35,520 bases of DNA from a virus: positions 1 through 35,520 of the IMG/VR virus record IMGVR_UViG_3300046533_000344; one strand, written 5' to 3'. The notes under the pieces were generated by a model that did not search any database, was not told the DNA's origin, and worked only from the letters and a program-made list of their open reading frames with translations. Position numbers and translations under genes: made by a program. Positions 1 to 35,520 of this stretch are shown piece after piece (positions within the stretch are counted from its first letter, which is position 1; every line of letters begins with the position of its first letter).

Positions 1-190
1 CGTACTTGCCGGTCTTCTTGATGAGGCCCGCCTGCTCGGTGAACTGCTCGACCCGCCCGTTGACGTGGAGGATGGTCAGCCGGGCCTGCTCAGGCCCGAC
101 CCAGGTGACGCAGCTCGGCGCGGAGCGCTTGAGCGCCTCGCTGACCCGTTTCATCGCCCGGTCGTCTGGTGTGACCATGTGGACCCGCAC
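1..190 (-). CDS. hypothetical phage protein, C-terminus outside window
   Basis: Partial gene running off the left edge, read on the minus strand from a GTG at 188-190. A GGAG lies 8 bases upstream of that GTG, and the GTG sits just after the stop codon of the upstream glycosyltransferase gene. An ATG four codons in (176-178) is the alternative start. The visible 63 residues begin MRVHMVTPDDRAMKR and show no domain I recognise. They contain a short beta-rich stretch (PSCVTWVGPEQARLTILHVN). Position suggests a late or structural accessory gene; function unknown. Confidence 0.6.
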   Translation of the reverse strand, partial: MRVHMVTPDDRAMKRVSEALKRSAPSCVTWVGPEQARLTILHVNGRVEQFTEQAGLIKKTGKY

Positions 191-765
191 TACCCGATCT
201 CCGCGATAATGGCCGGGTTCCAGACCACGTTGCGCCGAGGCCAGGTCCAGGAATTCATAAAGTCGAAGTCGCCCTCGAACCGATGGCCGAACGTGCTCAG
301 CCGATCCGGGATGTTCGGGACCAGCATCATCGGCGTCCCGACGTTGCCGTTCCGTAGGTCCTGGTCGGCCCAGAGGACCCGCCCATCCGCCCGGTAGCGC
401 ATGCGGAACAGGACCGGGAACAGCCGCCGCCGCCCGATGAGGCCCGCGATGGCGTCCGCCTGGTGCGACCGATGGCCCTTGACGTAGGTGTCGTCGTCGT
501 CCATGAACGCCAGCCAGCCGCCCCTCGCCTGCGGGAGCGCCGCGTTGCGCTCGGTGTGGCCCCAGTCGCCCGCCGGAGGCTTCCCGCGCGCGAGGAGGAT
601 CTCATCGCCAGGCCAGAGGTCGATGGACGCCAGGGTCGCCGCCAGGCTCTCCCGGCCGGTCGTCGCGACGATGAAGCTGATGCTGGTCGACCGGAGCGCC
701 CGGTCGTCGGCCGTGATGCGCTCGACCACCACCTCGACGTCCTTGCCCTTCCGTGGCCCCTTCAT
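190..765 (-). CDS. glycosyltransferase family 2-like protein (191 aa)
   Basis: Probably transfers a sugar from a nucleotide-sugar donor. Residues about 25-60 form a GT-A type N-terminal strand-helix (SISFIVATTGRESLAATLAS), and the acidic metal-binding motif LAFMDDDDTY follows at about 85-94. A second motif, WADQDLRNGNVGTPMMLVPN, precedes an F/W-rich C-terminus. At 191 aa it is shorter than typical GT2 enzymes, so it is a minimal GT-A domain. Its ATG overlaps the stop of the membrane microprotein before it (ATGA), and beyond that lies a second glycosyltransferase, so the three genes look like one unit. It may decorate virion proteins or alter the host surface; the target is inferred, not seen. 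Confidence 0.7.
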   Translation of the reverse strand: MKGPRKGKDVEVVVERITADDRALRSTSISFIVATTGRESLAATLASIDLWPGDEILLARGKPPAGDWGHTERNAALPQARGGWLAFMDDDDTYVKGHRSHQADAIAGLIGRRRLFPVLFRMRYRADGRVLWADQDLRNGNVGTPMMLVPNIPDRLSTFGHRFEGDFDFMNSWTWPRRNVVWNPAIIAEIG

Positions 766-875
766 CGCGGCCCTCGGTAGACGACAAGGAGCAGGATGGC
801 CGTCGTGACCGCCACGGCAATCGCGCCAGCCGCCAGCACGTACTTGAGGACGACCAGCCCTGTTGCCAGCGTCAC
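762..875 (-). CDS. single-span membrane microprotein (37 aa)
   Basis: Short GTG-initiated frame lying exactly between two glycosyltransferase genes. Its GTG overlaps the TGA of the 405-aa enzyme (GTGA) and its TGA overlaps the ATG of the 191-aa enzyme (ATGA). The product is almost entirely one hydrophobic helix (VLAAGAIAVAVTTAILLLVV) ending in a basic tail YRGPR. The double stop-start overlap and the clean helix argue that it is translated. It could anchor the adjacent glycosyltransferases at the membrane, but this is inference from position. Confidence 0.6.
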   Translation of the reverse strand: MTLATGLVVLKYVLAAGAIAVAVTTAILLLVVYRGPR

Positions 876-2089
876 AGGTAGCCCAACCTCAATGACTTGC
901 GCTCCAGCGTGACCGCGACGCCCGGCTTGCCGTCGTGGTACGTGACCCAGAGCCGCTTCCGCTGGCCCGGATAGACAGGCCCGACGCCCAGGGCCTCGTT
1001 CGTGACCGTCAGGTCCAACCGAGCGCCATCTTTGACCGCCGCCCGGACCACGTCCGCGACGTCGACCGTCTCCGCCTCCGACACGCCGTACCGCGCCGAC
1101 AGGATGGTGAGGCCAGTAGGTTCTGGTGCTGCGCCGCCGGTAGGTTTTGCCGCCGACATCGCCGCCGCCGGAGTGTCGCCCAGGTAGCCGCGCGCGGCCC
1201 GGAACGCCTCGTCGAGGTCGGTCGGCCAGGATGGCACGCTTCCTGATTGCGCCGAGAACTTCTCAATCAGCCAGCGAAGGTCGTGAACCCGCCCGGCCCA
1301 CTGGTCGAGCATCCAGTGCCGAACACACCACGCCGAGCCGAGCTTCAGCTCCCGCTTGTCGATGAAGTAGCCGCGCCCATGTTGCGGCCCCTTATGGAGA
1401 TGCGCGTACCAGGTGCGCTTCGTGACCGCGACGTGTCCGCCGCCGAGCCACGTCTTGAGGCCCAGCTCCTGGAACTCCTGGATGAACGTCCCGTAGGTCG
1501 CCGGGTTGTCGTCCAGCCCGCCCAGCCAGTCGAAATGCCGCCGGTCCATCACCCAGCACGAACCCTGGCTCGACATCTCGTCGTCGACCTCGTACGCCGG
1601 GTTGCCCAGCCGCGCCTTGATGCGCTCGTTCCAGATGGTGCCGTGCAGCCCGCACTTCGGGTCGTTCGGCCGCGCAAACGGGTAGCTCAGGTAGTGGTAG
1701 TCGACGTCCAGCTTGCCGACATCCTGGATGGCCCAGGCGTCCGCATCGAGCCGCTTGCGCCGAGGAACCAGGATGCTGTGGTCGTCCGGGAGGTCCCGCT
1801 GAACCTGCTCGTCGAAGCCAGGCGCGACCATACAATGGGCGTCCAGCTTCATCAGCACGTCCGCCGAGGCCATCGCCACGCCGTCGTTAATCCCGGCCCG
1901 CATGCCGCCCGCTGTGCCTTTATGGAGGACCTTGACGCGCGGGTCGGCCGGGAGGGGCGTCTCCGGCCAGTAGCCGTCGAGGACGGCGATGACCTCGATG
2001 TCACCAGTAGCCTTCTCCAGCAGATCCTGGACGGTACGGCCGAGGAACTTCTCGCCGCGTGACGGGAGGATAATACTCAGCTTCGCCAT
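872..2089 (-). CDS. glycosyltransferase family 2 with DUF3395-like tail (405 aa)
   Basis: Nucleotide-sugar glycosyltransferase of the GT-A fold. The N-terminus (MAKLSIILPSRGEKFLGRTV) and the metal-binding LMKLDAHCMV at about residues 99-108 match GT2 enzymes. The middle holds a W/D-rich acceptor part (SQGSCWVMDRRHFDWLGG). The last 80 residues (TILSARYGVSEAETVDV, later VTNEALGVGPVYPGQRKRL) resemble the small beta domain found at the end of DUF3395-type proteins. That domain is thought to be a binding module, so this enzyme may carry its own targeting domain. The gene lies 28 bases after the virion-like gene at 2117-2521, and its stop overlaps the GTG of the membrane microprotein. Family assignment is confident for the N-terminus and tentative for the tail. 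Confidence 0.8.
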   Translation of the reverse strand: MAKLSIILPSRGEKFLGRTVQDLLEKATGDIEVIAVLDGYWPETPLPADPRVKVLHKGTAGGMRAGINDGVAMASADVLMKLDAHCMVAPGFDEQVQRDLPDDHSILVPRRKRLDADAWAIQDVGKLDVDYHYLSYPFARPNDPKCGLHGTIWNERIKARLGNPAYEVDDEMSSQGSCWVMDRRHFDWLGGLDDNPATYGTFIQEFQELGLKTWLGGGHVAVTKRTWYAHLHKGPQHGRGYFIDKRELKLGSAWCVRHWMLDQWAGRVHDLRWLIEKFSAQSGSVPSWPTDLDEAFRAARGYLGDTPAAAMSAAKPTGGAAPEPTGLTILSARYGVSEAETVDVADVVRAAVKDGARLDLTVTNEALGVGPVYPGQRKRLWVTYHDGKPGVAVTLERKSLRLGYL

Positions 2090-2116
2090 TGGCCCCGCTG
2101 GCGCGCTCCTGACCGG

Positions 2117-2521
2117 TTAGGGTTTGTTCTCGAAGCTGAAGGTCGGTGTGACCTTGACCTCGTCGTCTGTGTGCGCGATGTTGTACGGCCCATCGTCGAA
2201 CCGCTCGACCCAGACCAGGTCGCCCGCCGCCGACGTGACGTAGTAGCCGTAGGCCGGTCCAGCCGCCCCGGTGAACAGGAAGCTCTGCCGCGCGTAGGTC
2301 GCCAGGCTCGGCTCGCCGACCGCGACGCCCCACGCGCCAGCCGGGAGCGTCTTCGCCGCGTAGCCGCCGCCCGCCATCTCGACCAGGTTATCCAGCCGCG
2401 TCGCGACCGACGGTGTGTAGTCGTTGGCGTACAGGTGCAGCGTGAACGGCGAGAGGCTCGACGTGTTCAAGATGGCGTTGAGGATGTCGGCCGATGCCGC
2501 CGACGGAATAACCAGCGTCAT
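2117..2521 (-). CDS. virion-associated type hypothetical protein (134 aa)
   Basis: Small protein whose ATG overlaps the portal stop (ATGA). The N-terminus, with AASADILNAILNTSSLSPF followed by TLHLYANDYTPSV, has the pattern of a widespread phage family that starts with a helix and then a 'LKLYKNDYTP' strand. These proteins sit in structural modules. The rest is beta-rich (YARQSFLFTGAAGPAYGYYV) and acidic near the C-terminus. Function is unknown; a decoration, tail or adaptor role is inferred from the neighbouring portal and the fold pattern. Confidence 0.65.
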   Translation of the reverse strand: MTLVIPSAASADILNAILNTSSLSPFTLHLYANDYTPSVATRLDNLVEMAGGGYAAKTLPAGAWGVAVGEPSLATYARQSFLFTGAAGPAYGYYVTSAAGDLVWVERFDDGPYNIAHTDDEVKVTPTFSFENKP

Positions 2522-4914
2522 ACGGCCTCGTCCTTATCTGTGTGAATCTTCGCAATCAGCCCGCGCTCGTCCCGCTCGACGGTCTGGGTTACCCGACCTG
2601 CCGTGAGCTGCTTGGGTGCCTTCGGCGCTTCGACGGTGATGTGAATCTCCGGCAGGCCCTTCGACATCTGCCGCCTCAGCTCCGCCTTGACGGCCCGCTC
2701 TTGGGTACGGAAGGCCGATCCCAGCTTGGTCTTCAGAAGCCGGACGTACGCCATCCGCTCGGCGTCCAGGGCCTTCCAGCGCGACTTCCGAAGCATCCCC
2801 GCCAGCTCGCCGCCCGCCTCGTCGCCGCCGCCGCGCGCGAGAGGCGTGATGACCGTGCAGCGACAGTTACAGTCGTCCTCTGGCCCGCCCATCTCGCCAG
2901 GGTACGGCCCGCTGTTCCCGGAGGTCTCAGACTCGAAGTCATCGTCGACCGCCTGGACCTGGCCGTCCATCTCGACATGGCTGGCCGACTCGGTATTCCG
3001 AACCCTGTCATCTTGAGTGGACAACCACTCTTTTTCCTCGAATCCTGCTTGCGACATGCCCTCCAGCGCCCCGAAGTTGGAGGACCGGGTGATCTCGGTC
3101 GTCGCAATCAGGTCGGCCCGGAACTCGTCCGCCAGGTCGAAGACCTCGGTGATCCGGTCCGAGATGTCGTCGAAGGTCTCGCCCTCCTCCAGGCCGTCAG
3201 CGATAGCGTTGGCGATGTCTTCCTTGGTCGACTCGTTGATCATGCCGGTGACGCGGTCCGCGCCCCAGCTCCGCATGTGGTTGATGACGTTCGGGTCGGA
3301 CAGGTCGAACGGGTTCTCAATGGCCGCGTCGGTCAGGACTTGCTGCCCGAAGTGGCCGATGACCGACCGGATGACCGGACGCCCGGCCCGGATGATGACC
3401 TGCGCGTCGGCCGCGTTGGCGATCTCGTGCGGGTCCGGCCCATCCGCTTTCTCACGCGCGCGTGAGACTTTCGCGACCCGACCCTTGAGCCGCTTCGGCG
3501 GAACTGCGTCGCCACTGGTCGTCGCCGCAGGCGGGAGCGCGGAGTCCGGCTCAGGCTGAGGCGTGCCAGGGTCCGGCTTCGGGTTGAACGCCTCGGCCGT
3601 GAACGACGTGACCGGCGTCAGGTTGAACGGGACCATGTGAACCTTGCCCCGGTTGTTCGGGAGAGGCTCACGCCCAGCGAAGCCGCGCCACTCGTCCAGG
3701 TCGAACGCTTCCGGCTTGGCCTGCCAGACCTTGAGGATGAACTCGCGGTCCTCCTGGACCGGGTTCACGTAGTCGATGACCAGGCGCTCGTCGAACAACG
3801 GCATCAGGGTCTCCTGCATCTGCGCCCGGAGGAACTCCGCGCGAGGCACAATGACCCTGGACTGGTAGATGAAGTCGGCCGACTCGATGGTCGACCGGTT
3901 GCTGTTCTCGATGACGCCCGCGATCTCTGGCGGGATGCCCAGCGTTTGCAGGATGTTATCCCGCTGTTGCTTGCGAATCTCGCCGAACTGTTGCTGCTCG
4001 AAGCTGGGACTGAGCTGGTGGACGTCGACCTTCGCGCCGAGGAAGGCAGGCATCCAGCCCGCGCCGACCCGCTGGAACTTCGACAGCCACTTCTCCTCGA
4101 CCCGCTGCAGCTCCGACAAGCCGAGGCCCAGGCCCGCGATAAGGACCGGCGGAACCGCCCGATTACGGAAGAAATCCTTGATGTACTTGGCCGCGTATTC
4201 GTCCGTCTCCAGCTCGTCGGCGAGGACCTGGGCGATGCCAGTGCCACGGCTGAACGGGTTGGCGGGCGACGGATGGTACGCCCAGAACATGTTCGGTTTC
4301 GGCACGTCCCATGTGCCGCCAGGCCCGACGATGCGGTAGAAGCCGCCGGTCGAGGCCGGGAGCGCCGTAATCCAGGTCGGCGGAATCGGGAGCGCCTTGA
4401 CCGGCATCCGGTACTGGTTCAGCTCCAGCAGCCAGGAGGTCTCGCCAACCAGGTCCAGATGGGTCTGGGCGAGCTGCATCGAGACCAGGCCAGGGAAGTA
4501 CTCGTTCCCGGCCGTCAGGAGGTCGATGACCGGATGGTTGGGTAACTCGCGCAGCTTGCCAGCTTTGATGTACTGGCTCATCAGCTCGGCGCGAACCTTG
4601 CTTGATGCGCGCTGCAGCCGCTTGTCGCGGAACGCCTTGCCAGGCTGGAGCGAGGTACCCGGATCTAGGGTAGGCACGTAAACGTGCCAGGTGAGGCCCG
4701 CGACATCCTCAGAGATTTTCTGGAGGAAGGACCGGAGCCAGGGCATCGTGTCGTACGCCCGGAGCATGCCGTCCGTGCCGAGGCGCGGAGCCGTCGACCA
4801 GGACGGCCAGACGGAGCCGCCGATGCCGCCTGTCCCAGCGAAGATCTTGGACGCCGCGCTGCTCACCAGCGACGCAGCTCGACCGAGGATGGACGGAGTG
4901 TTTCGCCTGGACAA
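2518..4914 (-). CDS. portal protein fused to MuF/SPP1 gp7-type head morphogenesis domain (798 aa)
   Basis: Portal proteins form the dodecameric ring through which DNA enters the capsid; MuF-type proteins are minor head proteins. Here both are on one chain. Residues about 1-430 have portal features (MPWLRSFLQKISEDVAGLTW, TGIAQVLADELETDEYAAKY, QTLGIPPEIAGVIENSNRST). A Pro-rich, charged linker follows at about 440-490. The C-terminal part carries the F-domain signature: ATTEITRSSNFGALEG, EWLSTQDDRVRN, then CNCRCTVITPLA. The start is TTG at 4912-4914, preceded by AAGG five bases upstream. Both lie inside a perfect hairpin. An internal ATG near residue 49 would remove part of the N-terminus and is less likely. 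The stop overlaps the next ATG. Confidence 0.88.
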   Translation of the reverse strand: MSRRNTPSILGRAASLVSSAASKIFAGTGGIGGSVWPSWSTAPRLGTDGMLRAYDTMPWLRSFLQKISEDVAGLTWHVYVPTLDPGTSLQPGKAFRDKRLQRASSKVRAELMSQYIKAGKLRELPNHPVIDLLTAGNEYFPGLVSMQLAQTHLDLVGETSWLLELNQYRMPVKALPIPPTWITALPASTGGFYRIVGPGGTWDVPKPNMFWAYHPSPANPFSRGTGIAQVLADELETDEYAAKYIKDFFRNRAVPPVLIAGLGLGLSELQRVEEKWLSKFQRVGAGWMPAFLGAKVDVHQLSPSFEQQQFGEIRKQQRDNILQTLGIPPEIAGVIENSNRSTIESADFIYQSRVIVPRAEFLRAQMQETLMPLFDERLVIDYVNPVQEDREFILKVWQAKPEAFDLDEWRGFAGREPLPNNRGKVHMVPFNLTPVTSFTAEAFNPKPDPGTPQPEPDSALPPAATTSGDAVPPKRLKGRVAKVSRAREKADGPDPHEIANAADAQVIIRAGRPVIRSVIGHFGQQVLTDAAIENPFDLSDPNVINHMRSWGADRVTGMINESTKEDIANAIADGLEEGETFDDISDRITEVFDLADEFRADLIATTEITRSSNFGALEGMSQAGFEEKEWLSTQDDRVRNTESASHVEMDGQVQAVDDDFESETSGNSGPYPGEMGGPEDDCNCRCTVITPLARGGGDEAGGELAGMLRKSRWKALDAERMAYVRLLKTKLGSAFRTQERAVKAELRRQMSKGLPEIHITVEAPKAPKQLTAGRVTQTVERDERGLIAKIHTDKDEAV

Positions 4915-4929
4915 TTGGGCCTTGTCCAG
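4907..4929 (-). promoter_or_regulatory. hairpin covering the portal SD and TTG start
   Basis: Positions 4907-4914 and 4922-4929 are perfect 8-base inverted repeats (CTGGACAA / TTGTCCAG on the minus strand) around a 7-base loop. The TTG start (4912-4914) is in the downstream arm and the AAGG ribosome-binding sequence (4920-4923) straddles the upstream arm and the loop. Folding would hide both, which suggests translational down-tuning of the portal. The pairing is visible; regulation is inferred. Confidence 0.5.
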
Positions 4930-4941
4930 TTTTATGACGAG

Positions 4942-5157
4942 CTACTCTGAATTGCTAGAGGGTCGGGTCCGAGGGACGCGAACTTCCCGAACGTCGCCGC
5001 GATACGGGTCGGACGACCACTCCTCAATCGGCGGACAGGGACACTCGAAGACGTGCATGCGGTGGACGGTACAGAGGAACTCGCCACAGCCTTGAGGACA
5101 CCGAACCCATGCAGGCATGGTTCTTGCCTTGGGAACAGTTCTTGCCTGGCGCGTCAC
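4942..5157 (-). CDS. small Cys-rich zinc-binding type protein (71 aa)
   Basis: GTG-started gene overlapping the upstream stop (GTGA), with AAGGA about 10 bases upstream. An internal ATG at codon 14 (MPAWVRCPQGCG) is an alternative start. The core CPQGCGEFLCTVHRMHVFECPC has Cys and His spacing of a metal-binding knuckle. The C-terminus is charged. Function unknown; it precedes the portal gene by 27 bases. Confidence 0.6.
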   Translation of the reverse strand: MTRQARTVPKARTMPAWVRCPQGCGEFLCTVHRMHVFECPCPPIEEWSSDPYRGDVREVRVPRTRPSSNSE

Positions 5158-5312
5158 AGACGCCGGTCCTTCAGGTAGGCCAGGCCGGTCCAGACCGCCA
5201 GGCCGAGGAAGATCGCCCGGCCTGGCGTGCCAGGGATGAAGACAAACGACAGCGCCACGAACGCACCACTCATCAGCCCGCCGAGCATGTTAGGCTCCAT
5301 TCCAAACGACAT
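5154..5312 (-). CDS. two-span small membrane protein (52 aa)
   Basis: The start is taken as the ATG at 5310-5312 (MSFGMEPN) because AGGAG lies five bases upstream. Two short hydrophobic segments follow (LMSGAFVALSFVFIPG and AIFLGLAVWTGLAYL) with a PGTPGR turn between and a basic end KDRRL, giving a hairpin topology. It overlaps the upstream Cys-rich gene by 23 bases and its stop overlaps the next GTG. Holin-like size, but nothing more specific supports lysis. Confidence 0.6.
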   Translation of the reverse strand: MSFGMEPNMLGGLMSGAFVALSFVFIPGTPGRAIFLGLAVWTGLAYLKDRRL

Positions 5313-5541
5313 CGAACTCCTGGCCCTCGACGACGACCGGGATGGCTGGCCGAGGCTGGAGGCGCTCGTCTGGGATTTTGTTCCTGGCGATCTGCTCCTC
5401 GGCCCGGCGGACCTGGTCGCGCTCACGCTCGAAGACCGACTGCTCGAACAGGCCCAGCCGCGTCGCGCAGCGCCGACAGTGACCGCGCGTCTGAACCCAT
5501 CGAACCTGGCATGCCTTACACATCTGCGTCTTGAAGCTCAT
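5290..5541 (-). CDS. zinc-finger protein with charged helix (83 aa)
   Basis: The ATG at 5539-5541 overlaps the stop of the DUF3310 gene (ATGA). The N-terminus CKACQVRWVQTRGHCRRCA gives two CxxC pairs, a compact zinc ribbon. A long charged helix follows (FEQSVFERERDQVRRAEEQI), then a Pro-rich C-terminus ending EFDVVWNGA. Likely nucleic-acid or protein binding. No specific family recognised. Confidence 0.65.
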   Translation of the reverse strand: MSFKTQMCKACQVRWVQTRGHCRRCATRLGLFEQSVFERERDQVRRAEEQIARNKIPDERLQPRPAIPVVVEGQEFDVVWNGA

Positions 5542-5906
5542 CGCGACCTCCGCTCGATCTCGCGCTGGCAGTACCAGAGCGCCTTCTTCAGGTCCTCCAG
5601 CTCGTGGCCCTTCTCGTCCGCACGCCACAGGTACTTGATCGCGTTGCCGACGTTGAAGTTGAAATGCTCGACGATGGTGATGCACTCGACGCCGGACGGG
5701 TGCGCGTTGTAGTGCTTCGGATGGTTGACCGTCTCCTTCGGCGGAAGGACGCCAGCTATCGACTTGTCAATCGCGCGCGACTGCCGCCGACGCATGGCCA
5801 TCAGCACCGACGCCGGGTCGCCCGCGCAGTTCCCGCAGATGTCGCCGACCATGATCGGCAGCTCGCAGACGATACACACGTTCGGACTCACTGAGGTCTC
5901 CGCCAT
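5538..5906 (-). CDS. DUF3310 (SaV-like) protein with N-terminal zinc knuckle (122 aa)
   Basis: The C-terminal half is a clear DUF3310 domain: VNHPKHYNAHPSGVECITIV, FNVGNAIKYLWRADEKG and LEDLKKALWYCQREIER. This domain is common in phages and occurs in the nucleotide kinase gp1.7 of T7, but alone it has no proven reaction. The N-terminal 35 residues hold CIVCELP and CGNCAG, a separate zinc-binding knuckle that is not part of the usual domain. The start is well supported by the cassette GGAGACGACGATG. A role in nucleotide metabolism or early takeover is possible and is inferred only from relatives. Confidence 0.85.
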   Translation of the reverse strand: MAETSVSPNVCIVCELPIMVGDICGNCAGDPASVLMAMRRRQSRAIDKSIAGVLPPKETVNHPKHYNAHPSGVECITIVEHFNFNVGNAIKYLWRADEKGHELEDLKKALWYCQREIERRSR

Positions 5907-5915
5907 CGTCGTCTC

Positions 5916-6077
5916 CTAGTGTTTGTAGAGGAATGTCACCGTGGCCGTGATGCAGAGCGCCGAGGCCCAGTAGCAGGCGTCGGCCAGGGAGCGCGCCCAG
6001 GTCCATCGGATGATGTTCGCCGCGTACAGGACCATAATTATAAAATTAAACATGCGAGGGTCAGACAGCCAGCGCAT
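5916..6077 (-). CDS. small membrane protein (53 aa)
   Basis: Start chosen at ATG 6075-6077 (MRWLSDPRMF), preceded by GGGGGACCGGAG, because longer frames run far into the HNH gene. Two hydrophobic stretches (FNFIIMVLYAANIIRW and ACYWASALCITATVTFLY) predict a helical hairpin. It overlaps the HNH gene end by 17 bases. Function unknown. Confidence 0.6.
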   Translation of the reverse strand: MRWLSDPRMFNFIIMVLYAANIIRWTWARSLADACYWASALCITATVTFLYKH

Positions 6078-6504
6078 CTCCGGTCCCCCACGTCCTGACC
6101 GCGTGACAATTCGCACAGACTAAATCGCACTTGGCGATCTCGGTCATCATCAATCTCACGCTCATAGTGCCGGTCACGGCACGGCCGATCTGAAACTTCT
6201 TCTTCGCTGGCTCGCGGTGGTCGAAGTGCATGGCTGCTGGAGCAAACGACCCGCCGCAATCGCTACATGCCTCGGCCTTCAGTTGGCGCACGATACGCTT
6301 CTTAATCGTGGAGACTCGTAATCGCGCCCTGCGAACGGAAGCGCGGTATCGTTCTGGATCTTTCCGCCGCCGCTCCTTCATGTCTTCTGCAAGGCACGGC
6401 TTACACCATCGGTGGAGGCCGTCTTTCGATTTGGCCGATTTGCAGTAGTCGCTGAGAGGTCTATCCGTGCGACACCTGATGCAGTTCTTCGTTCCGGCTC
6501 TCAA
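6061..6504 (-). CDS. HNH endonuclease with N-terminal zinc ribbon (147 aa)
   Basis: Phage HNH nuclease. The TTG at 6502-6504 is the likely start: it overlaps the upstream TGA (TTGA) and has GAGG seven bases upstream. The N-terminal CIRCRTDRPLSDYCKSAKS and WCKPCLAED form the zinc ribbon usual in such proteins. A basic helix follows (KERRRKDPERYRASVRRARL). The HNH core is CSDCGG, then AMHFDHREPAKK, then LVCANCHAVRTW at the C-terminus. These enzymes act as homing endonucleases or, next to terminase, in packaging. This one sits in a small-gene region 5 kb downstream of the terminase, so homing or recombination is more likely. Confidence 0.85.
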   Translation of the reverse strand: MRAGTKNCIRCRTDRPLSDYCKSAKSKDGLHRWCKPCLAEDMKERRRKDPERYRASVRRARLRVSTIKKRIVRQLKAEACSDCGGSFAPAAMHFDHREPAKKKFQIGRAVTGTMSVRLMMTEIAKCDLVCANCHAVRTWGTGDALAV

Positions 6505-6782
6505 TGGTCGCCTCGCAGCCCAGCCAAGATCGTCGGTGACGCCGCCTCGATGGAGTACTGGCCGACGGCCCGCTGGACGATGATGCCCTTCCCGGCGAAC
6601 CACGCGCGCGGTTGCGCCGCGCCCGGCCGGTAGACGCTGGTGACCGGCACGTTCAGCACAACTTCCGTCGCCGCGATACAGGCGTCCGACAGGTGAATCG
6701 TCCAGACCTCGCGCAGCCCGCGCCGCATGTTGTTCTGGTTGAAGTGGAGCCGGAACTTCCGCGCCTTCATCGACAGCGCCAT
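6501..6782 (-). CDS. hypothetical protein (93 aa)
   Basis: ATG at 6780-6782 overlaps the upstream TGA (ATGA). The product MALSMKARKFRLHFNQNNMR is basic at its start. The middle (WTIHLSDACIAATEVVLNVP) and GKGIIVQRAVGQYSIEAASP are beta-rich. It resembles small phage proteins of unknown role that precede homing nucleases. No catalytic motif seen. Confidence 0.6.
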   Translation of the reverse strand: MALSMKARKFRLHFNQNNMRRGLREVWTIHLSDACIAATEVVLNVPVTSVYRPGAAQPRAWFAGKGIIVQRAVGQYSIEAASPTILAGLRGDH

Positions 6783-6964
6783 CAGTCGCCCTTCCGCGCG
6801 ACGATGGTCTGCGTGTGCTCCAGACCGCAGCCTGAGCAGACCAGGTACAGGTACGAATGTACGTGAGGCGGAGCCGGGCTGATGATCTTGACGATGAACA
6901 GCTCGCTGCACTTCGGACACACGATGTCCATCACGAGATGCGTATCTGGCATCGGACGCCGCAT
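6782..6964 (-). CDS. zinc-ribbon microprotein (56-60 aa)
   Basis: Two CxxC pairs (CPKCSELF and CSGCGLEH) flank a beta hairpin, which is a minimal zinc ribbon. The start is uncertain: ATG at 6964 has GGAAGG too close, ATG at 6952 (MPDTHLV) has it 13 bases away, and ATG at 6931 overlaps the upstream stop (TGATG). The stop overlaps the next ATG. Function unknown. Confidence 0.6.
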   Translation of the reverse strand: MRRPMPDTHLVMDIVCPKCSELFIVKIISPAPPHVHSYLYLVCSGCGLEHTQTIVARKGD

Positions 6965-7437
6965 GCCTTCCCGGATTCCTTGTCCATCACGATGGCCGAC
7001 TGCTGCGACATCGCGATGTCCGCCAGGCGAACCTCAATCTCGCTCGGCCTCCAGCCCTTCGTCGCGTCATCAGGCTTGACGCCGTACATCAGCTCCTGGG
7101 CCGACTCGCCAGGCTTCAGCGTCTTGTCGAGGCTCTCCCGCATCTGCGCCAGGACGATGTCGAGCCTAGCCGTGATGTCGCCCAGCGTATCAGAGCCGAG
7201 GTTGATCGGGACAGGCGTGTAGCCCGCGTCCTCGACGGCCTGTGCCAGCTCCGCGTCAGCGTCCGCCTCGGCCAGCTTCGTCGCCGCCAGCGCGGTCCGC
7301 GCGTCCGAGTAGCCCTCGTCGAATCGCTTCCTGAACGCCCGCCGGAACGCGCCGACGAAGATCCTGACCCAGAGGACGCCCGCGACCAGCAGCCCGCCGA
7401 CCACCATCCCGCCGATGAGGAACAGCAGCGGAATCAT
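6931..7437 (-). CDS. membrane-anchored hypothetical protein (168 aa)
   Basis: An N-terminal hydrophobic anchor (LFLIGGMVVGGLLVAGVLW) is followed by a basic, helical stretch (AFRRAFRKRFDEGYSDAR) and then an acidic, mostly helical body facing the cytoplasm. ATG at 7435-7437 overlaps the stop of the HTH gene (TGATG). The helical part (ITARLDIVLAQMRESLDKTL) could form a coiled coil. A membrane-bound assembly or exclusion factor is possible; no family recognised. Confidence 0.6.
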   Translation of the reverse strand: MIPLLFLIGGMVVGGLLVAGVLWVRIFVGAFRRAFRKRFDEGYSDARTALAATKLAEADADAELAQAVEDAGYTPVPINLGSDTLGDITARLDIVLAQMRESLDKTLKPGESAQELMYGVKPDDATKGWRPSEIEVRLADIAMSQQSAIVMDKESGKACGVRCQIRIS

Positions 7438-7652
7438 CAGTTGACCAGAGGAAGAACGCCGCTCTTGAACAGGTACGACCGGAGGTTGCGCCAGGGAATC
7501 TTGTAGCAGCGCCCCACATAGACGCCGCGAATGTCGCCAGCCTTGATGAGTTCTCGGACGGTCTTCCCGGAGATGCCAATCAGCTCGACCGCGTGCCGCG
7601 TGCCGAGCGTTGGACCGTCTTCTTTGTGCTGCATGTCGTGGAGCGTCGGCAT
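7437..7652 (-). CDS. excisionase/MerR-like helix-turn-helix protein (71 aa)
   Basis: DNA-binding protein of the HTH_17/excisionase type. The helix-turn-helix and wing read AVELIGISGKTVRELIKAGD and VYVGRCYKIPWRNLRSYLF, the usual 'SxxTVRxLIKxGxIxGxxxGxxxxIPxxxLxxYL' pattern. The start is ATG 7650-7652, overlapping the stop of a 24-aa frame (TGATG). A longer upstream frame is Ser-rich shadow sequence. Such proteins act as Xis factors or small transcription regulators. With no integrase in view, a regulator role is as likely as excision. Confidence 0.75.
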   Translation of the reverse strand: MPTLHDMQHKEDGPTLGTRHAVELIGISGKTVRELIKAGDIRGVYVGRCYKIPWRNLRSYLFKSGVLPLVN

Positions 7653-7726
7653 CAGGTCTTTGTCCCTTTGCCCCGGATCTTGGTTTTCCAGTCCTTCGCC
7701 TTGGGAAGCGGAGGGTTCTTGCTCAT
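7652..7726 (-). CDS. basic micro-ORF (24 aa)
   Basis: ATG at 7724-7726 overlaps the upstream TGA (ATGA) and has GAGG seven bases upstream; its TGA overlaps the ATG of the HTH gene. The product (MSKNPPLPKAK then DWKTKIRGKGTKT) is very basic. Coupling at both ends suggests it is translated, perhaps only to link its neighbours. Confidence 0.45.
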   Translation of the reverse strand: MSKNPPLPKAKDWKTKIRGKGTKT

Positions 7727-7830
7727 CGGTAGCCTCGCGCGAGGTACTCGATGTAGACGAGCGCCCCGAAGATGATGATCGCTTCGACGGTGAAGTAGAC
7801 GACGTCACGCCGCGAACCGGGCCAGCTCAT
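7723..7830 (-). CDS. single-span membrane microprotein (35 aa)
   Basis: ATG at 7828-7830 overlaps the upstream stop (ATGA), and its own stop overlaps the next ATG. After MSWPGSRRD comes one hydrophobic helix, VVYFTVEAIIIFGALVYIEY, ending LARGYR. Positive charges on both sides leave topology unclear. Function unknown. Confidence 0.6.
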   Translation of the reverse strand: MSWPGSRRDVVYFTVEAIIIFGALVYIEYLARGYR

Positions 7831-8288
7831 CGACGCCCTTTCCACTCGTTCCGCGTCAGTGCCAGCACGTCCCAGTAGTCGCCGTAGATGTACTCGCCGT
7901 CGACCTTCGCCATCGGGTATTTGCCGCCCTCGATGACGCGGCAGCAATCGTACGTTCCGTAGATGTGGCTCAACTTCTCGGTGACAAGGTTCCGCACCGT
8001 GACGCGAATATCAGGCGCGTTGTTGTAGCGCATGTAACCGAGACCGGAGGCGTGCCAGCCCTCCGGCGCGATCTCCATACTGACGACCCGGCCCTGACAG
8101 AGTATTTCGCCGGGCGCGTCGGTTGCCCACTCGAAGATGTAGTGCTTGCCGACCTCGCAATCGAGCAGCGTCAACTGGCGCGCGTAGACAGGCTCGACGC
8201 GGAAGCTATACACGTCAGGCTTCGCCTCGGCCAACTTCGGCACGAACGGCAGGCAGGACAGGAGACCGAGGAACCAGCGCCGGGTCAT
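7827..8288 (-). CDS. exported protein with twin-arginine-like signal (153 aa)
   Basis: The N-terminus MTRRWFLGLLSCLPFVPKLA has paired arginines followed by WFLG, a hydrophobic core and a cleavable AEA end. This resembles a Tat-type signal or, with the Cys at residue 12, a weak lipoprotein signal. The mature part is beta-rich with paired Cys (YDCCRVIEGGKYPMAK) and no known catalytic motif. Its stop overlaps the membrane microprotein start. An exported phage protein in this module could affect the envelope or exclusion; this is inference. Confidence 0.6.
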   Translation of the reverse strand: MTRRWFLGLLSCLPFVPKLAEAKPDVYSFRVEPVYARQLTLLDCEVGKHYIFEWATDAPGEILCQGRVVSMEIAPEGWHASGLGYMRYNNAPDIRVTVRNLVTEKLSHIYGTYDCCRVIEGGKYPMAKVDGEYIYGDYWDVLALTRNEWKGRR

Positions 8289-8509
8289 AGCGCGACTCCT
8301 GGGATGGCGTTCGGAGCCAGGACCTTCAGCGTGAACTCCTCGCCGGTCTGCGTGACCTCCAGGATGCTCACATAGTCAGAGCCGTTGCGGACAGCCTGCA
8401 GCATCGACTGGATGGCAACCATGTTCAGCATCAGCTTCATCCCAGGCCGAATCAGCGCCCGGCCGATGTGCGTGTCCGGTGGAGCATCCACGGTGCCGTC
8501 GGCGTTCAT
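8285..8509 (-). CDS. hypothetical protein (74 aa)
   Basis: ATG at 8507-8509 overlaps the upstream stop (ATGA). The sequence is MNADGTVDAPPDTHIGRAL followed by a helix (MLNMVAIQSMLQAVRNG) and a beta pair (VSILEVTQTGEEFTLKVLAP). No family recognised. Double coupling supports expression. Confidence 0.55.
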   Translation of the reverse strand: MNADGTVDAPPDTHIGRALIRPGMKLMLNMVAIQSMLQAVRNGSDYVSILEVTQTGEEFTLKVLAPNAIPGVAL

Positions 8510-8748
8510 GCCTTCTTCGCCTCAACCGGGACGACCGGCTTCTTCTTCGGAGGAACCAGCGCGACCGTCTTCACCAGCGTCGACCGCCCAGGAGGCACGC
8601 CATCCGCGATGGGCTTCGCCTCGTAGCCGCCTTCGACGATGTAGACGCCGACCGGAGCGCCGCCGTTCTCGCGCGAGTACTTCGCCGCCCAGTCGTCAGC
8701 CCGCCACTGGAGCGCGGCCCGACAACGGTTCCGAGGAGGAGCTGGCAT
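8506..8748 (-). CDS. hypothetical protein with Lys/Pro tail (80 aa)
   Basis: Starts MPAPPRNRCRAALQWRADDW, has a beta stretch (APVGVYIVEGGYEAKPIADG) and ends in a basic Lys/Pro tail (PPKKKPVVPVEAKKA). The tail could bind nucleic acid. The stop overlaps the start of the next gene. Not recognised. Confidence 0.55.
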   Translation of the reverse strand: MPAPPRNRCRAALQWRADDWAAKYSRENGGAPVGVYIVEGGYEAKPIADGVPPGRSTLVKTVALVPPKKKPVVPVEAKKA

Positions 8749-9102
8749 CTAGTGTGCGACTTCCTTCCGACTTGTCCGCTGGGTGAACCGGGAGACTTGC
8801 TGGTCCGGGAGCCAGGGATTGCCCTGGTCCGGCCGGGCCATGCGCTTCAGCGCCGCCTGGCGCTTCTCCGCCTCGGCGACCTCAAGCCGCCGCTTCTCGC
8901 CAGCCGCCTCCAGGAGGAGGTCGTCACGCCTGGCGTGAATGACCCTGACCGGCTTGATGAGGGTGTCGATGGCCTTGTCCTGTGCTGAACTGAACAGCCC
9001 GACCAGGAGGCGCTGCGCTAGGCTAAGCGCCGGAGAGTACGCGAACGCCAGCAGACAGAGGCCAGCCAGCGCGGACCATAGCTCGAAGGGTGTGACCCTC
9101 AC
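8749..9102 (-). CDS. membrane-anchored charged protein (117 aa)
   Basis: GTG start at 9100-9102 overlaps the KTSC gene stop (GTGA). An N-terminal hydrophobic segment (LWSALAGLCLLAFAYSPALS) is followed by a strongly charged helix (LEAAGEKRRLEVAEAEKRQA) likely to be a coiled coil. One-span topology with a helical cytoplasmic or periplasmic arm is similar to i-spanins in outline, but no partner outer-membrane lipoprotein gene overlaps it. Function unknown. Confidence 0.55.
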   Translation of the reverse strand: MRVTPFELWSALAGLCLLAFAYSPALSLAQRLLVGLFSSAQDKAIDTLIKPVRVIHARRDDLLLEAAGEKRRLEVAEAEKRQAALKRMARPDQGNPWLPDQQVSRFTQRTSRKEVAH

Positions 9103-9350
9103 GATGGAACCTGGTCATGGTTGAGCGCCTCAACCTCAGCGTCCGACAGCCGAACGCCCTTATGGTCCGGGTGCGAACCCAGCCGCTGGAGCCAGCTTCC
9201 CTTGGACGGTGCGCGGAGGAGCGCCGCGTGCATCTCCGCCGTCACGCCGTCGAACTTGTAGAACCGTCCGTCTTTATACTTCACGACCAGGCCAGCGGGC
9301 CGTAGCCCGACCGCCTCAACGTGCGAACTCGTCACCGTCGTCATCAGCAT
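9099..9350 (-). CDS. KTSC domain protein (83 aa)
   Basis: KTSC-type domain: GLVVKYKDGRFYKFDGVTAE then LLRAPSKGSWLQRLG. The family is small, often found in phages and next to lysyl-tRNA synthetase-like proteins, and is of unknown function. Start ATG 9348-9350 has AAGGA five bases upstream. A promoter-like sequence lies at 9385-9414. Confidence 0.75.
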   Translation of the reverse strand: MLMTTVTSSHVEAVGLRPAGLVVKYKDGRFYKFDGVTAEMHAALLRAPSKGSWLQRLGSHPDHKGVRLSDAEVEALNHDQVPS

Positions 9351-9384
9351 ACCAGTCCTTGTGGGTTGGGCCAGGATGAGGCAC

Positions 9385-9414
9385 AGGATAGCACCCTACC
9401 GGCCCAGCCGTAAA
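9385..9414 (-). promoter_or_regulatory. weak sigma70-like promoter
   Basis: On the minus strand TTTACG (9409-9414) is separated by 18 bases from TATCCT (9385-9390), in the 73-base gap before the KTSC gene. The 18-base spacer and TATC-T box match the two stronger promoters at 11467 and 33075, which raises confidence a little. Confidence 0.4.
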
Positions 9415-9423
9415 GATCTTCTG

Positions 9424-9672
9424 TTAACTTGCCGCCTCGCCCAGCCCGCCGGTCTTCCGCTCCAGGTGGGTCAAGGTCTCCAGGCAGAGCGCCTGCCAGC
9501 GGGTCGTGATGGCCGTCTGCCGCTTCGCCAGCTCGACCAGGTCGAGGACCGTCCCGGTCAGCCGAGCCATGTGTAGCTCGGCCCGCATCTGGGTAATCGC
9601 TTCCTGCATCTGCCTGTCCGGGTCCGGCAGGACGCCCTCCCGGCTTTCGATCCGTACGCTGACAGGTATCAT
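9424..9672 (-). CDS. hypothetical helical protein (82 aa)
   Basis: Begins after the cassette GGAGACGAGGATG. The first part (MIPVSVRIESREGVLPDPDR) is beta-rich, and the remainder is helical (MQEAITQMRAELHMARLTG, VLDLVELAKRQTAITTRW). It may oligomerise. No known family. Confidence 0.6.
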   Translation of the reverse strand: MIPVSVRIESREGVLPDPDRQMQEAITQMRAELHMARLTGTVLDLVELAKRQTAITTRWQALCLETLTHLERKTGGLGEAAS

Positions 9673-9681
9673 CCTCGTCTC

Positions 9682-9933
9682 CTATTCGTAAACCACCGTG
9701 ATGCCGTCCATCCCGGCTGCGTTGAGCTGCTTCGTCATCGCCTCCGCCGTGGCTTGCCCGGTCGCCTGAATGTACTGGTAGTACGCGTCGGCCTCGGCCT
9801 TCATCAGACGACGCCGCCAGCGGAGGTAGCGGTTGATCCGCCGCCGCGTCGGCGACCTGACCTTGACGAGGAACAGCGCCAGCCCGATGTTCGACAGATC
9901 CTTCTTCGTCTTCCGAGGAAGCCGGGTCTTCAT
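9682..9933 (-). CDS. basic hypothetical protein, paralogue of next upstream gene (83 aa)
   Basis: ATG at 9931-9933 overlaps the upstream stop (ATGA). The N-terminus MKTRLPRKTKKDLSNIGLAL and the stretch RRRINRYLRWRRRLMK are strongly basic. The first part repeats the RLPRKxKKxL and R-LRW-R pattern of the 109-aa neighbour, so the two probably arose by duplication. A helical, acidic tail follows. Nucleic-acid binding is plausible. Confidence 0.55.
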   Translation of the reverse strand: MKTRLPRKTKKDLSNIGLALFLVKVRSPTRRRINRYLRWRRRLMKAEADAYYQYIQATGQATAEAMTKQLNAAGMDGITVVYE

Positions 9934-10259
9934 GCTGGCCGACTTGTCCCGGCGATGATGCCGATGTCAGGGCCAGCCCAGACGAGGCCGGTCTTCCGCT
10001 CCCAGCGGAGCAACCGGCTGACCAGCTTGTAGTCGCCTCTCCGCATGCGGAGCGCGAACGCACGCTTCGCCAGCGCCTTCTTCATCTTCCGAGGAAGCCG
10101 AGGCCCATGTTGACCGAGCACGGCAAGCTGTCCCAGCGGCTTACGCAGCCCGACGATGGCGTCCGTCGCCAGCCTGCCGTGCTCGGCCAAGTCCTTCATC
10201 GACGCCGTCATCTGGTCGACAGCCGCGATGATGAGCGCGGTGGCCTCGTCTCCGATCAT
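9930..10259 (-). CDS. hypothetical protein with basic C-terminal motif (109 aa)
   Basis: ATG at 10257-10259 overlaps the stop of a membrane microprotein (ATGA). The N-terminal half is a helix (ATALIIAAVDQMTASMKDLA). The C-terminal half holds PRLPRKMKKALAKRAFALRM and LLRWERKTGLVW, related to the following gene. No enzyme motif. Confidence 0.55.
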   Translation of the reverse strand: MIGDEATALIIAAVDQMTASMKDLAEHGRLATDAIVGLRKPLGQLAVLGQHGPRLPRKMKKALAKRAFALRMRRGDYKLVSRLLRWERKTGLVWAGPDIGIIAGTSRPA

Positions 10260-10378
10260 CGAATAACTAGCCAGCGCGCGATGCTCGCACCGATGAGCAG
10301 CGCCAGTGTGACGACCCAGATCGGCGCGTCCAGCTCGACGTTCAGTCGGCCGTGCCTGACGCTCACGTCGAACGTCAC
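10256..10378 (-). CDS. single-span membrane microprotein (40 aa)
   Basis: GTG at 10376-10378 overlaps the upstream TGA (GTGA), and its own TGA overlaps the next ATG. A charged N-terminus (MTFDVSVRHGRLNVELDAP) is followed by one helix, IWVVTLALLIGASIARWLVI. Coupling at both ends supports it. Function unknown. Confidence 0.6.
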   Translation of the reverse strand: MTFDVSVRHGRLNVELDAPIWVVTLALLIGASIARWLVIR

Positions 10379-10626
10379 AGGATGACCCAGTCGTCCGCCG
10401 CGAGGTCGCCTTCGCTGACGAGTAGCTTGTGACCGCCAGCGATCCTGTCGCCGATGCTGTCCGCGATGTAGATGTGCAGGAAGCCGCCCTGCATGAAGAT
10501 CTGGTCACCGTCCGGCCAGCTCAGTCGACGGGCGGACTGCCCGGCGAGGAGCGCGGTGATGAGGACGTCGCCGAATCGGCGCTGTGTCTTGGAAGCTGTC
10601 GGTGTAGCTGTCGGTGAACCTGCCAT
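10375..10626 (-). CDS. DUF2829/Tad2-like protein, candidate anti-Thoeris factor (83 aa)
   Basis: The arrangement FGDVLITALLAGQSARRLSW, then a beta-rich middle (FMQGGFLHIYIADSIGD), then SEGDLAADDWVIL matches the DUF2829 pattern of an N-terminal 'F-AL-G--v-R--W' and a C-terminal 'D--A-DW'. Known Tad2 proteins of this family bind and sequester the cyclic ADP-ribose signal of Thoeris defence. The assignment rests on these short motifs only, and many DUF2829 proteins are untested. It starts after the cassette GGAGACGACGATG and lies directly downstream of a terminator, so its expression would need read-through or an unseen promoter. Confidence 0.6.
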   Translation of the reverse strand: MAGSPTATPTASKTQRRFGDVLITALLAGQSARRLSWPDGDQIFMQGGFLHIYIADSIGDRIAGGHKLLVSEGDLAADDWVIL

Positions 10627-10637
10627 CGTCGTCTCCT

Positions 10638-10670
10638 GAAGAAAAGCAGGCCAGCGCGGTGCTGGCCTGC
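10638..10670 (-). terminator. Rho-independent terminator
   Basis: A perfect 10-bp stem (GCAGGCCAGC paired with GCTGGCCTGC) at 10646-10655 and 10661-10670 with a 5-base loop. On the minus strand it is followed by TTTTCTTC. It ends the unit made of the genes at 10681-11378. Confidence 0.85.
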
Positions 10671-10680
10671 CGGTGAACGC

Positions 10681-10992
10681 TTACTGTTTGAACGGCGTGC
10701 CTGCCGCGAACGCGAACGCCGCCTCGTCGCCGACCTTGATCTCGACCGCGATGTTGTCGGTCAGGACGCCGTCGGTGACGCTCACGATGGCCGCGCTCGA
10801 CAGCGGGCCGACCGCGCTCAGGAGCTTCGAGTTCGGGTCGCCCGCCGGGTCATCCAGCACCTTGACGATGGACTCGTCAGCCGACGTGAAGACGAGCGTG
10901 CCGCCCAGGGGCTGCGGGTTGCCCTTGCTGTCGACTGCACCGCCGATGGTGACGAGAACATTCTCGTCGGCTTCGATTGAGACATTGAACAT
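10681..10992 (-). CDS. Ig-like beta-sandwich protein, possible decoration protein (103 aa)
   Basis: The pattern MFNVSIEADENVLVTIGGAV, then GTLVFTSADESIVKVLDDP, then AAIVSVTDGVLTDNIAVEI resembles a bacterial Ig-like (Big2-type) domain. Such small proteins often decorate capsids or tails, but they can also be secreted adhesive parts. A very strong SD (AAGGAG, about eight bases before ATG) and a terminator straight after the stop suggest high expression. It is the last of three genes behind a consensus promoter. It ends TPFKQ, like the KPFKQAI end of the 82-aa neighbour. Confidence 0.6.
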   Translation of the reverse strand: MFNVSIEADENVLVTIGGAVDSKGNPQPLGGTLVFTSADESIVKVLDDPAGDPNSKLLSAVGPLSSAAIVSVTDGVLTDNIAVEIKVGDEAAFAFAAGTPFKQ

Positions 10993-11013
10993 GGTGACTC
11001 TCCTTGGTGGTTG

Positions 11014-11262
11014 TTAGATAGCCTGCTTGAATGGTTTACCGAACGTGACCTTGAACCCGACCGCGACACCAGCCGACACGGCGTCGAAGACGTCCTGATA
11101 CGGCGCGCGAACATCGAACGATACGCCGCTTCGGAGCGTGACCTCTGTGCCATCCCGGCCCTCGTCGCCCAGTGCGTCTACTTCGGCTGCGAGGAACATC
11201 GCCCTGTTCTGTCCGTGATGGTCGACCATGACGACGTACGGCCCGACGCGCTTCGCTGTCAT
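11014..11262 (-). CDS. hypothetical beta-rich protein (82 aa)
   Basis: Strong SD (AAGGAG six bases before ATG at 11260-11262). Starts MTAKRVGPYVVMVDHHGQNR and ends VTFGKPFKQAI. Mostly short strands (TEVTLRSGVSFDVRAPYQDV). Middle gene of the promoter-terminator unit. It may be related to the following Ig-like protein through the shared PFKQ end. Function unknown; a virion role is possible. Confidence 0.6.
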   Translation of the reverse strand: MTAKRVGPYVVMVDHHGQNRAMFLAAEVDALGDEGRDGTEVTLRSGVSFDVRAPYQDVFDAVSAGVAVGFKVTFGKPFKQAI

Positions 11263-11378
11263 TGGCTGCTCCTTACTGCTCTGGCCCGAACCTTGAGACG
11301 CTGCACAGATCGGGCCAGCGATGCGACACGCCGCTTCAGGCCGAGAATAGACGGGTCGCGTCCCTTCGTCTTCGTCAT
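11259..11378 (-). CDS. basic microprotein (39 aa)
   Basis: First gene after the promoter at 11467-11496. ATG at 11376-11378 has AAGG eight bases upstream. The product begins MTKTKGRDPSILGLKRRVAS and continues as a strongly basic helix (LARSVQRLKVRARAVRS). The stop overlaps the next ATG. It may bind nucleic acid or serve as a leader peptide. Confidence 0.55.
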   Translation of the reverse strand: MTKTKGRDPSILGLKRRVASLARSVQRLKVRARAVRSSQ

Positions 11379-11466
11379 CGTACCGCCTTCGTGTAACTTC
11401 GATTGCGAGGTTGTCGTCGACCGGGTTGTCACGCCGGTCACATCATCGCCGTCTTCACGCGGGAGG

Positions 11467-11496
11467 ATGATAAGACCAAGCCGCCGCCGTTGTCAA
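11467..11496 (-). promoter_or_regulatory. consensus sigma70 promoter
   Basis: On the minus strand the perfect -35 TTGACA (11491-11496) is followed after 18 bases by -10 TATCAT (11467-11472), a few bases downstream of the terminase stop. The transcript would have a leader of about 80 bases before the 39-aa gene. The same -35, spacer length and -10 occur at 33075. Confidence 0.8.
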
Positions 11497-11500
11497 GTGA

Positions 11501-12715
11501 TTAGTAGAAGATCGGGAATGGCGCGCCGAACTCCAGGCTCGCCCGCGACCCAGACGTGAACGCCGAGCGCGCCAGCGCCAGCGCGCAGACCGCGTCATCG
11601 TGCAGCCCGGACGGAGCCGAGTATCGCACGCCGGTCCGCGTCGACTCGAACTCGAATGCCTCCAGCTCGTCGACGATGACGCCCTCCGGGAATCGAATGG
11701 CCCGCTGCTGAATCGCGAGCGCCAGGCCCTCCATGATCTGCTGCTTCGACGATGCGCTGAACTTGAAGCCCTCGTATTTGCCAGACGGGTTGCGCCGCTG
11801 GATGGCCTCGACTACCGGGTCGCCGACGCCGGTCGAATCAATCAGCGCGCGCGCGGTCCCAGTCGCCTCCAAGATCGCCGCGACGGTTTCTCCCCACGGC
11901 TTCTGGAACCGCACGAACCGACACGCGCGCCCGTCCTCGTCGAGCGCGATGCCGACCGTCCAGTCGAAGGACTTCGCCAAGTCCCAGCCCCAGACAACCG
12001 GAGGCTCGTCCGTCAGATTCCCGACGCAGGCGCGAATGGCCGAGAGGCCGAACGGGTTGCCCGCGTCGTCCGACGGCTCCGCCAGGTACAGCTCCCGGAA
12101 GACTGCCTCTGGAAGCTGCTGCCGCGCGTCCTCCACTTCCTCGGCCGACAGGAAGCCCGCCAGGACCGCGTCGTGGCAGACGATCTTCGCGTATGACATG
12201 TTCGGCGCGTGACTCTGCGCCTTGCGCGCGATGTGGTACGCCCAGTTCCGCCGCCCCTTCACGTTGCCGATGATCCGAACGGGACCTTCCGTCGCCGTCA
12301 GCGTCGACCGGACCGCGTGCCAGGCTTCCTCCTTGACGCGCGTCGCCTCGTCGATGACCGCCGCGTAGACGTCGTCGCCGTACAGGGAGTCGGGATGGTC
12401 CGCGCCCTTGCACCAGATGATCGCGCCGTTCTTGAGGGTCAGCGTCAGCTCGGTCTCGTTGGCATGGTAGACGCGCCGAGGGAGCGCATGCTTCAGCCGC
12501 CGGAAGACCATCTTGGCCTGGTCGCGAATCGGCGAGACCCACCAGAAGTTCTGGTGCGCCTGCCCCATCATCGCTTGCTCGGTCAGCCAGACCATGCAGC
12601 CGGTCGTCTTCCCGACCTTGGTCGAGGCTTCGACGATGCCGTAGCGGGCATCGCCGAACAGGGCCGTCAGTTGGTAGTCGGCGAGTTTAGGACGTGTGTA
12701 CGTCCACGCCGTCAT
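11501..12715 (-). CDS. terL: terminase large subunit (404 aa)
   Basis: Packaging motor ATPase and nuclease. Walker A is STKVGKTT at residues 31-38 and Walker B VYAAVIDEA at 116-124, with D122-E123 catalytic. The coupling region SPIRDQAK lies between them. The C-terminal RNase-H-like nuclease shows VVWGWDLAKSFDW (D245), LIDSTGVGDP (D293) and LHDDAVCALALA (D372-D373). It is about 100 residues shorter than many large terminases but has all core motifs. ATG overlaps the stop of the small subunit-like gene (ATGA). A strong promoter for the following cassette lies right after the stop. Confidence 0.93.
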   Translation of the reverse strand: MTAWTYTRPKLADYQLTALFGDARYGIVEASTKVGKTTGCMVWLTEQAMMGQAHQNFWWVSPIRDQAKMVFRRLKHALPRRVYHANETELTLTLKNGAIIWCKGADHPDSLYGDDVYAAVIDEATRVKEEAWHAVRSTLTATEGPVRIIGNVKGRRNWAYHIARKAQSHAPNMSYAKIVCHDAVLAGFLSAEEVEDARQQLPEAVFRELYLAEPSDDAGNPFGLSAIRACVGNLTDEPPVVWGWDLAKSFDWTVGIALDEDGRACRFVRFQKPWGETVAAILEATGTARALIDSTGVGDPVVEAIQRRNPSGKYEGFKFSASSKQQIMEGLALAIQQRAIRFPEGVIVDELEAFEFESTRTGVRYSAPSGLHDDAVCALALARSAFTSGSRASLEFGAPFPIFY

Positions 12716-13110
12716 TGTGGAGAGGACAGATTGAGCGTGAAGGCCAGCGGTTCGCCGTCAGCTCCCGCGTGCTCCAGCTTCGTCGGCGCGTCCAGGCCCA
12801 GGAGCTTCGCCCGCCGGTCCATCACCGCGACGACCGCGCGAACGGCCTTCTCGTCGCCAGCCTTGACCTTGGGCCAGAGCGCCAGCACCAGCTTGTCGCA
12901 CCGCTCCAGCTCCAGCTCGCGTAGCTTCTCGGCCTTCTTCGCCGACAGCGCCGCCAGCTCGCCGAGCGCGGCCTGGACATCCCGATACGCCGTCTGATGG
13001 TTGACGCCGAGCTGCGCGCCGATCTGCCGGTAGCGTACGCCCGCGATCCTTAGCTCCAGGGCCTTCCCGCGCCGCTCTATCGCCGCTTCCGATTGGCCAG
13101 TCTTAGGCAT
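12712..13110 (-). CDS. terS: terminase small subunit-like HTH protein (132 aa)
   Basis: Start taken at ATG 13108-13110 (MPKTGQSEAAIERRG), which overlaps the methyltransferase stop. An N-terminal helix-turn-helix reads LRIAGVRYRQIGAQLGVNHQ then TAYRDVQAALGE. A long helix follows (LSAKKAEKLRELELERCDKL) that could oligomerise, then RAVVAVMDRRAKLLGLDAP, the usual late part of such proteins. Small terminases recognise the packaging site as a ring. The assignment rests on this architecture and on the ATGA overlap with the large subunit. Confidence 0.8.
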   Translation of the reverse strand: MPKTGQSEAAIERRGKALELRIAGVRYRQIGAQLGVNHQTAYRDVQAALGELAALSAKKAEKLRELELERCDKLVLALWPKVKAGDEKAVRAVVAVMDRRAKLLGLDAPTKLEHAGADGEPLAFTLNLSSPQ

Positions 13111-14509
13111 CGATCTTCTTCGCCTTCTTCCCCGTGAACGCTTCCCAGCGGTCGATGGCAACCTGCACGTACGTCGGGTCCAGCTCGATGGCGAAGACCT
13201 TCCGGGAGGTCATCTCGCCCGCGATGATCGTCGACCCGGAGCCTGAGAACGGCTCGAAGACCTCCAGGATGGCATGGTTCCGCATCGGCCGGGCCATGCA
13301 CTCGACCGGCTTCTGGGTACTGTGAATCGTGTCGCCCGTCTTATCGCGCGTCTCGATATCCCAGACCGTCGAGTCCATCCCTTCAGGGAGCGCGTCGACC
13401 TCGGTGGAGCCGCACGTCTGACAGGTGTGGACGGTCGGAACAATCGGCCAGACCGTCGACTGGTTCCGCTTCCCGCCCCAGTGACCGGTCCGGTTGTCCT
13501 TGACCGCGTAGAAGCAGGTTTCGTGCTGCCAGTGGTAGTGACCGCGCGAGAGGACGATCCGTGGCTTACGCCAGATGATCTGGCTCCTGACGCCGAACGC
13601 CGCCTTCGTCAACGAGTCCTGGACCTCCGAGCAGGCGACCGAGGCGTGCCAGACGTACGCGACATCGCCAGGGAACAGCTTCCAGACCTCGGTCCAGTCC
13701 GCCCGGTCGTCGTTCATCACCTTGCCCATGCGGTCGGACTTGTTCACGCCCGCGCGCGTCCGCCACTCCGGGTCGTACTCGACGCCGTACGGCGGGTCCG
13801 TGACCATCAGGAGAGGCTTGGCCCCAGCCAGCAGCCGGTCGACCGCCTCAGCCGACGTGGAGTCGCCGCAGAGCAGCCGGTGCGGCCCCAGCTCGAACAG
13901 GTCGCCAAGCTGGATCTCGGTGTGCTGCTTGGCCGGGACGGAGTCCGGGTCGGTTAACCCACCGTTAGGTTTCGCGTCCGCTTCGTACAGCGCCGCCAGC
14001 TCGTCCTCGTTCCAGAAGGTGCTCAGGTCGACGCCGTCCGCCGCCAGGGCCTTCAGGACCTCGGTGTCCCAGCCGTCCGCCAGCTCAGCCGCCCGGTTGT
14101 CGAAGATGGCCAGGCGCGCCTTCTGCTCAGGCGTCAGCCCGCGCCGCCGGACCGCGATGATCGTGTTGCCGTCCGCCTCGACCACCTGGACCTTCGTCAG
14201 CCCGGCTTCGCCAGCCGCCTCGATGGTCGCGTTCCCGGCCAGGACGACGTTGTCCTCGTCGATGACGATGCTCCTGGCTGCGCCGACCTCGTTCAGGGCA
14301 TCCACGATGGTGCCGACGTTGCGAGGCGTGTGCTTCCGGGCGTTCTTCGGGTCGGGAACCAGGTCGGAGATGTGGGTCGTCGGGCCGTCGCCAGCCGAGG
14401 GAGCGACCGGAGGAGGCTGCTCGGTGACGAGCTGTGTCGCGCGCGGCTTGGTCTTCTTTGGCGGAACTTCAGCCTGCAGAGCGAGATGCGCGCCGTCTGA
14501 CTCGGCCAT
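13103..14509 (-). CDS. ParB-like domain fused to beta-class DNA methyltransferase (468 aa)
   Basis: Residues about 45-150 form a ParB/Srx-like module (LVPDPKNARKH, then LAGNATIEAA). This N-terminus is common on phage methyltransferases. The catalytic part has MVTDPPYGVEYDPEW at about 236-250 and, near the C-terminus, VFEPFSGSGSTIIAGE for AdoMet binding. The order DPPY before FxGxG is that of beta-class N6-adenine or N4-cytosine enzymes. A CxxC pair (CQTCGST) lies in the target-recognition part. It lies just upstream of the terminase genes and may protect phage DNA from host restriction. The exact target base is not visible. Confidence 0.88.
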   Translation of the reverse strand: MAESDGAHLALQAEVPPKKTKPRATQLVTEQPPPVAPSAGDGPTTHISDLVPDPKNARKHTPRNVGTIVDALNEVGAARSIVIDEDNVVLAGNATIEAAGEAGLTKVQVVEADGNTIIAVRRRGLTPEQKARLAIFDNRAAELADGWDTEVLKALAADGVDLSTFWNEDELAALYEADAKPNGGLTDPDSVPAKQHTEIQLGDLFELGPHRLLCGDSTSAEAVDRLLAGAKPLLMVTDPPYGVEYDPEWRTRAGVNKSDRMGKVMNDDRADWTEVWKLFPGDVAYVWHASVACSEVQDSLTKAAFGVRSQIIWRKPRIVLSRGHYHWQHETCFYAVKDNRTGHWGGKRNQSTVWPIVPTVHTCQTCGSTEVDALPEGMDSTVWDIETRDKTGDTIHSTQKPVECMARPMRNHAILEVFEPFSGSGSTIIAGEMTSRKVFAIELDPTYVQVAIDRWEAFTGKKAKKIDA

Positions 14510-14542
14510 TCTCGCCTAGAGTAGCACAGACCAGCCAGGTCG

Positions 14543-14671
14543 TCAGAATCTCCGCCTCCAGGCGTACGCCCAGAGCATCAGCGGGAGAGGCCAGGGCGAC
14601 CCGGCCATCCAGAGGACCGAGCCGGTCAGGAGCGTCAGGACGAACCGGTCGCGCGGACCGAGCCGCCTCAT
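14543..14671 (-). CDS. small membrane protein (42 aa)
   Basis: ATG at 14669-14671 overlaps the helicase stop (ATGA). MRRLGPRDR is followed by two hydrophobic runs (FVLTLLTGSVLWMAG and PLPLMLWAYAW) and ends RRRF. A two-helix hairpin is likely. Function unknown. Confidence 0.6.
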   Translation of the reverse strand: MRRLGPRDRFVLTLLTGSVLWMAGSPWPLPLMLWAYAWRRRF

Positions 14672-15873
14672 CTCCGCCTCCGTGATGTCCTCGGCGCGCC
14701 GAGGTAGGTGTTCGTCAACTGCGTGTCGCCTGACCAGACGGCCCACTGCTCGCCGCCCTTGCCGCCCGCCACCAGCTTCAGGTCCTCGATCTTCCCGAAC
14801 TGGTCGACGTTGCCGACCATGTCGACAATCATACCGTGAGACTTGCCAGGCGACGGCCGAACCGCCCGGCCGACCTGTTGGTAGTACTTGGTCAGGCTGA
14901 GCGTCGGGTGCGCCAGGACGACCGTGTCCAGCTCCGGGAAGTCGAAGCCGAGGCCCAGGACGCCGACGTTGGCGATGACCTTCAGCTTCCCGGCCTTGAA
15001 GTCGGTAATAAGAGCCGCGCGTTCCCATCGGCCGGTTTCCCCGGTGACGACCTCGGCCTGTCCAGAGAACGCCGTCGCCAGCTCCTCGGCCTCGTCAACG
15101 TAGCGCGTGAAGACCAGAACGTGCTGCCGCCCGATGGTCAGCAGCCGCCGGACGACCCGCTCCAGCCGAGCACTAAAGGCCGTCGCTTTCAGGTGCGCCT
15201 TGAGGGACTCGTCGTCGAAGTCCGAGCCGGTCGTGTTCCGCTTGACCGCGCCCGCGTAGAAGCCCGGAACCCGGTGGTACTCCAGCGGAGCCAGGAAGCC
15301 CTGCCGGAACAGGTCGCCGGTCTGGGTCACATGCAGGACATCAGTGAAGACGCGCGGACGGGTCCGGGTCAGAAACTTCAGGATGGCCCCGCCGTAGCCG
15401 TCGACCGTCAGCCGGTACGGCGTCGCCGTCAAGCCGAGGATCTTCGCGCCCTGTAGCTTCTCGAAGAATTGCCGGTACATGGTCCCGGCGACCGCGCCGA
15501 CCAGATGGGCCTCGTCGACGATGACGTACTTGGTCCCGGCGAACGGCGCGACATCGTTGACGACGCTGCCGATGGTCGCGAGGGTGATCTGCCCGGTCGT
15601 CTTCTCGCCCATTGATGCCGACCATACGCTCGGAGCGTAGCCGTAGCTCAGGAGCTTCTCGGCGTTCTGTTCGAGGATCTCCTTGGTCGGCTGGAAGACG
15701 ATGGTCCGCCCGCCGAGCTGCGTCGCCAGGTTCGCGATGATGAGCGCCTTCCCAGACCCGGTCGGTGCGACGATGAGGCCGTGCCTTGGCTTCGTCGGCG
15801 ACTGCGGCTGGGACAGGAACGTCACGCCCGCGTGAACGGCCGCTGCCTGGTAGCCCCGGAGCGCGTAGCTCAC
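14668..15873 (-). CDS. SF2 DEAH-box helicase (401 aa)
   Basis: ATP-driven helicase or branch-migration enzyme. Motif Q-like region MSYALRGYQAAAVHAG, Walker A APTGSGKA at residues 36-43, motif II DEAH at 120-123 and motif III LTATPYR at 148-154 are all present. The second RecA domain ends with VGVLGLGFDFPELD and QQVGRAVRPSPGK (motif VI). This is a UvsW/ComF-like two-domain enzyme without extra modules. It likely acts in replication or recombination. GTG start overlaps the upstream stop (GTGA). Confidence 0.9.
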   Translation of the reverse strand: MSYALRGYQAAAVHAGVTFLSQPQSPTKPRHGLIVAPTGSGKALIIANLATQLGGRTIVFQPTKEILEQNAEKLLSYGYAPSVWSASMGEKTTGQITLATIGSVVNDVAPFAGTKYVIVDEAHLVGAVAGTMYRQFFEKLQGAKILGLTATPYRLTVDGYGGAILKFLTRTRPRVFTDVLHVTQTGDLFRQGFLAPLEYHRVPGFYAGAVKRNTTGSDFDDESLKAHLKATAFSARLERVVRRLLTIGRQHVLVFTRYVDEAEELATAFSGQAEVVTGETGRWERAALITDFKAGKLKVIANVGVLGLGFDFPELDTVVLAHPTLSLTKYYQQVGRAVRPSPGKSHGMIVDMVGNVDQFGKIEDLKLVAGGKGGEQWAVWSGDTQLTNTYLGAPRTSRRRR

Positions 15874-16067
15874 GCCGAGAACTCCTCGATGAAGCAGCCC
15901 GCCGGAAGGCCGCGACTGAGCGTGACGCCGATGCCGCCGGTATCAACTCGACACAGCCGACAGTCCGCCGGGACAGGTTCGAGGAAGGCCCGCGACTCCC
16001 GCTTGCCGTCGTCGACCGATGCGCCGACGACAACGTCGTTTTTGTTCAGGAGCACCCAGACCTTCAT
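15870..16067 (-). CDS. hypothetical protein (65 aa)
   Basis: ATG at 16065-16067 overlaps the stop of the C39-like gene. Starts MKVWVLLNKNDVVVGASVDD and continues with CRLCRVDTGGIGVTLSRGLP. Strands alternate with turns. The CxxC could bind metal. Similar 'response to inquiry' beta proteins occur in phages with no known role. Confidence 0.55.
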   Translation of the reverse strand: MKVWVLLNKNDVVVGASVDDGKRESRAFLEPVPADCRLCRVDTGGIGVTLSRGLPAGCFIEEFSA

Positions 16068-16507
16068 GCCTTGCTCCAGTAGCCGTAGACGCAGCGCGTC
16101 CCGCCGCGCGACGGGTTGTAGATGTCGTGGATGACGCCGTCGATGACCGCGACGATGTGCTTGGAGCAGTTGACGACCAGCCGCCCCTTCGGCAGCTCGC
16201 TCGCCTTGAGATGTACCGTGCAGCCGGTCCCGATGCCCATCGTTGGCGTCCACTTCCAGCCGATCCGGGCCATGTACTTCCGCGTCGTCGGCTTATAGAC
16301 GCCGGACTGCGAGGTCGACCGGCCCGCGCTTTTGCGTCCGCGCGTCACACGCTCGACCCGGCCGAGCGCGTCGATCCCATCCGCGACGACCTGATACGGG
16401 AGGCTGGTCGCGATGGCGATGGCCCGCGTGACGCAGTCGTTTTGCCGCTTGACCGACGGGTAGCCCGCCGCCTTCCGCCCGCCGTCGTTGTAGGTCCAGG
16501 TGATCAT
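16064..16507 (-). CDS. C39-like cysteine peptidase-fold protein (147 aa)
   Basis: The start ATG at 16505-16507 is preferred because AAGGAG lies nine bases upstream; ATGs at 16513 and 16516 are too close to it. The pattern QNDCVTRAIAIATSLPYQVV places a Cys at residue 25 at the head of a helix. SKHIVAVIDGVIHDIYNPS near the C-terminus gives His 117 and an Asp/Asn. That is the Cys-His-Asp layout of C39/papain-like peptidases found in many phages. The product may cleave a protein or be a binding relic; activity is untested. Confidence 0.65.
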   Translation of the reverse strand: MITWTYNDGGRKAAGYPSVKRQNDCVTRAIAIATSLPYQVVADGIDALGRVERVTRGRKSAGRSTSQSGVYKPTTRKYMARIGWKWTPTMGIGTGCTVHLKASELPKGRLVVNCSKHIVAVIDGVIHDIYNPSRGGTRCVYGYWSKA

Positions 16508-16533
16508 CGTCATCATCTCCTTAGCTGCAGGGT

Positions 16534-16764
16534 TTAGGCTCGTTCCGCCCAGTACTGATAGAAGGCCGTTCGGTAGATATCGCTCGGCTTCGGAGCCATC
16601 AATTCCTCGGCGACCGCCTTGGCCTCGGTCTCGGTCTCGAAGTATTGAACCGCGCCGTCGCGCTTCAATGGAGCCTGGCGCGTCCCAGCCGCTCCGCCAG
16701 AGACGCGACACATTACGATAAAGTCGCCCGCCACCGTCGCCGTCCGCGTCGTCATCGTCATCAT
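16534..16764 (-). CDS. hypothetical protein from a possibly leaderless mRNA (76 aa)
   Basis: Starts MMTMTTRTATVAGDF and ends in a helical part (TETEAKAVAEELMAPK) plus aromatic YRTAFYQYWAERA. There is no SD before the ATG; the bases are CTCCTCTAC. A promoter with -10 at 16774-16779 would start transcription within about three bases of the ATG. No family recognised. Confidence 0.6.
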   Translation of the reverse strand: MMTMTTRTATVAGDFIVMCRVSGGAAGTRQAPLKRDGAVQYFETETEAKAVAEELMAPKPSDIYRTAFYQYWAERA

Positions 16765-16773
16765 GTAGAGGAG

Positions 16774-16800
16774 TTTATATGCTCAAAGGACCGATGTCAA
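16774..16800 (-). promoter_or_regulatory. promoter with short spacer
   Basis: Minus-strand TTGACA at 16795-16800 and TATAAA at 16774-16779, 15 bases apart. The spacer is shorter than ideal, but both boxes are near consensus and fall in the 61-base gap after the dUTPase. The predicted start is almost at the ATG of the next gene. Confidence 0.55.
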
Positions 16801-16825
16801 CAGGAGATTCGACCCTGGCGAAGAT

Positions 16826-17290
16826 TTATTTTCCGGTGCTGCCGAACCCGCCCCGGTCGACCACGCCCGGCGAGAACATCCCGAAGATGGCCCGGATGTG
16901 GGGCAGAATCACGACCTGCGCCAGCCGTTCGCCTCGCTTGACAGTAATTGTCACCTCGTCGAAGTTGTGCAGCGGGAGGAAGACTTGGTCCGTCGGCCCG
17001 CAGTAGTCCGGGTCGACGATGCCGACGCCGTTCGCCAGCATCAGCCCGCGCTTCTGGAGGCTGGACCGCGCGACGACCATCGCGAAGTAGCCAGGCGACG
17101 GCTTGAGGATGACGCCGGTCGCGACCTTGGCAACCCGGCCCGGCCGGATGAAGGCATCCTCGTTCGCCGTCAGGTCGAAGCCGACCGCCCGCTCGCTGTG
17201 GTACAGCGGAGGCCCGGCCCCGTCCAGGAGCGCAACCTGGCAACCGACGTCGACGATCCCGGTGTCGTAGAAGAACCCGCCATCGCTCAT
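16826..17290 (-). CDS. dut: dUTP diphosphatase (154 aa)
   Basis: Hydrolyses dUTP to dUMP and diphosphate, limiting uracil in DNA and feeding dTMP synthesis. Trimeric dUTPase motifs appear in order: SERAVGFDLTANED (motif I), VVARSSLQKRG (II), GLMLANGVGIVDPDYCG (III), KRGERLAQVV (IV) and RGGFGSTGK (V, the Gly-rich end). Length is normal. ATG at 17288-17290 was chosen because GGAGG lies about seven bases upstream; a nearer ATG at 17296 has only one base of spacing. ATGA overlap with the upstream gene. Confidence 0.93.
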   Translation of the reverse strand: MSDGGFFYDTGIVDVGCQVALLDGAGPPLYHSERAVGFDLTANEDAFIRPGRVAKVATGVILKPSPGYFAMVVARSSLQKRGLMLANGVGIVDPDYCGPTDQVFLPLHNFDEVTITVKRGERLAQVVILPHIRAIFGMFSPGVVDRGGFGSTGK

Positions 17291-17934
17291 CTGCATCCCT
17301 CCATGAAGTCCATCCGGTCCCGCCCGGTCCAGGCCCGCTCTGACGGCCGACAGGCCGCGCACCAGCAGCCGAGCGCGTGCTGTTGGACGAGCGTCCCGTC
17401 GACGATGACCGGCATCCGAGGAGCCAGCGTGTACAGCTCCTCGACCGGCCGAAGGTCCGCGCGCGAGACGCCCAGCGGCTTCTCGTCACCGTGCTTGTCC
17501 CAGCCGCTGACCGGCCGCGCCAGGATGAGGAACTCGTCCCAGGGCAGGTAGCCCGCCGCGACCGCGTACGTCTGGTCCGGCGCGACAACCGACAGCGCGA
17601 TGAAGTCCGGCTCGATCTCGCCCTCCCGGTAGAGGAGCTGGAACGGGTAGTTCATCCGGCTCTCGACCTGGACGCCGCGCACTGCAAGCTGCCGTCCATC
17701 CGGGAATCGCAGATCGCCGGAGTCGGCCCCAGCGAAGACCCGCATATCGACCGCCAGCGACAGCAGCGACCCGTAGACGACCTCGCTCAGCTTCCCGCCG
17801 AGCTGATACGCCGTCTCGACGGTCTCGTGCGCCTTGCTGATGGGCAGCGGCTTGAGCCGCCGGAACTCCTCACAGAAGGCGTTGACAGCCGCCAGGTCCT
17901 CGCCGCGAATCGGCACGATGACCTCGCTCACCAT
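17287..17934 (-). CDS. hypothetical protein with possible degenerate PD-(D/E)xK fold (215 aa)
   Basis: Starts MVSEVIVPIRGEDLAAVN; GTG at 17929-17931 is an alternative that overlaps the upstream TGA (GTGA). The middle reads DLRFPDGRQLAVRGVQVES, then a strand pair DFIALSVVAPDQTYAVAAG. This resembles a nuclease family with 'D-G-----VK---' and a later 'GY----'. The expected catalytic lysine is not present in VQVES, so it may be inactive. A C-terminal CWCAAC gives a CxCxxC cluster. Family assignment is tentative. Confidence 0.55.
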   Translation of the reverse strand: MVSEVIVPIRGEDLAAVNAFCEEFRRLKPLPISKAHETVETAYQLGGKLSEVVYGSLLSLAVDMRVFAGADSGDLRFPDGRQLAVRGVQVESRMNYPFQLLYREGEIEPDFIALSVVAPDQTYAVAAGYLPWDEFLILARPVSGWDKHGDEKPLGVSRADLRPVEELYTLAPRMPVIVDGTLVQQHALGCWCAACRPSERAWTGRDRMDFMEGCR

Positions 17935-18596
17935 AGCCCCGGCTGAATCTCTTGGCGGCTGATGCCGGACATCAGCGCGTCCATGTTCTCGCGGTAGCTC
18001 TTGGTCTCGGCGTCCAGCTCGTCGAGGACGCGCTCGTCGGCGTACTTGATGAACTGCTCGCCGCTGTGATCCCAGACAACCCAACAGCAGCACATCGAAT
18101 CCGTGGCCCAGTCGCCGGTCGTCGGCGAGCGCTGGAACGCGAAGCGCTGGAGCCAGAGGATGCCGTTCGGCGGACGGTTCGATAGCCACGTCCGGCGGAC
18201 GCCGGTCTTGAGGACTTCGTGAATGCTCGCCCGGAGCAGCATCGCGACGCCGACGCGCGAGATCTCCAGCATGTTCTCGATGATGTCGACGGCTGGCTCG
18301 AACGGCGGGTTGCTCACCGACCAGTCGACCGAGCCGAGTGTTGACTGGTTCAGTAGTGGCTTCGCTGCATCGAAGTTGTAGTCGGCCGTCCAGCGCGGGT
18401 CGAGGTCGTTCGTGACCCACGTCCGGCCAGACGGCGAGCCGATAGACCAGTGTGGCCCATCAGCCGCGCGAGGGATGGCCCCGCTCCCGACGCACGGCTC
18501 GAAGCACCGCCCGCGTATGTCGACGTTCCTGAACAGGAACCTGACGAAGGCGCTGGGCGTCTCGTAGAACTCGAACGGGTTCGCCTCGTGGCTCAT
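17928..18596 (-). CDS. DNA N6-adenine methyltransferase-like protein (222 aa)
   Basis: ATG at 18594-18596 (MSHEANPFEFYETPSAFVRF) overlaps the upstream stop. The AdoMet motif is RCFEPCVGSGAIPRA, followed by TNDLDPRW and the catalytic DWSVSNPPFEPAVD (NPPF). This is the class that methylates adenine. A Cys-rich stretch (SMCCCWVVWDHSG) lies in the second half. It is shorter than many such enzymes and lacks a large recognition domain, so a solitary phage methylase is likely. It is a second methyltransferase in this genome. Confidence 0.8.
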   Translation of the reverse strand: MSHEANPFEFYETPSAFVRFLFRNVDIRGRCFEPCVGSGAIPRAADGPHWSIGSPSGRTWVTNDLDPRWTADYNFDAAKPLLNQSTLGSVDWSVSNPPFEPAVDIIENMLEISRVGVAMLLRASIHEVLKTGVRRTWLSNRPPNGILWLQRFAFQRSPTTGDWATDSMCCCWVVWDHSGEQFIKYADERVLDELDAETKSYRENMDALMSGISRQEIQPGLW

Positions 18597-18889
18597 GCGC
18601 GGGTCCATTCCTCGGCCAACCCGGCGAGATGTTCGAAGCGCGCGTCCTGCTTCGCCAGCCGGTTCAGCGCCTCCTGATGGTCGGCTTGTAGGCGGGCGTT
18701 CTCCTGCTGGAGACGGGAGACGTCGGCCCATAGGAAACAGATATTGCAGTCGCAAGGCTGCTGATGGTCTCCACCCGGAGGATCAAGCCGCATCTGCTGG
18801 AGTCGCACGTCTTTATCCATCATCTTCGTGGTCTCACGAACTTGATGGAGGCGTGTGTGGGTGTCGTCAGGGGCGACGGGCTTGGTCAT
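18593..18889 (-). CDS. coiled-coil protein with N-terminal APDDT motif (98 aa)
   Basis: Begins MTKPVAPDDTHTRLHQVRE, a motif repeated in the two genes before it. A Cys cluster CDCNICFLW follows, then a heptad-type helix (VSRLQQENARLQADHQEALN). Both ends overlap neighbours (ATGA). Function unknown. Confidence 0.6.
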   Translation of the reverse strand: MTKPVAPDDTHTRLHQVRETTKMMDKDVRLQQMRLDPPGGDHQQPCDCNICFLWADVSRLQQENARLQADHQEALNRLAKQDARFEHLAGLAEEWTRA

Positions 18890-19885
18890 GATCTGGTTCG
18901 CTTTCGCGCCATATCTTCAGCCGACGCAAGCTGCTTCTCATAGACCTCGATGATGCGTTCTCTGGCTGCAAGTTCATCGCGGAGACGGGAGACTTCGGCC
19001 TCGGCTTTGGTCAGTTCTCCACGCAGGTAGCGCACGGTTTCCGCATGGCTGTCTCGTTCCTCGCGGAGACGGGAGACGTCGGCCGTTTGCTGCGAATCAT
19101 GTTCACAAATGGCATCCACAAGGTCAGCCACGTTGTCAGGCGTGGTGCGCTGAAAGTGTAAGGCCCGCGTATGCTTCTCCAGCCGGTCAATTACGTCAGC
19201 AACCACGGCTTCAGACAAGCGTGTGGGGGTGTCGTCAGGGGCGACGGGCTCAGTCATGAAATCCTCTCTCGGATGGCTCTGGCAACATCCTTAGCGAAGT
19301 TCAACCCATCTGCACAGTTCGGACACCATTGACTAAATTGCTTCTGGTCGTCCCTATGGTGCGTCTTGTGCTCCTTGTCCCCGTAGTCCTCGCACCACCT
19401 GTAAGCCAACCCTCGGAGCAGTTCCCTCATACAGTCCTGCGGCGGGGTGTCGTCAGGGGCGATGGGCTTGGCCGCGCCCGCACGAATCTCATCAAGCGGC
19501 CGGATGCGTCCCGCCTTCACATCATCAAGGGCGGTCACAAGTGCTTCCGCTTCTGCCTGATCGAACTGCGGCGGGGTGTCGTCAGGGGCGACGCAACTAG
19601 GGCTAGGCGCGTGTGGCAATCGACCGCCACAACGACAAATAATGTCATCAGGGTCGGGGGTGTCGTCAGGGGCGACGGGCGGCTGACAGGTGCAGGGCCG
19701 TGTTCGATCAACGCTGATGGAATGTTCTCCCTCAACGAAGACATTGCAGCCTTCATAATGGCCGAAGGCTTCAAAGACACTCGCTGGCATCTTCGGCGCT
19801 TCGGCGTTTTCAGCATCGCACGCCGGACAGCCCCATGTCTGATACGGCTGGTCATGGTTATGTTGCGGCGGGGTGTCGTCAGGGG
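18861..19885. repeat. six copies of an intragenic GTGTCGTCAGGGG repeat
   Basis: The plus-strand sequence GTGTCGTCAGGGGCGAC occurs near-identically at about 18861, 19229, 19447, 19576 and 19660, with a shorter copy at 19873. All are read in the same frame as APDDTP in three consecutive genes. Copies sit at gene starts or module borders. Nucleotide identity is higher than needed to keep the peptide, which suggests recent copying or recombination. Confidence 0.8.
18886..19257 (-). CDS. coiled-coil protein with N-terminal APDDTP motif (123 aa)
   Basis: Begins MTEPVAPDDTPTRLSEAV and continues mainly as a coiled coil (VSRLREERDSHAETVRYLRG, then AEAEVSRLRDELAARERI). ADVSRLR recurs in the next gene, so the two are probably related by duplication. 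Probably a scaffold or oligomerisation factor. Confidence 0.6.
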   Translation of the reverse strand: MTEPVAPDDTPTRLSEAVVADVIDRLEKHTRALHFQRTTPDNVADLVDAICEHDSQQTADVSRLREERDSHAETVRYLRGELTKAEAEVSRLRDELAARERIIEVYEKQLASAEDMARKRTRS

Positions 19886-19901
19886 GGCGGGCGTCAGACA
19901 T
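19254..19901 (-). CDS. Cys-rich modular protein with four PDDTP repeats (215 aa)
   Basis: Mosaic protein in which short segments are separated by copies of (V/I)APDDTP. The copies are RPPDDTPPQ near the start, PVAPDDTPD, CVAPDDTPPQ and PIAPDDTPPQ. Cys-rich segments between them include WGCPACDAE, CTCQPP, IICRCGGRL and WCPNCADGL, several like zinc knuckles. Each repeat could mark the start of an older small gene that has fused. Function unknown. The gene overlaps the next by ATGA, and its own start overlaps the upstream end by 8 bases. Confidence 0.6.
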   Translation of the reverse strand: MSDARPPDDTPPQHNHDQPYQTWGCPACDAENAEAPKMPASVFEAFGHYEGCNVFVEGEHSISVDRTRPCTCQPPVAPDDTPDPDDIICRCGGRLPHAPSPSCVAPDDTPPQFDQAEAEALVTALDDVKAGRIRPLDEIRAGAAKPIAPDDTPPQDCMRELLRGLAYRWCEDYGDKEHKTHHRDDQKQFSQWCPNCADGLNFAKDVARAIRERIS

Positions 19902-20070
19902 CGGCCCGCCCGCCCGTCGCCGAGAACTGCGCCAGCGCCCGCTGGAACTCCGGCCGCTTGCCGAACTTACGGATCATGCGCGCCCGGACCAGATCGCCCG
20001 CTACGCCGCTCGGCAGTCGCTTGAACGCGATGGCCCTCATCGCCCAGGTCAATCGCTTAGCCCTTCCCAT
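19894..20070 (-). CDS. basic hypothetical protein (58 aa)
   Basis: ATG at 20068-20070 starts MGRAKRLTWAMRAIAFKRLP, continuing RARMIRKFGKRPEFQRALAQ. Strongly basic and helical, likely nucleic-acid binding. Longer in-frame extension upstream is shadow sequence. Overlaps both neighbours. Confidence 0.55.
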   Translation of the reverse strand: MGRAKRLTWAMRAIAFKRLPSGVAGDLVRARMIRKFGKRPEFQRALAQFSATGGRADV

Positions 20071-20305
20071 GCTTCGCCTCCTCCTCCAGTGCTGCCCAGG
20101 TCTCGCTGTTTTCGCTGACCATCTGGTTATAGAACGCCTGGACCTCTGGCTTCTCGAACTGGTCCGCGTACGCCTCGCGCACGCCGTCCGGGAGCAGGTC
20201 GCTGTCACCGCCGTCGGCCGCGTCGGCGACGGCCAGGAAGATCTCGACCAGCGCGCGGACGACGACCGGCTTCAGCGGCTCGCCCATCTTCGGTTTGAAC
20301 ATCAT
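20057..20305 (-). CDS. acidic hypothetical protein (82 aa)
   Basis: Starts MMFKPKMGEPLKPVVVRALV and contains an acidic, helical region (AVADAADGGDSDLLPDGVRE). Looks like a small phage protein without motifs. The ATG at 20300-20302 may be the true start because of spacing to GAGGG. It lies just downstream of the 45-aa gene. Confidence 0.55.
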   Translation of the reverse strand: MMFKPKMGEPLKPVVVRALVEIFLAVADAADGGDSDLLPDGVREAYADQFEKPEVQAFYNQMVSENSETWAALEEEAKHGKG

Positions 20306-20317
20306 GCCCTCATGCCA

Positions 20318-20455
20318 TCATGCCGCGACGTACCACTTCCCCAGGTAGCGGAACAGGACGCCGGTCGTCTGCCCCGGAGGCAGCGCGACGAAGCGCTGGA
20401 TGTCCTCGTGGAAGACGACCAGCAGCGACCCGTCCGGTTGTCGTTCGACGCCCAT
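20318..20455 (-). CDS. beta-rich microprotein directly behind the pentamer array (45 aa)
   Basis: ATG at 20453-20455 follows GAGGAG, about eight bases upstream, and that SD is itself one of the array pentamers. The product begins MGVERQPDGSLLVVF and continues HEDIQRFVALPPGQTTG then LFRYLGKWYV, a likely small beta barrel or SH3-like sheet. Frames that extend upstream through the array are not credible. Being the first gene after the array, it is a candidate for a protein linked to it, by position only. Confidence 0.6.
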   Translation of the reverse strand: MGVERQPDGSLLVVFHEDIQRFVALPPGQTTGVLFRYLGKWYVAA

Positions 20456-20458
20456 GCC

Positions 20459-21582
20459 TGCCACTCCTCGCCGGGCCGCGCCACGCCTGCCCATCCGAAC
20501 CCAGACTTGCCTTGCCCCGCCTTGCCTGCCGGACACCGCCTCGCTCTTCCTGACCTCTCCCTGCCATGCCTGCCAGACCGGACGAAGCCGGGCCTAGCCT
20601 CACCACGCCTGCCGAGCCGCTCCGCGCGCCGCCTAGCCTTACCTGTCCAGGCCCTGCTTCGCCTGGCCTGCCGAACCGCGCCTAGCCCAGCGCAACCGGA
20701 CCTCGCCTGGCCTGCCGCTCCGTTCTTAGCCCAGCCAAGCCAGGCCGGGTCCAGCCCAACCTCGCCTGCCGCTCCACGCCACGCGATGCCGAACCCGTCA
20801 GCGCCGCGCACCGCCACGCCTGCCGAACCGTGCCGAACCGTGCCGAACCGTGCCAGGCCCAGCCTCGCCTCGCCAGGCCCATCCTGCCGAGCCGAGCCAT
20901 GCCATTCCCGGCCTCGCCTTTCCTTACCTGCCTCGCCGAACACCGACTCGCCCTGCCTGGCTTCGCCCTGCCATGCCTGCCGAACCAGACCCAGCCAGTC
21001 CTCGCCTTACCTAACCAAGCCTGCCAAGCCCGACCGCGCCATTCCCGGCCGCGCCAGGACACGCCTAGCCTGCCGAGCCGCGCGCAACCTTACCCCGCCT
21101 GTCGTTACCCAACCACTCCATACCTGGCCTGCCGAGCCTAACCTATCCACGCATGACCACGCCTTGCCCAGCATTACCGAGCCTGCCGCTCCGAACTAAA
21201 CCCAGCCGCGCCCGGCCGCGCAGCGCCTAACCAGTCCTGCCGAACCGCGCCAGACCTAGCCGACCTGACCTAGCCGAACCTGCCGAACCGCTCCATGCCC
21301 GTCCCGACTACGCCCCGCTGGGCCAGTCATGACCACGCCTGCCGATCCGACCTCACCAGTCCAGGCCCGGCCGAGCCTCGCCCCGCCTGCCAGACCTCGC
21401 TGGACCTTGCCCTACCAGACGCCGCCTTGCCGCGCCTGCCGTTCCTTGCCTCTCCAAGCCCGAACACGCCAGACCAGGCCAGTCCTAGCCCTACCACGCC
21501 TGCCTCGCCGTGACCCGCCATGCACCGCTGTGCCACGCCTGCCGAACCAGGCCGCGCCAGTCCTAGCCCTGCCTTGCCTGCC
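20459..21582 (-). repeat. GGCA-punctuated GGNNN pentamer array (23 units)
   Basis: Non-coding stretch of 1,124 bases. Read on the minus strand it parses without remainder into units of one GGCA tetramer plus 5 to 12 pentamers. By hand I count 204 pentamers, of which about 173 start with GG, with the third base mostly C or T. Two extra GGTC tetramers occur. Unit lengths are mostly 39, 44, 49, 54, 59 or 64. The last pentamer of a unit is often GGTTC, GGCTC or GGAGC. No frame codes for a sensible protein; open frames on both strands come from the composition. Function unknown. Confidence 0.85.
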
Positions 21583-21587
21583 GAGAC

Positions 21588-22217
21588 TTAGACGCGCTCG
21601 AACCGGCCCCAGCCCAGCGCGCTCGACCGCTCCGGCCGTCCCTCGCAGATCCCGACGCCCCAACCCGCCTGGTCAATCAGCGCCAGAAGCTGGGCCTGGC
21701 TGATGAGCCGAGGGTTGAATTCGATGCGGACCCTGAGCTGCCAGTGCGGGTAGATCGGCCGGTAGACGAGGCCGCGCGTGTTGATCCCGATGGTGACCGC
21801 GTCCTCCCGCATCGCGCCGATGGCTGGCCCGCCGTTCGGCGTCTCGATGGGAACATACGCCGCGCCAGGCGACGCCACGCTGTCGACGAAGATCGCCTGC
21901 CGGAGCGCAACCTTGGTCAGATCGTCGAACGCCGTCGCCGCCGAGATGAGGGACTTCTTGAGCGCCGTGATCGGCGCGCACTCCCGGCCCTGCTCGTCGA
22001 CGTACCGCGCCGCCAGGAACTCCGTCTCCGGCACGCGCTCCGCCTTCGCCTTCTTCGCCTTCTTCTGCTGCTTGTCCCGGATCTCCTGCTTGGCCTTCTC
22101 GGCGAACGCATGGATGACCAGAGGCGATCCGTTGCGCCCGCGCAGCGTGACCTCGATGCTCTGGATGCCGGTCGTTGCCGTGTTCTCGGTTGGTGCTGCC
22201 AGTACTGCCGTCGTCAT
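21588..22217 (-). CDS. conserved phage protein with Gly-rich C-terminal loop (209 aa)
   Basis: Starts after the cassette GGAGACGAAGATG. The N-terminal part includes IEVTLRGRNGSPLVIHAFAE and a Lys-rich segment (QQKKAKKAKAERVPETEFLA). The middle reads ITALKKSLISAATAFDDL. The C-terminus ends QAGWGVGICEGRPERS then LGWGRFERV, a Gly-rich loop followed by 'GRF', known from a widespread phage family of unknown function that is found near recombination genes. The loop resembles those of RAMP-fold RNA-binding proteins, which is a loose comparison. The TAA is directly followed by the pentamer array. Confidence 0.65.
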   Translation of the reverse strand: MTTAVLAAPTENTATTGIQSIEVTLRGRNGSPLVIHAFAEKAKQEIRDKQQKKAKKAKAERVPETEFLAARYVDEQGRECAPITALKKSLISAATAFDDLTKVALRQAIFVDSVASPGAAYVPIETPNGGPAIGAMREDAVTIGINTRGLVYRPIYPHWQLRVRIEFNPRLISQAQLLALIDQAGWGVGICEGRPERSSALGWGRFERV

Positions 22218-22238
22218 CTTCGTCTCCTTGGTGAGTTG

Positions 22239-22787
22239 TTATTTGAGCTTCACGTTTCGGCCTTCGAGTTTGAGGCGGTCGGCCAGGGCCTGCTGGTCCG
22301 CCGCGTCGACGCAGGACACGGACAACCAGCACGCGGTCGTCTCGCCCTTCGCGATCTTCTTGGTTTCCTTGATCTGCGCGCGCACCTGGTCGCGCGTGAG
22401 ATGTTCCGCCTCGGCCTTGTCGAGCCAGGCGTCCTGCTGGTCCGGTTCCAGCGGCGCGACCTCCTGATGAATCGCGAACGGGAGCGACTCGCGCCGACGG
22501 CTCGGAGGAATCGCGCGCGCGACCCAGGCCAGGTTGTCCGCCGTCCCAGACTCGTAGTCGACCGCGTCGAGGAACTGGCTGTACGTCTCCGGGAAGGTGA
22601 CCTCGCCGAACGCCAGCAGATCGCCGACCCAGAACGGACTCGCCCGGTGCGCGTGCTTGGCCCAGGCCAGCGTCTCGCCCCACTCCTCGACGGTCATGTC
22701 CTCGGTCGCGACGACACGGTTGCCCTCGAACTCGAACTTCCCAATCGTGAACGGAGCGACCTCTAGGGCCTCAGCGACAGCTTCCAT
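22239..22787 (-). CDS. conserved phage protein, ParB/plasmid-like helical region (182 aa)
   Basis: The start is taken as the ATG at 22785-22787, six bases after GGAG; an ATG two codons earlier is inside the spacer. The pattern VARAIPPSRRRESLPFAIHQ then EQDAWLDKAE-like (PDQQDAWLDKAEAEHLTRDQ) is conserved in phage and plasmid proteins with a DNA-binding helical domain. The N-terminal half has FWVGDLLAFGEVTF. It may take part in replication or partition; no catalytic motif. Confidence 0.6.
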   Translation of the reverse strand: MEAVAEALEVAPFTIGKFEFEGNRVVATEDMTVEEWGETLAWAKHAHRASPFWVGDLLAFGEVTFPETYSQFLDAVDYESGTADNLAWVARAIPPSRRRESLPFAIHQEVAPLEPDQQDAWLDKAEAEHLTRDQVRAQIKETKKIAKGETTACWLSVSCVDAADQQALADRLKLEGRNVKLK

Positions 22788-22789
22788 CG

Positions 22790-23248
22790 TCATCTCCTAG
22801 CGCCGAACACTTCGCCCAGCACTTGAATCGCCCGGCCACTATATATCATATCAGTAGTGAAACGCAAGAGCCGATATCCAGCCAGCGTGAGCGCATTATA
22901 CTTCTCGATGTCGTTCACGTACCCCTGCCCGAAGTTGTGCCGAGACTTCTGCCATGTCCCGCCCTCGACCTCGACGACCAGGCGACGGACAGCCCAGTAG
23001 AAGTCCACCTGCCACTTGCGCCCAGGAATCAGACGGACCTCGCGCTCTGGAGCCGGGATGCCATCCGAGTTGAGCTGGAGCAGGAGCGCCTCCTCGCCAG
23101 GACTCGGCGCGCGCTTCGCCTTGCGCCGCTCGACCGGCGTTTCCTCCGGCCAGTCGCGGACGACCTCGGCCCGCTTCAGATCGGCGCGCGGTTTCGGGAG
23201 CCGCCGCTTGAGTCGCATCACGTCGGCCTCGGTCCAGCGTTGCGTCAT
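22790..23248 (-). CDS. Vsr/DUF559-like endonuclease (152 aa)
   Basis: Nuclease of the PD-(D/E)xK fold related to Vsr. After an N-terminal basic helix, SPGEEALLLQLNSDG supplies the first Glu. REVRLIPGRKWQVDFYWAVR gives the catalytic Asp (about 82) and LVVEVEGGTW the ExE (93, 95). KYNALTLAGYRLLRFTTDMI is the usual late strand. The gene starts with ATG overlapping the upstream stop, and its TGA lies inside the SD of the next gene. Probably acts on branched or mismatched DNA in phage recombination. Confidence 0.8.
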   Translation of the reverse strand: MTQRWTEADVMRLKRRLPKPRADLKRAEVVRDWPEETPVERRKAKRAPSPGEEALLLQLNSDGIPAPEREVRLIPGRKWQVDFYWAVRRLVVEVEGGTWQKSRHNFGQGYVNDIEKYNALTLAGYRLLRFTTDMIYSGRAIQVLGEVFGARR

Positions 23249-23439
23249 GCAGGACTCCACGTCGTCGAGCACCACGTACAGAAGAACTCGCCAGACGGTT
23301 TCGCGATGGCCCCGGTCTGTTGACAGCTCGGACATCTCGCCGACGTGAGGCGCGAGCGCTCGGCCTTGTCCTTCGGCAGCTTCATCATCGGCCGCGCGCC
23401 GGGCCGACGGAGGCCCAACTTCTCGTTGATCTTGCTCAT
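23245..23439 (-). CDS. zinc-ribbon protein (64 aa)
   Basis: Two CxxC pairs (CPSCQQTG and CTWCSTTW) form a zinc ribbon after a basic start (MSKINEKLGLRRPGARPMMK). Overlaps both neighbours by ATGA. May bind nucleic acid. No family named. Confidence 0.65.
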   Translation of the reverse strand: MSKINEKLGLRRPGARPMMKLPKDKAERSRLTSARCPSCQQTGAIAKPSGEFFCTWCSTTWSPA

Positions 23440-23684
23440 CGCCAGCCCGCGTCGTAGAGGTCAACCTGCATCTGGAGGTTCAACCAGAACTCCGGCGTCG
23501 TCTTCGTGTACTGCGCGAAGATGAGCGCCACGCGCGTCGACACATTCCGCCGACCGTGGATGATGTCGCCGAGGTACGTCGCCGCGATGCCCATCTTCCG
23601 CGCGGCGTCCTGCTGGGTCTCGGATAGAAACTGCTCAATGAAGACCTGACCGGGAGGCGTCGGCTCGCGCTGCTTCGGCGTCAT
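23436..23684 (-). CDS. HigA-like XRE antitoxin (82 aa)
   Basis: Helix-turn-helix protein of the HigA type: PGQVFIEQFLSETQQDAARK, then GIAATYLGDIIHGRRNVSTR, then LIFAQYTKTTPEFWLNLQMQ, the family's 'TPEFWLNLQ' end. HigA is usually cotranscribed with the HigB toxin, but neither neighbour looks like a toxin. It could repress phage genes or neutralise a host toxin. Coupled to both neighbours. Confidence 0.85.
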   Translation of the reverse strand: MTPKQREPTPPGQVFIEQFLSETQQDAARKMGIAATYLGDIIHGRRNVSTRVALIFAQYTKTTPEFWLNLQMQVDLYDAGWR

Positions 23685-24088
23685 GCGACCTCTGTGCTCT
23701 GGACGATGCCCATGAACCTGCGCGCGTCCCTGAAGCGCAGCTTGATCCGCCGCTCAGTCACGTCGCGATGGCAAACGTGGCAGAGTCTTCCGCAAACTAA
23801 AATATTGAAGCGGAGGTATGGAGCCATCCCGCGTGTCGCCGAACGTGGCGGATCTTCGTGCATTTCATCCGGCCTTCCATCGCACTCGCCGCGCCTGAGA
23901 CCAGCGCAGACCTGACAGCGCTCGTGCAGGAGGAAGACGATCTCATGGGTCTGCTGGATGATAGCCGCTTCGAGCGCGTCGGCTTGGTCCTTCTTCTCGG
24001 CGCGCGTCTGGCCGATGCCGAACGCCGCCGTCTGCTTGTACTGCTGGAGCGCCGAGCGTGCGCGCGTCAGCTTCTTCTTCGGCCTCAC
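23681..24088 (-). CDS. HNH-like zinc nuclease protein (135 aa)
   Basis: GTG at 24086-24088 overlaps the upstream stop (GTGA). A basic helical N-terminus (RPKKKLTRARSALQQYKQTA) is followed by RCQVCAGLRRGECDGRPDEM, then EDPPRSATRGMAPYLRF, then GRLCHVCHRDVTERRIKL. The layout CxxC ... H ... CxxCH is that of NinG-like or HNH recombination nucleases. The central HH of a classical HNH is only partly visible (EMHED), so catalytic activity is uncertain. Confidence 0.65.
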   Translation of the reverse strand: MRPKKKLTRARSALQQYKQTAAFGIGQTRAEKKDQADALEAAIIQQTHEIVFLLHERCQVCAGLRRGECDGRPDEMHEDPPRSATRGMAPYLRFNILVCGRLCHVCHRDVTERRIKLRFRDARRFMGIVQSTEVA

Positions 24089-24321
24089 ATGACCCGCCTT
24101 CCGTCGGTCGCTTGGTCGTTCCGTTTGATGTGTAGCACAGCTCCGCTGAAGTCTGCATCGAGCGCGACCAGCGGACAGCCTGTCGAGCCGTCGAGCCGGT
24201 AGGTTGTCCCGCAGGACCGGCAGACGAAGTCGCCGACGCGCAGCACCATCCGATTGTCTTGGTCGAGGCCGAGGCTCCAGCCTAACTTCAGGTCTGGCGC
24301 AGCGCAGCACAGCTCAGTCAT
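24085..24321 (-). CDS. zinc-binding protein (78 aa)
   Basis: Starts MTELCCAAPDLKLGWSLGL, with CRSCGTTYRL in the centre and STGCPLVALD. The CxxC plus flanking Cys suggest one zinc site. It overlaps both neighbours. Function unknown. Confidence 0.6.
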   Translation of the reverse strand: MTELCCAAPDLKLGWSLGLDQDNRMVLRVGDFVCRSCGTTYRLDGSTGCPLVALDADFSGAVLHIKRNDQATDGRRVM

Positions 24322-24503
24322 ACGTCATGCTTCAATCTGCCGAGGATCATGTGCTCCACGGCCTGCTGTTGTTTCGGCGTGACGACGCCGGACGCGACCA
24401 TCGTCGCCCGGATGCCCGTCATCGTCTCGCGACACCAGTCGTACTTGCCGGTCGCTAGATGCCGGTCGATGACGTCGATGTAGTACTCGGCTGACGGCTT
24501 CAT
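24318..24503 (-). CDS. helical phage protein (61 aa)
   Basis: Sequence MKPSAEYYIDVIDRHLATGK, then YDWCRETMTGIRATMVASGV, then TPKQQQAVEHMI. This three-helix pattern (a 'YxW--- T--GI---V--G-VT--Q' motif) appears as a small domain in many phage proteins. Function unknown. Its start repeats the junction sequence found at the previous gene start. Confidence 0.6.
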   Translation of the reverse strand: MKPSAEYYIDVIDRHLATGKYDWCRETMTGIRATMVASGVVTPKQQQAVEHMILGRLKHDV

Positions 24504-24973
24504 TCGAGGTCGATCTTTCTGGTCTTCCCGTCCGGGAGGACCGGGTCCACGTAGGGTTCAGGCTTCGGCTTTTTGACCGGCGGGAACTTCGGCACGCGCC
24601 CGCCGCCGTCGAACTCGTACTCCTCGTCTGGCGCTTCGTGCGAGACCGACACGCTCGGCGACGGCGAGTACGAGAAGTCCGAATGCGAACCTGACTCCGA
24701 CTCCGAGTACTCCGGGTCCAGCGTGACACCGGCCGGGATATGCTTCGCCGCCGACAGGACGCCGTAGACTTGCTGCTTCGCCAGCATCACTGCCTCGTCG
24801 CTCGCGTCGCCAACGCCGACGGCCTTCGCGCTCCAATCGCTCGGATGGCCGTAGGTCTGCTGGCAGTGGTCGCAGAAGACGAACCGCCCGCCGCTGTAGA
24901 GCGCCCACTCCGGTTGATGGAACAGGATACACCGCAAGCGCGACGCCGCCGTGATTAGCTTGCCGGGCTTCAT
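24500..24973 (-). CDS. Cys-containing protein with Ser/Glu-rich linker and shared tail (157 aa)
   Basis: N-terminus MKPGKLITAASRLRCILFHQ, a zinc-type FVFCDHCQQTYGH, then a low-complexity acidic and Ser-rich segment (YSESESGSHSDFSYSPSPSV). It ends VLPDGKTRKIDLE, almost the same as the end of the next upstream gene. The linker suggests a tethered two-domain protein. Function unknown. Confidence 0.6.
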   Translation of the reverse strand: MKPGKLITAASRLRCILFHQPEWALYSGGRFVFCDHCQQTYGHPSDWSAKAVGVGDASDEAVMLAKQQVYGVLSAAKHIPAGVTLDPEYSESESGSHSDFSYSPSPSVSVSHEAPDEEYEFDGGGRVPKFPPVKKPKPEPYVDPVLPDGKTRKIDLE

Positions 24974-25557
24974 TCGAGGTCAATCAGCCGCGTCTTGCCG
25001 TCGGCGAGGACCGGCTCAGGCTCCGGCTTCTTCGGCTCGATGACCTGGCGCGTCGCCCTTGGAGCAGGAACCAGTACCGCCTCGTTATTCCACGCCGGGT
25101 CGTAGGCGCTGTAGCCTGACGCGACCAGCGGGTAGACCTTCGGCTTCTGGAGACCAGAGACCCACTTCTTGACCGAGTCACTTAACGTTGTCACGTCTAT
25201 CGGCGCGTCGAGGATGACCGTCGCCGTCCCGTCGTCTGGATGGTTCTCGTGGTTCCGAAGCGCCAGGCCAAGGTGCCACGGTGAGCACGCGACGATGGTC
25301 TTCCCGGTCTGCTTACTGACCTCAGAGCAGCGCGCCTGGAAGCCGTCGACGTCGACGCCGCAGACCGGACACGCGATGTCCTGGTGCTCGATGCCCGCCT
25401 GCTCGCGCGCCGCCTTGACCGCCTCCTTGATGTGGTCGTTCGAGCATGCCTCCAGCTTGACGCCGTTGACCTGGGCCTCCCAGACGCCGCCCGTCAGGAA
25501 GCCGTGGCAGTACGAGCAGCGCCGAGCCGGAGGAGCCTTCGGAGACTCCAGGCCCAT
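24970..25557 (-). CDS. zinc-finger protein with shared IDLE tail (195 aa)
   Basis: ATG at 25555-25557 overlaps the stop of the cold-shock gene (TAATG). A first zinc motif RCSYCHGFLTGG and a second CPVCGVDVDGFQARCSEV are seen, then beta-rich YPLVASGYSAYDPAWNNEAV, a Pro/Glu linker and the tail VLADGKTRLIDLE. Probably a nucleic-acid or protein binding factor. No family recognised. Confidence 0.6.
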   Translation of the reverse strand: MGLESPKAPPARRCSYCHGFLTGGVWEAQVNGVKLEACSNDHIKEAVKAAREQAGIEHQDIACPVCGVDVDGFQARCSEVSKQTGKTIVACSPWHLGLALRNHENHPDDGTATVILDAPIDVTTLSDSVKKWVSGLQKPKVYPLVASGYSAYDPAWNNEAVLVPAPRATRQVIEPKKPEPEPVLADGKTRLIDLE

Positions 25558-25832
25558 TACTCGAAGATCCAGACCCTGGACGCGCGGTAGCCGTTCCCGT
25601 TGCCCTTTGTGTCCTTCGGCTTGCCGTCGTCGTCGAGGACCGGGACGAACTTGCAGTCCATGTCGTTGACGACGTCCTCCCACGGAACCGGCGAGCCGGT
25701 CATCATCGACCGATGGAAGAAGAAGTCCATCCCGGTCTCCGTGTGACTGATGAAGCCGAACCCCTCGACTTGCTTCACGGCCTTGACCACACCGTTCAGC
25801 GTCGCCTTCTCCATCTCCTCCGTCAGATTCAT
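25557..25832 (-). CDS. cold-shock domain protein (91 aa)
   Basis: Single-stranded nucleic-acid binding OB fold: NGVVKAVKQVEGFGFISHTE then GMDFFFHRSMMTGSP carry the RNP1-like 'GFGFI' and RNP2-like 'FFFH' motifs. An acidic, Gly/Asn-rich insertion (LDDDGKPKDTKGNGNG) follows and the sheet ends YRASRVWIF. Phages use such proteins as RNA chaperones or ssDNA binders. The stop overlaps the ATG of the next gene. Confidence 0.85.
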   Translation of the reverse strand: MNLTEEMEKATLNGVVKAVKQVEGFGFISHTETGMDFFFHRSMMTGSPVPWEDVVNDMDCKFVPVLDDDGKPKDTKGNGNGYRASRVWIFE

Positions 25833-25833
25833 C

Positions 25834-26280
25834 TCACGCCTCCGTATGCCAGTGTTTTCGCGGTCGCCCCACTTTGTTGTAGGGCGGGTTGTGTTCGACG
25901 ATGAGCGCCTTCTCGAACTTCAGATCCTGGCGTTCCCCGGTTGACCAGTCCGTCGGCGGACGCCTCACGCTGACCGTCCAGTCGCTCCAGTTCACACAGG
26001 TCCAGCCCTTCCCGTTCGCCAGCGCGCTCCGCAATCGCAGCGCGATTGGCATCTCCGTCAGGCCGACGTACTGAACCGTGCCGTCAGGCGACCGCAGGAT
26101 GTATGCCCCCGTCGCCAGGTCCGTCCGGTCCTCCCTGCCGAAGACCGCCTTCCTCGATACGATGTCAATAATCAGGACGCGCTCACTCTCAGCGCCGCTG
26201 TCAGGAACCGCGACATAACGCGCACGAAACCGACGACAGTACCGCTCCTCGATGTCCCAAAGATCCTTAGAAGTAGCCAT
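25834..26280 (-). CDS. GIY-YIG endonuclease (148 aa)
   Basis: GIY-YIG type nuclease: ATGAYILRSPDGTVQYVGLT at about residues 56-75 supplies the GIY and YVG strands, LRLRSAL the catalytic Arg, and DLKFEKALIVEHNPPYNKVG the Glu (123) and Asn. The N-terminal 50 residues are a separate strand-rich part. It may be a homing or recombination nuclease. It has a strong SD (GGAGG, five bases before ATG) inside an AT-rich leader that is unlike the rest of the genome. Confidence 0.85.
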   Translation of the reverse strand: MATSKDLWDIEERYCRRFRARYVAVPDSGAESERVLIIDIVSRKAVFGREDRTDLATGAYILRSPDGTVQYVGLTEMPIALRLRSALANGKGWTCVNWSDWTVSVRRPPTDWSTGERQDLKFEKALIVEHNPPYNKVGRPRKHWHTEA

Positions 26281-26398
26281 AATCTCCTCCCTCTAATACT
26301 GAGAATAAAGTAAGAATACCCTACTTTAAGAAAGTTCCTTTAGAGAGAGAAGTAGAAAAGTTTCTAAAAATGGTCGTTCTTTGTTTACTCTCACTTCG
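26281..26398. other. AT-rich island after the primase gene
   Basis: A 118-base intergenic stretch with about two thirds A+T by eye in a GC-rich genome. It has a small inverted repeat (AAAGTA ... TACTTT), imperfect direct repeats (AAGAAAGTTCC / AGAAAAGTTTC) and a strong SD at its end. It may be a promoter-leader region or an easily melted origin; neither is proved. Confidence 0.5.
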
Positions 26399-28597
26399 TC
26401 AGCCTTCAAAAAGATCTTCCTTGGTTAGCTCGAAGCCCTTGTAGGCGACTGTGTTATGGACCTTCACGCGCTCGAACGGTCGACGCGCCATCAGGTTACT
26501 GAACGACTTCGACGTCATCATCTCGCGCTCCCGAATGCCCTGGGCTTCAGCCCATTTACGATAAGCGTTGTAGAGCGCTGGTAGAGAGACCACCGACGTC
26601 ACCGTCGCCGCGTCGCACCTGGTCCGCGCCTCGAAGAACTCGGCGACCGGATCTTCCCCTTGCTGGTAGACCTCCGTCGCCTCCTGGACGACCGGCGGAA
26701 TCGGCAGGCCGTGTGCCTGCCATTCGAGACAGCCTCGCACAGCCCATGCCAAGATGCCTGGCGCTTCCGCCTTCAGCGTCTGCCGTAGCGTTCGATCTTC
26801 GGCCGAGCCTTGGAACGTTCGCAGGAACGGAACCAGGCGGACCCGCCGCCAGAACCCGAAGCTGTCATCGGCGACCTTCGGCCGATGGTTCACGCCCAGC
26901 CAGATCTTCCCTTGCGGGCGAATCGTGAACGACCGGCCGTACTTGTGCTCAGCCCGGAGACTTTCGCCGCCGGTAAAGTTTTTCAGCGTGTGCTCGTTCA
27001 TCCGGCTGTTCGGCTTGATCTCGGCCGCGAAGACCAGACGCTTACCCCGGAAGTCCGCGTTGTGGAACGTGTTCTGGTCCGCGCCGTTCCCGGCGAAGAT
27101 CCGCATGTCGGCCCGATGGCCGTAGGTTCCCCAGACGGTCTCCAATGTATCAAGGAATATACTTTTGCCGTTGCTCCCGGCCCCGTAGGCGACGAAGAAA
27201 CACTGCTCGCGCATGTCGGCCGTTAGGCTGTAGCCGAGCGCCCGATGGATGTACGTGACAATCTCCAGGTTCTCCTCGAACACTTCCTCGACGAAGCGCT
27301 CCCACCTGGGACACGTCGCGTCCTTGTCGTAGGGTGTGCCAGTCTGCTGGGTGATGCAGTCGTCGAACTGCCCAGGCCGTAGCTCGCCCGTCTTCAGATC
27401 GAGCACGCCGTTCGGACAGCCCATCAGCCAGCCGTTCGAGTCCCAGGCTTCGCCGTCGCTCGCGATGGGCGTCAGCGCCCGCGCCTGGCCCATCATCGCC
27501 ACGATCTTCCCGCGCTGTTCCCGGCCCAGGGCGAACTCCGTGATGGCCTTGCGCCGGGAGTAGTCGGTCAGCTCGGTCGACGCTGCCGCCTCGGCCTGCC
27601 ACTTCCTGACGTGTTCGTGCGCCAGGCGGTAGGCGTGCTCGTCCGCGTCCGGTCGCCAGTGATGCCCTTGCCAGATCAACCACTGCTCGCGCTGGTGGTC
27701 GAACCGGACGACGTCGCCGAACCGGTCACGGAACGCCTCCGCCGCGCCCAGGTCGGTCAGGTTGTACGCGCCTGGGTCGATGACGCCCTTCGCCAGCGGG
27801 ACCGGCCCCTCGACGACAATCGGCGCGAGGCCCGCCGCCGGGACGACGTAGAGCGCCGCCGCCAGCCGGGCCTTCAGATCGTCGGCCGTGTTCCCGGCGT
27901 TCAGCCAGTCGCTGACATCGCCATGCGCGCCCAGGCCAGGGAGATCGACGACGTTCACGCCGAGGCCCGCCGCCTTCGACTTCTGCGCGACGACGTCGGC
28001 ATGGTTTTTGCCAGCTTCGTCGTTGTCTGGCAGGATGATGATCCGCGCCGCGCCCGCCGCCTTGAGCGCCTGGGACTCGCCCGCGCCCCACTTCTTCGCG
28101 CCCGCCGTCGATGTCGTGGCCGGGATGCCGACGGACCAGAGGCGATCCGCGTCCTTCTCGCCCTCGACGACGACGACGACCTCCTTGTCCTTCAGCTCGT
28201 TCAGCCGGTACGGGAGGCGCTTGACGCCGGTCATATTCCAGACCCAGCCGCCGACGCCGTCCGGCCGACGCTGGCGGAACTGCTTCCCAGGGTAGCGGCA
28301 GACCTGGTAGACGAGCGCCCCGAAGGCGTCCTTGTAGTCGTAGGTCGCGATGGGGAGCTGCTCGACCGGGTCGGTCTTCGTGAACAGGTCCGCCATGCTC
28401 AGGCCCATCGCCGACAGAATCGAGGACGGCGCGCAGCCCGCGTGACAGAAGATCAGCGCCCGGCCGTCGTCGCCCTCGTCAATCTTGAGACTTTGGACCT
28501 GGTCTTCGTGCGCCGGACAGCGACCTAACCAGCCGCCGTTGCCAGGTTTGACTCCGCCGATCTTTGTGAGTAGAGCCTCGACTGCACTTGATGGCAC
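26399..28597 (-). CDS. primase-helicase, CHC2-TOPRIM-SF3 (732 aa)
   Basis: Makes primers and unwinds the fork. N-terminal zinc motif GRCPAHEDQ (C27, H30) with FCHAGC (C51, C55); TOPRIM with VVEGEKDADR (144-152) and ILPDNDEAGK (188-197); then a D5-type SF3 helicase. SF3 Walker A is GAGSNGKS at 472-479, followed by KRLVFAAEI, and the later RPQGKIWLGVNHRP and RRVRLVPF motifs. The C-terminus is winged-helix-like (NLMARRPFERVKVHN). GTG start at 28595-28597 follows two GGAGGC copies. It is the main replication enzyme in view; I saw no DNA polymerase in the window. Confidence 0.93.
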   Translation of the reverse strand: MPSSAVEALLTKIGGVKPGNGGWLGRCPAHEDQVQSLKIDEGDDGRALIFCHAGCAPSSILSAMGLSMADLFTKTDPVEQLPIATYDYKDAFGALVYQVCRYPGKQFRQRRPDGVGGWVWNMTGVKRLPYRLNELKDKEVVVVVEGEKDADRLWSVGIPATTSTAGAKKWGAGESQALKAAGAARIIILPDNDEAGKNHADVVAQKSKAAGLGVNVVDLPGLGAHGDVSDWLNAGNTADDLKARLAAALYVVPAAGLAPIVVEGPVPLAKGVIDPGAYNLTDLGAAEAFRDRFGDVVRFDHQREQWLIWQGHHWRPDADEHAYRLAHEHVRKWQAEAAASTELTDYSRRKAITEFALGREQRGKIVAMMGQARALTPIASDGEAWDSNGWLMGCPNGVLDLKTGELRPGQFDDCITQQTGTPYDKDATCPRWERFVEEVFEENLEIVTYIHRALGYSLTADMREQCFFVAYGAGSNGKSIFLDTLETVWGTYGHRADMRIFAGNGADQNTFHNADFRGKRLVFAAEIKPNSRMNEHTLKNFTGGESLRAEHKYGRSFTIRPQGKIWLGVNHRPKVADDSFGFWRRVRLVPFLRTFQGSAEDRTLRQTLKAEAPGILAWAVRGCLEWQAHGLPIPPVVQEATEVYQQGEDPVAEFFEARTRCDAATVTSVVSLPALYNAYRKWAEAQGIREREMMTSKSFSNLMARRPFERVKVHNTVAYKGFELTKEDLFEG

Positions 28598-28685
28598 GCC
28601 TCCGCCTCCAGCCCCAGGTTCGTAGTGTCACAGATGAAGACCGCGAGCCGGAGGGAAGCCGGGACGCCAGGGAAGAATAAAGTCA

Positions 28686-29534
28686 TCATCGTCGTCGTCT
28701 CACGCCCGCGTGGACAGGCACAGCCCGCACGCCAGGATAGGCTTTCTCGACTTGCTCCTTGAGCGCCGTGGCCTGCTTGTTGAGCTGAGGCCCCAGCGCG
28801 TCCATCAGAGGCTCGATGTCAAGATGGCAGCGCCCGGCGAGCCAGGCTTCCATCAGCAGCTTGAAGTCGAAGACCTCGGCGGACCAGGTCGTCCGCACGC
28901 TCGCGCCTGCTATCGGTGCGGGCCGACGCTCGATCTCCACAGGTGCGGCCTTAACCTGGACGGCCGCGACGGCCGCGCTCTCCTGGCGGAAGGCTTCCGC
29001 GAGCGCCGGGTTCGGCTCGGCCTCCGCGATCCGCTCGTAGGTTGCCGCCTTCGCCGCCTGGGCCGCGCGTGCCGCCGCGTCAGCGGCCTCCTGGTCGCGT
29101 CGCTGCTTCTCCCTGGCCAGTCTGTCCTGCTCGACCTTGAACGCGCCCAGGCGTCGCGACAGGGCCTGCTTGACCGGCTCCAGCGGCTTGGCGACCTCGC
29201 CCTCCAGCGCCCGGACGGTGTTGACCAGGGTGTTCAGCGGCCCCTTGAACCTGGCGTAGTGCTCGACGATCTTGAGCTGAAGGTCTCCCAGTTCCTGGAT
29301 GACCTCGAAGCCCCGCTTGTTCGCGTCCTCGTCGACGACCAGTAGCTCGGTCGCCGTCGCGATGAGGATCTCGTCGTCGATGGACAGCTCGAAGGCGTTC
29401 GCCTTGAGCGCCGCGACCAGGCCGTCGAGCGCCGCCTGGCTGGTCAGCTTGTTGTTGAGGATCGTCAGCGCGTCCGGGTCGCGCGCCACTTCGATGTCAG
29501 GTAATGCTCGGCCGTGGTCTTCCATCTTCGTCAT
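28686..29534 (-). CDS. coiled-coil phage protein (282 aa)
   Basis: Starts MTKMEDHGRALPDIEVARDP, though an ATG three codons later (MEDHG) is nine bases from the SD and may be the true start. A helical half follows (NTVRALEGEVAKPLEPVKQA) and then a basic coiled coil (KVEQDRLAREKQRRDQEAAD). A C-terminal domain holds TTWSAEVFDFKLLMEAW and ends HAGVRRRR. This layout is common in phages beside annealing proteins and nucleases. Function unknown. It overlaps the nuclease gene by 38 bases. Confidence 0.65.
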   Translation of the reverse strand: MTKMEDHGRALPDIEVARDPDALTILNNKLTSQAALDGLVAALKANAFELSIDDEILIATATELLVVDEDANKRGFEVIQELGDLQLKIVEHYARFKGPLNTLVNTVRALEGEVAKPLEPVKQALSRRLGAFKVEQDRLAREKQRRDQEAADAAARAAQAAKAATYERIAEAEPNPALAEAFRQESAAVAAVQVKAAPVEIERRPAPIAGASVRTTWSAEVFDFKLLMEAWLAGRCHLDIEPLMDALGPQLNKQATALKEQVEKAYPGVRAVPVHAGVRRRR

Positions 29535-30057
29535 CTCCTCCGTGTGTCCGTGGTATCCAGTAGTCGCCGTCGTTCGTGACCATGTCTATCGCCGACGCCC
29601 GATCATACTCGAAGCGCCGATGGTCGGCCGGGTCCTCGTATAACTGCAAGCCGTACTTGCCGTTAGCGCCCAGGTAGCAGGCCCAGCGCGCGCCGGTCGG
29701 GTGCAGCGCGTTGTACGCCGCGAGCTGCTGTCCGTGCCAGGCCGACCTCCCGCCCGTCTTGAAGTCGAGGATGGCCCGCGTCCCGAACAGGTTCGAGCAG
29801 ACCCGGTCGATCCGTCCCGCCAGGCAGTCCGCCTGCACCTCCAGCTCCGTCGCCTCGTAGGTCGGCCGGACGATAGCGAGGAACATCTGGTACGCCTCGA
29901 CATAACCCCAGAGGCCCTCCGGCACGTTCAGCGACTCGCCCCGGTCCATCGCCTCCGTCAAGCTGTGAACCGCCTGGCCCCGCGCCGCCGCCTCCGGCGA
30001 GAACCAGGTCTTGTCAATCCGACCGGCGAGCGTCAGGACTTGCGTGACCGATATCAA
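29497..30057 (-). CDS. Cas4/RecB-like PD-(D/E)xK nuclease (186 aa)
   Basis: Single-domain exonuclease-type protein. The start MISVTQVLTLAGRIDKTWFS and RGQAVH (H31) match the family entrance. Catalytic residues are D84 in AGRIDRVC and D98-x-K100 in AILDFKTGG, then motif GQQLAAYNA (Q110, Y115). Such enzymes process ends for annealing recombination. TTG is the apparent start codon. It lies two genes downstream of the annealing-like protein, which fits an exonuclease-annealase pair. Confidence 0.85.
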   Translation of the reverse strand: MISVTQVLTLAGRIDKTWFSPEAAARGQAVHSLTEAMDRGESLNVPEGLWGYVEAYQMFLAIVRPTYEATELEVQADCLAGRIDRVCSNLFGTRAILDFKTGGRSAWHGQQLAAYNALHPTGARWACYLGANGKYGLQLYEDPADHRRFEYDRASAIDMVTNDGDYWIPRTHGGDDEDGRPRPSIT

Positions 30058-30097
30058 CGGTCGTCCGTCAGCCCGCCGGTAGCGGACAGGTAAGCGC

Positions 30098-30187
30098 TCA
30101 GTCAGGACCGAACCTCTGCGCCAGGACCCAGAGCAGGACCAGCGACAGCACCGCCGTCAGGACGCCGCCCGCGATGTAGGCCAGCAT
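30098..30187 (-). CDS. single-span membrane microprotein (29 aa)
   Basis: ATG at 30185-30187 overlaps the upstream stop (TGATG). The product is one hydrophobic helix (YIAGGVLTAVLSLVLLWVLA) between ML and AQRFGPD. Function unknown. Confidence 0.5.
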   Translation of the reverse strand: MLAYIAGGVLTAVLSLVLLWVLAQRFGPD

Positions 30188-30363
30188 CACATCCTCGCCC
30201 TGATGACGTCCTCGACGACCCGCTGCTCAATGCCAGGGAATAAGGCCCGGATCTGCTCAGTCGACCAGCCGTCACGGAACAGGTCGACCATCGCCAGCTT
30301 GCACAACTCGACCCAGGCGTCTAGATCAACCCGCCGCCGCCGCTGCTTCGGCTTGCCCTTCAC
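30187..30363 (-). CDS. small basic HTH-like protein (58 aa)
   Basis: GTG at 30361-30363 overlaps the stop of the annealing-like gene (GTGA). MKGKPKQRRRRVDLDAWVEL is very basic, then VDLFRDGWSTEQIRALFPGI and VVEDVIRARM could form a helix-turn-helix. Likely DNA binding. A longer frame through the upstream gene is a shadow. Confidence 0.6.
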   Translation of the reverse strand: MKGKPKQRRRRVDLDAWVELCKLAMVDLFRDGWSTEQIRALFPGIEQRVVEDVIRARM

Positions 30364-31514
30364 CGGCTCACCGGCAGGTCGAACTTCGTCACGTTGTAGC
30401 TGCCCCGCTTGTTGCCCGGCTCCAGGACCGGCAGGACGAGCGCGCCGCTCGACCGGTAATCCTCCGCCTGGGCCGCGACCTTCTCGTCCAGGGTCGTCGC
30501 GCTGTTGGCGTTCTGCCCGTCGCTCGCCTTCACCGCGCCGCCGAACTTGACGACGTAGAGGTTCCAGCCGCCGCGCGAGTTGGTCCCGGACTTCAGCTTG
30601 TCGACCGCCGTGACCTTCACGCCCGCGTGACTCGCGACGACCTCCGGCCCAGGCTCCGGCCCTGGCCCAGTCTGCGCGACCGATGGCTCGACCTTCGGCT
30701 CGACCGCCGCGACGATAGCTGGCCCGATGGTCTGCTCGACCGCCTGCTTGAGCGTCGGCCCATCGAGGACGACCGCCTTGACGTCGATGATCGGCTGATG
30801 GCTCAGGTCTTCCATGTCCTGGGTGAACATCCCGGCCGACCGCGTGACGCCGATGACCGCGTCGATCTTCGCCCGCTTCTTCGCCATCTTCAGGACGGTG
30901 TTCTTCGCGTCCGCGATGTCCGGGTTCTCGACGCGCCCGACTTCCTGGCTGATGATGTTCGGGTCGTTGTCGTTGAACTTCGCCCCACAGCCGCCCTTGT
31001 TCTTGAAGCACAGCCAGCCGCCGCCGTACTCCTGCTTGCCCTTGATGATCGCCGCCTGGCGACACTGCGGACAGAGACGCTGGGCCTGCCGCCAACGGTA
31101 GCGCGACTCGAACGTCGAGCACGATCCGAGGCCAGTGCCGAGGAAGCTGTCGTCCCGGCGAGATCGGAGCGTGCATTCGAGCATGTAGTCGAACAGCCCG
31201 CTGTCCCAGTCTTCGGTCTTGCTCAGGATTTTGTACTCGTCCGCCAGGCCGTAGATCTCGCACAGCTTGTCGGCCCCGGACTTCAGGAGCGTCATCTTGT
31301 TCCGCGTGCCTGGGATGACGCCGTAGTCGCCGCCGTCGTCGCCGCCGTCCTTGCTCTCCGTCAGGTAGTGCTGGCAGAACTCCTGGAACTTCTCCAGGTT
31401 CGTCTTCGCGACCGCGACCTCCAGGACTGGCATCAGGACGACCGCGCTCCGCTCGCGAATCATCATCCCGGTCCCGACCGTGTGCTCGATTGCTTCGTCC
31501 ACTGCTGTCGTCAT
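30360..31514 (-). CDS. putative single-strand annealing-type recombination protein with zinc insert (384 aa)
   Basis: The core carries a set of motifs known across phages: DYGVIPGTRNKMTLLKSGAD, then GTGLGSCSTFESRYRW, then a zinc insert CPQCRQAAIIKGKQEYGGG and CFKNKGGCGAKF, then NTVLKMAKKRAKIDAVIGVT and FTQDMEDL. Relatives occur beside nucleases and replication genes, and some are proposed to be Rad52/ERF-like annealases. This is a family resemblance, not proof. A low-complexity Pro/Glu linker (GPGPEPGPEV) and a C-terminal beta part follow. The start ATG 31512-31514 follows GGGAGACG; an ATG nine codons earlier is less likely. Confidence 0.7.
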   Translation of the reverse strand: MTTAVDEAIEHTVGTGMMIRERSAVVLMPVLEVAVAKTNLEKFQEFCQHYLTESKDGGDDGGDYGVIPGTRNKMTLLKSGADKLCEIYGLADEYKILSKTEDWDSGLFDYMLECTLRSRRDDSFLGTGLGSCSTFESRYRWRQAQRLCPQCRQAAIIKGKQEYGGGWLCFKNKGGCGAKFNDNDPNIISQEVGRVENPDIADAKNTVLKMAKKRAKIDAVIGVTRSAGMFTQDMEDLSHQPIIDVKAVVLDGPTLKQAVEQTIGPAIVAAVEPKVEPSVAQTGPGPEPGPEVVASHAGVKVTAVDKLKSGTNSRGGWNLYVVKFGGAVKASDGQNANSATTLDEKVAAQAEDYRSSGALVLPVLEPGNKRGSYNVTKFDLPVSR

Positions 31515-31576
31515 CGTCTCCCTCGTTTCTGTTGGTTGCATCTGCCGAGTATGTCACGCCCCTCTGACAGGGGAGG

Positions 31577-31765
31577 TCACGCCGCGCGGTTGATTTTTCT
31601 GGACGTCTCGGAGATCCGCCGCTTGTGGCGGGCCTTTATCTTCGACGCCCAGAAGACGGTCTTGTTCTGCCAGCGGCCCTTGCCTTCGCCGCTCGGCCGA
31701 TGCTTCAGCGCGGTCTTCCTGAACCGCCGCTGCTTGCCGCCGACCTTCCGTATCGCGACGGTCAT
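31577..31765 (-). CDS. very basic small protein (62 aa)
   Basis: Starts MTVAIRKVGGKQRRFRKTAL and continues KHRPSGEGKGRWQNK; many Arg and Lys, likely binds nucleic acid. ATG overlaps the upstream stop (TGATG). Function unknown. Confidence 0.6.
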   Translation of the reverse strand: MTVAIRKVGGKQRRFRKTALKHRPSGEGKGRWQNKTVFWASKIKARHKRRISETSRKINRAA

Positions 31766-32004
31766 CAGCTCGCCTTCGCGACGGTCGCGCCGTCCGGGAG
31801 CTGCACGTTGTCGGCGTGCTTGTCGACCAGGAGGCCGAGCACGTCCGCGCGCGTCACGCCCAGCCGCGACTCCGCCTGTCGGAGTTTTCGCAAGTGGAGC
31901 GCCGTGAAGGTGATCGTGACCGGGTGCTCGCGCACCTTGCCCCGGAACAGAGATCGCCGCCCTGGTCGAATCTTCGCTGCCTTCGTTTTTGCTGCCTTCG
32001 CCAT
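31765..32004 (-). CDS. ribbon-helix-helix-like DNA-binding protein (79 aa)
   Basis: A basic N-terminus (MAKAAKTKAAKIRPGRRS) is followed by a strand (HPVTITFTALHLRKLRQAES) and two helices (GVTRADVLGLLVDKHAD), the ribbon-helix-helix plan. It may repress one of the phage promoters. A hairpin lies about 30 bases upstream. Confidence 0.6.
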   Translation of the reverse strand: MAKAAKTKAAKIRPGRRSLFRGKVREHPVTITFTALHLRKLRQAESRLGVTRADVLGLLVDKHADNVQLPDGATVAKAS

Positions 32005-32034
32005 GTCGTCCGTGGTGTCCTTTGTGCAGGATGT

Positions 32035-32060
32035 GGCCGGACCCGTTGCCAGGTCCGGCC
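32035..32060. promoter_or_regulatory. strong intergenic hairpin without U-tract
   Basis: GGCCGGACC (32035-32043) and GGTCCGGCC (32052-32060) pair perfectly around an 8-base loop between the 319-aa gene and the RHH-like gene. No run of T follows on the minus strand, so it is not a classic terminator. It may protect mRNA or regulate translation. Confidence 0.45.
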
Positions 32061-32072
32061 GGGTGTCTACGC

Positions 32073-33032
32073 TCACTCGTCGCCGTCCGTGAAGGAGATG
32101 GCGCGGTCGGCCTTGTCGACCACCAGCGGGTCGAGCGCCGCCGCCAGCTCCGAGATTTCGTTCAGGACCTTCGTCCGCACCAGGTCGTCCTTCAGCGTCT
32201 GCGGGTCGACGCCTTCCATCACGCTCCTGGCCTTCGCGATAATCGGCGCGAAGTCCGCGTCGCCAGTGATGTCCTCGAACGACTTCAGCCACTCCTGGAT
32301 GTTGCCGGTTGCCGACTTCATCAGGCGCTTCGGCTTCCCGTCCGCGCCCGGCGTCAGCCGGTCGGCCAGGTGGTCGAACATGTCGCTGAGCTGCTTCCGA
32401 ATCGCCTGCTGGACGTTGTCCGCGACCATCGTGAGCTGGATGACGGCCTTCTGCTTCTCCTGCTCGAAGATGTCCGCGTTGATGGCCTTCAGCTTCGTCG
32501 GCGTCTCGAACGCGACCCAGTTCCACTCGAAGCCGAACTTCGACCGGAAGACCTCGACCGACGGATAGTCGCCGCTCGCCGCGACCACATTCAGCCGTGC
32601 CGCCGTCTCCTCGCAGCGCTGCGCGTACATCTCGCAGGCCCGGTTGACCAGGACCTCGCGCTCCGCTTGCCAGGTCTTCAGATTCTCGTTCGTCTCCGTG
32701 ACGCGCGTCACGCTCACCAGGTAGACGCCCGCCTTGAAGTTGGACGGGAAGCTGACCTTCTCGATGGCGTTCGCGACCTTGCTGTCGTGCTTGCCGATGG
32801 CGACCAGCTCCGGCGAATCGAGCAGGGTCTTCGTCAGCCGGAGGAGCGCCTTGTCGGCCTCGACCGTGACGACGGACATGCTGGCCTTGCGGCTGTTGCC
32901 GAAGCTGCGCTTCTGAATCGACAGGCAGATGGTCTTCGCCGCGATGTTCGCGGCTGGTGCTGGAAGGATTTCAATCCCGTCAATCGGTTCCGGTTCGGTC
33001 ATCGCGGCGTCCTCTATCGTCATCTGAGTCAT
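32073..33032 (-). CDS. conserved phage protein (319 aa)
   Basis: First gene behind the operator-promoter at 33075-33104, starting after GGAGACGACGACGATG. The N-terminal 45 residues are Pro/Ala-rich (EILPAPAANIAAKTICLSIQ); the body is helical (LRLTKTLLDSPELVAIGK, AREVLVNRACEMYAQRCEE). Similar long helical proteins occur early in phage replication modules. No domain recognised. Confidence 0.6.
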   Translation of the reverse strand: MTQMTIEDAAMTEPEPIDGIEILPAPAANIAAKTICLSIQKRSFGNSRKASMSVVTVEADKALLRLTKTLLDSPELVAIGKHDSKVANAIEKVSFPSNFKAGVYLVSVTRVTETNENLKTWQAEREVLVNRACEMYAQRCEETAARLNVVAASGDYPSVEVFRSKFGFEWNWVAFETPTKLKAINADIFEQEKQKAVIQLTMVADNVQQAIRKQLSDMFDHLADRLTPGADGKPKRLMKSATGNIQEWLKSFEDITGDADFAPIIAKARSVMEGVDPQTLKDDLVRTKVLNEISELAAALDPLVVDKADRAISFTDGDE

Positions 33033-33074
33033 CGTCGTCGTCTCCTGCTGTCGGCGGAATTGCCTGACCAGGGA

Positions 33075-33104
33075 ATGATACGCTCAACGGGTTGAGCATG
33101 TCAA
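33075..33104 (-). promoter_or_regulatory. promoter with palindromic operator in its spacer
   Basis: Minus-strand TTGACA (33099-33104) and TATCAT (33075-33080) are 18 bases apart. Sixteen of those 18 bases are the perfect palindrome GCTCAACCCGTTGAGC (33082-33097), a typical dimeric repressor site. The -35 includes the TGA stop of the upstream gene. It drives the 319-aa gene. Confidence 0.8.
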
Positions 33105-33325
33105 CAAGTATTTTTCGGAGGCGACAGCGGGTCGCCGACCGCGTGCCGCCGCCGCCACTCCTCGCGCCCGATCTTCTGGGCGTAGGCCCCGGAGCGCTCC
33201 ATGTGCGGGACGGATGTGCGCTTGCCGTTCGGTTGCCGACACGGCCGCTCTGGAGCCGCCTCGCACTTCGGGCAGGCCATCTCGCGGACGACCTGGATGT
33301 TCGCCCAGCGGCTGATGCTGCTCAT
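33101..33325 (-). CDS. zinc-finger phage protein (74 aa)
   Basis: Core MACPKCEAAPERPCRQPNG then KRTSVPHMERSGAYA fits the 'CPxCxAxPxxPC---G----H--R---A' zinc motif found in actinophage-type small proteins. Helical, charged C-terminus. The TGA forms part of the next promoter's -35. ATGA overlap with the gene before it. Confidence 0.65.
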   Translation of the reverse strand: MSSISRWANIQVVREMACPKCEAAPERPCRQPNGKRTSVPHMERSGAYAQKIGREEWRRRHAVGDPLSPPKNTC

Positions 33326-33639
33326 CGTCGACTCTGCGCCAGACGCTGCGCCTTCTGCGCCAGGACCGACTGGTAGATCGCGGACAGCTCCCGCGCGACG
33401 CAGCCCAGGAGATCGAGCCGCTCGACATGCTCCTGACGTGCGATGGCGAAGGCGTTGTCGCTCTGGACGTAGTAGTCCCGCGCGTTCGGGCTGGCGTCTT
33501 GTAGCGCCCGGATGGCCTCGTGGACCTTCGTCGTCGCCGTCTCGTACTGCGCCTCCAGGTCAAGCCCTGACGTGCCGTTCAGGTGAACGGTCGGCGCGAT
33601 GACCGTGTGCTCGCCGATAGCGATCAGGTTGTTCTTCAT
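33322..33639 (-). CDS. hypothetical helical protein (105 aa)
   Basis: Starts MKNNLIAIGEHTVIAPTVHL and becomes helical (AQYETATTKVHEAIRALQD, then VERLDLLGCVARELSAIYQS). No motif recognised. The stop overlaps the next ATG. Confidence 0.55.
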   Translation of the reverse strand: MKNNLIAIGEHTVIAPTVHLNGTSGLDLEAQYETATTKVHEAIRALQDASPNARDYYVQSDNAFAIARQEHVERLDLLGCVARELSAIYQSVLAQKAQRLAQSRR

Positions 33640-33845
33640 CGGTTGTACGGCTGGAGCGCCTCCTCCATCTCGACCTCGGCGCGGTCGAGCGCTTCGAGGG
33701 ACTTGTTGAACCGCTCGCTGGCCCGCCGGAATGTCGGCGAGTTGGTCTTGAACTGGACCCAGTAGTAGTAGCGCTCCTGGGCCTTGAGCGCCGCGCGGCC
33801 CGCGCGCATCAGGGAGATCGCCGCCCGTTCGACGCGGTTCTTCAT
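33636..33845 (-). CDS. hypothetical helical protein (69 aa)
   Basis: ATG at 33843-33845 overlaps the upstream stop. Basic helix (MKNRVERAAISLMRAGRAAL), an aromatic run (YYYWVQFKTNSP), then an acidic helix (ALDRAEVEMEEALQPYN). No family known. Confidence 0.55.
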   Translation of the reverse strand: MKNRVERAAISLMRAGRAALKAQERYYYWVQFKTNSPTFRRASERFNKSLEALDRAEVEMEEALQPYNR

Positions 33846-33997
33846 GGCTTCCTCCGCCGCTGTTGGCGCAGGAAGTAGATCACGGTGTCGCAGACCAGAA
33901 TCCAGAAGGCTGGCCGCGCGAACGGCGCGATGGCGTCCGGGACGGAACCTGCGCTCAGCGCCTGCCAGCGCTCGATGAGCTTCGCGTTCTCGGTCAT
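33842..33997 (-). CDS. membrane microprotein (51 aa)
   Basis: ATG at 33995-33997 overlaps the previous stop (ATGA). Starts MTENAKLIERWQALSAGSV, has one membrane helix (PAFWILVCDTVIYFL) and a basic end RQQRRRKP. Not in long frames; supported by coupling at both ends. Confidence 0.55.
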   Translation of the reverse strand: MTENAKLIERWQALSAGSVPDAIAPFARPAFWILVCDTVIYFLRQQRRRKP

Positions 33998-34185
33998 CGC
34001 TGCGCCTCCACCAGCCGGTCGACGGCCCGCCGCGCCGCCTCGATCTCGGTCGCGCGGTGCGCTCCCAACCAGTCAAGTCGAGCCGTGGTTCCGATCACGT
34101 CGTCGCCCAGCGCCAGCCTGCCCATCGAGACCAGCATCTTAAGCTGGGCCTCCGTGAGTCGCACGTCGTAGTACCTTCCCATCAT
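33994..34185 (-). CDS. hypothetical protein (63 aa)
   Basis: Two adjacent ATGs; the second (34180-34182) has GGAGG five bases upstream. Sequence MGRYYDVRLTEAQLKMLVSM then a helical, charged half (ATEIEAARRAVDRLVEAQR). It resembles small phage helical proteins of unknown role. Confidence 0.55.
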   Translation of the reverse strand: MMGRYYDVRLTEAQLKMLVSMGRLALGDDVIGTTARLDWLGAHRATEIEAARRAVDRLVEAQR

Positions 34186-34265
34186 CGCCTCCGTAGCGCC
34201 AGAAAGAAGTTATAGAGGCTCAGCCCCAGCGCGACGCCGAGCATGAACTGTTGCGTCTCGGTCAT
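34182..34265 (-). CDS. membrane microprotein (27 aa)
   Basis: ATG at 34263-34265 overlaps the stop of the 34-aa frame and its stop overlaps the next ATG. MTETQQF precedes a hydrophobic helix (MLGVALGLSLYNFFLAL), ending RRR. Function unknown. Confidence 0.45.
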   Translation of the reverse strand: MTETQQFMLGVALGLSLYNFFLALRRR

Positions 34266-34366
34266 CGGTCGAACCACTTCCCCGGATGCTGGCCCCGGAG
34301 CGACAGCCACATGAGCGCCGCCGCCGCCAGGACGATGAGCGCCGCGCCGATCTGTTGGAGTGTCAT
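34262..34366 (-). CDS. membrane microprotein (34 aa)
   Basis: ATG at 34364-34366 overlaps the upstream stop (TGATG). MTLQQIG is followed by AALIVLAAAALMWLSL, one helix, and a tail RGQHPGKWFDR. Stop overlaps the 27-aa frame. Two such frames in a row suggest a pair of small membrane proteins. Confidence 0.5.
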   Translation of the reverse strand: MTLQQIGAALIVLAAAALMWLSLRGQHPGKWFDR

Positions 34367-34605
34367 CACAGCCCCTTGTGCTCGCGCAACCATGCCAGCT
34401 CCGCGTCGAGCGCGTCCTGCCGGAGCACGAACGGCCCCAGCTTCGGGCCGAGGACCGGACCCATGTCCGCGAACCAGCCCTTCCCGTTGTCGGCAGGCTC
34501 GACGTGGCTCACGCGCCGAACCGTCGCCGGACCCATCGCCAGCAGCCCGGCCATCTCGTCCGAGTAGATGAACTGCGCGACGCCGTTCCTGATGTTCACT
34601 CTCAC
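34366..34605 (-). CDS. conserved small phage protein (79 aa)
   Basis: RRVSHVEPADNGKGWFADMG and PVLGPKLGPFVLRQDALDAE then ELAWLREH match a pattern common in phage early regions (HVEP, W-ADM, LGPF, A-W-L). Function unknown. ATG overlaps the DUF2997 gene end. Confidence 0.65.
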   Translation of the reverse strand: MRVNIRNGVAQFIYSDEMAGLLAMGPATVRRVSHVEPADNGKGWFADMGPVLGPKLGPFVLRQDALDAELAWLREHKGL

Positions 34606-34793
34606 TGGCCTGCTCCTGCTCGGAGGCCGAGCGTGTTCGGTTTGTTCATCTCCTCAGTCGCCGTGTCGCTGGTCGTCGCGCCGAGCGCCCGCTCCAGCAT
34701 CTTCGTCGCGTCCTTGCAGGCGACGCCGCTGAAGCCCTTCGTCGTGATGACGGCCTTGCCGTTCTCGATGACGACCGTGATGGTCTGCGCCAT
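34602..34793 (-). CDS. DUF2997-like protein (63 aa)
   Basis: MAQTITVVIENGKAVITTKG then FSGVACKDATKMLERALGA follows the DUF2997 outline (a strand, then Gly-F-x-G-x-x-C-xx-x-T-xx-L). The family has no proven reaction. It is paired with a DUF1257-like gene next to it, as in cyanobacteria, plastids and some cyanophages. Confidence 0.65.
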   Translation of the reverse strand: MAQTITVVIENGKAVITTKGFSGVACKDATKMLERALGATTSDTATEEMNKPNTLGLRAGAGQ

Positions 34794-34796
34794 GTT

Positions 34797-35258
34797 CTAC
34801 CCCTTCACCATGTCAAGCTGCAACCCGGTCGGCGTGACCGTCCGCGTAATCCGGTAGCCCTGGCGCGCCATAATCCGCATCGTGACTTCCGCCGCCAGTT
34901 CGTTCTTCAGCGTCTCCAGGTTCTTCCCGGCCCGCTCCTCGATGGCTCGCCCGCCGCTCGACCAGTTGTCGTACAGCAGCTCGAAGCCTGGCTGGCCGTC
35001 GACGCGGTTGACCAGGCCGACCTCGTACATGCCGTCCTTGTGGTCCTTGCGACGCAGCTTCCAGCCGTCGCACTTGCCGAAGTTTTTCGGGTCGTGGCCG
35101 TTCGAGACCGCCGCGACGCCGCCCCGGAAGTCGTTGACCCAGGTGCCGTACCACTTGTAGGTCGTGGCCTGCACCAGGTCGAAGCCGAGGCGATCCGCTG
35201 CCGACTTCAGCGCGTCCAGGTCCGTGACGAAACACTCGACCGATGCTACGTGACTCAT
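34797..35258 (-). CDS. DUF1257 (Ycf35)-like protein (153 aa)
   Basis: Starts MSHVASVECFVTDLDALKSA, typical of the family's 'MSHf--i-t-i-D---L--A'. It continues MYEVGLVNRVDGQPGFELLY and ends with a C-terminal GYRITRTVTPTG. Homologues are seen in plastid Ycf35 and in cyanophages; role unknown. It is separated by three bases from the DUF2997 gene. Confidence 0.65.
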   Translation of the reverse strand: MSHVASVECFVTDLDALKSAADRLGFDLVQATTYKWYGTWVNDFRGGVAAVSNGHDPKNFGKCDGWKLRRKDHKDGMYEVGLVNRVDGQPGFELLYDNWSSGGRAIEERAGKNLETLKNELAAEVTMRIMARQGYRITRTVTPTGLQLDMVKG

Positions 35259-35497
35259 TTCACCGCCGCCTTCTGCTTGTTGGTCAGCGCCCAGAATGGA
35301 ACCAGGTGCCGACGGTTAATCGGGTAGACGTGGCCGCGCTTCGGGTCGCGGACGTACAGGTGCTTCGTCCCCAGCTCCGAGTAGAGCAGCTCGACGACGA
35401 CCGGCTGCGCGAAGTAGGCCCGGTCGGTCTCCAGGACGAACTGCTTGAGGAGCGCCGTCGGTGTCACCAGGTAGCCGGTCGTGTTCGTCATCGTCAT
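35255..35497 (-). CDS. hypothetical protein (80 aa)
   Basis: Of three in-frame ATGs (35506, 35497, 35491) the middle is chosen: the first overlaps the SD itself. Sequence TNTTGYLVTPTALLKQFVLE then YSELGTKHLYVRDPKRGHVY. Mostly beta. Function unknown. A -10 box lies at the window edge just upstream. Confidence 0.6.
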   Translation of the reverse strand: MTMTNTTGYLVTPTALLKQFVLETDRAYFAQPVVVELLYSELGTKHLYVRDPKRGHVYPINRRHLVPFWALTNKQKAAVK

Positions 35498-35513
35498 CGT
35501 CTCCATGAACCGA

Positions 35514-35519
35514 ATGATA
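35514..35519 (-). promoter_or_regulatory. partial promoter, -10 only
   Basis: TATCAT on the minus strand at the edge of the window, the same -10 as at 11467 and 33075, about 16 bases before the start codon. The -35 would be outside the window. Confidence 0.4.
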
Positions 35520-35520
35520 G

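Follow-up and report, generated by a model that had tools for sequence, protein, structure and literature searches.

The 35,520-nt viral stretch analysed in this work (IMG/VR record IMGVR_UViG_3300046533_000344, hereafter the window) encodes on its minus strand a Vipr-family protein and, next to it, an array of GGY-NN pentamers, and is therefore best understood as carrying a VIPR system with an array of about 23 guides (probability roughly 0.93). VIPR consists of Vipr proteins and guide RNAs of alternating GGY and NN elements; the NN pairs recognize DNA, skipping one base of the target, and rival phages and satellites are repressed (PMC13142463, 2026). VIPR, thought to be a weapon that phages use against rival phages, first appeared in print in April 2026, and the window adds a new and very large guide array to it. 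The original prediction for this DNA, made from the sequence alone, had been aware of no described phage element of this design, a view overtaken by the VIPR preprint (PMC13142463). In the literature searched, from 2024 on, no further description of VIPR was found, and a literature search on the repeat itself yielded nothing relevant.

The array extends over positions 20459..21582 (minus strand) and consists of about 23 guide units, most of them 7-12 pentamers long, punctuated by GGCA tetramers. An independent dynamic-programming parse, whose array segment spans 21578-20449, gave 231 steps, 200 of them starting with GG. It yielded 205 pentamers, 174 of which start with GG, and 25 tetramers (22 GGCA, 2 GGTC and 1 GGAT), close to the original count of 23 units, each GGCA plus pentamers, with about 173 of 204 pentamers beginning with GG. 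The GG-starting pentamers comprise 149 GGY, 24 GGA and a single GGG. The third pentamer base is C in 62%, T in 24% and A in 14% of the cases and almost never G, and bases 4 and 5 are nearly free. The repeat unit is GGY-NN rather than GG-NNN, and the earlier claim that the three bases following GG vary almost freely holds for bases 4 and 5, not for base 3. Self-overlap of GG was highest at lag 5 (152), declining slowly at lags 10, 15 and 20, and the series at lags 4, 9, 14, 19 and 24 rose from 54 to 112. Raw spacings between GGCAGG marks were of the predicted 5n+4 type (29, 39, 44, 49, 54, 59 and 64) with the two anticipated exceptions, 48 and 43. Further spacings of 9, 15, 25, 30 and 35 represent extra marks inside units, which arise because the pentamer GGCAG followed by G mimics a mark. 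It is the spacing that is conserved and not the sequence, as had been proposed.

The array occupies the space between two genes. Its start is separated by 5 nt from the stop codon of vipr, and at its other end the ATG (at 20455) of a 45-aa reading frame (20318..20455, minus strand) sits in the last array pentamer. The units directly adjoin one another and have no visible 3' tail between them. Across the arrays of the window and its relatives, the bases preceding the separator are biased (A-rich, then no G) and those following it less so (826 separators); the absence of G is partly due to the parse, which forces it. Separators other than GGCA made up 155 of 829 in this class. A search of Rfam with the 20300-21700 region gave no match.

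Chance can hardly account for this arrangement: the array scored 112.9, whereas none of 300 shuffled versions of the segment exceeded 8.0, and it was the single array in the whole window at a score of 8, three shuffles of the whole window giving at most 5.0. Within one guide unit (20821-20854) Tandem Repeats Finder detected a 10-mer of two pentamers repeated 3.4 times, which is a possible sign of slippage creating new guides. Short tandem runs of this kind speak for a purely mutational origin, i.e. a pentamer microsatellite driven by slippage and having no selected role. However, such runs were limited to two in the array (34 and 30 bp), the spacing is kept while the letters differ, and in all 88 cases among the matches listed (see below) the array is linked on the same strand to one and the same gene family. 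This linkage largely contradicts the mutational explanation, which we consider extremely improbable.

Just as improbable is that the region encodes a translated repeat protein, or that it arose by faulty assembly. Long frames do enter the array on both strands, and a hypothetical gene is annotated over the array of phage Donkeykong (NC_051648, 36870-37256, corresponding to positions 871-1257 of locus L197), but none of the listed window frames spans the whole array, and each tetramer shifts the frame. The case of Donkeykong illustrates that arrays of the GGCA class can hide in phage records as false genes. As to an assembly artefact, the same design recurs in complete, named phage genomes.

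The gene adjoining the array, vipr (21588..22217, minus strand), encodes a 209-aa protein. A profile built from 86 relatives, with the window protein as first sequence, matched PDB entry 36pp chain D, annotated as 'SUSP1 Vipr protein', with an E-value of 1.1e-16 over profile positions 5-183 of 186; this was the one strong match in PDB. All 86 aligned relatives fell into phrog_4652, a PHROGs family without a function name, and Pfam, NCBIfam and PADLOC offered no credible family for the protein. The AlphaFold model (pLDDT 93.1) had Csm, Cmr and type VII CRISPR subunits as its top Foldseek matches (best E 4.5e-5, TM-scores of about 0.4-0.5), and VIA-align superimposed it on chain 9g9f_D of a Csm complex with a Z-score of 11.6 (3.4 Å, 153 residues) and on the Csm3 structure 5yjd with a Z-score of 11.0. 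By its predicted fold the protein is a Cas7-like RAMP. Near the C-terminus the residues G185, G189, R194 and G204 are invariant among the aligned relatives, and this region presumably forms a glycine-rich loop.

The partner of the array is thus most likely an oligomeric RNA-binding protein taking one repeat per subunit. In this respect the suggestion of a ring or filament protein reading every fifth base came near the mark, but it missed the guide role: letters that had been treated as free are the guide information, and the partner gene 5 nt upstream had been overlooked. TRAP, the trp RNA-binding protein, which reads regularly spaced short RNA motifs, has a different fold. TRAP was dropped after the partner gene had been identified, together with quadruplex formation, coating by a Redbeta/RecT-like protein and a switch region. 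The results gave no hint of the replication or packaging landmark that had been offered as another possibility.

At least 120 stretches of viral contigs, some of them near-duplicates of one another, matched the blind DNA pattern GGCAGG(NNNGG)5, and 108 of the 120 listed had an array score of 12 or higher. Among the matches listed, a vipr-family gene was present in 88 of the 108 array stretches, in all 88 on the same strand as the array and at most 862 nt away, and in none of the 12 stretches that failed the array scan; the vipr profile used here was seeded by the window protein and iterated on these same stretches (cut-off E 1e-10). Among the same matches, 20 arrays had no vipr gene at this cut-off; 15 of them were no more than 250 nt away from a stretch end, and the other five were those of L012, L037, L039, L043 and L070, of which L070 had a weak vipr match below the cut-off (E 5.5e-7). 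GGCA-punctuated arrays are thereby placed beside vipr in at least 88 viral stretches, near-duplicates included, and they occur beside vipr also in cultured Mycobacterium and Gordonia phages.

The converse search, starting from the protein, found an array in 21 of 27 viral relatives at a score of 10, including 18 of the 18 with at least 69% Vipr identity, and in 26 of 35 bacterial genome loci at a score of 9; in the remaining 6 viral relatives and 9 genome loci no array reached these thresholds. Arrays were seen also in phages Saal, ODay and UmaThurman; in Pseudomonas phage LESphi2 the pattern takes the form of two single tracts (11-12 repeats). The consensus over 8021 pentamers was GG-C/T-NN, in agreement with the VIPR preprint. 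A much longer contig, L129 (IMGVR_UViG_3300046535_000869, 102 kb), has the same vipr (100%) and the same 22 guides as the window. With the exception of L129, the window guides appear not to be shared with other vipr relatives: just one of the 98 guides parsed there resembled a window guide at 75%.

Directly upstream of vipr lies a 184-aa gene (22239..22793, minus strand), which is probably not part of the VIPR system, since no homologue of it was found near 17 close vipr relatives. The next gene upstream (22790-23464) has a DUF559 match (phrog_503) and probably encodes a nuclease. Farther away, a DNA methylase gene adjoins a gene for a DEAD/ResIII-type helicase (13103-14509 and 14668-15873). 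When flanks of up to 6 kb were compared, none of ten neighbouring frames of the window (one of which, 20302-20457, was a wrong frame) had a homologue near 17 other close vipr genes, which suggests that the vipr cassette sits in unlike phages.

Many vipr loci have an accessory gene of about 140-165 aa after vipr (e.g. L192, 4570-5025). The profile of this family, which came from clustering of neighbour genes with the arrays masked, matched 82 of 117 vipr stretches (the window being entered twice among these) and 38 of 42 loci from genomes and named phages, and it matched none of 19 loci comprising the window and 18 close relatives. Pfam had no match for the three members scanned. The family was also encountered where no vipr was detected, with an array in L012, L070, L074 and L093 and, in L058, with no array at the threshold.

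Compared with the published system, the window shares with VIPR a RAMP protein of about 20 kD, an adjoining GGY/NN tract and a phage home; for its relatives, tests support also the 1-nt-skip code (see below). Seven VIPR types have been described; their arrays differ in layout, and among them are 'staggered arrays with overlapping vrRNAs'. In the SUSP1 / P. fulva form (type II) each guide has 9-16 repeats and ends in an invariant 3' tail, and an accessory gene (vap) beside vipr, i.e. two genes, is typical although not universal (PMC13142463). The window differs in that some 23 units form a single series with GGCA register slips between them, that tails of the kind carried by the vrRNAs of the preprint's main text are not visible, and that vipr has no neighbouring accessory gene of the family found in its relatives (as distinct from the vap families of the preprint). 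Because its units, most of them of 7-12 pentamers, directly adjoin one another without a tail, the window is not placed in the SUSP1 / P. fulva form.

The predicted fold of the protein resembles the RAMPs (Csm3/Cas7) of Class 1 CRISPR-Cas. The window system nevertheless does not belong to that class: Tandem Repeats Finder and the spacing analysis revealed no constant CRISPR repeat in the array, Pfam and PHROGs scans of window frames detected no additional cas family, and the code is noncontiguous. RNA-guide arrays in phages are also a feature of TIGR-Tas, which was reportedly found starting from the guide-binding domain of Cas9 (PMC12045711).

In relatives of the window the NN pairs could be examined for a message. 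If one target base is skipped, all NN pairs within a guide are expected to look like a single set of two codon positions, read from a single strand. Among 796 guides from 119 loci, analysed without any use of target knowledge, guides were more coherent than permuted ones for codon positions 1-2, sense versus antisense (z 5.0), and controls based on GC content, purines or single bases showed no excess coherence (z -1.7 to -0.5). In an all-frame likelihood test the 1-nt skip gave a z of 4.45, as opposed to -0.31, -0.70 and -0.31 for skips of 0, 2 and 3; with a period of 3, a skip of 1 cannot be separated from a skip of 4. After removal of internally repeated or paralogous guides (701 guides and 112 loci remaining) z was 3.07, and none of 200 permutations reached this value. 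These statistics support the 1-nt-skip code for the GGCA-punctuated arrays of the relatives. The s23/a23 statistic (z 4.2) was rejected as a separate signal (log-ratio correlation -0.91), and the similarity of NN composition to codon positions 1-2, the best of six with a correlation of 0.54, was discounted because RNA-level constraints confound it. In the 796 guides a dependence (z 5.6, relative to permuted guides) was also seen between the first letter of an NN pair and the second letter of the pair that follows.

The coherence within guides bears on another explanation, namely that the array is an RNA or single-stranded DNA scaffold coated by the RAMP-like protein, for example as a sponge, in translational control of the next gene or in packaging, and that the NN pairs carry no message. 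It would suit such a scaffold that the start codon of the following frame lies at the array's end and that the array RNA (942 nt) folds better than 20 shuffles (z -5.1); this folding is not predicted by the guide model and counts against it. Neutral NN pairs, on the other hand, would give neither the codon-phase coherence seen within the relatives' guides nor their 1-nt-skip matches in phage genes described below, and we regard the scaffold as quite unlikely.

The rumen Clostridiales locus L190 offered an entry to the targets. Two of its guides differ at 2 of 14 shared pairs and, when read as codons, are variants of one motif with Ala/Ser and Tyr/Phe differences, a relationship that also speaks against neutral NN pairs. 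The derived pattern (21 fixed bases, at most 3 mismatches) had four matches in three of 8 genomes searched, and the reversed control had none. In L204 the motif occurred with 1 mismatch in a 37-aa partial frame at the contig end (GTDAHSLCEFKV), in L205 with 3 mismatches in a DUF2800 gene, and in L203, also with 3 mismatches, the longest frame was out of phase. An L190 guide pattern had no match in viral_contigs.

When 845 guides from 163 loci were scanned against 77 viral loci around the DUF2800 gene, six guides had matches at E<0.001 with the 1-nt skip and none with skips of 0, 2 or 3, five shuffles giving 0, 0, 0, 1 and 0; these E-values assume equal base frequencies and are uncorrected for the 845 guides, from which identical ones alone had been removed. 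At E<0.1 there were 25 guides with the 1-nt skip, as against 10, 17 and 6 with skips of 0, 2 and 3 and 24, 10, 14, 12 and 19 in the five shuffles. The skip rules thus differ in the extreme tail only, and looser cut-offs show no clear difference.

Five of the six matches have the skipped base at the third (wobble) codon position. These are an L178 guide (23/24) and two L190 guides (25/28 and 25/30) in the DUF2800 exonuclease, an L055 guide (20/20) in DNA polymerase, and an L096 guide (19/20, antisense) in a gp2.5-like single-strand-binding protein. The sixth, an L059 guide (16/16), does not agree in phase with the longest frame and is probably a chance match. Weaker in-phase matches were those of a third L190 guide (20/24, E 0.002) and of L070 (15/16, E 0.007), the latter apparently adjoining the L055 site in a homologous gene. 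Since it was L190 that led to the DUF2800 gene, its two guides are not independent evidence; the L178, L055 and L096 matches are. Taken together, the L178, L055, L190 and L096 matches suggest that guides of the GGCA class address replication genes of other phages, and they lend independent support, from sequence alone, to a wobble-skipping code and to such genes as targets.

For the guides of the window itself no target was found: the best hit among the 77 target loci was 19/24 (E 0.025), and no match stood out among the best 25 in 2.7 Mb of both strands. Three window guides (20, 18 and 18 fixed bases) had 0, 0 and 1 matches in viral_contigs, the single one looking like chance (AT-rich contig, next guide position mismatched). 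The skip rules showed no difference when 534 guides were compared with 1.35 Mb of vipr loci, nor when 34 guides from 8 named-phage or prophage loci were used, for which the targets included stretches of Che8, TM4 and Giles. A Saal guide had no match in its target search, and a guide of a Streptomyces prophage had one in 392 genomes, with 2 mismatches, which is about chance by our own estimate. Cultured phages such as Saal, Mattes and UmaThurman are places where the code can be tested.

Taking the window to be a VIPR system, we envisage that the array is transcribed from the vipr strand, as the direction of the gene suggests, and would give rise to some 23 guide RNAs. Between 20200 and 23600 the array strand has three terminator-like sites, including one in the array itself, as compared to 1.0 expected, and the sole sigma-70-like promoter match is on the opposite strand. 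Along each guide one Vipr subunit would sit on every pentamer, gripping GGY and leaving NN accessible. The accessible pairs would bind another phage's or a prophage's DNA and would skip one target base at each step, so that the code would run in codon steps ignoring the wobble base, and the complex, once bound, would repress the target gene. The GGCA tetramer would slip the register by one base and, most simply, mark the boundary between guides. If the slip ends one filament, this would explain why the length of the tetramer is more important than the letters in it; a processing signal would be compatible with the pattern as well.

A bolder version, which we offer tentatively and which may well be wrong, is that the window represents a stripped-down branch of VIPR with one protein, no accessory gene and many tail-less guides arranged head to tail, in which the GGCA slip alone punctuates the array by ending one filament and starting the next. 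One long RNA could then be read as two dozen DNA addresses, with no need of a dedicated processing site, and the cassette would be a programmable module against the replication genes of rivals that hops among unrelated phages.

Some guides recur among the relatives. The guide TA-TC-TT-AC-GT-GC-TA-TC was found with small changes in L026, L038, L042, L064, L100, L107 and L120; L026 and L100 look like one array, and L042, L107 and L120 have further guides in common, so that the independent cases are fewer than seven. The L064 version of this guide matched 19/22 in an L278 frame with the sequence ETGLDYDTVKTYV, which resembles a helix-turn-helix motif.
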